Shown here: positions 1-64,000 of the stretch, piece by piece
How positions within the stretch are numbered: position 1 is the stretch's first letter
Layout of the letters: each line of letters starts with the position of its first letter
Source of the DNA: Plantactinospora soyae
Lineage (GTDB): Bacteria > Actinomycetota > Actinomycetes > Mycobacteriales > Micromonosporaceae
Direction: 5' to 3'
Assembly (NCBI RefSeq): GCF_014874095.1
Contig: NZ_JADBEB010000001.1
Location: forward strand, 7,502,001 to 7,566,000
DNA: 64,000 nt
Translations under genes and position numbers: made by a program
The notes under the pieces: generated by a model
Database searches by the model: none
Seen by the model: only the letters and a program-made list of their open reading frames with translations
Told to the model about the DNA's origin: nothing

Positions 1-1042
1 CCGGGCCGCCGCTGTCCCCGCCGTAACCGGACTCCAAACCGTCCAGCTGGGTGGCCTCGACCAGGTCCTGCCGGTCGGTGTAGTGGAACTGGACCTCGAG
101 GTTGCAGATCGGGTGGCCGACCACCCAGGAAGTGGTGTAACCGGACTGGCAGAGTAGCTGCCCGGGGAAGACCTGCGTCCAGCCGACAACCGGCACCTTC
201 GTCTCGTCGTACTGGCCGCCGACGTACATGTATTTACCCGCCGACTCGGCACTGATCAGTGCGGTGTCGTGGTCGACGTGCCGCTGCACCATCGTCCCGA
301 TCGGTTCGTTGACGCCGTCTGACCACAACGATCCGAGCTCACCGCAGTGCGCGGCGGTCAGCACGTACGGTGTGTTGGTGCCGGCGTGGCGAACCCCGAA
401 CCCGGCGGTGCAGTCGACGCCGGGTCCGTCCCGCGAGATGCCCGCGCCGCCGTTCCAGGGAGCCTCGTCGTCGTCGCGGGTGGCGTGCAGCTTCGGCTTC
501 TTCGCCGCGACGCTGTGGGTCTTGACGCCGGTGTTCGGCAGAGCCGGCACTTTGGCACCGGCTGAGGTGTCGACCGCGACCTGCAGGCCGCTGCCGTCCG
601 TCTTGATCCGTACGGTGTGTGCGGCGTCGGTCGGGTCGGAGGCGACGACGCGGCTCACCTTGGCTGCGGCGGTCTTCAGTTCGGTGCCGGAGTACGCGGC
701 CGGTTCGACCTTGACCTCGGCGATCCGCCGGGCGCTGTCCACAGCCCGGGTGACGTCAGCTGGGACGGTGCCCTTCCACCACAGCGTGACGTGGCCTTTG
801 ACCAACCCGAGCCCGGCGTAGCCGCGCGGCTGGCCGGCCTCGACCACCGACCGGATGACGCTCGCCGCGTCGATCAGCGGCACCTGGGCCGCCATCCGGG
901 CGCGAACCGCCGGTGACAGGCCGGCGGAGGTCACCGGCGGTGCGGCCGAGGCTGGCCCGCTGAACGCGACCGCGCCCACTGTGGACAGCCCGAGCAGGCC
1001 GGCAGCGACCACTCGGAGAGTGTCGCGAAAGATTGGCTTCAT
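1..1042 (-). CDS. Secreted S1-family (streptogrisin-like) serine protease, C-terminus cut by window edge
   Basis: The reading frame starts at the ATG complementary to 1040-1042, after a G-rich stretch, and runs off the left edge with no stop, about 347 codons. The N-terminus is a signal peptide (MKPIFRD, a hydrophobic core, then PASAAPP). A propeptide-like region of about 130 residues follows. The catalytic domain then shows the S1 triad: TAAHC (His), VDHDTAL (Asp) and GDSGGP (Ser) right at the window edge. This order fits an alpha-lytic/streptogrisin-type secreted endopeptidase made as a zymogen. Substrate preference cannot be read because the specificity pocket lies beyond the edge. Downstream partners are unknown. 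Upstream on the same strand lies IS debris. Confidence 0.9.
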   Translation of the reverse strand, partial: MKPIFRDTLRVVAAGLLGLSTVGAVAFSGPASAAPPVTSAGLSPAVRARMAAQVPLIDAASVIRSVVEAGQPRGYAGLGLVKGHVTLWWKGTVPADVTRAVDSARRIAEVKVEPAAYSGTELKTAAAKVSRVVASDPTDAAHTVRIKTDGSGLQVAVDTSAGAKVPALPNTGVKTHSVAAKKPKLHATRDDDEAPWNGGAGISRDGPGVDCTAGFGVRHAGTNTPYVLTAAHCGELGSLWSDGVNEPIGTMVQRHVDHDTALISAESAGKYMYVGGQYDETKVPVVGWTQVFPGQLLCQSGYTTSWVVGHPICNLEVQFHYTDRQDLVEATQLDGLESGYGGDSGGP

Positions 1043-1183
1043 GCCCCCAGCCAACCGCCTGGTCGGACCCGCGAACAGGCAGAACAACCGGCAGCTTGAT
1101 TGGTGCCGCCAGTCCTGCCGGTCTTGGTGCCACAACCTGTTTCGGCGGGCCTGTCTCGCTAAGGGTGTTTCCGGCGATCTTGG

Positions 1184-1280
1184 TTAGTAGGTTTCTGCGG
1201 CTGGGAATCGGTCGCTGAAGGTTATGGCGAAGGCGTTCAACGCGGGTTTCCAGCGCATCGTCCATCGGGTTCTTCCTGCT
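1184..1280 (-). pseudogene. C-terminal remnant of an IS256 (Mutator)-family transposase
   Basis: On the minus strand the frame from 1280 to the stop at 1184-1186 reads as the typical IS256-family C-terminus, with RWTMRWKPALNAFAITF followed by a short tail and stop. Everything upstream of this tail is missing: the frame meets the IS6-type end at 1281. Sequence just past the stop (1161-1183) resembles the terminal region of such elements. This is a dead remnant, apparently cut by the neighbouring IS6 element. Confidence 0.7.
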
Positions 1281-2099
1281 GGTGCTGTTGCATGACGGGC
1301 GCGGGGACGTGGTGCGCCCGGATTCTGGCTCCGGGTCAGATCGCTCGGGCGAGTTCGGTGAACGCTTCGGCGACACGGATCTTGGGTGGTGCGCCGTGTC
1401 CGAGTTCGTAGTGTCCGCGTCGCAGGTTCTGTATGAAGGCGTGTCCGGCGATGATCACCTGCGCGGTCCGGTCGGTGCGTAGCCCGCGCATCGGGCGTAA
1501 CCGGTGTTTGAGCTGGCTGTGGTCGGCCTCAACCGGGTTGTTGGCGTACCGCTCGACGTGGTGCCAGGCCGATGGGACGAGGTCGTCGCGTACCGCCTGG
1601 TAGACCGGCGCGGCGTCGGTGACCACCTCGCAGGGTTCAACTTTCAGTGTCCGCAGGGCCCGTCGGAAGAAGCGGCGGGCCGCGGCGGCGTCCCGGCGGG
1701 CCGACACGAGGACGTCGATGACCTGCCCATGCTGGTCGACGGCACGGTAGACGTACCGCCATATGCCGTTGACCTTCACATAGGTCTCGTCGACAGACCA
1801 CCGGTCACCAGGTGCGTGACGGGTGAACCTCGCGGCGTCGGCCAGCAGCGGGGTAAACCGTTGTACCCATCGGAAGATGGTGACGTGGTCGACCTCGATT
1901 CCGCGTTCAACCAGCAGTTCTTCCACATCGCGGTAGGACAGGTTGAACCGTAGGCACCAGCGGACCGCGACCACGATCGCCTCAGCCGGGAACCGGAGCC
2001 CGGCGAACGCCGACCTGGGCGGCGACCACGGACGACGATGGCCTGATTGCGTCGTCCCTCAACTCTGCCCGGACCTCCGACTGGCGACGCAACAGACCC
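1281..2099 (-). mobile_element. IS6-family insertion sequence, about 819 bp
   Basis: The ends carry imperfect inverted repeats. The left end has GGTGCTGTTGC at 1281-1291 and the right end has GGGTCTGTTGC on the minus strand at 2089-2099; both match the GG..CTGTTGC termini usual for IS6/IS26-type elements. One transposase gene fills the element. The 8 bases flanking each side (1273-1280 and 2100-2107) do not match, so no target-site duplication is visible. That suggests rearrangement, or cointegrate-type insertion followed by deletion. Confidence 0.75.
1336..1974 (-). CDS. IS6-family DDE transposase
   Basis: This 212-residue protein has the IS6/IS26 fold. An N-terminal HTH region (VAVRWCLRFNLSYRDVEELL) is followed by the DDE catalytic residues: Asp in WSVDETYVKV, Asp in VVTDAAPVY and Glu in NNPVEADHSQ. 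The GTG at 1974 is the first possible start. In-frame sequence upstream (RFPAEAI just before it) still looks like transposase, but a TGA closes the frame further up with no start between. The N-terminus therefore lacks about 10 residues normally present, and activity is uncertain although the catalytic residues are intact. Confidence 0.85.
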   Translation of the reverse strand: MVAVRWCLRFNLSYRDVEELLVERGIEVDHVTIFRWVQRFTPLLADAARFTRHAPGDRWSVDETYVKVNGIWRYVYRAVDQHGQVIDVLVSARRDAAAARRFFRRALRTLKVEPCEVVTDAAPVYQAVRDDLVPSAWHHVERYANNPVEADHSQLKHRLRPMRGLRTDRTAQVIIAGHAFIQNLRRGHYELGHGAPPKIRVAEAFTELARAI

Positions 2100-2355
2100 C
2101 GGATGCAGCACAGGTTGCGGTCCTCACGACGAGCACGGTGCGGCCGTTAAGCCGCGAAGGCGGTTGATTGCCGCATGTCCCTCTTTATGGATCAAGCACC
2201 CAGGTCCAGCGCATTTCGGCCGCAGGTGTGCAGGGTGCTGGAGGCCAAGAAACCATCGATGATCGATGAGGAGTTGCTCGTACGCGCCGGCGGCGCCGCC
2301 CGGGCCGGCCCTCCGCGCCAGTACCAGCGCCAGGGCCTGGCTCGGTTGGTCCTGT

Positions 2356-2361
2356 TAGAAT
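2356..2361 (+). promoter_or_regulatory. Candidate -10 box (TAGAAT) of the ABC-F gene
   Basis: TAGAAT matches the actinobacterial -10 consensus, with an expected transcript start near 2368-2369. That places the transcript start on the ATG of the upstream mini-ORF, implying a leaderless mini-ORF and a leader of about 186 nt before the ABC-F start. No good -35 is seen, which is common for activator-dependent promoters. Confidence 0.45.
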
Positions 2362-2368
2362 CCTCGTT

Positions 2369-2389
2369 ATGGGTACGCTGGTTCTCTAG
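2369..2389 (+). CDS. Six-codon upstream ORF (leader peptide MGTLVL)
   Basis: ATG GGT ACG CTG GTT CTC TAG starts at the predicted transcription start and ends 4 nt before a strong hairpin. Short upstream ORFs of this sort control several antibiotic-resistance ABC-F genes by ribosome stalling and attenuation. The assignment here is inferred from position only. Confidence 0.4.
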   Translation: MGTLVL

Positions 2390-2393
2390 TACG

Positions 2394-2427
2394 GGACGCC
2401 GCGTTGAGTCTTCTCCGCGGCGGGTCC
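2394..2427 (+). promoter_or_regulatory. Candidate attenuator hairpin in the ABC-F leader
   Basis: GGACGCCGCG (2394-2403) pairs with CGCGGC plus GTCC (2416-2421 and 2424-2427) across a 12-nt loop, with a 2-nt bulge. It follows the leader ORF stop directly. A second structure, CCGCGA (2506-2511) with TCGCGG (2535-2540), sits just before the ribosome binding site. Together they suggest antibiotic-responsive attenuation, not demonstrated here. Confidence 0.4.
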
Positions 2428-2554
2428 TACGCGCGCCCGGCGACAAGGCCGTTGTAGGCGCGAGGCCCCTGTACATCCGTGCGCCTCCTCAGGGATGCGT
2501 ATGTGCCGCGACCGCTGGCGTTATCGCCCACGCATCGCGGAGAGGAACCCTGTG

Positions 2555-4312
2555 ATGACTCATAGTTCTCGTTCCCCATCCCCGGCCCGGCTACTATCGA
2601 GCGCCACCGCAAGCCGCCCACACCGCGTCTGCGCGATCCGTGGCGGGGCCGTCCGCTTCGCCGAACGCACAGTACTCAGCGGTGTGGAGCTCGTCGTGGG
2701 TGCCGCTGAGCGTATTGCGGTGATCGGCGACAACGGCGCCGGCAAGTCGACACTTCTTCGCGCCATCGCGGGAACCGTCACCCTGGCGGCCGGCGAACGA
2801 CTGGTCGAGTTGCCCGGTGGTTTCGCGCTCGCCGAACAACGACCCGACTTCGCGCCCGACGCGACGATCGCCGAAGCACTCGACGAACTGCTCGCTGACG
2901 TACACCGGATCGAGTCCGAGATACAGGAAACCGCCGAAAGAGTGGCGCACGCGGAGGTTGACGAGCAACCCGCCTTCCTCGATCGGCTGAGCGCGGTGAT
3001 GGATCGTTTCGAGGCGAGAGACGGGTACCATCTCGACCAGAGAGTGGACGCGGCGCTCGACCAGCTCGGACTCGGCGGACTCGACCGTGCGCGGCCGGTC
3101 AGTGCTCTCTCCGGCGGCGAGCGTGCGCGGCTCGCCCTCGCGGCGGCGTTGTCGTCGGAGGCGGAGCTTCTGCTGCTCGACGAACCGACGAACGATCTTG
3201 ATGACGCAGGCATCTCCTGGCTCGAAGAGCGCCTCTCGAGGCACCGAGGTGCCCTCGTGGTAGTGACACACGATCGCGTCTTCCTCGACAAGTTCGCCAC
3301 GGCCCTCATCCGCGTCGAGAACGGCGTCCTACGGCGTTACGGCGACAGCTATCCGGGCTACCTCGCCGCCCGTGAAGCCGAGCGGCGGCGGTTACTGGAG
3401 GAGCACGAGGCATGGCGGCAGGATCTGGCGCGGAACGAAGCACTCATCGCCGCCAACGCGTTCCGCCTCGATGCGATCCCACAGAAGCGGGAACGGGCTA
3501 TCTTCGGTCACGCCGCATTCCGCGCACGCAGCCGCGACCACGGCGCGACACGTCGGATCGGGATGGCGAAGGGACGCGTTGCGCGCCTCCGCGCCAACCC
3601 GGCACCGCGGCCAGCGGACCCGCTCCGCTTCCTGGCACCGTTCACCGGCGATCGGTCGCCGGAGGCTGGCGACGACTCCAGCACGGGTGCGCTTCTGCTC
3701 GCAGCAGACGCAGTGCGTCTCAGCGTCGACGGAACAGGACCGCGACTCGCACTCGACTCGATGGAAGTCCGCACGGGTGAGCGATGGCTCATCTCGGGGC
3801 CGAACGGCGCGGGCAAGACAACGCTACTCCGCCTGCTCGCAGGCGAACTCACCCCACTTCAAGGCACAGTCTGGCAGCGTCCCGACATCCGCATGGCGTG
3901 GTTGCGTCAGGATCTCGCGACCGGCTCCCGAAAAACTCTCCTCGATGCCTTCGCCAACGCCACCGACGCGTACCGCGACGACGCCGCGGAGTTGCTGCTC
4001 AGGCTCGGCCTGTTCCACCCCGACGAGCTGCCCCGGAGGCTCACCGACATGTCGATCGGGCAACGCAGACGGTTCGAGGTCGCCGTCGCGGTTACGGCGC
4101 CAAGTGACATTCTGCTGCTCGATGAGCCTACGAATCACCTGAACCCGGAGCTCGTCGAGCAATTGGAGCACGCTCTGCTCGACTATCCGGGTGCTGTGCT
4201 CACCGTGACTCATGACCGACGTTGGCGTGAACTCGCAACAACGGCCGGCCAGCTGCGCAGAATCCACGTGTCGCCCGGAGGGGAAGTCTCGGCGATGCCG
4301 TCACCAGGCTGA
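2555..4312 (+). CDS. ABC-F ATPase, antibiotic-resistance type (ribosome protection)
   Basis: This 585-residue protein has two ABC ATPase domains and no membrane segment, the hallmark of ABC-F proteins. Domain 1 has Walker A GDNGAGKST, signature LSGGERARL and Walker B LLLLDEPTNDLD. Domain 2 has GPNGAGKTT, MSIGQRRR and ILLLDEPTNHLN. A charged inter-domain linker lies between them. Actinomycete relatives (TlrC, CarA, OleB, SrmB, LmrC type) protect the ribosome from macrolides and lincosamides. I chose the ATG at 2555 because AGAGGA (2541-2546) sits 8 nt upstream. GTG at 2552 is an alternative. Codon use looks less GC3-biased than in neighbours, and IS remnants flank it on both sides, which suggests horizontal acquisition. 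The drug class is not predictable from sequence. Confidence 0.9.
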   Translation: MTHSSRSPSPARLLSSATASRPHRVCAIRGGAVRFAERTVLSGVELVVGAAERIAVIGDNGAGKSTLLRAIAGTVTLAAGERLVELPGGFALAEQRPDFAPDATIAEALDELLADVHRIESEIQETAERVAHAEVDEQPAFLDRLSAVMDRFEARDGYHLDQRVDAALDQLGLGGLDRARPVSALSGGERARLALAAALSSEAELLLLDEPTNDLDDAGISWLEERLSRHRGALVVVTHDRVFLDKFATALIRVENGVLRRYGDSYPGYLAAREAERRRLLEEHEAWRQDLARNEALIAANAFRLDAIPQKRERAIFGHAAFRARSRDHGATRRIGMAKGRVARLRANPAPRPADPLRFLAPFTGDRSPEAGDDSSTGALLLAADAVRLSVDGTGPRLALDSMEVRTGERWLISGPNGAGKTTLLRLLAGELTPLQGTVWQRPDIRMAWLRQDLATGSRKTLLDAFANATDAYRDDAAELLLRLGLFHPDELPRRLTDMSIGQRRRFEVAVAVTAPSDILLLDEPTNHLNPELVEQLEHALLDYPGAVLTVTHDRRWRELATTAGQLRRIHVSPGGEVSAMPSPG

Positions 4313-4693
4313 ACCCGGACCGGGTACCACGGCATCGACCGAGGCGCCTGGCCGAACCTGTCCACGCTCGTCGCCCGACCCTGTACCGCTCGGAAAGTCG
4401 GTCGGGTCTGTGGACGCTTCCATGGACGGCGTGGCGTTCCACCCGGGAGAGATGGGTCGCCGCCCGGGTTCGGTGCTGGTGATCCTCACGTGACTCACGT
4501 TAGATCTGGCCGCGTCCGCGTGCCGTCGTGTGGACCTGTCCGTGGGATTGCCGGCGCCGGCCCGGCCCACCTGTTGGCCTGATCAGAAACCTGTCCGTGC
4601 ATTGACGCGTGACTCATCACAGATATGTTGCCGGGTGCCCTCTTCCCAGGCCGACGCCCTACGAGTGTCGCCCAGCGAAGGGAAGCACCCGCA
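4313..4693. other. Gene-free spacer downstream of the ABC-F gene
   Basis: No frame here has a convincing start, ribosome site or recognisable domain. The last part (about 4600-4693) is probably the non-coding left end of the IS110-type remnant that follows. Confidence 0.4.
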
Positions 4694-4880
4694 GTGCTGC
4701 TGGCAGAACAGGTTGAGTCGTCATCGGGGTCGACGCCCACACCGACACCCATACCGCCGCGGTGGTCAGCGCCGCCGGGGCGGTGCTGACCGAGCTGAAG
4801 GTGCCCGCCGACGACGACGGCGCGGCCGTGTTGCTGGTCTGGGCCAACGAGCATGCTGGTGCTCTGCGCCGACGGGCCAG
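4694..4880 (+). pseudogene. N-terminal remnant of an IS110-family (DEDD) transposase
   Basis: From GTG at 4694 the frame gives VLLAEQVE, then one base appears deleted near 4717. Reading continues in the next frame as VVIGVDAHTDTHTAAVV, the classic N-terminus of IS110-family RuvC-like transposases, with the first catalytic Asp in GVDAH. Similarity fades by about 4880 (WANEHAGALR) and no remaining transposase follows. This is a frameshifted and truncated remnant. Confidence 0.7.
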
Positions 4881-5005
4881 CCGACCATGGTCTTGTACCT
4901 GATCATGTTCATCGTGGATCGCGGTGGCTCTGATTCGGCCAACTGGACCTGGTGGGTTGTGCGAACACGGTAGCGGGATTGTGGGGTGCCCAGATCGTCC
5001 GGTGG

Positions 5006-5281
5006 TCAGTCCGACGAGCCCGGATCGGATTCGGACTCATGCACCGCGATGGCCAGGCCCACCTCCTCCAGGACCTCCGCTGGAGTGTCGCCGCCACGGT
5101 TGGCGGCGAGCTGGGCAAGCAGGGAAGCCAGAGCTATCAGGCCACTTATGGAGGTGCCGGCCGTACGTTCGTTGATGAGGGGTGCGATACGGTCAGCGAG
5201 TGCTTCGCCATCGGCGCCGGCCTCGATTGCGAGGGTGACGAGGGCGATGGCGTGTTTGACTGCGTCGGCGGAGGTGGTCAT
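5006..5281 (-). CDS. Small hypothetical protein (91 aa)
   Basis: The frame opens with ATG at 5281 (MTTSADAVKHAIALV) and ends at 5006. It is a helical, alanine- and leucine-rich soluble protein with an acidic C-terminal tail (HESESDPGSSD). I do not recognise a domain. The composition is protein-like (balanced Leu/Ile/Glu, no arginine-proline runs as in shadow frames), which is why I keep it. It stands alone between transposase remnants, so it may be part of the same degraded island. Confidence 0.5.
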   Translation of the reverse strand: MTTSADAVKHAIALVTLAIEAGADGEALADRIAPLINERTAGTSISGLIALASLLAQLAANRGGDTPAEVLEEVGLAIAVHESESDPGSSD

Positions 5282-5450
5282 CGGCCGATGCTACGGCTGA
5301 TGTCAGGCGGCCAGGGCGGGGAATTGATGGATCGGGGCACCGGGATTAGCCGTCCTGAACGTCGAGGTCCTGCCCCCCGACGGTCCGCCGAGCGACCGGC
5401 GTGCCGACAGGCCGGCAAGTCGGGCCGGCAAGTCGGCTGGCCAACAGGCA

Positions 5451-5493
<43 letters not shown>

Positions 5494-5567
5494 CAGCGAA
5501 TCACAGTGCGCCAGGTAATTCGATCGATGTTCCAACCGGGAGCCCCGATGCTGTCTTGCCCTGCCGC

Positions 5568-5712
5568 ACCCGCACCGACCATCCCAGCGGCGACAAGGCG
5601 TACAGCTCCCGCCGTAGCCGCCGTTACCTCCGCAGACGCCAGATCAAGCACACCACTGCCGAACCGCGAAGCGAGCAGGTCAACCGACAACCCTGTGCAT
5701 CGGGATCTACAG
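5568..5712 (+). pseudogene. Internal fragment of an IS5-type (DDE) transposase
   Basis: The plus frame reads RTRTDHPSGDKAYSSRRSRR and continues YLRRRQIKHTTAEPRSEQVN. This matches the conserved block of IS5-group transposases around the second catalytic Asp (usually ADKAYSSRANRRYLRRRGI). Neither the N-terminal part nor the downstream block with the catalytic Glu is present, so this is a fragment. Confidence 0.7.
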
Positions 5713-5746
5713 CGAACCGTGTGGACGAGTTGAGAGTGGCATGCGT

Positions 5747-6226
5747 CTATCGCTGCGCTTCGAAGTGCTCTTTCATCGCTGGGTAGTAGTCGTCGAAGTT
5801 CGGCGCCGGCCGGCCGTCGCGCGAGGCTACCAACGCGTCCAGGTAGTACTCCCAGCCCGGCCCGACGTCGCCGACGCCCTCGGTACCGGTCAAGTGCTGT
5901 GTGAACCGCAACTCGGTCACGCCCGCATTCTCCACCAGCACCATCTCCAGGTGCCAACTCCCCTGCTCGTCCACGGCGGAAACCGCCAGCCGACGTGGTG
6001 GCTCGCACGCGTCGATGGTCATGTCCATCGAGGGCTTGCCCTCCTCGTGCACCAACTGGACCTTGATCGTGCGTCCCGGCGCCGCGTCGCCCTGCCACGG
6101 GCCGAACCAGCGTTCCGTGCGCGCCGAATCAGTCAGGCTCGCCCAGACGTCAGCCATGGGCGCCCGGAACGTGCGGGTCAGCACGAGGTCTTTGCCGAAC
6201 AGCCGGCCTGTGGGTGTCGGGCTCAT
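5747..6226 (-). CDS. SRPBCC (AHSA1-like) domain protein
   Basis: This 159-residue protein has the START/Bet v1-like AHSA1 pattern: LVLTRTFRAPMADVWASLTD, then RTERWFGPWQG, and a C-terminal stretch ending in YPAMKEHFEAQR. The start ATG at 6226 overlaps the stop of the upstream ArsR gene (ATGA). ArsR-SRPBCC pairs are common in actinobacteria, the SRPBCC protein probably binding a small hydrophobic ligand. Its ligand and exact role are unknown. Co-transcription with the regulator is nearly certain from the overlap. Confidence 0.85.
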   Translation of the reverse strand: MSPTPTGRLFGKDLVLTRTFRAPMADVWASLTDSARTERWFGPWQGDAAPGRTIKVQLVHEEGKPSMDMTIDACEPPRRLAVSAVDEQGSWHLEMVLVENAGVTELRFTQHLTGTEGVGDVGPGWEYYLDALVASRDGRPAPNFDDYYPAMKEHFEAQR

Positions 6227-6585
6227 GCGATCTCCTTCTGGGATGGGTGCCGCCCGGCGGCGGTGTGCCGCTCGCGGCGGGTGCGGTAGACCTCGGTCTC
6301 CAGTGCATCGAGGCGGTGCTGCCAGCCGGACGGGCGCATCAGCCGTCCCAGCCAACCGGTCAGTTCGTCGAGCGGCGCGGTGACCAGCGTGTAGACCCGT
6401 CGGCGTCCGTCAGCCGTATCGCGTACCAGACCCGCCTCGCGCAACACGCGAAGGTGACGACTGACGGCCGGCCTACTGATGACGAACCGGTCGGCGATCT
6501 GCCCGGCCGCGAGTGGTTCGTCGCGCAGCATCAGCAGGATTTCCCGCCGTACAGGGTCGGCGATCGCCTCCACCACTTCGTCCAC
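6223..6585 (-). CDS. ArsR-family transcriptional regulator
   Basis: This 120-residue winged-helix regulator has the ArsR core: IADPVRREILLMLRDEPLAA, then recognition helix ISRPAVSRHLRVLREAGLV and wing DTADGRRRVYTL. No cysteine metal site is visible, in keeping with ArsR members linked to SRPBCC proteins. The start is GTG at 6585; there is no clear Shine-Dalgarno. A TATAGG-like -10 about 15 nt upstream suggests a very short or absent leader. The GTG lies inside the left arm of a perfect 20-bp inverted repeat, the probable auto-operator. It overlaps the SRPBCC gene by 4 nt. Confidence 0.85.
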   Translation of the reverse strand: MDEVVEAIADPVRREILLMLRDEPLAAGQIADRFVISRPAVSRHLRVLREAGLVRDTADGRRRVYTLVTAPLDELTGWLGRLMRPSGWQHRLDALETEVYRTRRERHTAAGRHPSQKEIA

Positions 6586-6625
6586 GCCGGAAGCGTAACC
6601 TATAAGTTACGCTTCCGGCGTGGAC
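6580..6625. promoter_or_regulatory. Perfect 20-bp inverted repeat over the arsR start (candidate operator)
   Basis: The left arm at 6580-6599 and the right arm at 6606-6625 are exact reverse complements, separated by six bases (CTATAA). The repeat covers the -10 region and the GTG of the ArsR gene. It is longer than the usual 12-16 bp ArsR operator. Confidence 0.6.
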
Positions 6626-6827
6626 ACACTTGCTGTTCAGGACCCAGAGCCATGACCGGATGCACTGATCCGCCGCTGATCGTGTGCCTCGCACACCGGG
6701 GCCCTGGTCACTCTCCGTGCACTGTCGTTCGAGGTGTCGGACGCACGCCCCTGTCGATCAGCGATAGACGGTTCCGGAGGGTCACCCATCCCGCAGGAGC
6801 TATCGGCTTCCCCAGCGGCCGATCGGG

Positions 6828-7199
6828 CTACTGCGTCTGAACCGGTCGCGAAGGGACGCTGAGGATTACCTCGTACAGGTAGAGGTCGCCGTTGGTGCCT
6901 ATCTGGCTGAACCCGGCACGTTCGAGGGTCCGCTGGGAAGCGACGTTGTCCCCGGTGGTGTCGGCGACAACTCGACACAATCCGTGATCGGCCGCCACGT
7001 TCAGCAGGGCGACGAGTGCCTCCGACGCATAGCCGTGACCACGGGCTGATGGGGCGAGGCCGTAGCCGACTCCGACACATCCGTCGTCCGGCTGACCCTT
7101 GAAACCGATTCCACCGATGGCTTTCCCGTCGGCGGTTCGGGTGATCCTGTAGTGCCCGAAGGGGCGCTGGAGCTGATCGCGCCCGGCCCGACGAAGCAT
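6828..7199 (-). CDS. GNAT acetyltransferase, N-terminally short (possibly truncated)
   Basis: The 123-residue frame contains the core of a RimJ/RimL-type GNAT: IGGIGFKGQPDDGCVGVGYG, the acetyl-CoA loop APSARGHGYASEAL, and the C-terminal block TGDNVASQRTLERAGF. Full members are about 170-180 residues, so roughly 50 N-terminal residues are missing. The frame stays open upstream of ATG 7199 for about 20 more residues (SDADAVPASW and on), overlapping the next gene's stop, but then hits TGA with no start. No good ribosome site precedes the ATG. The gene is probably a 5'-truncated relic or a short-form enzyme. Confidence 0.6.
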   Translation of the reverse strand: MLRRAGRDQLQRPFGHYRITRTADGKAIGGIGFKGQPDDGCVGVGYGLAPSARGHGYASEALVALLNVAADHGLCRVVADTTGDNVASQRTLERAGFSQIGTNGDLYLYEVILSVPSRPVQTQ

Positions 7200-7221
7200 C
7201 GAGCCGGGCGCGTCGAGTGAG

Positions 7222-7932
7222 CTATGCCACGAAGCGGGAACGGCGTCGGCGTCCGATCAGGTAGCCCGCGCCGCCGAGGAGCAGAAGCGCACCGCCAATG
7301 CTGGCGACGGTCGCGGTGTCGGCACCGGTCACGGCCAGCCCACCGCCCTCGCCGCCGGGGGCGCCCAGGCTGGCGGAGGAAGCAGGGGTCGGTGCAACGG
7401 TCGTCGTGGCGCTGGGCGTGGCGCTCGGTGTCGGTGTCGGTGTGGGCTGAGACGCGCAGTCAAGCGCACGTGCGGCGTACAGGCCGTCGTTCAGGTAGGC
7501 CAGGTAGGCATCGATGGTCCCCTCATCGAGCACCTTTTGCGTGGCCGCCTTCACGTTGGGACCAGCGCCCGTCAACGTCCGAACCACCGTGATCCGCAGA
7601 TCCGTTGACCAGGCCTTCTGCACGTCCGCCTTGAGGAATGCGCGGAGATCGTCCGCGGTGCCTTTCAGCCGCTCCTGTATTGCGCGCGGCAGGACGGAGA
7701 ACGAGTCGGCGTTTGCCGCGGCCAGGATCTGGGCGGCCAACACCCGCACCTGTACATCGGTGGCGGTATCCAGGTCGATGGTGACAAGCTCGCGGATATC
7801 CTTGTACACCTTGCGCTCGACCGTTTGGCAGGCCTCGTTCAGGCCGGGCGATTCGGTTTGAGCCGCCGCCGGTGTCGCCGGAATCAGAAAGGCCAGCGCC
7901 ATTAGGACGCCGGCCGGGACCTTCCATCGCAT
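7222..7932 (-). CDS. Sortase-anchored surface protein with ALF-like repeats and LAxTG signal
   Basis: This 236-residue protein begins at ATG 7932, preceded by GGGAGGAAG. A signal peptide (MRWKVPAGVLMALAFLIPATPAAAQ) leads to a helical domain of about 130 residues. Its repeats (IQERLKGTADDLRAFLKADV and a second copy near TQKVLDEGTIDAYLAYLNDG) resemble the actinobacterial ALF repeat. A Pro/Thr/Ser linker follows, then the cell-wall sorting signal LAVTG, a hydrophobic span and a basic tail RRRRSRF. LAxTG is the motif used by class E sortases of actinomycetes. It is thus likely displayed on the cell wall. No sortase gene is in this window. Confidence 0.8.
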   Translation of the reverse strand: MRWKVPAGVLMALAFLIPATPAAAQTESPGLNEACQTVERKVYKDIRELVTIDLDTATDVQVRVLAAQILAAANADSFSVLPRAIQERLKGTADDLRAFLKADVQKAWSTDLRITVVRTLTGAGPNVKAATQKVLDEGTIDAYLAYLNDGLYAARALDCASQPTPTPTPSATPSATTTVAPTPASSASLGAPGGEGGGLAVTGADTATVASIGGALLLLGGAGYLIGRRRRSRFVA

Positions 7933-8446
7933 GTAGGTCTTCCTCCCCGTTGCAGGCCAAAACATGGGGATACTACCGTCAGTGGGCGGAGAAGCAAGAA
8001 GGTATGGACGTCCTGGACTGTGCAATGAGCAAGACCGCGGCGCAGCAGCTGTTTATCAAGCCTGGCACGGCGGTCTGGGTCGCACCTGCAGCCGTGATGG
8101 TCCACACCAAGACCTTCTGCCATCGGCTGCATCGACTTACGCAGCCCGTCCAGAAGCAGACCACGCAGTTACGCCTCGCCTTCGTACGCTGGTCCGACCG
8201 GGCCGAGGGGCGGCGAATCCGTCGCCCACGCGCGGTCCCGCTTCGGCCGGGCGCTGCCGCAGCCGGTGAAGAACGGCGTCGGCGACGCCGCCCGGCGCGC
8301 CTGTACGACGAGCGGTCGCCGCTCGGATCCCTCCACAAGGGACAAAAGCAGGGCAGGCCCCGAAGTTTGGGAGAGCCGTCCCGCCGTGAGCGTGAAGGTC
8401 ATCCAGGGTCTGTCGGCCGTCACCCATGACGTGCAGAATCGGCCGC
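7933..8446. other. Spacer with a short gene fragment
   Basis: No complete gene is visible. The plus frame at 8025-8095 starts MSKTAAQQLFIKPGTAVWV, which resembles the N-terminus of small DUF3052-type actinobacterial proteins, then loses similarity. I read it as the 5' remnant of a lost gene, with low confidence. Confidence 0.35.
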
Positions 8447-9526
8447 ATGACGGTCACCGTAGGCGAGCCGCCCACCCACAACACGCCCGTCGACCTCGCC
8501 CTGGGGTTCCTGACGGGCGGGGTGATCGGGGCGTCGCTGACCGCTTTCATCAGTGGGTGCGTCGTCGAGCGGGCGCCGTTGATCATCATGGGGCTGACCC
8601 TGCCCGCGGTCTACGGGTTCCTCTTCTTCCTCTCCACGCTGCCGCGTCGTGCCCGGGAGGCGGCCGTCGTGCCGCGCACGGCGCTCGCGGTGATCGAGAG
8701 TCTGGAGGCCGTCGGGGGCGAGACCAGCGACGTGCCGGTGCGCTTCGAGCTGTCCGTCGCGCCGGACGACGCGCCCCCGTTCCGGGTCCAGATACGGCAG
8801 GACATCAACCTCGTCGAGCTTCCCGACTACCGGGCGCGCGGGGTCGTGGTGGTGGAGTATCCGCCGGACCGGCCGTGGAAGACGCGGATCGTGAAGCGGC
8901 CAACGCCGGAGTGGGAGGAGCGGGCGGCCGTGGCCCGGGTGGATTCGGTGCCCGGTCCGGCTATGAAGAGCGATTCCCCGGTGGGCTGCGCCAGCGGTTT
9001 CCTCACGCTGTTCGGCCTGCTGCTCGGCGCGGCCGCCGTGCTCCTGCTGTTCCGTGCCGACCTGTTCGACTCCTACGCAGGCGAGAGCGGCCCCTCCGGA
9101 AGACCCTCCGTCTCCTCCTCGTCGTCCACGACCGCCGTGACGTCGGCGTTGGGCACGGTCACCCTCGGTCCGCGCCAGTCGATGCTCGACGAGGGTGAAC
9201 TGCGCAAGGCCGTCGAGTCGTTGACACAGGGTACGAGCAAGCGCCTTGCTCTGACCGTCGTCGTGCAGGACCGCCTGCTGACGGTCGTCTTCGCCCCCAC
9301 CGGCGTGGAGACCGCTGGGTTCGACCCGCGTTCCCTGCCCTACGATCGCGTCCCCGGTCTGGTCGAGGAGGCCAGGACCGGCCTCGGCTCGCCGCGGAGC
9401 TGGCAGCTGACCGCCGACGGCGTCACCGGCTCGCTCACGCTCACGGTCGTGGTGACCGGCGACGGGGAGGCGGGAACGCTGGAGGCGGACGGGCAGGGCA
9501 AAGTGCTGCGGCGCAGCGGCGGTTGA
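8447..9526 (+). CDS. Membrane protein of unknown function
   Basis: The 359-residue product has two N-terminal transmembrane helices (LALGFLTGGVIGASLTAFI and IIMGLTLPAVYGFLFFL). A cytoplasmic-type middle domain of about 120 residues follows, then a third helix (GFLTLFGLLLGAAAVLLLF) and an extracytoplasmic Ser/Thr-rich segment with a small C-terminal domain. I recognise no catalytic motif. The ATG at 8447 is the likelier start; ATG 8426 is in frame but neither has a strong ribosome site. The next gene, another membrane protein, follows 24 nt downstream, suggesting an operon. Confidence 0.75.
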   Translation: MTVTVGEPPTHNTPVDLALGFLTGGVIGASLTAFISGCVVERAPLIIMGLTLPAVYGFLFFLSTLPRRAREAAVVPRTALAVIESLEAVGGETSDVPVRFELSVAPDDAPPFRVQIRQDINLVELPDYRARGVVVVEYPPDRPWKTRIVKRPTPEWEERAAVARVDSVPGPAMKSDSPVGCASGFLTLFGLLLGAAAVLLLFRADLFDSYAGESGPSGRPSVSSSSSTTAVTSALGTVTLGPRQSMLDEGELRKAVESLTQGTSKRLALTVVVQDRLLTVVFAPTGVETAGFDPRSLPYDRVPGLVEEARTGLGSPRSWQLTADGVTGSLTLTVVVTGDGEAGTLEADGQGKVLRRSGG

Positions 9527-9550
9527 CCGTACCCGGGGAGAGGAGTGCGC

Positions 9551-10414
9551 ATGGGGTGGGACGAGTTTCTGGTGCTGTGGTGTGCGGTGTGGGGTGCGGT
9601 GGCGCTGGTCGGGTACGGCATGTCGCTGGCCGGGGTGACCAAGGCGCAGCGGACGGTGCGGCTCACGGGACGGATCAAGCGGGTGCGGGAGCCCCGGCAC
9701 GGCGGGTCCCGCACAGGCGGGATATCGGTGGTCGTCTCCTACCGCGACCCGGCCTCCGGCCAGGAGGTCACCGTGACGAACGACGGTGAGCGCGGCGAGA
9801 TAATCACCGCGGCGTGGGAGGGCCGGGAGATCGGGGTCAGCCACCCGCGGGGCAGACCGCACGCCTACCGGTTCTCCAACACTCCCGACGAGCCCGGCCG
9901 CGGGCTGTTCTGGCCCGGTTTCGCACTCTTCCTGGTCTACGTCGGGCTGGTGGTTCTCGCCGCGGTCGACCGGGGGTGGCCGTGGGCGCTGATCGGCTTC
10001 GGCGGGCCCTGGGCGATCGTCGCCGCCGCCCACCTGCCCCGGACGGTACGCGCCAAGAACGACCGCCTCGCCAGGCTGGCCGCGATGGACACTGTGCAGG
10101 GGCAGGTCGTCGCGGTCCTGAAGGACGTCAGCGTCGACCAGGACGATGGCCACACCCGGACCACCATTACCCCTGTCGTGTCGTTCACCACCCGCGAGGG
10201 CACAGCTGTCACGGCCCACTGCACGTCGCATCTCGCGGACCCCGCCGACGCCTACGGTCGTCACGTCACGGTCCACCACACGCCCGCTGATCCGGCCGAC
10301 CTCACATTGGACCGCGCGGCCGAGCACCGCTCGGAGGGGCACGACGTGACGGTCAACGTCCTGGTGATCGTCGTGCTCGCGGCGACGGCCGTAGCGGGGG
10401 TGGCGTTCCTCTGA
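9551..10414 (+). CDS. DUF3592-like membrane protein
   Basis: This 287-residue protein starts at ATG 9551, after GGGAGAGGAG. One N-terminal helix is followed by a DUF3592-like beta domain (TGRIKRVREP, VVVSYRDPASGQEVTV). Two central helices (FWPGFALFLVYVGLVVLAAV and ALIGFGGPWAIVAAA), a second similar beta domain (GQVVAVLKDV, TPVVSFTTREG, VTVHHTPADP) and a C-terminal helix follow. The duplicated arrangement suggests an internal repeat. Function is unknown; it probably works with the preceding membrane protein. Confidence 0.75.
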   Translation: MGWDEFLVLWCAVWGAVALVGYGMSLAGVTKAQRTVRLTGRIKRVREPRHGGSRTGGISVVVSYRDPASGQEVTVTNDGERGEIITAAWEGREIGVSHPRGRPHAYRFSNTPDEPGRGLFWPGFALFLVYVGLVVLAAVDRGWPWALIGFGGPWAIVAAAHLPRTVRAKNDRLARLAAMDTVQGQVVAVLKDVSVDQDDGHTRTTITPVVSFTTREGTAVTAHCTSHLADPADAYGRHVTVHHTPADPADLTLDRAAEHRSEGHDVTVNVLVIVVLAATAVAGVAFL

Positions 10415-10490
10415 GGACCGAAAAGGTGCTGGCGAGGCCCAAGAGGAGGGCGCCGAGACGCCCGACAACCTGACCGACGTACGAACTGTT

Positions 10491-11060
10491 TCACCACTCG
10501 AAGGTCTTCCACTCTCGTTCAGGAATGCGGCCTTCGCTGGTGTCGTAGCAGCGGTCGGCCCATGCCGCTGCGACTATCACCGGGCGGCTCAGTACAACAT
10601 CGCCTGCTCGCTGTGCCCGCAGCACCAACCCGAGTGGTGGCGAGCACAGATCGGCGCTCTGCGAGTACCAAGGTTCTCTGCTCTGGGCCGCGAGGTAGTC
10701 CCTGAACTCATCCTCCAGGCGTGAGGGCGTCTGCCCCACCAACCGCATCCCGTCCAGGGTCACCTGCGGGCCGCGTAGGGCGTTGACCGCAATGCCCGCC
10801 AGGCCGATCGAGTCGTCGTAATAGGTGGTGACCGCCGGCCCGGTGAACCTCGCGTCCATGCCTCGGTCAAGCCAGAATTCCGCCCACCCGTCGTTGCTTG
10901 AGGTGCCCTGGGAGACAGCGACGCTCATCGTGCCACGCACCGCTGCCGTGACCTGATCGTGCGTCATGCCGAATTCCAGTGGACCGACGCGCTGGAGAGG
11001 CGTGAACGCCCACGAGAGCCGCTGCGCCTCGACCACGACGTTCCAAACGTCAGTCGTCAT
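10491..11060 (-). CDS. Hypothetical protein (189 aa)
   Basis: The gene starts at ATG 11060 with a good GGAGGGG site upstream and reads MTTDVWNVVVEAQRLSWAF. It is a soluble protein with a mixed alpha/beta pattern and a conserved-looking stretch VGPLEFGMTHDQV. That stretch resembles the N-terminal strand of domains found in toxin-immunity or small ligand-binding proteins, but I cannot name a family. It is monocistronic, with the convergent plus-strand DUF3592-like gene 76 nt away. Confidence 0.7.
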   Translation of the reverse strand: MTTDVWNVVVEAQRLSWAFTPLQRVGPLEFGMTHDQVTAAVRGTMSVAVSQGTSSNDGWAEFWLDRGMDARFTGPAVTTYYDDSIGLAGIAVNALRGPQVTLDGMRLVGQTPSRLEDEFRDYLAAQSREPWYSQSADLCSPPLGLVLRAQRAGDVVLSRPVIVAAAWADRCYDTSEGRIPEREWKTFEW

Positions 11061-11270
11061 GTTCCCCTCCGGGTGGAAGTGCCCTACCCCGCAGCCTGTG
11101 ACGCGAAGATGGTAAAGGACAAATATCAGCTTCCTGGGCTACCCCGAGAGGTCTGAATCTGGCAGCCCGGTCAGTACTCCGGAACTGGCCGGGTTGAGGG
11201 TGTCGACCGTGCTCACTGACCAAGCGCTAACGCCCGGAGGCGCTCCAGTTGGCGTCGGGCTGTTGGATCG

Positions 11271-11324
11271 GGCCCGCTACCGGCTCGGGGCCCATGAAGG
11301 ACAGGCACGAGCCGGTAGCGGGCC
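11271..11324. terminator. 17-bp perfect stem terminator
   Basis: GGCCCGCTACCGGCTCG (11271-11287) pairs fully with 11308-11324 across a 20-nt loop. It lies just past the stop of the serine hydrolase at 11331, so it probably ends that minus-strand transcript. No U-run follows, as usual in high-GC actinomycetes. Confidence 0.7.
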
Positions 11325-11330
11325 GCATGC

Positions 11331-12494
11331 CTACGCAGGGACGGAAGTGCCGAACTCCGCTTCGATGACCTTGAAGAGGAGGTCCCAGGTCTTCCATTCG
11401 GTGTTGGTGTGGAAGGCGATGGTGTGCTTGCCGTCGGAGGTGCCCACCGCGCAGAGGAAGGATCCCCAGAGGCTGCCACCCACGCCGCGCAGCGTCCGGC
11501 CGCCCGTGGCCTCCTTGTCGAACTCGAACAGGCCGAGGCCGTATCGAGCGTGCGGCATCCAGTAACTCCCCTCGGTGGAGACCGTGGTCCACATCTCGCG
11601 GTACTGGGCCGGCGGCAGCAGGCTGCCGCTCGCCATCGCGTTGATGAACCGGATCATGTCGCCGGTGGTGGAAACGACGTTACCGGCTGACCAGCCCGAT
11701 GAGGTGTTGAACTCGGTGACGTCGAGGGGCTCGAGACCGGGTCCCTCGATCATCGATTCCCAGTTCTCCGGGGTGACCGTCGCCGGGTCGGCGCCGTCCT
11801 TGTAGAACAGGTTGGAGTACGCGCGCGGGTGCGGATGGGGGTATCCGGTGTCCTGCATGGGGCGGACGTAGGTGTTGGTCAGTCCGAGTGGCTGGATGAC
11901 CCTGCGGTCGACCTCCTCGGCATAGCTGTTGCCGGTGACCTTCTCGATGATCGCCCCGGCGAGGTAGAAGCCGCCGTTGGCGTACTCGAAGCGTTCGCCG
12001 GGCTCGCCGACCGGCGGCTGGGAGACCGCCAGCCTGAGCAGATCTTCGGTGGTGAATTCGTCGAAGCGATGCGTGACGAACCCGGAGCGGGTGGCGTAGC
12101 GGTGGCTCAGCTCCGGTGCCAGGCCGGTGGAGAACAGGCCACTGGTGTTGTTGAGCAGGTGCCTGATGGTGATCTTGTTGCCGTCGTAGCCGTTGACGTT
12201 CAGCACGCCCGGTAGCCACTTCTCCACCGTGTCGTCGAGGCTGAGCCTGCCCTCGGCCTCGAGGCTCAGCATCGCGGCGGCGGTGAAGGCCTTGCCGCTG
12301 CTGCCGGTGTGCAGGTGCTCCCCCGGCTGACGCCGGGTACCGGTCTGGATGTTGGCTACTCCGGCGGTTGCGAACCAGTTTCCGTCCGCATCCCGGACCT
12401 CGGCCACGATGCCGGGTACGCCCACCTCGGCCACGGCCCAGTCGAGCACCCGCTGCAGCTTCTCGCGCCCCGCGTTGCCTTCATTGCCTGTCAT
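11331..12494 (-). CDS. Class C beta-lactamase-like serine hydrolase / D-Ala-D-Ala carboxypeptidase family
   Basis: This 387-residue protein has the serine beta-lactamase-like signatures. The SxxK motif is in HTGSSGKAFTA (near residue 65) and the YxN motif in FEYANGGFYLAG. A C-terminal glycine-rich segment (LRGVGGSLWGS) stands in place of KTG. There is no signal peptide, so it is probably cytosolic and may be an esterase or peptidase rather than a wall enzyme. I start at ATG 12494, since AAAGG sits 7 nt upstream; ATG 12500 is an alternative. It is divergent from the SARP regulator at 12698, sharing a 203-nt intergenic region, so it is a likely regulatory target. Confidence 0.85.
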   Translation of the reverse strand: MTGNEGNAGREKLQRVLDWAVAEVGVPGIVAEVRDADGNWFATAGVANIQTGTRRQPGEHLHTGSSGKAFTAAAMLSLEAEGRLSLDDTVEKWLPGVLNVNGYDGNKITIRHLLNNTSGLFSTGLAPELSHRYATRSGFVTHRFDEFTTEDLLRLAVSQPPVGEPGERFEYANGGFYLAGAIIEKVTGNSYAEEVDRRVIQPLGLTNTYVRPMQDTGYPHPHPRAYSNLFYKDGADPATVTPENWESMIEGPGLEPLDVTEFNTSSGWSAGNVVSTTGDMIRFINAMASGSLLPPAQYREMWTTVSTEGSYWMPHARYGLGLFEFDKEATGGRTLRGVGGSLWGSFLCAVGTSDGKHTIAFHTNTEWKTWDLLFKVIEAEFGTSVPA

Positions 12495-12589
12495 GTTCAT
12501 GCCTTTCGGAGGAAACCGGTCGCGTGTCCGTTGACGAACGGTCACGCGTTTCCGTACGTCCACAACGATGTCCACGGGCGCTGACAGGC

Positions 12590-12607
12590 CTCTTATAACG
12601 CTCTTAC
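12590..12607. promoter_or_regulatory. Direct heptamer repeat, candidate SARP binding site
   Basis: CTCTTAT and CTCTTAC are separated by four bases (AACG), an 11-bp period. SARP regulators bind heptameric direct repeats with exactly this spacing. The site lies between the serine hydrolase and the SARP gene. A TATAAC box overlaps it. The link to the neighbouring SARP is inferred. Confidence 0.4.
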
Positions 12608-12697
12608 AGATGGCACGGCGCCACCATCGGGGCCTGTCACGTGCGCCGCACAGTGGCCCGTGCCCCATCGACACCCGGCCCTCATAGCCTGGTGAGT

Positions 12698-15600
12698 ATG
12701 CGGATTGAAATGCTGGGGCCGGTCCGGGTCTATGCCGACGACGGCGCGCCGATCGACGTCGGCGGCGCCAGGGTTCGCGCGCTGCTGGCCCGGCTGGCAC
12801 TGGCCACGGGGGAGGTGGTATCGCTCGAATCGCTCGTCGACGGTCTGTGGGGGGAGCACCCGCCCGGGGGAACCATCAACGCGTTGCATGCGCTGGTACA
12901 TCGACTGCGCCGGGCTCTGGGCGGGGCCGGGGTCGTGGAGACGGCGGCCGGCGGGTACCGCCTGCACATCCGCGCCGAGGACGTCGACGCCTACCGGTTC
13001 GAGGAGCTGGCGAAGCGGGGCGACCGCGAACTCGCCGCAGGCGCCACGCAGCGGGCGGCCTCGCTGCTGGGCGAGGCACTGGCGCTGTGGCGGGGAGAAG
13101 CGCTGGCCGACGTACTCGATGTCCCCTTCGCCGGTACGGCTGGCGCGCGCCTGGCGGAGCTGCGCGTCGCGGCCGCCGAAGACCGGTTCGAGGCGGAGCT
13201 GCAACTGGGCCGCCACGACGAGATCCTGGCCGATATGGCGGCGCTGGCCGCTGGCCACCCGTTACGCGAACGGCTGGCCGGAATACGGATGCGAGCCCTG
13301 TCCGCGGCCGGCCGCCAGTCCGACGCGCTGGTCCTGTTCGAGGAGGTCCGCGGCACGCTCGCCGAGGAGCTGGGCATCGATCCCTGCGCGGAACTGCGGA
13401 AGACGCACCTCGCTGTGCTGCGGGGGAACCTCGACATCCCCGAGCCCCGGCAGGCATCGCCGGAAGCGGCGCCCGGACGTCTGCCGGCCCAGCTGACCAA
13501 CTTCGTCGGTCGGGCGGACGAGCTGAGGTTACTGGCTGGGTTGCTGGAGACCTCTCGGCTGGTCACCGTCGTGGGGCCCGGGGGTGTGGGGAAGACCCGG
13601 CTGGCCGTGAAGGCGGTGAGCCGGCACCGCGCCCATCGCCGCGGCCGGGTCTGGCTCGTTCCCCTGGCCGGGGTGAGCACACCGGACGGGCTGCCCGAGG
13701 CGGTTCTGGGCACGCTCAACACCGCCGACGGCCGGCCTTCCAGTACACCCCTGGATCGAGTGGTCAACCTGCTCGCCGGCGGCGAAGGCGTACTGGTGCT
13801 GGACAACTGCGAACAGATCTCCGGACCGGCGGCGGAGTTCGCCCTGCACCTGCTCGAGCGCCGGCCGGACCTGACCATCCTGGCCACGAGCCGGGAGCCG
13901 CTTGAGGTCATGGGTGAGGCGCTGTGCCGGCTGGGTCCGCTCGACCTCCCCCCGGCACACGCGGATCCCGTCCGCGCCTCCGGATCGGCCGCGGTACGGC
14001 TGTTCCTCGATCGGGCGGCAGCCGTACGGCCCGACTTCGTACTGGACGCGACGACGACAGCCTCAGTCGTGGACATCGTGCGTCGGCTCGACGGGCTGCC
14101 GCTCGCCCTGGAACTGGCCGCGGCGCGGCTGCGGACCATGAGCGCCGACCAGGTCGCCCGGCGGTTGGATGACCGCTTCCGGCTGCTCAGCACCGGTAAC
14201 CGGGCCGCCCAGCCCCGGCAGCAGACGCTGCATGCGGTCATCGAGTGGAGCTGGGATCTCCTCACCGAGCAAGAACGGACGCTGGCCCGCCGGATGTCGA
14301 TATTCCCCGCGAGAACGGGTATCGCCGCGGTCGAGGCCGTCTGCTCGGATGAGACGCTCCCTGCGGGAGAGGTCCTGTACGTGCTCGAGTCCCTTGTCGA
14401 CAAGTCCATGGTGGAGCCGGTCGGCGACGGGTACCGGATGCTGGAAACCATCCGAACCCACACGGCGGACAAACTCCAACTCGCGGGGGAAGACAGAACC
14501 GTTCTGCACAGACTCATCCGGCACTTCGCCGACCTGACCGAGGAACACGAGCCGCTGCTGCGCTCGGACAAGCAGGTGGAGTCGCTGCGGCTGTTCGAGG
14601 CCGAGTACGACAACCTGATGTTCGCCCTGCAAAAGGCCATCGACGGCGGCGACGCCGAGGCGGCGGCCCGGATCCTCGGCCCGCTGTACTGGTACTGGGT
14701 CATGCTCCGCTACGACAGTCGGGCCGACGCCTACCTGGCCAGAGTCCTCGAGCTCGGCGATGCGCTACCCGCGGACGCCCGGGCCGCGTTCACCGCGATC
14801 CACCTGGTGGCCGGTGAGAGAGGGCCGATCACAGATTCCGAGCGGCTGCGCGCGCTCATCGACGACTGCGCGCGCACGGGCGCACGGCGGCGGTATCCGA
14901 TGCTGCTGACGATGCCACTGTTGATGGCGGCGATACTCGGGCTCGATGAGCTGGTCGATCGAGAGATCGCCCAGGTGCGGAGCGGCTCGGACCGCTGGGC
15001 GATCGCCTGCACCTTCGTGGTCGAAGCCATGCGATATCGCGAACGGGTCGACCAGGAGGGCTACGCGAGCGCGATGGCAGCGGCGTTGCACACGTTCGAG
15101 CAGGTGGGCGACCGATGGTGGACAGCGAAGATGCTGATCGGCATGGCGCAGATCCACGGCATCGGCGGTGACCACGACGAGGCGATCGCCGCCTACGAGC
15201 GCAGCGTCGCGATCGCCACCGACCTCGGCTCGCAGGACGAGGTCTCCACCCGGCTCGGCCTCGCCACCGAACGCATGCGCGGCGGCGACCTGACCGGCGC
15301 CCGGCACGACATCGACACCGCCGAACGAGCGGCCTGGGACCGCGGTCACCCCATGCTGGAGATCGAGGTCGTCGGCAACCTGGCCGAGCTGTACCGCCGC
15401 TCCGGCGACGTCGAACGGGCCGATCAAGAACTCGACCGGATGGAGACGCTCGCCCGTGAGCTGCTCGTTCCGGCCGAGACGATGCAGAACGCGCTGGTCC
15501 CCGCCAGGATGGCGAACCTCCTCACCGCCGGGGACGCCGCACGCGCACGCGAGCTGCTGCTCCGCACCGTCCAAGCGGCGCAGGCGCGCATGGACACCTC

Positions 15601-15844
15601 ATCGGCCGCCCATCTCCTGGCCTGGCTGCTCCTGCTGGAAGGCGATCCGGCCGGCGCGGCCGGCGCGCTCGGCCTGAGCCAGGCCATCCGGGGCACCTTC
15701 GACCACGGCGACGTCGAACTACGCTCGCTCGTGGAGGCTCTCGTGGACCGGCTCGGCCGTACCGATTACGACAGGGCCTACCGCCGAGGCGCCGACATGA
15801 CACGGCAAGAGGCCATCGACCGGCTGACGAATCCGCGCCTATGA
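12698..15844 (+). CDS. SARP/AfsR-type regulator: winged helix, BTAD, NB-ARC ATPase and C-terminal helical repeats
   Basis: The 1048-residue protein starts at ATG 12698. Residues 1-95 form an OmpR-like winged helix (MRIEMLGPVRVYADD), and 97-240 the BTAD helical repeats ending ELGIDPCAELRKTHLAVLRG. An NB-ARC-type ATPase has Walker A GPGGVGKT at 293-300 and Walker B VLVLDN at 365-370, followed by ILATSREPL. The C-terminal 450 residues are TPR-like helical repeats. Large SARPs of this kind activate secondary-metabolism or local operons in response to a ligand or kinase signal. The adjacent divergent hydrolase is the nearest candidate target. No N-terminal lesion or frameshift is seen. Confidence 0.9.
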   Translation: MRIEMLGPVRVYADDGAPIDVGGARVRALLARLALATGEVVSLESLVDGLWGEHPPGGTINALHALVHRLRRALGGAGVVETAAGGYRLHIRAEDVDAYRFEELAKRGDRELAAGATQRAASLLGEALALWRGEALADVLDVPFAGTAGARLAELRVAAAEDRFEAELQLGRHDEILADMAALAAGHPLRERLAGIRMRALSAAGRQSDALVLFEEVRGTLAEELGIDPCAELRKTHLAVLRGNLDIPEPRQASPEAAPGRLPAQLTNFVGRADELRLLAGLLETSRLVTVVGPGGVGKTRLAVKAVSRHRAHRRGRVWLVPLAGVSTPDGLPEAVLGTLNTADGRPSSTPLDRVVNLLAGGEGVLVLDNCEQISGPAAEFALHLLERRPDLTILATSREPLEVMGEALCRLGPLDLPPAHADPVRASGSAAVRLFLDRAAAVRPDFVLDATTTASVVDIVRRLDGLPLALELAAARLRTMSADQVARRLDDRFRLLSTGNRAAQPRQQTLHAVIEWSWDLLTEQERTLARRMSIFPARTGIAAVEAVCSDETLPAGEVLYVLESLVDKSMVEPVGDGYRMLETIRTHTADKLQLAGEDRTVLHRLIRHFADLTEEHEPLLRSDKQVESLRLFEAEYDNLMFALQKAIDGGDAEAAARILGPLYWYWVMLRYDSRADAYLARVLELGDALPADARAAFTAIHLVAGERGPITDSERLRALIDDCARTGARRRYPMLLTMPLLMAAILGLDELVDREIAQVRSGSDRWAIACTFVVEAMRYRERVDQEGYASAMAAALHTFEQVGDRWWTAKMLIGMAQIHGIGGDHDEAIAAYERSVAIATDLGSQDEVSTRLGLATERMRGGDLTGARHDIDTAERAAWDRGHPMLEIEVVGNLAELYRRSGDVERADQELDRMETLARELLVPAETMQNALVPARMANLLTAGDAARARELLLRTVQAAQARMDTSSAAHLLAWLLLLEGDPAGAAGALGLSQAIRGTFDHGDVELRSLVEALVDRLGRTDYDRAYRRGADMTRQEAIDRLTNPRL

Positions 15845-16001
15845 GGCCAAAATTAGGATCACTAACAGTGGTGCCAGCACATTTGTCGTGACGGTGCAGA
15901 AGACCGGCATCCCCAGAACGATCGCCGAGGTCTACGAGGTCAGACGGTAAAGGTTGGCAAGGCCGAGGTTCGGGCCCGTCAGCGCGGCCGACGGAGTTTG
16001 T

Positions 16002-20251
<4,250 letters not shown>

Positions 20252-20303
20252 CCGACCTCCCTCGCCGCCAACACGCCGTGGCGGCCGATCTCGTACGGCT
20301 GGG

Positions 20304-21194
20304 TCATCGGTCAACTGGCCGCTGATCCTCCCATCGATCGGTGTAGTGGTCGTAGCTGGCGGCCACGTCGGCGGGGGTGAGGGCGGTGCCGGGGTCGACC
20401 TCCGCTGGCCGGTGCCGGCGCTGCGGGTCGGGTGAGGCCGCGGCCAGCAACCGGGTGTAGGGGTGCCGGGGACGCAGGATCACCTCGTCGGCGGGACCGC
20501 GTTCCACCACCCGTCCCCGGTACAGCACCAGGACGTCGTCGGAGAAGTGCCGGGCGGTGGCCAGGTCATGGGTGATGTACAGGACCGCGAGACCCTCCTC
20601 GCGCTGCAGGCGGGCCAGCAGCCTGAGGATCTCCAACCGGATGGAGACGTCGAGCATCGACACGGGCTCGTCGGCGACGATGACCTTCGCGCCGGGGGCG
20701 AGCGCCCGGGCGATGGCGACCCGCTGGCGCTGCCCGCCGGAGAGCTCGTGTGGGCGTCGGTGCACCACCTCGTGAGCGGGCAGGGTCACCCGGTCGAGCA
20801 GTTCCAGCACCTGCCGCCAGGTCTCCGCCCGGCCCCGGGCTCGGCGGTGCAGCCGCAGTGGCCGGGCGAGATGATGCTCCACTGTGTGGTAGGGGTTCAG
20901 CGAGGCGAACGGGTCCTGGAACACCATCTGGACGTGGTCGCGGTGGGCGGCGGCCGATATCGGTGTGCCCTGCGGGCCGTGGAGCAGGACCTGGCCCGCC
21001 GTCGGCTTCTCCAGCCGGGCGATGATGCGGGCGATGGTGCTCTTGCCGGAGCCCGACTCGCCGACCAGCCCGAGAGTGCGACCGGGCGCGATGGTGAACG
21101 AGACGTGGTCGACCGCCCGTAGCCGGGATCGGCGCAGCCCGTCGCGAACGGAAAAGTCCTTGACCAGGTCCCGCACCCGCAACGTGGTGCTCAC
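20304..21194 (-). CDS. Oligosaccharide/oligopeptide ABC transporter ATPase (OppF/DppF-like)
   Basis: This 296-residue ATPase has Walker A GESGSGKST, Q-loop VFQDPFASLNP, signature LSGGQRQRV, Walker B VIVADEPVSMLD and the OppF-type C-terminal region (RHPYTRLLAA). It pairs with the ATPase half of the neighbouring fused protein. Its GTG at 21194 overlaps the upstream stop by 4 nt. Opp-type systems carry peptides or oligosaccharides; the beta-galactosidase downstream favours a sugar. Confidence 0.9.
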   Translation of the reverse strand: MSTTLRVRDLVKDFSVRDGLRRSRLRAVDHVSFTIAPGRTLGLVGESGSGKSTIARIIARLEKPTAGQVLLHGPQGTPISAAAHRDHVQMVFQDPFASLNPYHTVEHHLARPLRLHRRARGRAETWRQVLELLDRVTLPAHEVVHRRPHELSGGQRQRVAIARALAPGAKVIVADEPVSMLDVSIRLEILRLLARLQREEGLAVLYITHDLATARHFSDDVLVLYRGRVVERGPADEVILRPRHPYTRLLAAASPDPQRRHRPAEVDPGTALTPADVAASYDHYTDRWEDQRPVDR

Positions 21195-23011
21195 CGCGCA
21201 CCCCCCGGCGACGTCGGTTCGCCCTCCGACCGGGCCGCCGGCTCCCCGGGACGGATCAGCTCGCCCCGCTCACCGGTCAGGCTGGGAAAGGAATCGAGCA
21301 GGTGCCGGGTGTACGGGTGGCTCGGCCGGGTCGAGATCTGCTCGGCCGTGGCGTGCTCGACGATCCGGCCGTCCCGCATGATCGCGATCCGGTCGCTCAC
21401 CTCCAGCAGCAACGGCAGGTCGTGGGTGATGAACAGGACGGCGAAACGCAGCTCGTCGCGGAGCCGTCGGACCTCGCGGAGGATCTCCCGCTGCACCACC
21501 ACGTCCAGGGCGGTGGTCGGCTCGTCCAGGACGACGATCTGGGGCTCCAGCAGCAGCGCCATGGCGATCATCACCCGCTGTCGCATGCCACCGGACAGCT
21601 CGTGCGGGTACGCCCGCAGCCACCGCAGGTCCACCCCGACCAGTGTCAGCGCCTCGCGGCAACGGGCGTACCGCTCCCGGCGGGACAGCCGTGGTCGGTG
21701 GGTGGTGAGCACGTCCGCCAGCTGGGCCCGGATCGTCATGACGGGATTCAGCGCGTTCATGGCGCCCTGGAACACCATGGACAGTTCGGCCCACCGGCTG
21801 GCCCGTAGCTGCCCCTCGGCCAGGGCCAGCACATCGGTGTCCCGCCCGGACCGGTCGTGCAGGGTCACCGCGCCGGCCGTGATCTCCGCCGGTGGGCGGA
21901 GCAACCGGCTGACCGCGTACGCGAGGGTGGTCTTGCCGCAGCCGGACTCGCCGGCCAGTCCGAGGATCTCGCCCCGGCCCAGCGTGAACGAGACGTCGCG
22001 CACGGCGCGCACCGGGCGTTCGACCTGGTACGTCACCGACAGGTCCCGCACCGACAGCACGGTGTCGGCGTCGGGGCGCGGAACGGGCAGGGGCGCCACC
22101 GGCCGATCCACCGGCTGGCGTCGACGGGGGATGTTCCGCAGCCGTGGATTGATGATCTCGTCGAGGCTGAAGTTCACCAGTGCCAGGCCGCAGCCGAACA
22201 GCGCGATGACCAGACCGGGCGGGACGAACCACCACCAGGCACCGCGCTGGAGCGCGAACCCGTTCTGGGCGTAGTTCAGCATGGTGCCGAGGGTCGCCGA
22301 GTTGGACGCGCCGAGGCCGAGGAAGGAGAGCCCGGCCTCGCTCAGGATCGCCGCGATCATGGCGAAGACCAACTGGGAGGCGAGCAACGGCAACAGGTTG
22401 GGCAGTATCTCCACCGCGACGACCCGCCACGGCCGCTCGCCGCCGAGCCGCGAGGCGAGCACGTAGTCGCGGTTGCGCAGGGACAGGGTCTGGGCCCGCA
22501 ACACCCGCGCCGACCCGGCCCACCCGGTGACGGCCAGCACCACCGCGATGGTCCACGCGCCACGGGCGGACGCGGGCACGAACGCGGAGATCACGATCAC
22601 CAGGGGAAGGCCGGGGATCACCAGCATCACGTTCGACAGCAGCGAGAATGCCTCGTCCACCAGGCCGCCGAGGTAGCTGCCGACGATGCCGAACAGCGCC
22701 GACAGGACGGTGGCCAGGACGCCGACCAGGACGCCGATGTACAGCGACCCGCGGGTGGCGTACGCGAGTTGCGCCAGCACGTCCTGACCGGTCTGGGTGG
22801 TGCCGAGCGGGTACGCCGCGCTGGGCCCGGTCAGGCCGATGTCGCTGATCGCCTCCGGGTCGCCGACGACGAGCGGACCGAGCAGGGCCCATCCGGTGAT
22901 CGCGAGGATGAGACCACCGCCGACGAGCAGCTTCGGTGACCGGCGGGGTACCAGGTCCCGCCAGAAGACCCGCGGCCGGGCGACCACGAGGTCGGGGTTG
23001 AGGTTCGTCAC
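21191..23011 (-). CDS. Fused ABC permease and ATPase (DppC-DppD type)
   Basis: The 606-residue protein joins two normally separate subunits. Residues 1-290 form a DppC-like permease with six hydrophobic spans, including the EAA-type loop ASRLGGERPWRVVAVEILPN. A proline-rich linker (about 295-315) leads to an ATPase with Walker A GESGCGKTT (354-362), signature LSGGMRQRV, Walker B IVVLDEPTTALD and HPYTRHLLDSFP. The start is GTG 23011 with GAGGCGG upstream, 10 nt after the permease gene's stop. The fusion fixes a 1:1 ratio of one permease and one ATPase; such fusions occur in actinobacteria but are not the usual form. Confidence 0.9.
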   Translation of the reverse strand: MTNLNPDLVVARPRVFWRDLVPRRSPKLLVGGGLILAITGWALLGPLVVGDPEAISDIGLTGPSAAYPLGTTQTGQDVLAQLAYATRGSLYIGVLVGVLATVLSALFGIVGSYLGGLVDEAFSLLSNVMLVIPGLPLVIVISAFVPASARGAWTIAVVLAVTGWAGSARVLRAQTLSLRNRDYVLASRLGGERPWRVVAVEILPNLLPLLASQLVFAMIAAILSEAGLSFLGLGASNSATLGTMLNYAQNGFALQRGAWWWFVPPGLVIALFGCGLALVNFSLDEIINPRLRNIPRRRQPVDRPVAPLPVPRPDADTVLSVRDLSVTYQVERPVRAVRDVSFTLGRGEILGLAGESGCGKTTLAYAVSRLLRPPAEITAGAVTLHDRSGRDTDVLALAEGQLRASRWAELSMVFQGAMNALNPVMTIRAQLADVLTTHRPRLSRRERYARCREALTLVGVDLRWLRAYPHELSGGMRQRVMIAMALLLEPQIVVLDEPTTALDVVVQREILREVRRLRDELRFAVLFITHDLPLLLEVSDRIAIMRDGRIVEHATAEQISTRPSHPYTRHLLDSFPSLTGERGELIRPGEPAARSEGEPTSPGGAR

Positions 23012-23021
23012 CGTCGCCGCC

Positions 23022-24011
23022 TCAGCCGCCGGCCCGTACCCGCGGGTCGACCAGGCCGTACAGCAGGTCGACCAGCAGGTTCGCGCCGAGCACGGTGATC
23101 GTGATGACCAGGAAGATGCCCTGCATCAGGGCGTAGTCGTTGCTCTGCACGGCCTGCAGCAGCTTGGCGCCGATGCCCGGGTACGCGAACACCTGCTCGG
23201 TGACGATGGAGCCGGCGACCACGAACCCCAGTGAGATGGCGAAGCCGGCGGCGGTCGGCAGGACCGCGTTGCGGGCGGCGTACCAGGCCATGATGCGGCT
23301 GTCCCGCAGTCCCTTCGCCCGCGCGGTCAGCACGAAGTCCTCGGCCATCGTCGACACCATCATGTTGCGGGTACCCAGCAGCCACGCACCGGCCGAGGAG
23401 AGAACGATGGTGAGCGCGGGCAACACCCCGTGGTAGACGGCGGAGGACAGGAACGGCCCGTTCCACCCCGGCGTGAGGGTGACGTCGTACCCGCCCAGCA
23501 GCGGAAACCAGCCCAGCCCCGAGCCGAGGACCGCGACCAGGATCAGCGCCAGCCAGAAGTACGGCACGGCCGACAGCACGGTGGTCGCGGGCAGCAGGGA
23601 GTCCAGCCAGGTGCCGCGCCGCCATCCGACCAGCACACCGAGGCCGGTGCCGATCAGCACGGACAGCAGCGTGGCCAGGCCCACCAGTACGACGGTCCAC
23701 GGCAGCGAGGTGGCGATGACCGACGAGACCGGCGCGGGAAAGTCGCTCACCGAGATGCCGAGCTGACCGCGTGCCAGGTTGCCCAGGTAGCCGACGTACT
23801 GGCGCGGCAGCGACTCGCCGCTGTCCGTACCGAGCAGCAGTTCGTACGCGCGACGGGTCGACGGGTCGACGGCGCCGCCGCGCTGCTGGAGCTTTGCCAG
23901 CAGGATGTCCACCGGGTCGCCGGGCAGCATTCGGGGAATGAGGAAGTTCAGGGTCAGCGCCGACCAGAGGGCGACCAGGTAGAACGTCAGCTTCCGCAGG
24001 TAGTAGCGCAT
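23022..24011 (-). CDS. ABC transporter permease (DppB-like)
   Basis: This 329-residue inner-membrane permease has the DppB layout: an N-terminal helix (LTFYLVALWSALTLNFLIPR), the LPGDPVD motif typical of Opp/Dpp permeases, five further spans and the ATPase-coupling loop ARAKGLRDSRIMAWYAARNA. It begins at ATG 24011, 14 nt after the solute-binding gene. It probably dimerises with the permease half of the downstream fusion protein. Confidence 0.9.
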   Translation of the reverse strand: MRYYLRKLTFYLVALWSALTLNFLIPRMLPGDPVDILLAKLQQRGGAVDPSTRRAYELLLGTDSGESLPRQYVGYLGNLARGQLGISVSDFPAPVSSVIATSLPWTVVLVGLATLLSVLIGTGLGVLVGWRRGTWLDSLLPATTVLSAVPYFWLALILVAVLGSGLGWFPLLGGYDVTLTPGWNGPFLSSAVYHGVLPALTIVLSSAGAWLLGTRNMMVSTMAEDFVLTARAKGLRDSRIMAWYAARNAVLPTAAGFAISLGFVVAGSIVTEQVFAYPGIGAKLLQAVQSNDYALMQGIFLVITITVLGANLLVDLLYGLVDPRVRAGG

Positions 24012-24024
24012 GCCGTGGAGCCGC

Positions 24025-25707
24025 TCAGCTGCCCACGGGCTTGAGCCGCTTCATGACCTCCGCGTTGTCCGGCGACTGCCAGACCGCCGGCATGGCGTAC
24101 GGGGCGTCCCCGGTCGGCCAGCCGGTGAACTTCGCGGCGTGGTACTCGGTCACCGTGCCCTGGGTCAGCACCGGGATGTACGCCATCGACTCCTCGACCC
24201 GGGTCTGGACGGTGTCGAGATGGCCCTGCCGCGCAGCCGTGTTCTTCGGGTCGAGCGTGGTCAGCGCGGCGAGCGCCCGGTCCACCTGCGGATCGGAGAA
24301 GCGGCTCCAGTTCGTGCTGGCCTTGCCGCCCACCTTGGCCGTGCCCTGCGTGCCGAAGAAGTAGCTGTACAGGTAGTAGGGGTCCGGCGCGGGGCCCTGG
24401 TTCAACGAGTCCATGATCAGTTGGAACCGGCCGCTCTGCCGCTGGGAGGTCCACTCGTTCCAGGACAACTGCTCGACGGTGAGCTTGATGCCGACCTGTT
24501 TGAGCTGCTGCGCCATCGTGCTCAGCGCGGTGATGTAGTCCGCCCAGCCGGCGACGGTCTTCACCGTGAGCGAAAGCTGACTGCCGCCCTTGGCGTAGAC
24601 GCCGTCGCCGTTCCTGCGGTAGCCGGCATCCTCCAACAGCTGCCGCGCCCGGGCCGTGTCCGGCTGCATCGGCGCGACCCGGTTCCGCAGCCGGCTCGAG
24701 ATCACGGCGTTGTCCCGGGCGAGCAGTCCGAAACCCGGCGAGATCTCGCTGGAGGTGCCCTCGAAGGCCAGCGTGTTGGTCTGGGTTCGGTGAAGGCCGT
24801 GGTAGATCGCCTGCCGCACCGCCGGATCGGTCTGCGGCCCGGCGCAACCCAGGGCCGGGTTGCTACAGGTGGCGAGCACCATCTGATTGAGTGGGGTGAT
24901 CAGCGCCTTGTACCCGGGGTAGTTCTTCTCGATGTTCTTGACGTCCGGTACCGGTGCCGACTGCCAGTCGACCTGCCGGGCCCGCAGCGCCTGCTCGCCG
25001 GACTGGTTGCCCGACAGTGCCAGGAAGCGGACCTTCTTGACCGCGGGTGCACCACCCCAGTAGTTCGGGTTCGCAGCATAGGTGAACGCCTGCGGCTTGA
25101 ACTCGGCCAGCGTGTACGGGCCGGTGCCGACCGGACTGCTGAGCGTGTCGGTCGCCGGGTTGTCGATGTCCTTCCATTTGTGCTCCGGCACGATGTAGAT
25201 CCGGCCGAGGACCTGCGGGCCGCGTACGAAGGAAGGGCGGTCGAAGGTGACCACGACGTGGGTCTCGTCGGGAGCGGTGGCGTGGCCGTCGAAGCCGGCG
25301 CCGTTCATCTCCTTGTGCCGGGTCAGCAGGTCCAGGGTGAACAACACGTCCCGCGCGGTGAACTTCTGGCCGTCGGACCAGGCAACGTTCTCCCGCAGGG
25401 TGATGGACAGCTGCGTGCCGTCGGTGTTCCAGGAGTAGTTCGTGGCCAGGCGTGGTTCGGGTTCGGCGGCCCGCAGGATGTTGAAATAGAACAGCGGCTC
25501 GAAGATGGTCCCGATCCCGCCGATGCTGCTCGAATACGGATTGAAGTTGATCTGGTAGTCACTGGACTGGCCGGTGTACGCGACGAGGGTGGCGTCTGCG
25601 TCACCCGACCCGTCATCGTCGGACGACCCGCAGGCCGCAATGACCAGTGCCGCCGCGACCAGCACGGCCGAGGCACGTAGTCCCGACGCTCTTGTCCTGC
25701 ACAGCAT
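24025..25707 (-). CDS. Family 5 extracellular solute-binding lipoprotein
   Basis: The 560-residue protein starts at ATG 25707, with GGGAGGG 8 nt upstream (GTG 25713 is also in frame). A lipoprotein signal ends in VIAACGSS, so Cys is lipidated and the protein is anchored outside the membrane. The mature part is a family 5 binding protein: IFEPLFYFN, RENVAWSDGQKFTARDVLFT, PVGTGPYTLAEF. Family 5 proteins bind peptides, nickel or oligosaccharides. It heads the operon with an Opp-type transporter, ROK repressor and beta-galactosidase, so a beta-galactoside oligosaccharide is the best guess. Confidence 0.9.
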   Translation of the reverse strand: MLCRTRASGLRASAVLVAAALVIAACGSSDDDGSGDADATLVAYTGQSSDYQINFNPYSSSIGGIGTIFEPLFYFNILRAAEPEPRLATNYSWNTDGTQLSITLRENVAWSDGQKFTARDVLFTLDLLTRHKEMNGAGFDGHATAPDETHVVVTFDRPSFVRGPQVLGRIYIVPEHKWKDIDNPATDTLSSPVGTGPYTLAEFKPQAFTYAANPNYWGGAPAVKKVRFLALSGNQSGEQALRARQVDWQSAPVPDVKNIEKNYPGYKALITPLNQMVLATCSNPALGCAGPQTDPAVRQAIYHGLHRTQTNTLAFEGTSSEISPGFGLLARDNAVISSRLRNRVAPMQPDTARARQLLEDAGYRRNGDGVYAKGGSQLSLTVKTVAGWADYITALSTMAQQLKQVGIKLTVEQLSWNEWTSQRQSGRFQLIMDSLNQGPAPDPYYLYSYFFGTQGTAKVGGKASTNWSRFSDPQVDRALAALTTLDPKNTAARQGHLDTVQTRVEESMAYIPVLTQGTVTEYHAAKFTGWPTGDAPYAMPAVWQSPDNAEVMKRLKPVGS

Positions 25708-25781
25708 CGCCACGCCCTCCCGGGATATGGGACGAGGAGCCGACCAGCGTCCATCGATATCCGTCGTACTGACGGCGATGA

Positions 25782-25801
25782 TTATTGAGCAAGTTAAATA
25801 A
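25782..25801. promoter_or_regulatory. AT-rich imperfect palindrome, candidate ROK operator
   Basis: TTATTGAGCAAGTTAAATAA has TTATT and AATAA ends and stands out in GC-rich DNA. It overlaps a minus-strand -35-like TTGCTC, with TACGAC 18 bp further as -10, upstream of the solute-binding gene. AT-rich palindromes are usual for ROK repressors. Confidence 0.45.
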
Positions 25802-26184
25802 GTCCGTCAACAGCACCCGGCTCGGCACGCGAGCGCCCCGATCGAATTGTCACCTCATAGGCGTCTATGTCCATCCGATCGATGGCATCTCGGCCCCGAG
25901 GGGCGACGGGCCGGGCGGCCACCCATGGCCCCGACCCGGGCATATCAGGGTAAGACCGACACAGGCTCGCACAGTCTTTGCCTCGCGGACACGGGTATGG
26001 CACCGAGGATCGGCCGCCTGGGACGCTCCGACGACGGCAGCCCGGCCCTGAGCGAGACGACCTCTACGACTCAGCGTTCCCCGGAGATCCGGTGGGTGTG
26101 GTGGATCCTCGCCCTACCAGGAATCCAAGATCACGAGAATCCGGCGGCGGAAGGGCCACCCCACCGGCCGGTAGGATCGTCCGC
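25802..26184. other. Spacer between transport operon and acyltransferase
   Basis: No supported gene here. Open plus-strand frames lack ribosome sites and run into the next gene's frame. It should hold the promoter of the acyltransferase gene, which I cannot locate. Confidence 0.4.
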
Positions 26185-27129
26185 GTGGATCTGGACGACA
26201 CCGCCGCCCGGCTCGGGGTACCCGTCGAGGACATCGACCGCGTACACCGGCTCGCCGGCGACCGGCCGTCGGCCCCGCTGCCCGCCAAGGCCGACGCGCC
26301 CGCGATCCTCGAACGGCTCGCGGTACGGCCGGACGACGCCGCCGAGATCATGGCGGGCTGGCCCGACCCCGGCTCTCCACTCTGGACCATTGAGCTTCGC
26401 TGGCTGCTCGACCGCTCGATCGCCCTGGTCCGCGCCGATCTCGGCGGCCACGGCTGGCTGCCGCCCGGTCCGGAACTGCCCCGCGAACGGGGCCCGGCCT
26501 GGCGGCACCTCTACGTGTACGCGTACCTGGCCCTGGTCGACGTCGTCAGGAGCTATCACCGCGACCACGGCATCGCCGACGACGTGTCGTGGGCGACCCT
26601 CGCGGACCTGGGCCGCAACCTCGCGGTCGACCGGCGGATGAACCGTGAGGGCTGGCCGGTCATGCAGAGCTGGCTGACGCTGCACGCGCGCGGCGGCCTC
26701 TACGAGCTCGGCCGGCTGCAGCACCAGCGCGGCGGCACCGCCATCGACCTGCACATCTCCGAATCGGGGCCGCTGACCCCGGAGGCGATCACGGCATCGC
26801 TCGACCAGGCCCGGGCGTTCTTCCCACGCCACTTTCCCGACGAGCGCTACACGGCGTTCAGCTGCGGCTCGTGGCTGCTCGACCCGCAGCTGCTGGAGTA
26901 CCTGCCCGGGGACTCCAACATCCTCCGGTTCCAGCGGAGGTTCGAGCTGGAGCCCTACCAGGAGCCGGACGGGCTGGACGCCGACGTCGAGGTACTGCGG
27001 TTCGTGTTCCGCACCCTGAGCACGCCGCTCGACCAGCTGCCGCGCCACACCGTGCTCCAGCGCGCGATCGTCGACCACCTGGCAGCCGGCCGCCACTGGC
27101 AGATCCGACGCGGCCGCTTCCCGGTCTGA
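26185..27129 (+). CDS. Acyltransferase domain protein (GNAT-related, two-domain)
   Basis: The 314-residue protein begins at GTG 26185 (VDLDDTAARLGVPVEDIDRV). It has an N-terminal helical domain of about 130 residues and a C-terminal GNAT-like domain ending in LQRAIVDHLAAGRHWQIRRG. Features of the family annotated as acyltransferase domain-containing in actinobacteria are LYELGRLQHQR, IDLHISESGPLTPEAITASL and SCGSWLLDPQL. The acceptor and donor are unknown. It stands alone and is convergent with the downstream phosphodiesterase. Confidence 0.75.
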   Translation: MDLDDTAARLGVPVEDIDRVHRLAGDRPSAPLPAKADAPAILERLAVRPDDAAEIMAGWPDPGSPLWTIELRWLLDRSIALVRADLGGHGWLPPGPELPRERGPAWRHLYVYAYLALVDVVRSYHRDHGIADDVSWATLADLGRNLAVDRRMNREGWPVMQSWLTLHARGGLYELGRLQHQRGGTAIDLHISESGPLTPEAITASLDQARAFFPRHFPDERYTAFSCGSWLLDPQLLEYLPGDSNILRFQRRFELEPYQEPDGLDADVEVLRFVFRTLSTPLDQLPRHTVLQRAIVDHLAAGRHWQIRRGRFPV

Positions 27130-27292
27130 GCCACCTCCCGCAACTCGACCGGGTGATGCCCGCGCTAGGTTCTCGGGGCCGGCCGGCCAGAGCGATGCCG
27201 AGAATTGCTCGATCCCGCCGGCAACGAGGTCTGCCTGGCCCGCGCCGAGCGGGAGCGGGAGCAGGACTCGTGGCCGGCGGAAGGCGAGCGCG

Positions 27293-28168
27293 TCAGTTCT
27301 GGATGGAGAACGTCGCGACGACACCGTTGTGGTCGGACCTGGTGTCGCCGACGATGTCGTAGCCGGTCATCCACATGAGCTGGTACTCCGGCAGCCGCTT
27401 CCAGAAGTAGACGTAGTCGATGTGCCGGTTGCCGTGCGTTCCGGTGCCCTTCTCGCCGAAGAGGTTGTAGTTGGAGCGCAGGTTCGGCAGCTCGTTGGCC
27501 TCGAAGACCTGCCACGGGAACTTCGCGTACCCGTAGCTCCGGTCGGCGCTGAAGTCGACGTTGAGGTCACCGCTGACGATGACCTGGCCCTCGCCCTGCT
27601 TGTCGACCGCCAGGTCCTTCAGGCCCTGGAACTGCGCCTCGGCGCACCTGGTGCGCGGCAGGTCCTCCGGCCGGCCGGCGCTTTCGATGCTGGCCACCGC
27701 GTGGGCGTTGATGTGTGTCACGTTGCGGCCACTGGCCTTGTGCCGGTACTTGACCCAGTTGTTGTACCGCGCGGGCGGCACCTCGCCCGGACCGTTGGTG
27801 TCACAAACGAAAATCGAGCCCTTGTCGAGTACGTCGAACATGCTCTTCTTGGCGATCAGCGCCTCGCCCGCCTGGTTGGTCCCGCCCGGCGCGTACAACC
27901 ACCAGCCGTTGTCGGCGGCCCAGTTCTCCAGGAAGGCCTTGCGGTTGCCGACCTCGTTGAGACCGACGAGGTCCGCCTTGGACGCGATCAGATTCAGGTC
28001 GTGCACGAAGTCGGCCTGGTTCAGTCCGTTGTAGATGTTCAGTGCCGCCGCCTTGAAGGCCACGTTCGCCGCCGCCGCCGGAGTGGCCGGCAGCAGGGCC
28101 GTCACCAGCGCGACCGCGCCCGCGAGAGCGCCCAGGGCGCGGGCCGACCAGTGTGCTGTCTTGCGCAT
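27293..28168 (-). CDS. Secreted endonuclease/exonuclease/phosphatase family protein
   Basis: This 291-residue protein starts at ATG 28168, with GAAGGGAAG upstream. A signal peptide ends in PATPAAAANV. The mature domain has the DNase I-like fold: LNIYNGL, metal-binding Glu in LVGLNEVGNRK, the catalytic block VIVSGDLNVDFS, HIDYVYFW, and the terminal Asp-His in TRSDHNGVVATF. It is therefore a secreted phosphodiesterase, most likely a nuclease or sphingomyelinase-like enzyme. Bacterial nutrient scavenging is a plausible role. The gene is monocistronic. Confidence 0.85.
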   Translation of the reverse strand: MRKTAHWSARALGALAGAVALVTALLPATPAAAANVAFKAAALNIYNGLNQADFVHDLNLIASKADLVGLNEVGNRKAFLENWAADNGWWLYAPGGTNQAGEALIAKKSMFDVLDKGSIFVCDTNGPGEVPPARYNNWVKYRHKASGRNVTHINAHAVASIESAGRPEDLPRTRCAEAQFQGLKDLAVDKQGEGQVIVSGDLNVDFSADRSYGYAKFPWQVFEANELPNLRSNYNLFGEKGTGTHGNRHIDYVYFWKRLPEYQLMWMTGYDIVGDTRSDHNGVVATFSIQN

Positions 28169-28283
28169 CGACTTCCCTTCGCACGAAACCGCCGTCAGTG
28201 GCGGCCACCGCACGCTACCGATTCGAGTCGACGCGGCACCGAACAACGGGGAACGAAAGATCGACAGGCTCGCGCCGACCGGC

Positions 28284-28499
28284 TCAGTCCGGCGGCCAAC
28301 CTTCGACGAAGGCGGTGTACCGGCCCGGCGCGAGCTGGTGCGCCGTGAAACTGGCCATCGGCGTCTGGTTGCGGGCGAGACCGGCCAGCACGGCCGCGTA
28401 CGCGGGAACGGCGGGACCGGTCAGGCGGCCGACGAGGGTCCCCCGGCCAGCTCGGACGGCGGCGTCCGGGCGGTCACCGCTTCCGGACAGGACGGGCAC
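28284..28499 (-). CDS. Small protein (71 aa), unknown
   Basis: GTG 28499 opens a short frame (VPVLSGSGDRPDAAVRAGRG) ending in QLAPGRYTAFVEGWPPD. A TGA lies two codons upstream, so the start is fixed, but the ribosome site is weak. It follows the 62-residue ORF by 29 nt, suggesting translation from the same message. No family recognised. Confidence 0.4.
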   Translation of the reverse strand: MPVLSGSGDRPDAAVRAGRGTLVGRLTGPAVPAYAAVLAGLARNQTPMASFTAHQLAPGRYTAFVEGWPPD

Positions 28500-28528
28500 G
28501 ACTCACTGACTCGTCGCGCCATGGCGAA

Positions 28529-28717
28529 TCATTCCGAGTCCTTCATCACCGCCATGACCGCAGTGGCGATGGTGTACGAGTCGTCCCTGTGCAGGGTCCA
28601 CTCGCGGTCTCCGGTGACGATCTGGACACGGCCGTCCGGGAGTACCCGGACGGTGAGGCCGAGTGTTTCCGCCTCACGCTCCGCGAAGACGGTGATGAGT
28701 GCGGTTGCGTCGGTCAT
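28529..28717 (-). CDS. Small protein (62 aa), unknown
   Basis: ATG 28717 has TGGAGG 9-10 nt upstream and encodes MTDATALITVFAEREAETLG, then LTVRVLPDGRVQIVTGDREW and a tail ending VMKDSE. It looks like a small beta-strand-rich domain. No known family is evident. It sits between two other small ORFs on the same strand. Confidence 0.55.
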   Translation of the reverse strand: MTDATALITVFAEREAETLGLTVRVLPDGRVQIVTGDREWTLHRDDSYTIATAVMAVMKDSE

Positions 28718-28861
28718 GGTGTGCTGGCCTCCAGGCTAGCGAGCGTGCTGGACCACCGCCCGGGGTGCCCCGTCCCGCTACGCGGCGTACGGCGGTCACC
28801 CGTCTGCCGCGTGGGTGGTGGGCGACAGTTGCGTTCCACCAGCGACGATGCCAGGCCGACC

Positions 28862-29098
28862 TCAGTGCACCGAGTCTGGATGACCGGTCGTGGCGGCGCT
28901 ACCACCGGTGCCGCCGGACGCGCCTCCGGCAACGCCCGAGTTGTCGTCCTCGGTGACGATGTCGGGTCGCTCGTCCGTACCCGATGGCGCCGGCACCGGG
29001 GTCTCGACGACCACCTGCGTCAACCTGGCCTGGCCGTCCTCGTCCTCAGCGTGGTCCGGATCGACCGGCTGCTCCCCCTGACGCGCCCGGTACCCCAT
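28862..29098 (-). CDS. Small acidic protein (78 aa), unknown
   Basis: ATG 29098 is preceded by GGGAGG at 7-nt spacing. The product begins MGYRARQGEQPVDPDHAEDE, continues LTQVVVETPVPAPSG and ends in a Gly/Ala/Thr-rich tail (GVAGGASGGTGGSAATTG). The charged front half and low-complexity tail could fit a small exported or precursor peptide, but no signal peptide or modifying enzyme gene is nearby. Confidence 0.5.
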   Translation of the reverse strand: MGYRARQGEQPVDPDHAEDEDGQARLTQVVVETPVPAPSGTDERPDIVTEDDNSGVAGGASGGTGGSAATTGHPDSVH

Positions 29099-29338
29099 GA
29101 CCTGCCTCCCGATACGTTTTCGGACACAGCAGCTCGCCTGCTGTCGGCCCACCGCGGGCCCGCCCGTCCGGTGCGCTTACCCACGGCGGACCGCGAGTCA
29201 CCCGCGTACCGGAAGGCACCGGACCGGCGGAACCGACGTGTGGCGTCAGACCTCGCGGCGAAGACGTTCCGGGTACGAATCGGTGCAGCCCGCCAGTCGC
29301 TGGGTCAGGTAACCGGCGGCGGGTCCGCCGAACACCGT

Positions 29339-30100
29339 TCAGCGGGTGGCGGAGGCCAGGAACATCGGGATGGCGACCAACAGCCGCCCGTGCTGGGCGC
29401 GGCGGGACTGCTCGCCGAGCCAACTCTCGGCCTGGTCGTCGCTGATGACCCCCGCCTCGCGTGCGGCGCCGGCCTGTCCGGTGAGGATCGGCAGCATCGT
29501 GGTGTCGGTGAACACTGCGGTGTGGACCTCGACCTCGACATCCTGGAAGCCCGCGTCGAGGAGCAGGGCGCGGTAGGCCCGTGCGATCCGGGGGTGGGCG
29601 AGGGTGTCGGCACGGGCATGCACGATGCTGCGGGTCAGTGCGGGTTGGTCGGAGTCGATCACCAAGGTGTCCCAGTCCTGGCCGAGCAGCACGATCCGCC
29701 CACCGGGGGCGAGGACCCGACGGGCTTCGGCCAGCGCGGCGTGCGGGTCAGGCAGGACGTGGTACACCTTGTCCGCCCGGTACCCGCGCGCCTGCCCGTC
29801 CGTCAGCGGCAGGTCGGCCGCGTCCGCGGCGCGTACGTCGAGGTCGGGGAACCGGGCGTGGGCGGCGGCCAGCATCGCCGGATCCAGGTCCACACCGATC
29901 GCGCTGGCGCCCCGTCCGGTCAGTTCGGCGACCGCCCGCCCGGCGCCGCAGCCGACGTCGACCACGGTCGCACCCGGCGCCAGCCGCAGCAGTTCATAGG
30001 TACGCGCGCGGAGTTCGGCGGCGCCGGGCATCGCGTCGGCGGCGTCGAGTACCCGGATCAGCGTCTCGGTGTCGGTGTAGGCGGTGTGCGTGTCGGCCAT
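29339..30100 (-). CDS. SAM-dependent methyltransferase (class I)
   Basis: The 253-residue enzyme starts at ATG 30100. Class I motifs are clear: motif I VVDVGCGAGRAVAEL, the acidic residue after strand 2 in IGVDLDPAML, motif II AADAADLPLTDG and motif III ARRVLAPGGRIVLL. The family resembles UbiE/Methyltransf_11-type small-molecule methyltransferases; the substrate is unknown. It is transcribed divergently from a MerR regulator, with a palindrome in the shared promoter, so it is probably that regulator's main target. Confidence 0.85.
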   Translation of the reverse strand: MADTHTAYTDTETLIRVLDAADAMPGAAELRARTYELLRLAPGATVVDVGCGAGRAVAELTGRGASAIGVDLDPAMLAAAHARFPDLDVRAADAADLPLTDGQARGYRADKVYHVLPDPHAALAEARRVLAPGGRIVLLGQDWDTLVIDSDQPALTRSIVHARADTLAHPRIARAYRALLLDAGFQDVEVEVHTAVFTDTTMLPILTGQAGAAREAGVISDDQAESWLGEQSRRAQHGRLLVAIPMFLASATR

Positions 30101-30120
30101 GGCCCGAGTGTGCGGCTTCA

Positions 30121-30154
30121 GGTTGACCTGAAGTCAACCCGCTCCGGTTAAGGT
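30121..30154. promoter_or_regulatory. Divergent MerR-type promoter region with palindrome
   Basis: GGTTGAC and GTCAACC are perfect 7-bp arms around CTGAA (30121-30139). On the plus strand TTGACC is followed after 19-20 bp by TTAAGG/TAAGGT, the stretched spacer typical of MerR-activated promoters. On the minus strand TTGACT lies 19 bp from CACACT. One site could control both genes. Confidence 0.55.
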
Positions 30155-30178
30155 GAACCTGAACTGGGGTGATGGTGG

Positions 30179-30595
30179 GTGGAGTACACGATCGGGGAGT
30201 TGGCGGGCCGGTTCGGCCTGGCCACGCACGTGCTGCGGCACTGGGAGGACATGGGCTTGCTGTCCCCGGCCCGGCGGGTGGCCAACCGGCGGGTGTACGG
30301 GCCGGCGCACGTGACCCGGGTGGCGGAGATCCTGCTGGGCAAGGACGCCGGCTTCAGCCTCGGACAGTTGCGGGAGCTGTTCACCGCCCCGGACCGCGAC
30401 CGGCGGCGGGAGGTGCTGCGCGGCCAACTGGCCCAGGTACGGGCCCGGATGGCCCGGCTGGCACTGTCACAGACGCTGCTGGAGCACGGGTTGCGCTGCC
30501 GGCACCCGGATTACCAGTCGTGTCCACACTTCCAGGCGATGGTGCTGGCCCAGCTGGACGGCGTGGACCTGGCCAGGGCCCTGGACCACCCCTGA
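30179..30595 (+). CDS. MerR-family transcriptional regulator
   Basis: The 138-residue protein opens at GTG 30179 with the MerR winged helix: YTIGELAGRFGLATHVLRHW, then EDMGLLSPARR and RRVYGPAHVTRVAEILLGKD. A coiled-coil region follows, and the C-terminus has one conserved-looking cluster, HGLRCRHPDYQSCPHFQAMV. The Cys and His residues there could bind a metal or thiol ligand. It is divergent from the methyltransferase gene and shares its promoter region. Confidence 0.85.
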   Translation: MEYTIGELAGRFGLATHVLRHWEDMGLLSPARRVANRRVYGPAHVTRVAEILLGKDAGFSLGQLRELFTAPDRDRRREVLRGQLAQVRARMARLALSQTLLEHGLRCRHPDYQSCPHFQAMVLAQLDGVDLARALDHP

Positions 30596-31104
30596 CCCCG
30601 GGGACCGCGGTCGCGGCACCCGACTCACGGGGCGGCACGGGACGCGGTCGGGGGGCGAGGTGCTTCAGCCCGATGGTCGCGACGTCCGCCGACATCGAAG
30701 TCGGGACCTTTTCCTACGGATAGCATGTGAGCGCTAACACTTATTCGTAGGACACTTCGCCGCATCCGTGAAGGCGGAAGTCAGGTACGCTCGGGTAGCC
30801 GTACGGCGCATTGCCAGACTATTTTTCGTCTTCGAGTGAGGCCGTCGGTGTCTTGCCAGAACCGACCGCGAACTACCTCGCTAATGCGCACTCTGACCCG
30901 ACTGCGAATAGCAGCGGCCGATAACACTTTTCGCCGGAAGGACCGGTTGACCTACCAATAAAATCTCACATCATTTTTTTGTTATCGACACCGTCGCCGG
31001 ACGGTCGCGACGCCAGGGTCGCCGGCTCGACGGTCCGCTGCCGCGCTGACGCCGGGTGGACGGCCGGCGACGCCCCCCGGGAGCGCGCCACCAAGGGCGA
31101 CGGT
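30596..31104. other. Gene-free region with an orphan LacI-type operator
   Basis: No supported coding frame. It contains the quasi-palindrome at 30713-30751. It also has a relatively AT-rich stretch (30900-30975) with inverted ends CGATAACA and TGTTATCG, and a run of T. Both flanking genes end toward it (MerR plus, sigma minus), so no known gene starts here. Confidence 0.5.
30713..30751. promoter_or_regulatory. LacI-type operator inside a longer quasi-palindrome, no adjacent gene start
   Basis: TGTGAGCGCTAACACT at 30726-30741 has the central GCGCT core of LacI/GalR-family operators. It is embedded in outer arms CCTACG and CGTAGG. An identical 16-mer occurs at 42766-42781. A possible minus-strand promoter (TTCACG, 17 bp, TACGAA) overlaps it but would run antisense into the MerR gene. 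Confidence 0.5.
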
Positions 31105-32733
31105 TCAGTTGGCCAGCGGAGGCCGGGCCCGGAAGGACGCGTCGGCGCGGAATCCGGGGTTGGCCGTCAACTGGTCCACCCACAACTCGAGGTTGCGGTG
31201 GCGCAGGAACCAGCCGGGGTAGTTGGACGACTCCAGCGACACCGAGCCGGGTAGCGCACCCTCACGCACACAGAACGTCGCGTCGCCGCGGAACAGTTGG
31301 CTGCCCTCGTCCTCGGTCAACCGGAGCCGCCAGGACAAATGGCGCAGGTAGCGTCCGTCCTGGGAGCGGAAGGAGACACAGGTGCGGTCCGCCAGGCCCT
31401 GGACCGCCTCGAACGTCGCCTGCTGCCGGGCTGGCCCGTCGCTGCCCGCGCCGACCCGAACCAGCAGGCCGAGACCGCCGGCCGTCGTGACGAACAGGCC
31501 CACCTGGTTGATCGACTCCATCGACACGCTCCCCAGCGGGAACGGTCGCGGTCCGGCACTGGACGGGGAGACGCTGGTCGGTCTCGGGTTTCGCGGGACC
31601 GGCGCGGTCTGGCCGGGCGCCGATGTCGAGGGCACGGTCACCACAGCCGCCGATGTCGACACGGCCGCCGTGGGTGCCGAGGTCGGCGCGGTGATGACCA
31701 CGGGTGGCCGTGGTTCCGGCGCCGGCCAGGTCGCCGTGGTCACCGTGGCACCGGCAACGACCGCGCCGGCAGCGACCGCGGCCGCGATGGGATGTGCCCC
31801 GATCACCTGGCCGAGCTGGCCGAGAAGCCCAGCCTTGAGGCCCGCGCCGAGGGCCCCGGAACCGCCGACCCCGAGCCCGCCCGCCCCGGACACCGCCGCC
31901 GCCGACCCCGCACCGAGGGTGGTACCCCAGATCGCGCCCTTACCCGTGAGCACCGCCGCCAGCGTCATGGGAACGGGTATCAGCGCGAGGCCGACGAGCA
32001 GTCGCTCGGGCGCGACCAGGCCCTGGCCGTGGCGGAGGCAGACCGGGCAGGACCGGGTGTGCCGCGTTATACGTTTACGCCACAGTGGGCTCGGCTCGCC
32101 GTTCCAGCCCGCCAGCACGGCCGGAAGTCGATCGCAGCCGGGTCGGGCGTCCAACGCGGCCACGAGCGTACGGCCGAGTTCCAGCTGGTTGCGCATCCGC
32201 TGGACCCGCACACCGGCGTGCGCCACCCCGACGCCAAGGGCTGCCGCCAGCTCTGTCCTGCTCAGCCGGCCGGCGGTTTCCAGCCACCACAGCGACAGCA
32301 GCGGCCGGTCCTCCGGGTCGAGCCAGCGACTGGCGCGTACCACCTGCCGACGTTGGTCGGACAGGTCCACCCGCAGCAACGTCAGATCCTCGAAGTCGGC
32401 GTCGGCATCCGGCTCCGCGGCCACCTCGTCCAGGGGCACGGCGCGGTCGGCGGCGACCTGCTGCCGGTGCAGATGCGTGCTGACCTGGCGCAACGCGATC
32501 GCCATCAGCCAGGGCCGGAAGCTCTCCGGCGTCCGCAGCATCCGCAGTTCCCGCAGGGCACGGAGCATGGTCTCCTGGACCACGTCGTCGGCGTCCGGAT
32601 GGCCGCTCAGCGCCCTACGCACGATGGTGTACACGATCGGCAGGTACGCCACGGTGAGTTCGTCAAGCGCCTGACGGTCGCCAGCCTGTGCGGCGACGAT
32701 CAGACTCGTCTCGTCTGTACGGGTAGCTCGCAT
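31105..32733 (-). CDS. ECF sigma factor fused to a zinc anti-sigma-like motif, hydrophobic spans and an AbfB (CBM42) domain
   Basis: The 542-residue protein starts at ATG 32733. Residues 24-95 match ECF sigma-2 (DELTVAYLPIVYTIVRRALS, DADDVVQETMLRALRELRML) and 127-190 sigma-4 (LSRTELAAALGVGVAHAGVR). H225-x3-C229-x2-C232 (HTRSCPVC) is the zinc anti-sigma pattern. Hydrophobic stretches lie at 245-262 and 314-335, separated by a Gly-rich segment. A Pro/Thr/Ser linker (337-395) precedes a beta-trefoil-like AbfB domain (399-540) with SVSLESSNYPGWFLRHRN and FRADASF. CBM42/AbfB binds arabinofuranosyl side chains. The layout suggests a one-protein sensor of arabinose-substituted polymer. Membrane topology is unclear: two spans would leave the lectin domain inside, one or three outside. 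Confidence 0.85.
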   Translation of the reverse strand: MRATRTDETSLIVAAQAGDRQALDELTVAYLPIVYTIVRRALSGHPDADDVVQETMLRALRELRMLRTPESFRPWLMAIALRQVSTHLHRQQVAADRAVPLDEVAAEPDADADFEDLTLLRVDLSDQRRQVVRASRWLDPEDRPLLSLWWLETAGRLSRTELAAALGVGVAHAGVRVQRMRNQLELGRTLVAALDARPGCDRLPAVLAGWNGEPSPLWRKRITRHTRSCPVCLRHGQGLVAPERLLVGLALIPVPMTLAAVLTGKGAIWGTTLGAGSAAAVSGAGGLGVGGSGALGAGLKAGLLGQLGQVIGAHPIAAAVAAGAVVAGATVTTATWPAPEPRPPVVITAPTSAPTAAVSTSAAVVTVPSTSAPGQTAPVPRNPRPTSVSPSSAGPRPFPLGSVSMESINQVGLFVTTAGGLGLLVRVGAGSDGPARQQATFEAVQGLADRTCVSFRSQDGRYLRHLSWRLRLTEDEGSQLFRGDATFCVREGALPGSVSLESSNYPGWFLRHRNLELWVDQLTANPGFRADASFRARPPLAN

Positions 32734-33296
32734 GTCCCATCGCTGTCGCAGGTGCCCGGAGGGTGGTGGACCGGGGCCGGTGTCACCGGGCGCGGGACGA
32801 CCCGGCGCGCGCCGGCACGACCGGTGTCGAGTCGTCGCACGCCGACCCCGCGCGTCCGGCGGAACGCAGGGGCCACGGTGTGGTGGTTGACTGTGATGGA
32901 CGCCGGCGGCCGAGTCAAGAAGTAGCCGCGAATTCTCCGGCTACCGGCTCTGCGGGCGCCGACACCGAAGCAGCGCGGAAATGTCGGTGCCACTGGTTCG
33001 GATTGCCGCGAAGAATAGCGGGAGCTTCGTCGAACGACAGCGGAACGGGGTACCCGGGCGACGCGACCGGATGATTCTTTCGGATTACCCGTCCCCATTC
33101 TGGCCCAGATGCAAACGCACCTTTGCGATCCCCGACCTCGAAGCGACGTGTTCGCGCTCACATGGATGGTCGACCGCGCCCTAGCCGGTACCCGGATACC
33201 TCGCGTCCGCGTGGCCGAACGGCGGGCGAGGCTGCGCCGCAGGTGTCGCAGCAGCCGGTGGTGGCCGGGCCTGGACACGGCCCGGCCACCGCGGCG
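32734..33296. other. Spacer upstream of the sigma gene
   Basis: No gene is supported. It should hold the sigma gene promoter, which I could not place. Its far end contains the terminator of the lyase operon. Confidence 0.4.
33260..33290. terminator. 12-bp perfect stem terminator of the lyase operon
   Basis: GGTGGCCGGGCC (33260-33271) pairs with 33279-33290 across TGGACAC, 6 nt beyond the stop of the PL11-like gene. Confidence 0.75.
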
Positions 33297-35153
33297 CTAT
33301 CGGGCGGGGTACGTGATGTTCGGACGGGGCGGTGCGCTCATGCCGGCGCCGAGGAAGTAGTCGACGTGATGTGACTGCATGTAGCCCTTGAGGGTCATGG
33401 CGTTGCGGTAGGCCGGGTTGTGCGCCAGGGTGTACAGCCGGGTGTTGCTCGGCTGGTTGGTGGTGAAGATGATCAGCTCGTTGTAACTGGCGTTGGTGTA
33501 GACGGCCTCCTCGCGCCAGTCCCCGAGGATGTCGCCGACGAAGGTGGGCTGGACGCCCTGGCTGGCGTTGACCGCGCCGTAGTTCCACGTGCTGACCAGC
33601 CGGGGCACGCTGCCGCTGGCAGTCGGGCTGTTCGGATTCCACTTCTCGATCTTGCCGTCGTTGAGCAGTTCCATGGTGAGGTCGCCGTCCCACCAGAGTC
33701 CGAGCTGCGGCCACGGCTGCCGCGAGGTGTCGGGTTCGGCGAGGCGGTTGGTGGGTGCGTTGTAGAGGCCCGAGAAGGACCAGACCTCCATCCCGGGCAC
33801 GCGTGGGTCGATGTCGCCGGCCATGCCGCGTCCGACGTCGCCGGTGCCGGACTCGACGTGCCGCCAGATGATGGAGCCGTTGGTCGCGTCGTAGTAGTAC
33901 TGGCGCAGCCCGCTGGGATTGACCTGTTGGACGCCGTAGCCCTGCAGGCCCGGCCGGTTGGGGTCCAGCTTGGCGATGTGGAAGCGGTCACCGTGGATGA
34001 CGCCCTGGGGTCCCAGCGAGTACTTCAGGGTGCCGTTGCCGTTCAGCACGAACCCGATCTCGGCAACCTCGTCCCCGCCGTCGCCGTCGACGTCGACGAT
34101 CCGGGTGTTGTGCCCGTCGGGGGTGTTCTGGTTGCCGCGCAGCCACTTCCACTGCTGGGTCAGGGACTGGCCGGTGAACCGCCAGGCGACCATCATCAGG
34201 TTGAAGTCGCCGTTGCCGATCCGGTTCTTCAGGTAGGCCACCAGACTCGGGTTGACCCCGTCGAGGTGGCCGACGCCGAAGCGGGCGTACATGGGGCCGT
34301 CGGCGAGGTAGTCGGTCGGCACCGGTGCGGTCGCACGGGGCGCGCCGGTCATGCCGTCGAGGATGGCGATGAACTGGCGGTTGTTGTCGCTGTTGGTGAA
34401 GGTGGTGCCGTTGCCGAACCGGACGCCGTTGGCGATCCGCAGGGCGACCTCGGCGCGACCGTCGCTGTCGAGGTCGTAGACGGTGACACCGTCGTTGTGG
34501 CCGACGTCGATGGTGGCCGAGCCGCCCTCGATGTTGTCCTGGTCGGTGCTGTTCGGGCCCATGTTGACCGACCAGAGGAACTGGCCGTTGCTCCGGTAGG
34601 CCTCGACGGTCTGCGGGGAGGTCTGTCGGTCGAGCACGTAGTCGTACTCACCGTCGCCGTCGAGGTCGCCGACCCAGACGAACTTGACCGCGCCGCCGGC
34701 ACGCAGCGGTACGCGGACCACCGGTTCGGTGGCGTGGTTGCCGGTCAGCGTGAATGCTCCGCTCGACGCCTGTTCCACACCGTTGATCACCGGCCGTACG
34801 TGGTAGGCGTTCGACTGGCCGAGGTTGGCGCTGGTGTCGGTGTAGTTCGTTCCGCCGGTCAGCACCGACGGGTTCAGCTTGACGGAGGCGCCGCCGCCGG
34901 TGGAGCGGTAGACGTTGAAACCGATGCCGGCGGGGTCGAGTCCGAGCAGCCGCCAGGCGACCAGCACCTGGGTGCCGCTCGATCGCACGGCCACCACACC
35001 GCGACCGAGACTCTCCATCCGCCGGGGGCCGGCGGCGTTCTCGGCCCCGTGCCGGGTCGTCGCGGCGGGCGTGCCGAGGGCGACCACCACCCCGGCGCCG
35101 GTCAGCAGGATCGTCACGGCGGCCACTACGGAGAGCTTCGTTCCTGGTCTCAT
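33297..35153 (-). CDS. Secreted rhamnogalacturonan lyase, PL11-like
   Basis: This 618-residue protein starts at ATG 35153 after GGAGGG. An N-terminal signal/anchor (VVAAVTILLTGAGVVVALGT) leads to a fibronectin-like region and the PL11 eight-bladed propeller. The repeated calcium-binding motifs typical of the family are clear: VGDLDGDGEYDYVLDR, VYDLDSDGRAEVALR, VDVDGDGGDEVAEIG and PTFVGDILGDWREEAVY. PL11 enzymes (YesW/YesX type) cut the rhamnose-galacturonate backbone of rhamnogalacturonan I by beta-elimination. The start overlaps the stop of the upstream exo-lyase-like gene (ATGA), so both are made together. No CBM is attached. Confidence 0.9.
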   Translation of the reverse strand: MRPGTKLSVVAAVTILLTGAGVVVALGTPAATTRHGAENAAGPRRMESLGRGVVAVRSSGTQVLVAWRLLGLDPAGIGFNVYRSTGGGASVKLNPSVLTGGTNYTDTSANLGQSNAYHVRPVINGVEQASSGAFTLTGNHATEPVVRVPLRAGGAVKFVWVGDLDGDGEYDYVLDRQTSPQTVEAYRSNGQFLWSVNMGPNSTDQDNIEGGSATIDVGHNDGVTVYDLDSDGRAEVALRIANGVRFGNGTTFTNSDNNRQFIAILDGMTGAPRATAPVPTDYLADGPMYARFGVGHLDGVNPSLVAYLKNRIGNGDFNLMMVAWRFTGQSLTQQWKWLRGNQNTPDGHNTRIVDVDGDGGDEVAEIGFVLNGNGTLKYSLGPQGVIHGDRFHIAKLDPNRPGLQGYGVQQVNPSGLRQYYYDATNGSIIWRHVESGTGDVGRGMAGDIDPRVPGMEVWSFSGLYNAPTNRLAEPDTSRQPWPQLGLWWDGDLTMELLNDGKIEKWNPNSPTASGSVPRLVSTWNYGAVNASQGVQPTFVGDILGDWREEAVYTNASYNELIIFTTNQPSNTRLYTLAHNPAYRNAMTLKGYMQSHHVDYFLGAGMSAPPRPNITYPAR

Positions 35154-37909
35154 CGACCCTCCTGTTCGGGTAGGTGGTCGCCGACCAGCGCCAGGCACTG
35201 GATCGCGGCCAGGCCGTACTGGGAACTCGCGTTGGTGGAGACGAAGGCGGCCTCGTCGACCGGCTTGAGCACGGCCGCCCCTTCGACTCGCGCGGAGCGC
35301 CAGTCGAGGCTCCGTGGATAGCCGGCGTGGCCGGTGTGGAACTCCTGCCAGGCGCGGGCGGCCAGCGTCGGGTTGCCGGTCCTGGCGGCGGCGTAGGCGG
35401 TGAGCCGGGCGTGGGCCTGGCGCAGGTTCAGGTTGCCGAACGACTGCCCGGTCTCGGCGATCTGCTCGGCGGCGGTGCCGTTGTAGAGCCGGCAATACTG
35501 CAGCCAGGCGTCGGTGAACTCCGGTAGGTCGAGCAGGTCGACGAGTTCGCTGCATATCTCGACGAGGCCGAACACGGCGCCGAGTGACCCGACGGACACC
35601 GCCGGTTCGGCGGCTGCGAACGCACCGGTGTCCAGGTCGTAGAGCCCGCTGCCCTGGATGAACCCGTTCGGCATGGCCGCGATGGTGCGGGCGCTGTTGA
35701 CCAGCTTGCGTAGCGCGACCGGGTTGCCGCCGCGTTCCCACTCGGTCAGGAAGGCGGCGGCGAGCCCACTCCAGTCGGTGCCGGTGCCGACCGACAGCGC
35801 GTGCGGATCCGGCTCGTACGGCTCTGTGCGGATCTTGCGGATCGGGTCCAGCACCAGGAAGGTACGGTCGGCGTCGACCAGGTCCCGCATCAGGTCGCCG
35901 ACCCGCTCGTCGGCGGTGAGGAAGTAGTAGAAGCGCCGGTACGCGGCGCTGCTGATCCGGAGCTGTTTGGCGCTGTCGGCCCAGTGCAGCACCCCGTGCC
36001 GGGTGCCGAGGTCGCGGTACCTGCCGAGGTGGTAGACGTCGACCTCGCCGGTGTGCCGGGTCATGGCCTCGGCGAAGCGGAACACGTCGGCGCGACCGGA
36101 GCGCAGGTACTGGTACCACAGCCACAGGTCCGGCGACAGCTCGGAGTTCGCCCAGGCGTACCCGCCGACGTCGTACCGCCACACGTGCCGGTCCGGGTCG
36201 TAGCTGTGCATGATGTCGCCGTAGTTCCAGAACCCGTACCAGGAACGCTGCTCCACCTGCTGGCGGTGGAAGTCGACGAGGAAGTCGAGCCGGTCCTCGA
36301 TCTCCCGCCGCGCCGGGGTGCTCCGGTCGACCGGGCTCCAGTCACCGAAGACGCCGGCCGCGTGCAGGTGTGCCGGTGGGGCGACGACGAGCGGCGGATA
36401 GCGCACGGCGGCGGCGAGCTCGGCGAACCGCTCGGCGAACGGTGTGCCGTCGAGCGCCCAGAAGGACATCTCGGTGGTACGCGCTATCCCGTACGGGCTG
36501 CCGAAGCCGGGCTCGTAGTCCTCGTAGGTGATCTCGAGGCCCTCCAGCTGCTCCGGGTAGGTGTCCTGACCCATCCCGTCGTGGTAGAAGCGCAGGTCCA
36601 TCGGGGTGGCGTCGGGCGACCAGAGCCAGACGGTGACCTCGGCGTTGTCCGTGGCAGCGCCCCGGACGTCGAGCTGGGTCGGGTGCAGCTGCCAGAAGTC
36701 CTTCATCCCGAACGCGAGACCGCCGGAGACGCCGCCGACATAGCCGAGGCCGGCGGCACGGCGGCCGGTGTCGACCTGCACCCAGCCGTGCCCCGAACCG
36801 GTGCGCTTGCGGATGTCGAAGCAGCCGTCGGTGAGCTGCCGCAGGCTGTAGTCGCCCCAGGCCGGCACGAGGTGCAGCCGGCCGCTCACCCGGGTGTCCC
36901 AGGTGGACAGCTCGGGCGTGCGTGCTCCGGCGACCTGCGCCTGCCGTACCGCCGGGCCGGGGTCACGGCGCAGGCCGGTGACGCCACGGACGGCCTCGCC
37001 GAGCACGCCGTCGCCGTCTCCGGCGAACCGTACGTGCCGGTCGTGCGGTTGGTCGGTCATCGGCACCTGGAATCGGACGCCCAGGCCGCTGATGAAGTCC
37101 TTGCGCTCGTTGCCGTCGAAGACGAAGGTGTGCACGACTCGGATGCCGTCGCTACCGGCGTAGAGGTACAGCCGGAGCGTGAACGGCAACCAGACGCGGC
37201 GGCCCCGGTCGGCGCGGTGCCGGCCCTCGACCCGGACCACCGCACGCACCGGGCCGCGCTGCTCGACCGTGACCGTCTGGATGTCGCTGGTGAACCGCTC
37301 CTGGCGCACGGTGCCCGCCTCCGGGTCTCCGGGGGCGTCCTTGCGCAGGCAGACCAGGGTGCCGTTCGCCGCGACGGTGCGGTCGCCCCGGATGATCGCG
37401 GGCACCAGCACGCGGCCCCGGCGGGCGATCCGGCAACGCACGACGCCGGTGTCCACCTCGATCGTCCTGGCGGTCTCGGTGACCCGCACCGGGCTCTCCG
37501 GTACGGCCGCCGGGCCGGGCCGGAGCAGGTAGTCCGCCGCGGGCGGGACGCTGGTGCCGATCGCGTGGGCGGTCCACTTGACCGTGCCGTCCGGCCAGAA
37601 TCCGATCGGCCAGGACTGCACGGGTACGGCCGTGCCGGCGGCGGTGGTCAGGGAGAGCTCCTGGTCACGGCTCAGGGCGCCGCGCGGCCACGGCACGCCC
37701 CAGGTGGCGCCGATCAGGGCGCGGGGTGTGCCGCCGTCGAGCCAGCGCACCGGCACACCGGCGTCGAGGGCCGGGGCGGCACCGGCCCGCGCGTCGGCCG
37801 GGGCGACGGCGGCCTGCGCGGCAGCGGCCGTTCGGGCGCCGGGGAGCTGGGTCGCGACGCCGGCGATTGCGACACCCATCAGCAGGCTGCGTCTGGGCAG
37901 TTGAGGCAT
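35150..37909 (-). CDS. Tat-exported exo-rhamnogalacturonan lyase-like protein (PcRGLX/YetA type)
   Basis: The 919-residue protein begins at ATG 37909 with a Tat signal (RRSLLMGVAIAGVATQLPGA). The mature part fits the PcRGLX/YetA-type lyases (PL26-like): an N-terminal RIFT-barrel region (VPVRWLDGGTPRALIGATWG, GVPWPRGAL), a central domain and a long C-terminal alpha/alpha toroid (SWYGFWNYGDIMHSYDPDRH, WANSELSPDLWLWYQYLRSG, ADERVGDLMRDLVDADRTF). Such enzymes release disaccharides from rhamnogalacturonan I. It is the first gene of a two-gene operon with the PL11-like lyase. A LacI-type operator lies 43 nt upstream. Confidence 0.8.
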   Translation of the reverse strand: MPQLPRRSLLMGVAIAGVATQLPGARTAAAAQAAVAPADARAGAAPALDAGVPVRWLDGGTPRALIGATWGVPWPRGALSRDQELSLTTAAGTAVPVQSWPIGFWPDGTVKWTAHAIGTSVPPAADYLLRPGPAAVPESPVRVTETARTIEVDTGVVRCRIARRGRVLVPAIIRGDRTVAANGTLVCLRKDAPGDPEAGTVRQERFTSDIQTVTVEQRGPVRAVVRVEGRHRADRGRRVWLPFTLRLYLYAGSDGIRVVHTFVFDGNERKDFISGLGVRFQVPMTDQPHDRHVRFAGDGDGVLGEAVRGVTGLRRDPGPAVRQAQVAGARTPELSTWDTRVSGRLHLVPAWGDYSLRQLTDGCFDIRKRTGSGHGWVQVDTGRRAAGLGYVGGVSGGLAFGMKDFWQLHPTQLDVRGAATDNAEVTVWLWSPDATPMDLRFYHDGMGQDTYPEQLEGLEITYEDYEPGFGSPYGIARTTEMSFWALDGTPFAERFAELAAAVRYPPLVVAPPAHLHAAGVFGDWSPVDRSTPARREIEDRLDFLVDFHRQQVEQRSWYGFWNYGDIMHSYDPDRHVWRYDVGGYAWANSELSPDLWLWYQYLRSGRADVFRFAEAMTRHTGEVDVYHLGRYRDLGTRHGVLHWADSAKQLRISSAAYRRFYYFLTADERVGDLMRDLVDADRTFLVLDPIRKIRTEPYEPDPHALSVGTGTDWSGLAAAFLTEWERGGNPVALRKLVNSARTIAAMPNGFIQGSGLYDLDTGAFAAAEPAVSVGSLGAVFGLVEICSELVDLLDLPEFTDAWLQYCRLYNGTAAEQIAETGQSFGNLNLRQAHARLTAYAAARTGNPTLAARAWQEFHTGHAGYPRSLDWRSARVEGAAVLKPVDEAAFVSTNASSQYGLAAIQCLALVGDHLPEQEGR

Positions 37910-37951
37910 GGCGCACTCCACTTCGCGGGGGGATAACAGCCAGAGGCCGCT

Positions 37952-37967
37952 GTGGAAACGCTTACTA
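37952..37967. promoter_or_regulatory. LacI-type operator A, upstream of the lyase operon
   Basis: GTGGAAACGCTTACTA carries the core GGAAACGCTTAC. The same core, with one change, occurs before the LacI gene (site C), and a related AAACGCTT core lies at site B. It sits between the divergent lyase operon and DUF2264 gene. Confidence 0.6.
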
Positions 37968-38067
37968 TGTCGAGCAGGTAACCAGAGAGTTTCGTCGATG
38001 TCAATGGATGGGTTGCCGAATGATTCGGCTGGTCGAAGTGGATTGATCGTGACTGAAGCAGTGACCT

Positions 38068-40023
38068 ATGCTGCGTCGCATTAGTACAAACGCTTTAACT
38101 ACAGGCGCAACTGGCGATGGCTGGCACTCGCCCTACACCGGGTGGACCCGGGCGCACTGGGAGGCCGCCGCCGACCGCCTGCTGGACGCGGTGGTGCCCC
38201 ACGCGGTGCCGGGCTTCGCCCAGGTCCGGCTACCCGGGCGGCCGAGCATCGCCGGGCTGTCCAGCGACGGCCTGGAGGGATACGCCCGCACGTTCCTGCT
38301 CGCCGCATTCCGGATCGCCGGCGCCGGCGGCGACGTACCGACGGCCCTCGTCGAGCGGTACGCCGACGGCATCGCCCACGGCACCGATCCCGGACACCGG
38401 TACGCCTGGCCGGCCCCGGCCGACTGCTCGCAGCAGCTCGTGGAGGCGGCCTCGATCGCCCTCGCCCTGCACGAGACCCGGCCGTGGCTGTTCGACCGGC
38501 TCGACCCGCAGGTGCAGGAACGGATCGTGGCCTGGCTGGCCGGTGTCGCCGGCAAGCGCACCTGGCAGAGCAACTGGGTGCTGTTTCCGGTGGTGGTCCA
38601 GCAGTTCCTGGCCAACGTCGGCGCGCCGCACGATCCGGCCGGGATCGACGACGGGCTGGACCGCATCGAGCAGTGGTACGTCGGACACGGCTGGTACACC
38701 GACGGCGCCGGTCGGTGCTTCGACTACTACGCGGGCTGGGCGATGCACCTCTATCCACTGATGTGGAGCCGGATGTCCGGCGACCGGGAGCGCGGCGACC
38801 GGTACCGGGAACGGCTGCGTACCTTTCTGGCGCAGTACCAGCACATGTTCGCCCGCGACGGTGCGCCGCTGCACCAGGGGCGGTCGCTCTGCTACCGGTT
38901 CGCCAGCGTCGCCCCGCTGTGGCTCGGCGAGCTGACCGAGGCCACACCGCTGCCGGCCGGCCGTACCCGGCGGATCGCCAGCGGCGTGCTGCGGCACTTC
39001 CACGAGCGGGGTGTACCGGACGAGCGGGGGCTGCTCGACCTCGGCTGGTACGAGCGGTTCCTGCCGTGCACCCAGCCCTACTCCGGCCCGGCGTCGCCGT
39101 ACTGGGCCAGCAAGGCGTTCCTCGGACTGCTGCTGCCCGCCGGCCATCCCGTGTGGACGGTGCGCGAGGCGGCCGCCCCGATCGACGAGGCCGACCAGGT
39201 CGTCGCGATGCCCGGCCCCGGCTGGCTGCTGCACGCCACCCACCACGACGGGATCGTGCGGGTGGTCAACCACGGCAGCGACCGGGCCCGGCACCTCGCC
39301 GCGAGCGGGCTGGAGGACCCGCACTACACCCGTTTCGGGTACGCCTCCCACGCCGCCCCGGACACGGCCGAGCAGGCCCGTACCCGGGCGGTGGACGGCC
39401 ACCTCGCCGTGGTCGCGCCGGACGGCACCATCTCCCGACGGCGCCGCATCGAGCCGCTCGGCGCGTACGACCGGTTCGCCGCCTCGGCGTACGAGGACGA
39501 ACTGCCGGGCGGCCCGGTCCGGGTGGAGACGGCTTCGGTCGTACGCGGCCCGTGGGAGCTGCGGGTGCACCGGGTGACCGCGCCGCCGGGCTGCGGCGTA
39601 CGCGACGGCGGGTACGCGCTGGCCGGTGCCCGCCCGCCGGCCGTGGACAGCGGGTCCGGGTGGGCCCGGGTGAGGCGGCCGGACGGACTGGCCAGCGTCG
39701 CGATCGCCCGGCACGGCCTGCGGGATGCCGCCGTGGCCCGCGCGCTGGACGCGAACGCCTACGGGGTCTGCTCCGCCACGCCGTACCTGACCGCGCCGGA
39801 GCATCCCGGTGGCAGCGCGGTCTACGTCTCGCTGGTCGCGCTCACCGGCGACCGGGTCGATCCGGTCGCGGTCGCCGAATCGGTCGACGTGACGGTCGAC
39901 GGGGACCGGGTGGCGGTGACCTTCCCGGACGGAGAGCGGGTCGAGGTGGCGCTCGGCGCCGAGCCCGGGTACGTCCGCTTCCCCGCCGACGGCCGCGCGC
40001 CCGTGCGGTGGCCCCCGGATTGA
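38068..40023 (+). CDS. DUF2264 protein, probable polysaccharide side-chain glycosidase (GH154-like)
   Basis: The protein is up to 651 residues, cytoplasmic-looking (no signal peptide). N-terminal alpha/alpha-toroid motifs of DUF2264 are SPYTGWTRAHWEAAADRLLD, LEGYARTFLLAAFRIAG and the block SNWVLFPVVVQQFLANVG. A C-terminal beta-sandwich domain follows. DUF2264 proteins occur in pectin and arabinogalactan loci, and I recall the family overlapping GH154 (glucuronidase activity); the substrate here is inferred from context. The start is uncertain. ATG 38068 lies within a good -10 (TATGCT, 18 bp after TTGATC), so translation may begin elsewhere, but no other start precedes the conserved GWHSP block. 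Confidence 0.75.
   Translation: MLRRISTNALTTGATGDGWHSPYTGWTRAHWEAAADRLLDAVVPHAVPGFAQVRLPGRPSIAGLSSDGLEGYARTFLLAAFRIAGAGGDVPTALVERYADGIAHGTDPGHRYAWPAPADCSQQLVEAASIALALHETRPWLFDRLDPQVQERIVAWLAGVAGKRTWQSNWVLFPVVVQQFLANVGAPHDPAGIDDGLDRIEQWYVGHGWYTDGAGRCFDYYAGWAMHLYPLMWSRMSGDRERGDRYRERLRTFLAQYQHMFARDGAPLHQGRSLCYRFASVAPLWLGELTEATPLPAGRTRRIASGVLRHFHERGVPDERGLLDLGWYERFLPCTQPYSGPASPYWASKAFLGLLLPAGHPVWTVREAAAPIDEADQVVAMPGPGWLLHATHHDGIVRVVNHGSDRARHLAASGLEDPHYTRFGYASHAAPDTAEQARTRAVDGHLAVVAPDGTISRRRRIEPLGAYDRFAASAYEDELPGGPVRVETASVVRGPWELRVHRVTAPPGCGVRDGGYALAGARPPAVDSGSGWARVRRPDGLASVAIARHGLRDAAVARALDANAYGVCSATPYLTAPEHPGGSAVYVSLVALTGDRVDPVAVAESVDVTVDGDRVAVTFPDGERVEVALGAEPGYVRFPADGRAPVRWPPD
38085..38101. promoter_or_regulatory. 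LacI-type operator B, at the DUF2264 gene start
   Basis: TACAAACGCTTTAACTA shares the AAACGCTT core with operator A. It lies just past the predicted transcript start (near 38078) of the plus-strand gene, a classic position for repression. Confidence 0.5.
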
Positions 40024-40040
40024 CGCGGTCCCGCGTTTCT

Positions 40041-40052
40041 GTAACCGTTTCC
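40041..40052. promoter_or_regulatory. LacI-type operator C, upstream of the lacI-like gene
   Basis: GTAACCGTTTCC is the reverse complement of GGAAACGGTTAC, one base different from the core of site A. It sits 27 nt before the LacI start and suggests autoregulation. Confidence 0.55.
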
Positions 40053-40078
40053 GGAACAGTTGCACAGGTCGGAGGACG

Positions 40079-41146
40079 ATGGCGCGGCGGGCGGTTGAAC
40101 CTGCGGGTGGTCGGCGGCGGTCCACGATCCGGGAAGTCGCCGATCGGGCCGGCGTGTCGGTCGCGACCGTCTCCCGGATCCTGAGCGGCAGCTACCCGGC
40201 GGCGCCGGCGACCCGGGCCCGGGTCATGCGCGCGGTCAAGGAGTTGGACTACGTTGCGAACGCGCACGCCCGGGCTCTGGCCGGCACACCCGGCAAGAGC
40301 ATCGCCGTCGTGCTCAACTCGGTGATCTCCCCGCACTACGCCCACGTCGCGCAGGGCGTGGAGACCCAGGCCGCCGCCGAGGGTCGGCTGTGCCTGATCG
40401 GCACCACCGGCGGTGACCCGGAGCGCGAGTTGGCGATGGTGAAGTTCATGCGGGAGCAGCACGCCGAGGCGGTCATCCTGGTCGGCAACGTGGTGGCCGA
40501 CGACAGGTACCGCGAACGGATGAGCCACTACGCGCACGCCCTCGCCGCGATCGGCTCCCGCCTGGTGCTCTGCGGTCGGCCTCCGCTCGGCCCCGACGTG
40601 CCGGCGGTGGTGGTCGAGTACGACAACGCCGGTGGCGCGTTCGCGGCCACCAGCCACCTGCTCTCGGCAGGCCACGAGCGGATCCTCTTCGTCGGCAGCC
40701 GTCCCGGCTACACCACCGCCGACGGGCGGCTGGCCGGGTATCGAGCGGCGTTGGACGCCCACCGCCTGCCGCACGACCCGGCGCTCGAGGTCGAGGGCAC
40801 GATGGAGTGGCACGAGGGGTACCGGATGATGAAGGAGCGACTGGCCGCCGGCCCACCGGACTTCACCGCCGTCTTCTGCCTCAACGACCTGATCGCCGGC
40901 GGTGCGCACAAGGCGCTGGCCGAGCGGGGGCTGCGGGTGCCCGACGACGTGTCGATGGTCGGCTTCGACGATCTGCCACCATCGCTCGACCTCGACCTGA
41001 CCACCGTGCACCTACCGCACGAGGAGGTGGGGCGCACCGCCGTGCGGCTCGCGCTGGAGCACGAGGCACGCGGCGGCATCCCGCCGCACGTCACCCTCGG
41101 CACGCACCTGGTCGTACGCGGCTCGGTCCGCCCGCGCTTCCGCTAA
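40079..41146 (+). CDS. LacI-family transcriptional regulator
   Basis: The 355-residue protein starts at ATG 40079, with GGAGGA 2-3 nt upstream, rather close. The LacI HTH is canonical: TIREVADRAGVSVATVSRIL, then hinge-region ANAHARALAG. The sugar-binding domain has HLLSAGHERILFVG, AVFCLNDLIAGGAHKALAER and DVSMVGFDDLPPS. It lies 55 nt after the DUF2264 gene, beside the lyase operon. Matching operators before all three transcription units make it the likely local repressor, responding to a pectin-derived sugar or oligosaccharide (inferred). Confidence 0.9.
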   Translation: MARRAVEPAGGRRRSTIREVADRAGVSVATVSRILSGSYPAAPATRARVMRAVKELDYVANAHARALAGTPGKSIAVVLNSVISPHYAHVAQGVETQAAAEGRLCLIGTTGGDPERELAMVKFMREQHAEAVILVGNVVADDRYRERMSHYAHALAAIGSRLVLCGRPPLGPDVPAVVVEYDNAGGAFAATSHLLSAGHERILFVGSRPGYTTADGRLAGYRAALDAHRLPHDPALEVEGTMEWHEGYRMMKERLAAGPPDFTAVFCLNDLIAGGAHKALAERGLRVPDDVSMVGFDDLPPSLDLDLTTVHLPHEEVGRTAVRLALEHEARGGIPPHVTLGTHLVVRGSVRPRFR

Positions 41147-41177
41147 CGCCGTCGGCCGTGGCCAGGGCTGATCCGCA

Positions 41178-41212
41178 GGTCGGTGGCCACCCGTGCGGGG
41201 TGGCCACCGACC
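41178..41212. terminator. 15-bp perfect bidirectional terminator
   Basis: GGTCGGTGGCCACCC pairs perfectly with 41198-41212 over a 5-nt loop. It lies between the convergent LacI and beta-helix genes and could end both transcripts. Confidence 0.75.
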
Positions 41213-41218
41213 CGGGCG

Positions 41219-42403
41219 TCAGCACCAGGTGAGCGTCGAGTTGGTACGGGTGACGTTGCTGACCGTGTTGTTGCTGCCGGTGCACGGGCTCCATCTGATG
41301 TTGGTGCCGCTGACCGTCAGGTTCTGGAACCGGATACCCGACGAGGGCGGGAACTCGGTCCGCGCGGCGATCCGCACCTCTCCCCCGCCACTGATCGTGC
41401 CGGAGGCACCGGCGAGGGTGACGTTGTAGCAGTTCTCGATCAACACCGAGTTGTTGCCGGTGTTCGCGATGTCGACCCGGTCGATGACGGCGCCACCGCT
41501 CTCGGAGACGCAGAAGATCCCCCGGCCGCCGCCCCGGGCCCGGACGGTGCCAACCCGGATGTTCGCCGGGTAGCTGCTGCCGACCCGACCGTTGCGGTTG
41601 GCCATCCGGAAGGCGGCGTAGCCGGTACCGGTGCCGGTGTTCTCGGCGTCGACGGTGCCGACCGTGGCGTTGATGGTGTCGTTGAGCAGGAGTCCGGACT
41701 CACCGACGTTTCGGGCGGTCACGGTGCCGACGGTGATCCCGTCGACGCCGTACGTCTCCACGCCCTGACTGGACGTGCCGGAGACGTACACGTTGTCGAT
41801 GCGGATGTTGCGCACCTTCACCGCCCGGTCTCCGCCGTGGTTGTCGATGCGGACGCCGAGGCCGCCGCTCAGTTGCATGTTGATCTGACCGAGGACGAGG
41901 TTGTTGACGTTGCGCATGAAGATGCCGTACAGCGGTGCGCCGCGCAGGGTCAGGTAGCGCACCTCGATGTTGCTGGTACCCCGGGAGTAGATCGGGGCCT
42001 GGTCTCCGGACCCGCTGCCGTTCACGGTGATGGTGCCGCAGACGTCGAGGATCGTCTGGCTGGGCACCGAGATCCGGGATCCGGCGCTGATCGTCCCCGA
42101 GCCGCGTACCACGACCGCCTGCTTCGACGTGCGACCTGCCGTCAGGCTGTCCAGCGCGGCCTGGACGGCGGCCCGCATGTCCCCACCGGTGTAGACGGTG
42201 CGGCTGCCGTTCCGGGAGGTCCAGGTGCTGCCGCTGAGCACCGCCTCGGCGCTGAAGGAACCGTCGCCGCAGGCCGCGGCGGCGGGCGCCTGGTCGATGC
42301 CGACGACGGCGCCGGCCGCCAGGGTGAGGGCCACGGCCATGGTGGCCGCCCGTCTAAGACCTGGGGCCCAGCGGTGGGATGGTTCCTGGGTGGTGCTGGT
42401 CAT
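41219..42403 (-). CDS. Secreted right-handed beta-helix protein, pectinase-like
   Basis: This 394-residue protein starts at ATG 42403 with GGAGAG upstream. A long signal peptide (MAVALTLAAGAVVGI core, cleaved near APAAAAC) leads to a parallel beta-helix with many short coil repeats: IRIDNVYVSGTSSQGVET, ITVGTVTARNVGESGLLLND, VIDRVDIANTGNNSVLIENC. The fold is that of pectate lyases, polygalacturonases and related enzymes; no exact catalytic motif (such as the GH28 NTD...DD set) is evident, so the activity is open. The location in the rhamnogalacturonan locus supports a pectin role. A promoter with a LacI-type operator lies about 370 nt upstream. Confidence 0.75.
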   Translation of the reverse strand: MTSTTQEPSHRWAPGLRRAATMAVALTLAAGAVVGIDQAPAAAACGDGSFSAEAVLSGSTWTSRNGSRTVYTGGDMRAAVQAALDSLTAGRTSKQAVVVRGSGTISAGSRISVPSQTILDVCGTITVNGSGSGDQAPIYSRGTSNIEVRYLTLRGAPLYGIFMRNVNNLVLGQINMQLSGGLGVRIDNHGGDRAVKVRNIRIDNVYVSGTSSQGVETYGVDGITVGTVTARNVGESGLLLNDTINATVGTVDAENTGTGTGYAAFRMANRNGRVGSSYPANIRVGTVRARGGGRGIFCVSESGGAVIDRVDIANTGNNSVLIENCYNVTLAGASGTISGGGEVRIAARTEFPPSSGIRFQNLTVSGTNIRWSPCTGSNNTVSNVTRTNSTLTWC

Positions 42404-42765
42404 CGCGCTCTCCTGGGTATCGGGACGGATCTGGTGGTGGTCGGCGTGGTTGACCGGAGTCAGCGGGCCCGGAGCGAGCGCTCGTGTTCGTCGAGCGGGC
42501 CGCGGTGGACGGTCTCGGCGACAGTGGCGCGCCAGGGACGCGGCGCGGGTGGGGCGAGTGGGAGCGTGCCGGCGACCCTACGACCCTGGGTCGGCCCCGG
42601 GTGGAAGGGGCGGCGGACGTGGGTGTGCGGACGCAGGACCGGTACGGTCGCGGCCTGCGGCATCAGGGCCGCCCGCACTTCCCCGGAAGTGGACGTTCAC
42701 TCTGTCCTCCTGAATCTTCTCGCCGACGCGGAGGCTCGTCGGGCGATGGATGACAGGGATGGCGT

Positions 42766-42805
42766 TGTGAGCGCTAACACTAAGCCTTTCAGAGATTCAT
42801 GTAAA
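42766..42805 (-). promoter_or_regulatory. Minus-strand promoter with overlapping LacI-type operator
   Basis: On the minus strand TTTACA (42800-42805) is 17 bp from TAGTGT (42777-42782), which overlaps the operator 16-mer at 42766-42781. Transcription would give a leader of about 365 nt before the beta-helix gene. The 16-mer is identical to the orphan site at 30726. Confidence 0.55.
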
Positions 42806-42996
42806 TATCTCTATGAAAGCGGTGCCCTCGGCTCCGGCAACGAACCCGAGCCACCGACGGCGCGGACCGGCCGCCGGTCCGTCAGATCGCCCGGGCCAGC
42901 TCGAGCCTCGGGGAACCGGCTGGTGGCCCGACGAGCCGGGCGCAGGTCGGGACCACCAGCCGGGGACCGTGGACGGGTGTCGTACCCCTGCCTCCT

Positions 42997-43137
42997 TCAC
43001 TGCCAGATGGGGCGAGGATCGGCCAGCGCGGCGGCGTCCGGCTGAACGCCGAGCCCACCGTCGGCGCGAGCGTCGGCCCAGCCGGACCGGTCTCGCGGAC
43101 GCTGGGTCGCCGCGGTGTTGGTATCGATGACAGTCAT
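42997..43137 (-). CDS. Possible small ORF (46 aa), unknown
   Basis: ATG 43137 opens MTVIDTNTAATQRPRDRSGW and stops at 42997. It lies about 22 nt after the predicted start of the promoter at 43167-43196, with GGAAG 11 nt upstream. Its composition is not strongly protein-like; it could be a leader peptide, the stub of a lost gene, or chance. Confidence 0.3.
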   Translation of the reverse strand: MTVIDTNTAATQRPRDRSGWADARADGGLGVQPDAAALADPRPIWQ

Positions 43138-43147
43138 TCGCGAACGG

Positions 43148-43169
43148 CTTCCGAAAGCCTTTTCGGAAG
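43148..43169. promoter_or_regulatory. Perfect 9-bp palindrome over a minus-strand -10 box
   Basis: CTTCCGAAA and TTTCGGAAG flank GCCT. On the minus strand TTGACG (43191-43196) is 18 bp from TACCTT (43167-43172), so the palindrome covers the -10 end and the start of transcription, where a repressor would bind. Confidence 0.5.
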
Positions 43170-43229
43170 GTAGCCGCGCCATCCCGGTGGCGTCAAGCCT
43201 TACCGGCCGGGACGGTGCGATCATCGCGG

Positions 43230-43254
43230 TCGAAAAATTTTCGAAATGCTTTCG
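43230..43254. promoter_or_regulatory. Two overlapping CGAAA-TTTCG palindromes
   Basis: TCGAAAAATTTTCGA (43230-43244) overlaps CGAAATGCTTTCG (43242-43254). Palindromes of CGAAA-n-TTTCG type have been reported before streptomycete xylanase genes as LacI-family targets. They lie upstream of the minus-strand promoter at 43167-43196. Confidence 0.45.
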
Positions 43255-43321
43255 ACGAATGGACAGCACGGGACCGGGCCACGGTGAGCGGCGTGACCAA
43301 GGGTCGGCGGGCGGCGCGACG

Positions 43322-43351
43322 GGTACCCGGGGGCCGGGGCCCCCGGGTACC
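43322..43351. terminator. 13-bp perfect stem terminator of the GH43 gene
   Basis: GGTACCCGGGGGC pairs perfectly with 43339-43351 over CGGG, 7 nt past the GH43 stop. Confidence 0.75.
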
Positions 43352-43358
43352 GGTGCGG

Positions 43359-44804
43359 TCAGCCTGTCGTCTCGCCGGACGGTACGGCGAGTTGGGCGCC
43401 CAGTGGCGCCGGTGTACCGAAGTTGGGTGTGCCGTCCGCGTTCCAGGTGAACTTCTGGGCCCGGGTGGAGCGGTTCATGTCGCAGCCGCCGCTGGCCGAA
43501 CTGTTGGCGTGGTAGACGATCCAGTCCTCGGTGCCGTCGGGCGACTTGAAGAAGCCGTTGTGTCCCGGCCCGTACACGCCGTTGGCGTTGCTGCGCTGGA
43601 ACACCGGCTGCGGTGACTTCACCCACGACGACGAGTTGAGCGGATCGCCACCGTTGTAGGTGAGCATGCCGAGCTTGTAGTCCGGCGTGGAACAGTGGCT
43701 GGCCGAGTAGACGATGAAGGTGCGGCCGTTGCGGTGCAACACCTCCGCGCCCTCGTTCACCGCACCACCGACCGTCTCCCAGCTCAGGGTCGGCGTGGAC
43801 AGGATGCGCCGGGTGCCGCTGGCGGTCCACGGGTTGGAGAGCGGCCGGATGAACATCGGCTGCGAGCCGTTGTAGAACGTCCCCAGCAGGTACAGGTTGC
43901 CGTTGAGCTGCAGGATGCCCGGGTCCAGTTCCCAGGTGTTGTCCGCGGTCGGGTCGAGCATGTCGGCCTTGAACGTGTACGGCCCCATCGGATCCAGCCC
44001 CGCACTCTCCAGCACGTGGATCCGTTGGCTACCCAGATTGAAGGGCTCACGACCGGCGGTGTAGTAGAAGTACCACCGCCGTCCGCTCGGCCCATCCAGC
44101 AGATGGAACTCCGGTGCCCACATCGTTCCGGCACCGTTTGGCCGGGCCAGCGTGAACAGCAGGGTGTCCGGGGCGGTGGACAGGCCACCCAGCGTGCGCG
44201 ACCGGCGCATCGTGACGGTGTTGTTCCAGGTCGTCGTGGCCAGGTAGTAATACCCCTCGTAGTACGTCAACCACGGATCCGGCCCACGCACCTTCAGCGG
44301 GTTGGTGAAGGTGGCGCGCGGCGGCGCGGTCGTCGGTGGTGCCGTGGTCGGCGTACCGGTCGTCGGTGGTGCGGTCGTCGGGGTGGTCGTGCCGGTGCAG
44401 GCGACGCCGTTGAGCGCGAAGTTGACCGGCGCCGGGTTGGTCGAGTTGTTCCACGAGGCGTTGAAGCCGATGCTGACTCCGGCGCCGGTACCGAGTCCGG
44501 CGTTCCAGGTCTGGTTGCGGGCGGTCACCTGGGTGCCGCTCTGGCTGACAATGGCGTTCCAGCCCTGGCTGACCTGCTGACCGGCGGCGAACGACCAGGT
44601 CAGGGACCAGCCGTTGAGCGGGTCACCGAGGTTCGTGAGGTCGGCGGTGCCGGTGAACCCACCGGACCACTGGGACCCGATCCGGTAGGTGACCGCGCAT
44701 CCGGCGGCCGCGGCGGCCGAGCTGACGACGGTGATGGCACCGACCGCGCCGACGGCGCAGACGGCGACGGTGGCGAGGACGGAGCGCGGTTGGGTGAGGC
44801 GCAT
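43359..44804 (-). CDS. Secreted CBM2-GH43 enzyme, probable alpha-L-arabinofuranosidase/arabinanase
   Basis: This 481-residue protein starts at ATG 44804 after GGGAG. Signal peptide, then an N-terminal CBM2 (about 35-138: [38 protein letters not shown]), a Thr/Pro linker and a five-bladed GH43 domain. GH43 catalytic acids are visible: Asp in [11 protein letters not shown], Asp in [10 protein letters not shown] and Glu in [12 protein letters not shown]43 enzymes remove arabinose or xylose units. CBM2 tethers the enzyme to crystalline polysaccharide. Its neighbourhood with rhamnogalacturonan lyases and an AbfB-bearing sigma factor favours arabinan. Confidence 0.9.
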
Positions 44805-44887
44805 GGTGGCTCCCGAAGGCAGAGGATCCCGACGAAGACGGTCGCCCGGGAGCCGACTTCGCGCATCAACGTAGCCAGTCGGATTCA

Positions 44888-44953
44888 TCGATGCAAGCCA
44901 CTCCCCTGCATCGAGGACGATCGCTTGACAGCCCGACGCCCCCCGCTCAAAAT
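44888..44953 (+). promoter_or_regulatory. Promoter of the DUF6055-CBM2 gene, with inverted repeat upstream
   Basis: TTGACA at 44925-44930 is 17 bp from CAAAAT at 44948-44953. Upstream, TCGATGCA (44888-44895) and TGCATCGA (44907-44914) form an 8-bp inverted repeat 11 bp before the -35 box, a plausible activator or repressor site in the space shared with the divergent GH43 gene. Confidence 0.5.
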
Positions 44954-45043
44954 GTGGTGGCTGGCCCCTCTACGCATCCTGATCCGGGCAGGGATCACGG
45001 CGGCCATACCCCGTACCTGCCGAAGACACGTAGGGATGCGACG

Positions 45044-47224
45044 ATGAAATTCCGATCCGGATGGCGCCGCTGGCTGGCCGTGTTCGCGCTGGTCGTGCTC
45101 AGCACCGCGCCGGTGGTCGTACCACAGTCGACGCCGGCCGCGGCGGCAGCCGCCAAGACGGTCTGGATTCCGGAACGCTGGCAGAGCACCGGCGAGGTGC
45201 CCTGGGCGACGAACCGCACCAGGGAGTCGGCCAACTTCATCCTGCTCTGGGGCGAGAAGTCGGGCACCGACCCGAGGAGCGCGCCGAACGAGTTCCGCTT
45301 CGACCCCGACAACATCCTCAGCCAGCTCGAGACCCTGTACTCCTTCTACGTGAACACGATGAGATTCACGACGGAGACCGGGCTGCTGGCCCAACACAAG
45401 ATCATCGTTATCGTCACGCGCACCTGGAACCGCACCGCGCTCGACGCCTGGGCCACCGGCGGCTCGACCGACGGCCGGGTCGGCGTCATCAACATCGCGC
45501 CCGCCGCCGCACAGCCCGGATCCTGGGGTCTGGCCCACGAACTGGGGCACGTCTTCCAGAACTACACCTTCCTCGGCCGCTCCGGCATGGGCTTCACGCA
45601 CGCGTCATCCGGCACGTTCTGGGAGGCCAGCGCCGAGTTCATGGCGATGCAGGTCTATCCCAGGACGGCAGCCGGCGACCTCACCCGCTGGCTGCGCACG
45701 GAGAACCTGTACTACTCCTCGTCCCGGCACCACTACGGCGCCTGGATGCTGCCGCAGTACATCAAGGACCGCGACGGCATCGCGATGTTCAACCGGATCT
45801 GGAACGAGGCCCGGAACACCGAACATCCGCTGGAGGTGTACCGGCGGATCACCGGCATCACCCAGGCCGAGCTCAACCGGCGCATCGGCGAGTACGCCCA
45901 GCAGAACGTCACCTGGGACTACTCCAACCGCGCCGACTTCATGCCGTTCATCAACGGTGTGTACGGCGCCGGCTTCCTCAACGCGTACAAGGGCGTGCCG
46001 GTCGAAGCGGTCAACGCCGGCGCCCGGCACTACCGCATCTCCGACGCGATGGCGCCGTCCGACTACGGCTACAACAAGATCCAGCTCGTACCGGACAGCG
46101 ACGGCGCGCTGATCCGCCTGCACCTGAAGGGGCACGCGGAAACCGGTGCCACCGGCTGGACCTTCGGGTTCGTCGCGGTGCGCAACGGCACACCCCGGTA
46201 CGGACCGCTGACCCAGGGCACCTCCGGTCAGCTCAGCTTCCAGACCCAGCCTGGCGAACGGGAGGTGTTCCTGGTCGTCACCGGCACACCCGCCAGCGCC
46301 GTACCGAAGTACGCGTTCCTCGACGGCTGGCCGAAGAACCGCCGGTACCCGTACGAGTTCCGGATCTCCGGTGCGATCCCGTCCGGCCACGAGCCCGGGT
46401 ACCAGAAGCCGGCCGCCACAAACGGCGGACGCTGGCACGCCAACGGCGGTGGCTGGGTCGCCGGCAACGCCAACGTCGCCGCGACGGCCTACGTCGGGCC
46501 GCGCGCCGCCGTCTACACCGGCACCGTCAGCGGCAACGCCCGCATCGAGGACCTCGCCTGGGTCAACGGAGGTACGGTCACCGGCAACGCGATCGTCAAG
46601 GGCAACGCGATCGTCCACGGCGGAGTCACCATCGGCGGCAGCGCGGTCGTCGGCGGCGACGCCGAGCCGCCGGCCGGGCCGACCGGAGGCAACTGCTCGT
46701 CGGGTACGTACCTGATGTTCAACCCGAGCCGGAGCTGCGACGGCGGCGGCGGTGAGGCGGACATCAACCCGTCACACGGCACCTTCACCTCCGACGAGCT
46801 CGCCATCACCGGCGGGACCGGCCCGACCACGCCGCCGCCCACCACCGGTCCGCCGACCACGCCGCCGCCCACCACTGCCCCGCCCACGACGCCGCCGCCG
46901 GGTGGCACCCTCTCCTGCCGGGTGCAGTACGCGGCCAACTCCTGGAACACCGGGTTCACCGGCGACGTGACCGTCACCAACACCGGCGCCAGCGCGGTCA
47001 ACGGCTGGACGCTCGCCTTCTCGTTCACCAGCGGCCAGCAGGTGACCAGCGGTTGGAACGCCACGGTGACGCAGAGCGGATCGTCGGTTACCGCCCGGAA
47101 CGCCGGTCACAACAGCACGATCGCCCCGAACGGCACCGCGTCGTTCGGTTTCCAGGGCAGCCACGGCGGCACCAACCAGCCGCCCACCGGCTGGACCCTC
47201 AACGGCTCTGCCTGCACCAGCTGA
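45044..47224 (+). CDS. Secreted DUF6055 metalloprotease-like protein with beta-helix and C-terminal CBM2
   Basis: The 726-residue protein starts at ATG 45044. Signal peptide ending PAAAAAAKT; then a DUF6055-type domain with HExxH zinc motif in [14 protein letters not shown] (near residue 170) and a downstream Glu in [14 protein letters not shown], the pattern of a gluzincin-like peptidase. A beta-sandwich follows ([20 protein letters not shown]), then a left-handed beta-helix-like hexapeptide segment ([20 protein letters not shown]), a Thr/Pro linker and CBM2 ([20 protein letters not shown]). The mix suggests a secreted enzyme acting on plant cell-wall protein or glycoprotein held to polysaccharide; the true substrate is unknown. 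Confidence 0.85.
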
Positions 47225-47227
47225 CCC

Positions 47228-47265
47228 GCGTCGGGGTGGGCCGCGATCGCGCCCCACCCCGACGC
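47228..47265 (+). terminator. 13-bp stem terminator of the DUF6055 gene
   Basis: GCGTCGGGGTGGG pairs with 47253-47265 across 12 nt, directly past the stop at 47224. The SGNH gene starts 81 nt later. Confidence 0.7.
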
Positions 47266-47346
47266 CGTCCGGTGAACCGTCGGCAACTCGGCACCCACTC
47301 AGTGACCGCTGCCCGTCCGGCGGCGCCGACCTGGAAGGAAGCGACC

Positions 47347-48441
47347 ATGCCTCGAAAGGCTCTCCTGTACGCGCTCCTCGCCACGCTCACCGCCGTGCTG
47401 GCCGTCATCGTGGCCAGACCCGCGCTCTCGGCCGCCGCCCCGGTCCGGATCATGCCGCTGGGTGACTCCATCACCGCCGGCCCCGGCTGCTGGCGTGCCC
47501 TGCTCTGGGACCGCCTCCAACGCACCGGATACACCAACATCGACTTCGTGGGTACCCAGAGCGGTGGCGGCTGCTCCGTGCCGCTGGACACCGACCACGA
47601 AGGGCACGGCGGCTTCTCGGCCACCGGCATCGCCGACCAGAACCAACTTCCGCCCTGGCTCGCGGCCACCAACCCGGACATCGTCCTCATGCACCTCGGC
47701 ACGAACGACATGTGGGGCGGCTACATCCCCACCGACGCCAAGATGTCCGCACTCACCAAGCTGGTCGGCCAGATGCGGGCCAACAATCCGAGCGTGAAGA
47801 TCATCGTGGCGCAGATCATCCCGATGGGCCAGAACGCCTGCGCCACCTGCCCGGCCGACGTGGTGGCGTTCAACAACCGGATACCGGGCTGGGCCGCCGG
47901 TCTGCGCACCGCCGGGTCGCCGATCGTCGTCGTGGACCAGTGGAGCGGCTTCAACCCGACCACGGACACCGGCGACGGGGTGCATCCGAACGCCGCCGGC
48001 TTCCAGAAGATGTCCGACCGCTGGTACCCGGCGCTCGCCCAGGTCCTCAACGGCGTCATCCCGCCACTGCCGACGGCGGGCCCGACCCGGACGCCCAGCC
48101 CCTCGGCCACGCCGTCGGCATCCCCGACCCCCGGCGGTGGCCGGTGCACCGCGAGCTACCAGGTGGTCTCCCAATGGAGTGGCGGCTTCCAGGGTGAGGT
48201 CACGGTGACCAACAGTTCCACCGCCACCGCCTCGGCGTGGACGGCGGCGTTCAGCCTCGCCAACGGTCAGCAGATCGCACAGGCCTGGAATGCCACCGTG
48301 ACCCAGAACGCGGCGGCGGTCACCGCCCGGAACCTGAGCTGGAACGGCAGCCTGGCGGTCGGCGGCACGGCCAGCTTCGGCTTCCTGGCCTCCGGGAACG
48401 GCACCACCCCGGCGCCCGCCGTGAGCTGCACGCTCGCCTGA
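47347..48441 (+). CDS. Secreted SGNH esterase (CE3-like) with C-terminal CBM2
   Basis: The 364-residue protein starts at ATG 47347 after GGAAGGAAG. Signal peptide (ALLATLTAVLAVIVARPALS), then an SGNH hydrolase: block I GDSITAGPG with the Ser, block III MHLGTNDMWGG, and block V DGVHPNAAGF with the catalytic Asp-His. A Ser/Pro/Thr linker leads to CBM2 (YQVVSQWSGGFQGEVTVTNS). CE3-type acetylxylan esterases share this layout. In this locus it may deacetylate xylan or rhamnogalacturonan. Confidence 0.9.
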   Translation: MPRKALLYALLATLTAVLAVIVARPALSAAAPVRIMPLGDSITAGPGCWRALLWDRLQRTGYTNIDFVGTQSGGGCSVPLDTDHEGHGGFSATGIADQNQLPPWLAATNPDIVLMHLGTNDMWGGYIPTDAKMSALTKLVGQMRANNPSVKIIVAQIIPMGQNACATCPADVVAFNNRIPGWAAGLRTAGSPIVVVDQWSGFNPTTDTGDGVHPNAAGFQKMSDRWYPALAQVLNGVIPPLPTAGPTRTPSPSATPSASPTPGGGRCTASYQVVSQWSGGFQGEVTVTNSSTATASAWTAAFSLANGQQIAQAWNATVTQNAAAVTARNLSWNGSLAVGGTASFGFLASGNGTTPAPAVSCTLA

Positions 48442-48505
48442 CGGGTACGGGCCTGCCCGTGGCGGTACGAGCCAGCCGTCGGGCCGGGCCCGAGCGGCGG
48501 TCCCC

Positions 48506-48535
48506 TTGACAGGCAAGTGGCCACTTGCCTATAAC
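48506..48535 (+). promoter_or_regulatory. ArsR-VOC promoter with operator in the spacer
   Basis: TTGACA (48506-48511) is 18 bp from TATAAC (48530-48535). The spacer holds a perfect 20-bp palindrome at 48511-48530 (arms AGGCAAGTGG and CCACTTGCCT). Transcription should start within a few bases of the ATG at 48543, so the message is probably leaderless. Confidence 0.75.
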
Positions 48536-48542
48536 TGTGCCC

Positions 48543-48839
48543 ATGGACGCAGACCCAGACCTGTTCAAGGCCATCGGGGACGCGACGCGACGCATCATCC
48601 TCGACGAGCTGACCGACAGGGACGGACAGACGCTGTTCGAGATCTGCAGCCGGCTGACCATGAAGCACGGCCTGGCCTCCTCGCGCCAGGCCATCTCGCA
48701 GCATCTCGCCGTGCTCGAACAGGCCGGACTGGTGCACACCCGGCGGCAGGGCCGGTTCAAGTTCCACCACATCGACACGGGCCCGCTGCGCTCGATCGTC
48801 GAGCGGTGGCCCATCGACCGAGAGGAACCGGATCCATGA
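48543..48839 (+). CDS. ArsR-family transcriptional regulator
   Basis: This 98-residue regulator has the ArsR fold: PDLFKAIGDATRRIILDELT, then SSRQAISQHLAVLEQAGLVH and wing TRRQGRFKFHHI. No metal-binding cysteines. ATG 48543 gives a leaderless transcript from a near-consensus promoter whose spacer is a perfect palindrome, so it should repress itself. Its stop overlaps the start of a VOC gene, a frequent ArsR partner. Confidence 0.85.
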   Translation: MDADPDLFKAIGDATRRIILDELTDRDGQTLFEICSRLTMKHGLASSRQAISQHLAVLEQAGLVHTRRQGRFKFHHIDTGPLRSIVERWPIDREEPDP

Positions 48840-49225
48840 TTCGCATCAGTATCACCAGCGTGCTCGTTGACGACCAGGCCAAGGCGCTCGCCTTCTACAC
48901 CGAGAAGCTGGGGTTCATCAAGAAGACCGACGAGCCCGCTGGCGAAGCCCGCTGGCTCACCGTGGTCTCCGCTGCCAACCCCGACGGTGTCGAGCTGCTG
49001 CTGGAGCCGGACGGCCACCCGGCGGCGGGTCCGTTCAAGAGCGCCCTGGTCGCCGACGGCATCCCGTTCACCCAGTTCGCCGTCGACGACGTGTACGCCG
49101 AGGTCGAGCGGCTCAAGGGGCTCGGCGTCGAGTTCACCCAGGACGCGACCGACCTGGGGCCGGTGGTCACCGCCGTCTTCGACGACACCTGCGGCAATCT
49201 GATCCAGCTCGCCGCCATGAAGTAG
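48836..49225 (+). CDS. VOC (glyoxalase/bleomycin-resistance fold) family protein
   Basis: The 129-residue protein shows the two-module VOC fold: ITSVLVDDQAKALAFYTEKLGF, GVELLLEPDGHPAAG, then FAVDDVYAEVERLKGLGVEF and VFDDTCGNLIQL. Metal ligands of the family (Glu in VELLLEP, Glu/Asn near GNLIQL) are partly kept. The ATG overlaps the ArsR stop by 4 nt. It may detoxify or bind the small molecule that releases the ArsR repressor; the ligand is unknown. Confidence 0.85.
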   Translation: MIRISITSVLVDDQAKALAFYTEKLGFIKKTDEPAGEARWLTVVSAANPDGVELLLEPDGHPAAGPFKSALVADGIPFTQFAVDDVYAEVERLKGLGVEFTQDATDLGPVVTAVFDDTCGNLIQLAAMK

Positions 49226-49300
49226 TCGCGCTCCCCCACCGGCAGACATCGGGGTCGACGGCTCCGCCGTCACCCTGCCGCCTCCCAGCGCAGGTTCGGG

Positions 49301-49356
49301 CCATGCCGTCGACCCGGCCGCCGCGAACGTATCAGCGGCGCGGGCCGACGGCATGG
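49301..49356. terminator. Bidirectional terminator between VOC and RCC1 genes
   Basis: CCATGCCGTCG pairs perfectly with CGACGGCATGG (49346-49356); inner GC-rich segments extend the stem. It lies between convergent genes. Confidence 0.7.
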
Positions 49357-49372
49357 GATCGAACGCTGACGG

Positions 49373-50608
49373 TCAGCCCGGTGTGGTCACCTGCGCCGGA
49401 GTCGACCGCTGGACGGAGGTGCCGTCGCCCAACTGTCCCGCCGCGTTGTTGCCCCAGCACCAAAGGCTGCCGTCGGTACGCACCGCGCAGTGGTGATAGC
49501 TGACGACAAAGCCGCTACTCCAGGTGGTGGCGTCGCCGACCCGGGTGGGGCTGTACCGGTGGGTGGTGGTGCCGTCGCCCAACTGTCCGGTGGTGTTGTT
49601 GCCCCAGCACCAGAGGCTGCCGTCGGTGCGGACCGCGCACGACGAGTCGTCACTTCCGTTGACCCTGGCCCAGGTGGTGGTCGTGCCGACCTGGACCGGT
49701 GAGCTCCGGTAGGTGCCGGTGACGCCCAACTGCCCGTACCCGTTCTCACCCCAGCACCACAGGGTCCGGTCGGCACGGACCGCGCAGGTGTGGGCGTAGC
49801 CGGCCGTCACGCCGGTCCACGTGGCGGTGCCGACCTGCGTCGGAGTCGTCTTGTAGCTCATGACGCCGACACCGAGCTGCCCGTTCGAACTGTCACCCCA
49901 GCACCACAGGGTGCCGTCGGTGCGGACCGCGCAGGTGTGCACGAACCCGGTCGTGACGCTCGCCCAGTTGGTCGCCGTGTCGACCCGTACCGGGGTGGTC
50001 GCGTCGTTGAGGGCGGCGCCGGTACCCAGTTGCGCATTACGGTTGCTGCCCCAGCACCACAGGGAGCCGTCGGTCCGGATGGCGCAGGTGTGGCTGTTGC
50101 CGGCACTGACACTGGCCCAGGTGGTGGCGTCGCCGACACGTACCGGGACGTTCCGGTTCGTGGTGGTGCCGTCACCAAGCTGGCTCCTGCGGTTGCTGCC
50201 CCAGCACCACAGCGTTCCGCCGGCCTGCACGGCACAGGTGTGACTGGTGCCAGCATCGATACTTGCCCAGGTGGTGGCCGTGCCGACGCGTACCGGGGTG
50301 TTCCGGCTCGTGTTGGTGCCGTCGCCAAGCTGACCACTGGCGTTCCCGCCCCAGCACCAGAGTGTTCCGTCGACCCGGACCGCACAGGTCTGCGAGTAGC
50401 CCGTGGCGATGCTGGACACCGCCGGGGCGGCAGCGGACGAGGCGCTCAGCGAGCCGCGCTCAGCGGGACTGACGCCTGCGGCAGCCGGGCCCGTCGTGAC
50501 GCCAATGCCGAGCACGGCGATTCCGATGGATGTCGCCGCCGTGGCGATGACAGTCCTCGTTGAACGCCGCCATCGAGCCCACCGCCAACCAGCCAGATCT
50601 TCCTTCAT
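49373..50608 (-). CDS. Secreted RCC1-repeat beta-propeller protein
   Basis: The 411-residue protein starts at ATG 50608, with GGGGAGAAAAG upstream. An N-terminal signal or anchor ([20 protein letters not shown]) precedes seven RCC1 repeats of about 50 residues. Each has the core CAVR-(V/T/A)DGTLWCWG followed by GQLGDGT. Two cysteines recur in every repeat, so disulfides within blades are likely in this exported setting. RCC1 propellers bind partners; here it is probably a surface or secreted binding protein. No enzymatic motif. It is monocistronic. Confidence 0.9.
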
Positions 50609-51230
50609 GTACTTTTCTCCCCAAAAATTACGTCGATACCCAAACGGTGGAGGCGGCATTGCCCTGGTAGGTCGCCGGCGACCCACCAATTCATAGCATC
50701 GATCTTCGACATTGACTAGAGGCAATGTAAGACCGGACCGCGCAACGACTCCGCCGACGGGCAGGCCACGGACCTGAGCAGGCCGGCCCCGGGTACGGCC
50801 GACCGCGGGTAGGCGCGGACCAGGATCGGCGCGCCGTGCCGGTGGCCGTCGGAAACCTGCATGCGGGCCCGGTCGAGCACGGCGATGTGGTCGGCGGTGG
50901 TGTGCGACCCGGCCCGGTCTTCCCACGGCACCGGCGCGAGGCCTCCCGCGGGTGTTGTCCAGAAAACAGAAGGACGAATGGAAACCGAGGGCCTTTCTCC
51001 AGGAATTCTCTTTCGATAATCGGCCGCCCGATTCCTGCGGTAACGTGGCCAGGATTCGAATTCGGGACCTCTGGCCATGAATTCGGTAGGAGGTGTGGCA
51101 GCCTACACGCGAGTTCACGTTTGCCCAGCGCAACACATACGCGTCGGGTCGCCTCGGCCACGTCGCCACACCCGGCGGCGCTCCGTGCCACCGTGGTCGG
51201 CCCTGGCGTCCGAATGCGAGGATCAGGACC
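50609..51230. other. Spacer upstream of the PKS with a transposase fragment
   Basis: Besides the IS1380-like fragment at 50812-50940, nothing is recognisable. The divergent promoters of the RCC1 and PKS genes should lie here. Confidence 0.45.
50812..50940 (-). pseudogene. Fragment of an IS1380-family transposase
   Basis: The minus frame reads [20 protein letters not shown] and then [10 protein letters not shown]. This resembles the IS1380 block with AGSNTAADHI and ILVRTDSAG; the following catalytic-Asp region is absent. Only about 43 residues remain. Confidence 0.6.
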
Positions 51231-54200
51231 GTGCGGGATGTCTGGGACGTCGAAGGGCAAAGACACACGACGGCCGCCGAGCGGGACGTGATCACGCCGA
51301 TACCGCTGCTCTTGCGGGACAACGCCCGGCGGTACGCGGATCGGACGGCGTACGCGGACGACCGGCGCGCCGTGACATGGGGCGAGTTGGAACGGCGTAC
51401 CGGACGGCTCGGTGCCGGTCTCGGTGTCGAGCGCGGTGCCCGGGTGGCATTCTGCCTCGACGGCGGCGTCGACCTGGTGGAGGTGCTCCTCGCGGCGGTC
51501 CGGGCCACGGCTGTCGGCGTACCGCTGAGTCCACACTGCACCGAGGGCGAGTTGGCTGCCCTGCTCGCCGATTGCGAACCAGCGGTACTGGTGATCGACG
51601 AGCGACGCCTCGACCAGGTCGCCCGGGTGGTCGCGGGGCGTCGTCCGGTACGGCTGGTGGTCGCCGGGGCGGGTCCGCTGCCCGATGGTGCACGGCGGCT
51701 GAGCGACCTCACCGACGATGGCGACGACCCCGGGGAGCCCGTCGGGGACGCCCCGGACGACCTGAGCCTCGACGAGCCCGCCTTCATGCTCTACACGTCG
51801 GGAACGACCGGAGCGGCCAAGGGCGCCGTCTCGACCCAGCGGGCGGCCCTGTGGTCGGCGGTCAGTTGCTACGGGCCGGTGCTCCGCCTGACGTCCGACG
51901 ACCGTCTGCTCTGGCCGCTACCGATGGCGCACAGCTTCGCGCACTCGTTCTGCGTGCTCGGTGTCACGGTGGCCGGCGCGAGCGCCCGGATCGTCTCCGA
52001 ACCCGCTCCGGCGACGGTGGCCCGGCTCCTCGGCGAGGCGGCGCCGACAGTCGTCGCCGGGGTGCCGGTGACGTACCGCCAACTGCTGGACGCCGACCTG
52101 CCGGCGGTGTCGTCGCTGCGGATCTGTCTGACCGCCGGCGCGGTCAGCGACCCGAAGCTGCGGGCGGACGTCGAGGCCCGGCTCGGCGTACCACTGCTGG
52201 ACTGTTACGGCAGTACCGAGACGTGCGGCATGATCGCGGTGGAGCCGGTCGCGGGACCCCGGACGCGCGGTACGAGCGGCCCGCCCGCTCCCGGCGTCGA
52301 ACTGCGGCTGGTCGACCCCGCTACGGGCCGGGCAGCGGCACCGGACGCGGACGGCGAGGTCTGGGTCCGGGGCCCCAACCTCATGCTCGGCTATCACGGG
52401 CGGCCGCAGGCGACGGCGGAGGTGCTGCGGGACGGCTGGTACCGCACCGGTGACCTGGGCCGGATCGATCCGCACGGACATCTGAGCCTGGTCGGACGGG
52501 TCGGCGACCTGATCATCCGAGGCGGTACCAACGTGGACCCGGCCGAGATCGAACAGACGCTGCGGGGCCTGCCCGAGGTAGCTGACGCCGCCGTCGTCGC
52601 CCGGGCCCATCCGCTGCTCGGCGAGGTCCCGGTGGCCTTCGTCGTGTCGGCGGACCCGGCCGGGCTGACCGACCCGGCCGACCTGCTGCGGGCGTGTGCG
52701 CGGGCGTTGTCCGCGCACAAGGTGCCGGAGGAGATCGTCTTCACCCCGGTGATCCCGCGTACCACGTCCGGCAAACCCCGACGTCGGCTGCTGCGGGAGG
52801 CGCTCGCGGCCGGCACGTCCCCGGAGACGACCGCCCGGTTCGACGGCCTGACCGCCGGGGAACGCCGGGCCGCGCTGGCGGACCTGGTCCGCGCCGAGGT
52901 GGCCGCGATCTGTGGCCCGGTCGCCGACCTGGCCACGGCGTTTGCGGACCTCGGAATGACCTCGATGGCCGCCATGACGGTGTGGCACCGGCTCAGCCTG
53001 CGTACCGGGCTGCGACTGCCGACGACGGTGCTGTGGGATCAGCCCAGTCCCGCCGCCCTTGTGACCTATCTGGACGGTCGCTTCTCCGGCGGTGCGGCCG
53101 CCACCGTCGCTCGGCGCCCGAGAGCCGCCACCGAGCCGGTGGCGATCGTCGCCGTCGGCTGCCGGTACCCGGGCGGCGTGCGGTCACCCGAACAGCTGTG
53201 GCGGCTCGTCGACGACGGCGCGGACGCGACCAGTGAGTTCCCCACCGACCGCGGCTGGGACGTCGAGGCGCTGTACGACGCCGACCCGGACCGGATCGGT
53301 ACGACGTACACCCGCCGGGGTGGGTTCCTGCACGACGCGGCGGACTTCGATCCGGCGTTCTTCGGCATCTCACCGCGCGAGGCCCTCGCCACGGATCCGC
53401 AGCACCGCCTGCTGCTCGAAGTGGCCTGGGAGGTGTTCGAGCGGGCCGGCATTCCCGCGCCGCGCCTGCGCGACAGCGACACCGGCGTCTTCGTCGGACT
53501 CATGCACGCCGACTACGCCAGCCGGTTGTCCGCCCACGAACTGGAGTCGCACCTGGGCATCGGCTCGGCCGGCAGTGTCGCGTCCGGGCGCATCGCCTAC
53601 GTCTTCGGGCTGCGCGGCCCGACGATGACCATCGACACGGCCTGCTCGTCGTCGCTTGTCGCGATGGATCTCGCGGCGAAGTCGCTGCGATCGGGCGAGT
53701 GCTCGCTGGCCCTCGCCGGAGGGGTGACGGTGATGGCGACACCGGGGCCGTTCCTCGCGTTCAGCCGGCAGCGCGGCCTCGCCCCGGACGGTCGGTGCCG
53801 CTCCTTCGCCGCCGGCGCCGACGGTACGGCGTGGGCCGAGGGAACCGGGCTCGTCCTGCTGGAACGCCTGGCCGACGCGCGGCGTCACGGGCACCCGGTA
53901 CTTGCCATCCTGCGCGGGTCGGCGGTGAACTCCGACGGCGCCTCGAACGGGCTCACCGCGCCGAACGGCGAGTCGCAGCGGGACCTCATCCGGCTGGCAC
54001 TCGCCGACGCGGACCTCGAGGGAGCCGACGTGGACGTGGTGGAGGGGCACGGTACGGGCACCCGGCTGGGCGACCCGATCGAGGCGGCCGCGGTTCTCGA
54101 CACCTACGGGCAGGACCGGCAGCAGCCCGTCTGGCTGGGTTCGGTGAAGTCGAACCTCGGGCACACCCAGGCGGCGGCGGGCGTGGCAGGCGTGATCAAG

Positions 54201-57200
54201 ATGATCGAGGCGATGCGCCATCAGAAGCTCCCCCGGTCGCTGTACGCCGACGAGCCGTCGCCGTACGTCGACTGGACCGCCGGCGCGGTACGGCTGCTCG
54301 ACACCGCCCGGCCGTGGCCCGCGCAGGGACGGCCACGACGGGCGGCGGTCTCCTCGTTCGGCATCGGCGGCACCAACGCGCACGTGATCATCGAGGAGCC
54401 GACCGCCGGGGTTGCCACGTCGGCCGTCGGGGCGGCGTCGGACGTCGACTCCGGCACCGAAGCCACCGGCGCGTCGCCGCCCGCCCGCGCCTCGGGTTGG
54501 GGCAGCCCACCCTGGCTGCTCAGCGGCGCCGACGAGGCCGGGCTGCGGGCGTACGCCGGGCGACTCGCGGGCGCGCTGCCGGACGCCTCCCCGCTGGACG
54601 TCGCGTACTCGCTGGCCACCGGGCGGACCGCGCTCGGACACCGGGCGGCGGTCCGGGCCGGGCACGTCGAGGCGGTACGCGACCTGGCTCGTGGAGTGCC
54701 GAACACCGGCGTACGTCGGGCGGTCGCCCGCCGCGATCCACGGTTGGCGTTCCTGTTCACCGGGCAGGGCGCACAGCGGCTCGGGATGGGCGACGAACTG
54801 GCGGCGGCCTTCCCCCGGTTCGCCGAGGCCTACGACGCGGTGTGCGCCGCGTTCACCCCGCACCTGGACCGGCCGCTCCGCAGCGTGGTCGACGGCACCG
54901 ACGCCGAACTGCTGGACCGCACGGACTATGCCCAGCCAGCCCTGTTCGCGTACGAGGTGGCGCTGCACGCGCTGTACCAGGCGTGTGGGGTCCGGCCGGA
55001 CCACCTCGCCGGACACTCGATCGGTGAGCTCGTCGCCGCGCACGTCGCGGGCGTACTCTCGCTGCCGGACGCGGCCCGGCTGGTCGCCGCGCGGGGGCGG
55101 TTGATGGCCGCCCTTCCCCCGGGCGGGGCGATGGTCGCGGTCCGGGCGACCGAGGGCGAGGTGGAGAAGCTCCTCGCCGACGGTGCCGGCCCGGTCGGGC
55201 TGGCCGCCGTGAACGGCCCGGACTCCGTCGTCCTCTCCGGCGCCGAGAACGCCGTGACGGAACTGGTCGCCCGGCTCGGGCGCCGGGCCAACCGGCTACG
55301 GGTGAGCCACGCGTTCCACTCGCCGCTGCTCGACCCGATGTTGGCCGACTTCCGGGCGGTGGCCGAGTCGGTGACCTACCACCGCCCGTCGGTGCCGGTG
55401 GTCTCCGGGTTGACCGGTCGGCCCGACCCGGACGCGCTGCGCAGCGCCGAATACTGGGTCCGGCACGCCCGCGAGACGGTCCGGTACGCCGACACGGTCG
55501 GCTGGCTCGACGGGGCCGGAACGTCCGCCTACCTCGAGGTCGGGCCGGACGCGGTCCTCGCCGTCCTCGCCGAGCGGTGCGTGGCGGCGGATTCGGACGC
55601 CGTCTTCGTACCCGGCCTCCGATCCGGGTCCACCGAGGTCACCGGCCTCCTCGACGCACTGACGACACTGCACCTGCACGGCGTGCCGGTGGACTGGCTG
55701 CCGGCGTACGCCGGCAGCGGCGCCCGGCGGTGCGACCTGCCGACGTACCCCTTCCAGCGGCAGCGTTACTGGCTGGACGCGACCCCGCCGGCCGTGGTGG
55801 CGTCCCACCCGATGCTCGGCGACCCGCAGCCCGCCGCCGACGGTCCACAGGTGCGGCACAGCGGGGTCCTCGCCGCCACCCGCCTGCCCTGGCTCACCGA
55901 CCACGTGATCGGCGACGATGTCGTCGTGCCCGCCGCCGCGCTGGCCGAGCTGGCGTTCCAGGCGGCGGGTGCCGGCAGCGGCGCCGTCCGGCTGGCCGAG
56001 CTGACCATCTCCACCCCGCTGGTGCTGGCCGGTCCGGTGGACGTCCAGGTCGTCGTGGACGCGCCGGACCAGACCGGCGACCGCCCGCTGACCATCTGGG
56101 CCCGCCAGGACGGGTCCCGGGGTCCATGGTCCCGGCACGCCACCGCCACCGTCACGGCGCCGACCGGCCGCGCCCGGGCGACACCGACCGACTGGCCGCC
56201 GCCCGCCGCCCGGCCGGTCGCCGTCGACTACGCACGGCTGGGCGCGGCAGGATTCCGCTACGGTCCGGCGTTCCGCCTGGTCACCGGCTTGTGGCAGGAT
56301 GCCGACACCGTCTACGCCGAGCTGACCCTGCCGGCGGACGGAGCCGGCGCCGGCCGGTACGGCCTGCACCCGGCATTGCTGGACGCGGCCCTGCACGCCA
56401 GCCTGCTGGCCGAACCACCGGACCGGCTACGGGTGCCGTTCACCTTCAGCGGAGTCGAGCTGCACACCCGCGGAGCCACCGCCGCCCGGGTGGTGCTCTC
56501 CCGGATCGGACCGGACGAGGTACGGCTCACCGTCGACGACCCGCTCGGTCGACCCGTCGCCACGATCGACTCGCTCGTCACCAGGGAGATCGACGCCGCG
56601 ACCGCGGCCCGGACCACGGCCCGCCGGGCGCTGCACCGGCTCGACTGGGTACCGGCACCGACGGCCGGCAACGGCGGCCCGTACGAGCTGTACCGCCCGG
56701 CCGCGCCCGCCGACGGCGACCCGCCCGCCCGGGTACGCGCACTGCTCGGGAGCACCCTGCACCGGCTCACCGACTGGCTCGACGCCGACCGGCCGGGTCG
56801 CCTCGTCGTCGTCACCGAACGGGCCACCGGCGCCGACCCGGATCCGGCCATGGCGGCGGTCTGGGGGCTGGTCGGCAGCGCCCAGTCGGAACACCCGGGC
56901 CGGTACGGCGTCGTCGACCTGTGCGGCACGCCCGCGTCCGAGGCGGCCCTGGAGCGGGCGGCCGCGCTGGCCGAACCACGGCTCGCGGTCCACGGCGGCA
57001 GCATCGTCGCACCCCGGCTCGTTCCGTCCATCGCGGCCGACGGCCCCGCACCGGCCCTGGATCCGGACGGCACGGTACTGATCACGGGCGGCACCGGTGC
57101 CCTCGGCGCGATCCTGGCCCGCCACCTCGTCGCCGAGTACGGGGTCCGGCACCTGGTGCTCGCCAGCCGGCGGGGAGACCCGCCGTCCTGGGCCGACGAA

Positions 57201-59048
57201 CTTCCGGCCCGGGTCAGCGTGGTCGGCTGCGACCTCGGCGACCGGTCGCAGGTCGACGCGCTGGTCGCCGCCTGCCGGCCGGGCCTGACCGCCGTGTTCC
57301 ACCTCGCCGGTCTGCTCGACGACGGCGTACTCACCGCCATGTCGCCGGAGCGGATCGCCGCCGTACTCGCGCCGAAGGCAGATGCCGCCTGGCACCTGCA
57401 CGAGGCCACCCGGGGGCTCGGGCTCGCGGCCTTCGTGACGTACTCCTCGGCGTCCGGGGTGCTCGGTCGGCCGGGTCAGGCCAACTACGCGGCCGCGAAC
57501 GCGTTCCTGGACGCGCTGGCGCAGCATCGCACCGCCCGGGGATTGCCGGCGCAGTCGCTGGCCTGGGGCCTCTGGGAAACCGACGACGACACCGCCGGCA
57601 TGGCCGGTAGGGCGGTGACCTACACGGCCCGTCGGCAGCTGACCGACGGCGGGATCCGGGCGCTCACCGTGGCACAGGGCACCGCGCTGCTCGACCGGGC
57701 GCTGCGCACCCCCGAGCCGGTGCTCGTCCCGCTCCTGCTGGACCTGCCGGCGTTGGCCGGCGCCGCCGTACCGCCGATCCTCAGCGCGCTGGTGCCGGCC
57801 GCCCCGGACGGCGCCACCACCGGAGCCGCCGACGACGCGCGTGCCGCGTGGCGTGCGACCCTGGCCGGAGTGCCGGCGGCGGACCGGAAGGCGACCCTGT
57901 CGACCCTGGTCCGGGCGGAGGTCGCCGCCGTGCTGGGCTTCGCGGACGCGGCGTCGTGGGACGCGGAGCGACACTTCACCGAGCTGGGCCTCGACTCACT
58001 CGCCGCGGTCCAGTTGCGCAACCGGCTCAGCACGTCCGCCGGGGTACGCCTGGAAGCGACGATCGCCCTCGATCATCCGACCCTGCCGGAACTCACCGCA
58101 CACCTGTACCCGCTGCTGACCGAGGCGCTCTCCACCGGGGCGACGCCGATCGACGACGCGCCGACCGGGGCGACGGGCGAGGCGCCGCCGACCGGCGAGC
58201 GGATCGTGTCGGACCGGTTCACCGCGATCTACCACCGGGTCATCCGTGACCAGGGTGTGTCGGAGGCGATGGCGCTGCGGTACCTCGCCTCGTACGGGCT
58301 GCCGACGTTCACCGCCGCGCAGCGGGCGCGGCACGCCATCCCACCCGTACGCCTGGCCGAGGGTGACCCGCGCGGGCCGGTCCTGCTGTTCCTGCCCGGC
58401 TATCTCGCGCTCTCCGATCCGACCCCGGTCGGGCTGGTCCGGGCGCTCGCCGACGAATTCGACCTGCACATACTCGTCAATCCCGGCTTCGGTGCCCGCC
58501 GCGACGTCCCGGACAGCGTCGCCACGCTGGCCACCCTGCACGCCGACACGGTCCGTACCCTCGCCGGCGACCGGCCGGTGGTTCTCGTCGGCGAGTGCAC
58601 CGGCGGCGGAGTCGCGCACGCCCTCGCCGGGCAGCTCGTGACCGACGGCGCCCCGCCGGTCGGCGTGATCCTCATCGACAGCCACCTCGGCCCGGCCGGC
58701 CGGGACGACAGGCGTGCGCTGGCGCTGGTGGCGGCGGATCGCAACCGCCCGGCGGAGCTGTTCCACGGCTTCTTCTCGGACGCCACGATGATCGCCGGCG
58801 GCGCGTACGTACGGATCTTCGACGGCTGGCAGCCGCAGGCGTCACCGGTACCCACGCTGCTGCTGCGCGCCGTTCCGACCCGGGAGATGCGGGACGCCGA
58901 CCCCGGCGGGGACTGGTCGCCGCACTGGCCGCTACCGCACGAGGTCGTCGACATTCCCGGCGACCACTACACGATGGTCAGCGAGGACGCCGGGACGACC
59001 GCGACCGCCATCCGCGGCTGGATCCGCGACCTGCACGCGGCCCGGTAG
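51231..59048 (+). CDS. Single-module type I polyketide synthase: AL-ACP-KS-AT-DH-KR-ACP-TE
   Basis: The 2605-residue protein starts at GTG 51231 after GAGGATCAGG. An acyl-adenylating loading domain has A3 [11 protein letters not shown] (near 188) and Lys in TSGKPRR (about 512). ACP1 has Ser in LGMTSM. The KS has Cys in DTACSSS and both His ([15 protein letters not shown]). AT has GHSIG (near 1261) and HAFHS (near 1360), the malonyl-CoA pattern. DH starts at His 1558, with [10 protein letters not shown] where HxxxGxxxxP is usual, but LLDAALHA and FRYGPAF are kept. KR has GGTGALG, LDD (B type) and [11 protein letters not shown]2 has LGLDSL. The TE carries GECTGGG with Cys 2456 as nucleophile and a C-terminal GDHYTMV His. 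One condensation gives a short reduced or unsaturated acyl product. Confidence 0.95.
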
Positions 59049-59059
59049 CCGCCGGGCCG
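59038..59059. terminator. Bidirectional terminator at the PKS stop
   Basis: CGGCCCGG (59038-59045) pairs with CCGGGCCG (59052-59059) over a 6-nt loop that contains the PKS stop codon. It separates convergent PKS and efflux genes. Confidence 0.55.
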
Positions 59060-59084
59060 ACCCCGGCGACCGAGTCCCACGAGC

Positions 59085-60293
59085 TCAGCTGGAGAGCGCC
59101 TCGGTCGGGGCCAGCCGGGCCGCGCGGCGGGCCGGGTAGAGCCCGGCGAGTGCACCGATGACGATCGACGCCAACACGCCACCCAGCAGCGCCTGCCCCG
59201 GCAGGGTTGTGGGCCAACCGCGACTGATCGCGTATCCAAGGCTGATGCCGACCCCCAGCAGCACGCCGACGGTACCGCCGAGCAGGGACAGGACGATGGA
59301 CTCGGTGAGGAACTGCAGTCGTACCTGACGACGGCTGGCGCCGATCGCACGGCGTAGTCCGATCTCCTGGCGGCGCTCCAGAACGGAGATCACCATCGTG
59401 TTCGCCACCCCGACCCCGCCCACCAGCAGCGCGACCGCGCCGAGCCCGAGAAAGAGCCCGTTGAACGTCGATTTGGCGGCGAGTTGGGCGGTGAGCGCGT
59501 CCGACGGCCGGCTGACCGCGACATCCTGCGGGTTCTCGGGGTTGACTGTCCGGCCGAGGAGTTCCTGCACGGTCCGCACGTCCTCGTCGGCCGAGCGTTC
59601 GTACAGCCTCGACGGGTGGCCGTCGAAGTCGAACAGCCGCTGGGCGATGGGCCAGCCGATGAGCACGGCCCGGTCGATCTCCGGGGCGAAGGCGACCGGG
59701 TCGAGTACTCCGCTGACCACGAACCAGTGGCCGCCGACGTACACTCGGATGCCTGGCTGGTCCACGCCGAGCCGGAGCGCGGCGACGGCACCGAGCGCGA
59801 CGGCCGGATATTCCGCCGTCGCCGGGGTGAGGAAATCTCCCGACCGCATCGTCCCGTCCAGCGTGCCCAGCAGGTCGAGCCGGGTGGCGAGCACCGCGAT
59901 CCCGCCGGACTCCTGGGCCGGAATCCGGTCCGTTCGCCGAACGGTGGCGCCGGGTACGGTGCCGACCGCCGAGACCGAACGGACGGCGGGGATCCGGGCG
60001 ACCATGGTGATCGACTCGGCGGGCAGCTGGGTGTTCTCGCCGAACAGCGTCTGGCCCGCCTGCACGGTCAGCAGGTTGGTGCCGAGCCGATCGATCTGTT
60101 CGAGCAGCTCGGCCCGGCTCGCCGCGCCGATGCCGAGGACCGCCACCATGGCGGCGACGCCGATGCTGATGCCGAGCGCGGACAGGGCCGCGCGCAGCGG
60201 CCGCCCCCGGACCCCGAGCAGACCTTCCCGGACGAGGTCCCGCCCGGCGAGTCGGGCCGGTGTGGGCAGTGCCGGCAGGTTCGGATCGCTCAT
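59085..60293 (-). CDS. MacB-like FtsX-family ABC permease
   Basis: The 402-residue permease starts at ATG 60293, overlapping the ATPase stop (TGATG). An N-terminal helix (LRAALSALGISIGVAAMVAV) is followed by a large periplasmic-type MacB_PCD domain (about 60-260) and three C-terminal helices with the FtsX signature (VLLVGGVGVANTMVISVLER, RRQEIGLRRAIGASRRQVR). MacB systems export macrolides, peptides or lipids. It is the last gene in the operon. Since it lies beside the PKS, product export is possible, though such cassettes also occur alone. Confidence 0.9.
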   Translation of the reverse strand: MSDPNLPALPTPARLAGRDLVREGLLGVRGRPLRAALSALGISIGVAAMVAVLGIGAASRAELLEQIDRLGTNLLTVQAGQTLFGENTQLPAESITMVARIPAVRSVSAVGTVPGATVRRTDRIPAQESGGIAVLATRLDLLGTLDGTMRSGDFLTPATAEYPAVALGAVAALRLGVDQPGIRVYVGGHWFVVSGVLDPVAFAPEIDRAVLIGWPIAQRLFDFDGHPSRLYERSADEDVRTVQELLGRTVNPENPQDVAVSRPSDALTAQLAAKSTFNGLFLGLGAVALLVGGVGVANTMVISVLERRQEIGLRRAIGASRRQVRLQFLTESIVLSLLGGTVGVLLGVGISLGYAISRGWPTTLPGQALLGGVLASIVIGALAGLYPARRAARLAPTEALSS

Positions 60294-60979
60294 CACCCTG
60301 CCTCCGATCGCCGCACGTCGGCCCTGATCCGCCCATCGAGGATCTCGACCCTGCGAGGCATACTCTCTGCCACCTCCCGATCGTGGGTGACGACGGCGAT
60401 CGTCGTCCCCTGCGCGTTGAGGTCGCGCAGCAGCCGTAACACGCCGGCGCCGGAGACGCTGTCCAGGCTGCCGGTCGGCTCGTCGGCCAGGACGATCGAG
60501 GGCTGGCTGATCACCGCTCGGGCAATCGCCACCCGTTGACGCTCCCCGATGGACAGCTGGGTGGGGCGGTGGGTGAGTCGGTGTCCGAGCCCGACCCGGG
60601 TCAGTGCCGATGCGGCCCGCCGGAGCCGTTGCCCGACCGGCACACCGTGGTACAGCAGCCCGGTCGCCACGTTCTCGACCGCGCTCAGGTGCGGAGTCAG
60701 GAAGAACTGTTGGAAGACGAAGCCGATCCAGTTCGCCCGTACGGCGGCGAGCTGCCGGTCGTTGAGTCGGGCCGCGTCGTGCCCCAGTACCTGTACGGTG
60801 CCGGCGCTGGGCCGGTCCAGCGTGCCCATCAGGTGCAGGAGGGTGGTCTTGCCGGACCCCGAGGGGCCGACGATGGCGAGCAGCTCGCCTGGGGCGATAC
60901 GCAGGGACGCGTCGGTCAGCGCCCGCACACCACCCCGATACGTCCGGCAGACTCCGGACAGGGCGAGGACGGGGATCAC
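60293..60979 (-). CDS. MacB-type ABC transporter ATPase
   Basis: The 228-residue ATPase has Walker [11 protein letters not shown]-loop [18 protein letters not shown], signature LSIGERQRV and Walker [13 protein letters not shown], all typical of the MacB/LolD group. GTG 60979 overlaps the stop of the adaptor gene by 4 nt, and its own stop overlaps the permease start. Confidence 0.9.
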
Positions 60980-62169
60980 GGTGCGGGCACCTCGATCCTC
61001 ATCCCCTCGACCAGGCCGTCGCCGCTCACTTCCACCTGGCCGTCGGCGAACGCACCGGGCCGAACCGGGAGCAGGCGCGGATCCGCGGTACCGTCGACGA
61101 CCTCGACGGCGTACCCGCCCTCGGGATGGGCCACCAACGCGGTCACCGGTACGGCCAGCACGCCCCGGCGCATCGCGAGGGTGAAGCCGACGGTCACCGG
61201 AGCGTGGTCCAACCGGCCGGCGGCGGACGGGTCGCCCAGCCTTATCTCGACGGGGATCGTCGCGTTCTGTACGGCCTGACCGGGCTGCCCCTGACCGGCC
61301 GCACCGTCGGTGTCGGCATCCCCGCTGGAGGTGGCCACGGTACCGATGCCGGCGATCACCCCGCTCGTCGAGCCACCGGTCGGCAGCTCGACGACCACCT
61401 CGGCGCCCTCGACCGCGAGCTGCTGCTTCGCCGCGGGAAGGTCCACCGCGACCACTCGGCGGGTGCCGGTCGCCAGCAGCACGTTCCCCTGCGCGGGTCG
61501 GCCGAGCAGGCCGGGAACGCTGCCGACCCGGATCGCGTCCGGGGTGACGACGACCATCGCCGGGGTCACCACGCCGGTGCGGGGCAGCCGGGCGTCTTCC
61601 TGCCAGCGCCGCACGGCGGCCCGGGTCGCCTCGGTGAAGCGGTTGTCGACCGTCATGCCCCGGTAGCCGAGCGCCGCGAGGTTGCGTTCCACCGCCAGCA
61701 CGTCCGCCCCGTTCGACACTCCGACCCGCAGGTCCCGCCAGAGCGGGGTCGGTCCGTAGAAGAGCCGGACGAGTCGGCCGTCGACCCCGTACACCTGTTG
61801 TCCCCGCCGGATCTCCCGCCCCGGCGCGGGTAGCCAGGTCAGTACGCCGCCGCTGCCGGCGATCGGGTACGACCCGGCGTACCGCAGCGTGCCGTCTACC
61901 CGCTCGCGCTCGATCAGGTCGGTGCGCTGCACGGTGGCGACGGCGCCGGGCGTGGCGGGCCGCTCAGCGGCCTGCCGTGGCGACTGCCGGACGACCAGGA
62001 TGGCGGCGGTGGCGGCGACCACGGCCGCCGTACCGGCCGCCATCCACCAGCCCGTACGCCGGGACAACCGCGCCGACTGTCTCGACGTGTCCTCCCAGTC
62101 GGTGGAGGTGACCGGCTGCTCGGCCTGGTCCACGGCGTCGGGACCCTCCGCCGATACCTCTCGGCTCAC
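60976..62169 (-). CDS. Membrane-anchored efflux adaptor (MacA-like) with peptidoglycan-binding domain
   Basis: The 397-residue protein begins at GTG 62169, overlapping the upstream stop. One N-terminal helix ([20 protein letters not shown]) is followed by an adaptor barrel/lipoyl region ([34 protein letters not shown]). A peptidoglycan-binding_1 motif ([34 protein letters not shown]) and a C-terminal beta-domain ([20 protein letters not shown]) follow. This is the Gram-positive counterpart of MacA, placed between lipoprotein and ATPase genes. Confidence 0.85.
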
Positions 62170-62684
62170 CGTGGGGCGCCAGCGGGGCTGGAACCGTGGA
62201 CGCCCGGCTTGCCCTTGCCCATCTGCGCCAGGCATTCGTTGGTGTCGCTCTTGAACTTGACCGGATCGCTGTTCACCCGGGGCGCGATCGCACGGTCCGG
62301 CTGCGGGTCCGGTACGTCGTAGCCACGGGCCCGCAGGCACTGCGCCAGCTTGAGCGCGTCGTCCATGGCCTGTGGGTTCTCCTGCTTGAGGTCCTGCTGC
62401 GGGGCGTGCTGCCGGCACGCCTCCTTGGCGGCCGTCATCTTCGCGTCGTCCTTGCCGCCATCGGTGTCCGCCCCGGCGGCGGGACTCTGGCCCGGGTCCG
62501 GAACGTTGACGCCCTGTTCCCGCATGCATTGCGCCCAGCGCAGCATCCGGTCGTCGACACTCGTGGTGACGGGCGCCCCGGCCGGGCCGCCCCCGCTGTT
62601 GTCGCTCCCGCCGCAGCCGGCAAGCACGAGCGTCGCCACGGACGCCAGCACGATCCCGGTCGTCGATGGAAGTCTCATCACCAT
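62166..62684 (-). CDS. Lipoprotein of unknown function, first gene of the efflux operon
   Basis: The 172-residue protein starts at ATG 62684, with GAGAGGA 5 nt upstream. The lipobox LVLAGCGGS predicts lipidation. The mature part has two similar Cys-containing segments, LRWAQCMREQGVNVPDPG and LKLAQCLRARGYDVPDPQ, an internal duplication seen in actinobacterial lipoproteins next to MacAB-like systems. It is probably a periplasmic-face sensor or substrate binder. It is divergent from the two-component system. Confidence 0.85.
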   Translation of the reverse strand: MVMRLPSTTGIVLASVATLVLAGCGGSDNSGGGPAGAPVTTSVDDRMLRWAQCMREQGVNVPDPGQSPAAGADTDGGKDDAKMTAAKEACRQHAPQQDLKQENPQAMDDALKLAQCLRARGYDVPDPQPDRAIAPRVNSDPVKFKSDTNECLAQMGKGKPGVHGSSPAGAPR

Positions 62685-62843
62685 CACGTCCTCTCGTTCG
62701 GGCGTTTCGGCCACCGTGGCCCGCCCAGACGCCAGGTGTAGCAAAGCGGACGTTGCGTCCCGGTTTCCTGCCGTGATAACTGGGACGAAACGTGCCGCGA
62801 CATAGCATGACCACAGGTGTCATGGCGCATCGGAGGGTTTTTC

Positions 62844-63497
62844 ATGCGGGTACTGGTGGCCGAGGACGAACGGGTACTTGCCGACTATGTGGCCGAGGGC
62901 CTGCGCCGCCGGTCGATGGCGGTCGACGTGGCCTACGACGGCATCGGTGCGCGGGATCGACTCGCGTACAACGACTACGACGTACTGGTGCTGGATCGCG
63001 ACCTGCCGGGGATACACGGCGACGACGTCTGCCGTGAACTGGTCCGCGAGGGCGCCCGAACCCGGATCCTGATGCTCACCGCCGCCGGGGCGGTGCGGGA
63101 TCGGGTGGAGGGGCTCGGGATCGGGGCCGACGACTACCTGGCCAAGCCGTTCGACTACGCGGAACTGGTGGCCCGGGTCCAGGCGCTGGGGCGCCGCGCC
63201 CAGCCGGCGGTACCGCCGGTGCTGCAACGGCAGGGAGTCATGCTCGACAGTGCCCGGATGCAGGCCTTTCGCGACGGGGTCTACCTGCCACTGTCCCGCA
63301 AGGAGTTCGCCGTCCTGGAGGTCCTGATGCGGGCGGGTGGAACGGTGGTCAGCACCAGCGAGCTGCTGGAACGCGCCTGGGACGAGAACGCGGACCCGTT
63401 CACCAGCGCGGTTCGGGTCACGATGAGCAAGTTGCGGGCGAAGCTGGGCGAGCCCAACGTCATCGAGACCGTCGCCGGCGCCGGCTATCGCATCTAG
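62844..63497 (+). CDS. OmpR-family response regulator
   Basis: The 217-residue regulator starts at ATG 62844 after GGAGGG. The receiver domain has the acidic pair VAEDER, phospho-acceptor Asp in VLVLDRDLPG, Thr in MLTAAG and Lys in YLAKPF. The winged helix follows (LSRKEFAVLEVLMRAGG, SAVRVTMSKLRAKLG, VETVAGAGYRI-type end). The kinase gene is 4 nt downstream. The divergent efflux operon is the likely target. Confidence 0.95.
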   Translation: MRVLVAEDERVLADYVAEGLRRRSMAVDVAYDGIGARDRLAYNDYDVLVLDRDLPGIHGDDVCRELVREGARTRILMLTAAGAVRDRVEGLGIGADDYLAKPFDYAELVARVQALGRRAQPAVPPVLQRQGVMLDSARMQAFRDGVYLPLSRKEFAVLEVLMRAGGTVVSTSELLERAWDENADPFTSAVRVTMSKLRAKLGEPNVIETVAGAGYRI

Positions 63498-63501
63498 CGC
63501 C

Positions 63502-64000
63502 ATGGCCAGACTCCTGCCGATCCTCCTGCGTCGCCCACGACCGACTGTCCGGGCACGCCTCGCCGCCCTGTACGGCGGGCTCTTCCTGGCCACCGGTACG
63601 ACGCTGGTGGCGATCGTGTACCTGCTGCTGCGCAAGCTCGTCTACGCCAAGCACCACCGCATGATGCTGTCGGAGGAGGCGAAGCGCAGCCTGGCGGCCG
63701 AGAAGACGCCGGGCAAGACGCCGTCCACGAGTGGCGCCGAGGCCCAGCTGAATGACCTTGCCCAGGCCACCGCGGACGTCCGCGACGAGATGCTACGCAA
63801 CCTGTTGATCGTCTCCGTGGTCTCACTGGCCGTGCTGGCGTTGCTGACGGTGCTGCTGAGCTGGTGGCTCGTCGGCCGGGCACTTCGGCCACTGCGCCGG
63901 ATCGTCGCGACCGCCCGCCGGCTGTCCGTGGAGAACCTCGACGAGCGGATCGCGCTCTCCGGTCCCGACGACGAACTGAAGGAACTCGCCGACACCTTCG
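63502..64000 (+). CDS. Sensor histidine kinase, cut by window edge
   Basis: ATG 63502 follows the response regulator by 4 nt. The visible 166 residues include an N-terminal helix (ALYGGLFLATGTTLVAIVYL), a short extracytoplasmic loop, a second helix (LIVSVVSLAVLALLTVLLSW) and a HAMP domain (LVGRALRPLRRIVATARRLS, VENLDERIALSGPDDELKEL). The His-phosphotransfer and ATPase domains lie beyond the window. Confidence 0.9.
   Translation, partial: MARLLPILLRRPRPTVRARLAALYGGLFLATGTTLVAIVYLLLRKLVYAKHHRMMLSEEAKRSLAAEKTPGKTPSTSGAEAQLNDLAQATADVRDEMLRNLLIVSVVSLAVLALLTVLLSWWLVGRALRPLRRIVATARRLSVENLDERIALSGPDDELKELADTF

Follow-up and report, generated by a model that had tools for sequence, protein, structure and literature searches.

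An ECF sigma factor of Plantactinospora soyae joined to a zinc motif and a CBM42 domain, a candidate sensor of arabinofuranosyl polysaccharides

Described systems and the P0001 chain

ECF48, ECF52, and ECF53 of Actinobacteria are sigma factors fused to a zinc finger and a membrane part, for which proteolytic activation is expected, and some ECF52 and ECF53 members carry glycoside hydrolase (GH) and carbohydrate-binding module (CBM) domains, according to the available excerpts of PMC8999054 and PMC10766802. The ECF52 protein SCO4117 of Streptomyces coelicolor, which has been studied genetically and belongs to a group confined to Actinobacteria, combines in one chain an ECF sigma factor, a zinc finger, a membrane region, a Pro-rich extension, and a smart00776 (NPCBM) carbohydrate module, and acts on development (PMC5826349, in excerpt). 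The SigI/RsgI systems of Clostridium thermocellum also couple a C-terminal sensor such as a CBM, through one membrane span, to sigma control of plant-wall enzymes, but with a separate anti-sigma factor containing an autocleaving periplasmic domain (PMC12203970 and PMC4711584, in the portions available). CBM42 domains are found in the arabinofuranosidases AtAbf43C, SaAraf43A, and GH54 AbfB, and typically recognise small arabino-oligosaccharides or terminal arabinofuranosyl residues (PMC12493170, in excerpt).

The window, which is the whole 64,000-nucleotide stretch analysed from the soil bacterium P. soyae, contains a gene for a 542-aa protein, P0001 (31105..32733), on the minus strand, as are all features below unless a plus is given. 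The minus-strand frame is open for 542 codons, and a plus-strand reading is ruled out by a stop in frame. In P0001 an ECF sigma factor is followed by an HX3CX2C motif, then a hydrophobic span and a Pro/Ser/Thr linker, with a complete CBM42 at the C terminus. The parts listed in the first-pass annotation are all recovered in a single chain by Pfam, NCBIfam, motif, and hydropathy, with AbfB and Sigma70_r2 as the only Pfam matches above cut-off. The identical domain order recurs across many genomes, which rules out chance as its origin. That annotation had also called the architecture unusual, which is too strong because it is of a described kind, ECF52/ECF53, in the excerpts of PMC8999054, PMC10766802, and PMC5826349. 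P0001 has the ECF52 layout of sigma factor, zinc finger (by motif alone), span (by hydropathy alone), Pro-rich linker, and CBM. Strict ECF52 membership is ruled out, since P0001 carries AbfB instead of NPCBM and since L209, an ECF52-like NPCBM protein, scores 28 bits against the profile of the P0001 chassis, on which close relatives reach 259 to 617 bits and distant ones 82 to 109. L209 is the sole match to this profile at an E value of 1e-3 among nine NPCBM loci and, judging from its domain order, is probably SCO4117-like. No account of a CBM42 branch of ECF52/ECF53-type sigma factors, or of its targets, was found among the matches listed in an open-literature search.

Sigma region 2 (residues 29-92; 32458..32649) is recognised by Pfam (Sigma70_r2, E 2.3e-12). 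Region 4 was not found in the Pfam search of P0001, but it is covered by the NCBIfam sigma70-ECF match (TIGR02937, residues 22-185, 5.4e-16, over cut-off) and by helices in the AlphaFold models; it lies at about residues 128-185 (32179..32352, limits approximate). Both regions had been claimed earlier, and with regions 2 and 4 present and region 3 lacking, P0001 is an ECF sigma factor.

The motif HX3CX2C is the hallmark of the zinc-binding anti-sigma domain (ZAS), and in P0001 it takes the form HTRSCPVC (residues 225-232; 32038..32061), of which the His and both Cys are invariant in all 87 CBM42-type proteins compared. The assignment as an anti-sigma type of motif therefore stands at the level of the motif; the Pfam profile zf-HC2 has no match in P0001 up to an E value of 1 and matches 5 of 50 relatives weakly (best E, 0.066). 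In an AlphaFold model of residues 1-269 (pTM 0.52), the packing of the zinc segment on the sigma part is not confidently fixed. As claimed earlier, no separate anti-sigma gene was noticed among the neighbouring ORFs, eight of which, within the window, were covered by Pfam. The proposed parallel to RsgI-SigI is supported as a functional one, with recognition domain, sigma factor, and zinc anti-sigma-like element in one chain; the separate RsgI protein is defined by RsgI_N and an autocleaving periplasmic domain, and Pfam recognises neither in P0001.

Hydrophobic stretches and the CBM42 domain

Two hydrophobic stretches are present, as had been noted from the letters. The first (residues 245-263; 31945..32001; Kyte-Doolittle 2.2) probably forms the end of the anti-sigma-like part rather than a membrane span. 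The second, at about residues 310-334 (31732..31806), is a candidate transmembrane span by hydropathy and is not modelled as a helix; it is the better candidate for the membrane anchor because the first contains a Pro-Val-Pro break and comes out of the models as a pair of short helices. A Pro/Ser/Thr/Ala-rich linker follows (about residues 335-400; 31534..31731), with pLDDT below 50 over residues 250-379 and 381-392, and both linker and membrane part are disordered in the full-length AlphaFold model.

The C-terminal domain is a CBM42 beta-trefoil (residues 404-535; 31129..31524), and the earlier description of a full AbfB domain holds, as the Pfam match (E 2.5e-38) spans positions 2-136 of 137. 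The solved CBM42s closest to it include that of RsgI5, on which the model superposes with a TM-score of 0.89 over the target (9fnk), so that P0001 and RsgI5 share the same fold, and CBM42s of arabinofuranosidases match it as well. With pockets taken as defined for AtAbf43C (PMC12493170, in excerpt), the beta pocket of P0001 is His465/Trp468/Asp484, the gamma pocket is His512/Asn514/Asp531 with Leu replacing Tyr, and the alpha pocket is lost. P0001 thus has both the AbfB fold and the arabinofuranose pocket residues of a CBM42, and shares an intact beta pocket with the arabinofuranosidase domains, but differs from them in its lost alpha pocket, its variable gamma pocket, and in not being joined to an enzyme. 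The beta-pocket His and Asp are each present in 87/87 CBM42 forms (with Trp or Phe at +3 in 76/87), while much of the domain varies; the gamma-pocket His and Asp are present in 49 and 53 of the 87.

Neighbouring genes and a promoter-like motif

Upstream of the sigma gene on the same strand is a gene for a 618-aa PL11 rhamnogalacturonan lyase (33297..35153; RGI_lyase and RGL11_C), followed by one for an exo-rhamnogalacturonan lyase with PcRGLX domains (35150..37921), which we take to be of the PL26 type. Of the pectin and arabinan enzymes given as neighbours in the first-pass annotation, these pectin (rhamnogalacturonan) lyases adjoin the gene; the GH43 gene of the window starts more than 10 kb away.

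Among relatives, a CBM2-, CBM13-, or CBM42-bearing neighbour lies within 6 kb at 70/87 CBM42-type loci but at only 1/20 loci of a sister group, the GH128-type, and such module-bearing genes make up 158/557 and 2/163 of the genes within that distance, respectively (Fisher 1.1e-17; genes were called by a home-made GC3 rule with approximate starts, and neighbours are counted twice for the CBM42-type proteins that share one locus, namely L069, L089, and L144). The compared regions are those ranked best by likeness to P0001, which biases the CBM42 share of 87/125, and the contig profile search retained the best 80 of at least 477 relatives. Pfam analysis of the nearest module-bearing neighbour at 66 loci finds GH43 (17), GH62 (14), GH10 (14), GH54 (2), and GH11 (2).

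A promoter-like motif, TGTTAT-N-GTC, occurs between 300 bp upstream and 60 bp inside the called start of 40/194 module-bearing neighbour genes and 7/652 other genes (one of each with a scrambled control), leaving 154 of the 194 without it. It is also found upstream, in sense, of the family's own sigma genes in 20/96 CBM42, 18/29 CAP, 11/20 GH128, and 8/10 unnamed-domain members, the scrambled control giving 1/96 for CBM42 and none in the other three groups; 76 of the 96 CBM42-type genes are without it. The plain pattern behind both sets of counts was written after an earlier motif result was known, and the weight matrix was built from 17 CBM42-type genes; the CAP and unnamed-domain groups were left out of motif derivation. 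The labels of the CAP, unnamed-domain, and Lcl groups come from short text patterns, and Pfam was applied to a single member of each (L161, L164, and L107); "DUF1566" and "Lcl" are two labels for one domain. At the self-upstream sites the -35-like half is common to the CBM42, GH128, CAP, and unnamed-domain branches, and the -10-like half is branch-specific. Ten CBM42 loci of Streptomyces and Kineosporia show little enrichment (6 matches versus 4.3 shuffled). Word counts upstream of CBM42-type genes also yielded TTGAC...CACAGTC.

Thirty genomes taken as CBM42-type, including G031, seen with a short form of the CBM42 branch alone (L016/L045), contain 261 sites versus 85 for the reversed pattern, and 20 genomes without the chassis contain 66 versus 60. 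Per Mb, the motif occurs 0.90 times with and 0.56 times without the chassis, and the reversed pattern 0.29 and 0.51 times, in genome sets that differ in size and phylogeny.

In P. soyae, a weight-matrix scan of the whole window scores above 7 solely at a pair of sites 3' of the sigma gene. The motif is absent within 500 bp upstream of the sigma gene and within 400 bp upstream of the window's PL26, PL11, GH43-CBM2, DUF6055-CBM2, GH2, DUF2264, and beta-helix genes, so that a regulon centred on the window's own CBM2 and pectin enzymes is not supported; the promoter search suggested earlier for a regulon near the CBM2 enzymes thus gives a negative answer for these seven genes. The strict form of the motif has five sites in the genome, comprising the divergent pair beside the sigma gene, a pair upstream of a GH62 gene, and one more. 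This GH62 gene, coding for a CBM13-GH62 protein, is the only one found in the genome and is 1.55 Mb from the sigma gene.

Proposed mechanism and alternative readings

We regard it as reasonably probable that P0001, a single protein spanning the membrane, senses arabinofuranosyl polysaccharides and drives the promoters of arabinoxylan enzymes. The zinc-motif segment would hold the N-terminal ECF sigma factor of its own chain at the membrane in an inactive state. The single span would leave the linker and CBM42 outside the cell, and there the conserved beta pocket, perhaps together with the gamma pocket, would bind arabinoxylan or arabinan by its terminal alpha-L-arabinofuranosyl residues. This binding would free the sigma part, probably because linker and span are then cut by regulated proteolysis, and the freed sigma factor would guide RNA polymerase to TGTTAT-N17/18-GTCG promoters in front of genes for arabinoxylan breakdown, these being neighbouring GH43, GH62, and GH10 genes in many relatives and the distant CBM13-GH62 gene in P. 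soyae. These DNA signatures suggest that the CBM42 family switches on enzymes that remove arabinose from plant fibres.

Such a sensor would fail if both hydrophobic stretches spanned the membrane, leaving CBM42 in the cytoplasm and unable to meet a polymer. In 105 sequences of the CBM42 group the first stretch is no less hydrophobic than the second (median Kyte-Doolittle 2.11 versus 1.89) and has charged residues in just 12, and Lys/Arg are nearly even around the second (1.41 before, 1.11 after). This topology is nevertheless very unlikely, given the Pro-Val-Pro break and two short model helices of the first stretch, its charged residues in 11/19 GH128-type relatives, and C-terminal domains elsewhere in the family of usually secreted kinds (GH128-like, Pel9A-like beta-helix, CAP, and CBM13). 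Outside the CBM42 group, moreover, an Arg/Lys-rich stretch precedes the second, with Lys/Arg of 5.58 before and 1.58 after it in 38 other named relatives and 4.92 and 0.92 in 25 phylum-sample relatives that include P. soyae paralogues; this bias predicts an N-in, C-out orientation. With CBM42 outside, the ligand could still come from the envelope of the cell itself, as arabinose or as glycan damage, and not from plant polysaccharide, making P0001 an envelope-stress sigma factor. Whole-cell arabinose is common in Micromonosporaceae. The small arabino-oligosaccharides or terminal residues that CBM42 typically binds (PMC12493170, in excerpt) need not be plant-derived, but the module-bearing neighbours and motif-bearing genes belong to plant-wall families such as GH62, GH43, and GH10, and this origin of the ligand seems highly improbable.

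The domain might also be a tether or leftover that pins the protein to wall or polymer, its activity depending on how strongly it is expressed or on some other signal. Sensor-less forms do exist: 28 of 203 rows in the tree set are short (L263 and L285 solely because the contig ends), and 26 of these fall in one 48-row set with 22 CBM42 rows including P0001. At seven short loci of the first set the motif still lies at 5/15 module-bearing genes (1 with the scrambled control), and in L247 a CBM13-GH5 and a CBM13-GH95 gene come after the short form. The sensor-less Streptomyces forms were checked for a gene split at their early stop; among downstream frames with simple AbfB-like strings, none looked like CBM42 by eye. 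Against a tether, the His and Asp of the beta pocket are constant across the 87 CBM42 forms although much of the domain changes, and the kind of neighbour tracks the sensor type (CBM42 versus GH128), which makes this role quite unlikely. Somewhat less improbable, though still unlikely, is that TGTTAT-N-GTC is the site of another regulator with an indirect tie to these genes: sites are often in divergent pairs, and the motif exceeds the reversed pattern in chassis-free genomes G004 (12 versus 1), G078 of the same genus (5 versus 0), and G003 and G015 (4 versus 1 each). Across the chassis-free genomes as a whole that excess is absent, whereas it is clear in CBM42-form genomes, and a shared -35-like half with a branch-specific -10-like half is what a sigma family would be expected to leave.

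If P0001 is such a transmembrane sensor, a single chain with swappable readers links the sensing of sugars to transcription. This would partly explain the choice of plant-wall enzymes by soil actinobacteria, and polysaccharide biosensors could be built on so compact a scaffold. For tests of the idea, the CBM42 branch offers a likely ligand class, two mutable pocket residues, the promoter-like motif, and one distant GH62 gene as reporter. A broader and more tentative possibility, which we judge less likely than not, is that membrane-tethered sigma factors of this kind form one family in actinobacteria, with a single chassis, a shared TGTTAT -35, swappable outside readers (CBM42, GH128-like, CBM13, beta-helix, Lcl, CAP, and an unnamed domain), and a -10 and regulon particular to each branch. 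The CBM42 branch would then sense arabinofuranosyl polysaccharides and activate arabinoxylan degradation in trans, and in the clade of P0001 might also drive a conserved promoter that reads antisense into the 3' end of the sigma gene itself, perhaps as a self-limiting loop. That site is the plus-strand member of the divergent pair (30975..31010, plus; score 12.7), whose CGAC and ATAAC columns are invariant in a six-congener alignment. Its partner (30896..30931; score 18.9) is directed away from the sigma gene with no evident enzyme gene behind it in P. soyae, and in congeners L041 and L042 the equivalent site precedes a CBM13-GH43 gene.

Domain organization and predicted topology

The sigma gene, an open frame running from 32733 down to 31105 (minus strand), codes for an ECF sigma factor part (residues 22-185, profile match), a zinc motif HX3CX2C (225-232), a first hydrophobic stretch after it (245-263), a second stretch forming a hydrophobic span (about 310-334), a Pro/Ser/Thr/Ala-rich linker (335-400), and a complete CBM42 (AbfB) domain (404-535; Pfam E value, 2.5e-38). 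Domain matches and sequence bear out the first-pass annotation, which had placed sigma factor, zinc motif, hydrophobic spans, linker, and CBM42 in one chain. In the AlphaFold model, 324 of the 542 residues have a pLDDT of at least 90, with the sigma helices and the CBM42 confident and residues 250-392 mostly below 50. The CBM42 superposes on arabinofuranosidase CBM42s in Foldseek, and on the CBM42 of RsgI5 (9fnk) with a TM-score of 0.89 over the target. A TTGAC...CACAGTCAAC block 5' of the gene (about 32880-32925, minus strand) is shared with several close relatives.

Across 87 aligned CBM42 forms, the His and both Cys of the zinc motif are present in all. PMC12493170 defines the sugar pockets of AtAbf43C as H70, Y73, and D89 (beta) and H118, N120, Y121, and D136 (gamma); by this definition the beta-pocket His and Asp are each conserved in 87/87 and the aromatic position is Trp or Phe in 76/87, the gamma pocket retains His in 49/87 and Asp in 53/87, and the alpha pocket is lost. 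This is the pattern of a domain under selection to bind.

The first stretch is broken by Pro-Val-Pro, and AlphaFold models show two short helices there. Among 38 other named relatives, and among the 25 proteins of the phylum-sample set, the second stretch is preceded by an Arg/Lys-rich segment (means of 5.58 and 4.92 Lys/Arg before it, 1.58 and 0.92 after it); the bias is weak in the CBM42 group (1.41 versus 1.11; 105 sequences). A single span, with the CBM42 predicted to be outside, is the better reading of these sequences and models than the alternative topology. The sensor would then lie outside and the sigma part inside the cell, to be set free by proteolysis and act on arabinoxylan enzyme genes; we regard this joint reading as reasonably probable.

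ECF48, ECF52, and ECF53 are described as sigma factors joined to a zinc finger and a membrane part, with proteolytic activation expected (PMC8999054), some ECF52 and ECF53 members are noted to carry GH and CBM domains, without experimental validation (PMC10766802), and SCO4117 is referred to as the first characterized ECF52 member (PMC5826349). Among the matches listed in the open-access literature, none describes an ECF sigma factor with a fused CBM42 or the regulon of one, so the CBM42 sigma factor is a variant within a described kind. The parallel to RsgI-SigI drawn earlier holds for the proposed way of working but not for membership, as the window protein is one chain without a recognized autocleaving periplasmic domain.

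Relatives with other C-terminal readers

The sigma, zinc, and membrane part forms a chassis that relatives combine with varied C-terminal domains. It is matched in at least 115/200 genomes of the family (threshold, 1e-30) and 22/396 of a phylum-wide sample (1e-25). Among the best 80 of 477 relatives, the closest named one is a Plantactinospora mayteni protein (79% identity, full length), CBM42 is present in 18/81 chassis proteins, and CBM42 forms occur in Plantactinospora, Catellatospora, Dactylosporangium, Actinoplanes, Hamadaea, Kineosporia, and Streptomyces. Regions from the top of the ranked family list hold 125 distinct chassis proteins, of which 87 have a CBM42 end, a share biased by ranking the regions on similarity to the window protein; 20 cluster with a GH128-like core, and the remainder have Lcl (DUF1566), CBM13, beta-helix, or other ends, or are short. 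In a 203-row FastTree tree, 11 changes are needed among eight sensor labels, two of which are one and the same domain, and readers are therefore exchanged, though rarely.

The source genome itself codes for two chassis paralogues (L002 and L003), one with a PF11790 catalytic core, which we take to be GH128-like, and one with a Pel9A-like beta-helix. A motif-like site begins 87 bp 5' of the beta-helix paralogue, and none is present within 400 bp upstream of the GH128-like one. Streptomyces-like genomes of the phylum sample join the chassis to a CAP domain (assigned by Pfam on one protein, L161), an unnamed domain, or a beta-helix; CAP or unnamed-domain loci are L160-L167, L181-L183, and many of L253-L294 (Streptomyces and Kitasatospora). 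Sensor-less short forms (L224, the gene of L023 and L052, and L226, L227, L233, L235, L236, L237, L239, and L247) all stop at one place past the zinc segment, e.g., GLLGQLV followed by TGA, and in L247 (Streptomyces scabiei) CBM13-GH5 and CBM13-GH95 genes come after the short form. In loci L069, L089, and L144, two chassis genes lie close together.

Neighboring genes and a promoter-like motif

A neighbor with CBM2, CBM13, or CBM42 lies within 6 kb in 70/87 CBM42-type loci versus 1/20 GH128-type loci (Fisher, 2.6e-10), and with chassis genes excluded such module-bearing genes are 158/557 versus 2/163 of the neighbors (1.1e-17). In the 66 loci left after removing four whose module-bearing neighbor was a chassis gene, the nearest one is (by Pfam) GH43 in 17, GH62 in 14, GH10 in 14, Melibiase_2 in four, GH54 (ArabFuran-catal) in two, GH11 in two, and esterase-like in six to seven. 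Among the 39 immediate neighbors of GH128-type genes (25 of 42 families listed), there is no GH43, GH62, or GH10, and there are one GH64 (beta-1,3-glucanase) and one CBM6. The arabinofuranose-binding type of sensor therefore adjoins arabinofuranosidase and xylanase families. Immediately 5' of the sigma gene, the window has genes for a PL11 and a second rhamnogalacturonan lyase, presumably PL26.

In 86 regions 5' of CBM42-type genes, word counts yielded GTTAT-N18-GTCG, which occurs there 17 times in sense and 16 times in antisense orientation. A weight matrix built on the 17 sense sites finds 125 sites in CBM42 loci versus 24 in shuffled loci; 39 are upstream of module-bearing genes (a figure that includes some tandem chassis genes), 19 before the sigma gene (mostly training sites), 10 before other genes, 14 within genes, and 43 without an assigned gene. 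From 300 bp upstream to 60 bp inside the called start, the plain pattern precedes 40/194 module-bearing versus 7/652 other neighbors (scrambled control, 1 and 1).

The sense motif lies 5' of the sigma gene itself in CAP (18/29), unnamed-domain (8/10), GH128 (11/20), and CBM42 (20/96) forms, with the scrambled control at 1/96 for CBM42 and 0 for the others, and is likely a self-promoter of the CAP and unnamed-domain genes. Antisense, facing a divergent neighbor, it is present in 25/96 CBM42, 2/29 CAP, and 1/20 GH128 forms, and sense sites 3' of the gene number 23/97 for CBM42 and 9/26 for short forms (scrambled, 0 and 2). The branches share the -35-like half, and for the -10-like half the CBM42 branch has rGTCGC and the others have GTCTCC, which is the trace expected of a sigma family.

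Genome-wide, 30 genomes taken as CBM42-type have 261 motif versus 85 reversed-pattern sites (0.90 versus 0.29 per Mb), and 20 chassis-free genomes, smaller and of different phylogeny, have 66 versus 60 (0.56 versus 0.51), with exceptions in G004 (12 versus 1), G078 (5 versus 0), and G003 and G015 (4 versus 1). Ten Streptomyces and Kineosporia CBM42 loci show almost no enrichment (6 versus 4.3) and eight named Micromonosporaceae loci are enriched (15 versus 1.3). The case for a regulon is therefore built on Micromonosporaceae.

Motif sites in Plantactinospora

TGTTAT-N16-18-GTCG occurs five times in the 9.7-Mb source genome (one contig), and the reversed pattern twice. The sigma gene has one divergent pair on its 3' side (30896-31010). 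A second divergent pair has its nearer site about 260 bp 5' of the called start of a CBM13-GH62 gene, the only GH62 found (threshold, 1e-20), and there is one further site. The regulon suggested near the window's CBM2 enzymes is not supported, the motif being absent upstream (400 bp) of all seven window genes tested. Directly 3' of the sigma gene, three congeners (L040-L042) have a CBM13-GH43 gene whose signal and CBM13 part is 70 to 76% identical to that of the source-genome GH62; in L041 and L042 the outward site of the pair precedes it. No such gene is at this place in L039 (the P. mayteni region), L043, or the window. In the window a MerR-type gene (labeled from sequence) stands instead, and the outward site looks like an orphan promoter whose CBM13-GH43 gene is missing.

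The inward site is antisense to the sigma gene, into whose 3' end it points, and may give rise to a putative antisense RNA. Two blocks belonging to its halves, CGAC and ATAAC as written for the sense strand, are invariant columns when six congeners are aligned (mean column identity, 57%). Antisense sites 3' of the gene are present in 14/97 CBM42 forms (the six congeners included), 10/26 short forms, 1/20 GH128 forms, and 0/29 CAP forms. Like the window, the congeners L039-L043 and Streptomyces short forms have a divergent pair just 3' of the gene. A CGCTAACA element, presumably like a LacI-type operator, is common to the window (about 30728) and locus L200 (about 7010), and a ATTGCCAGACT word is common to the orphan-promoter vicinity and the region 5' of the GH62 gene.
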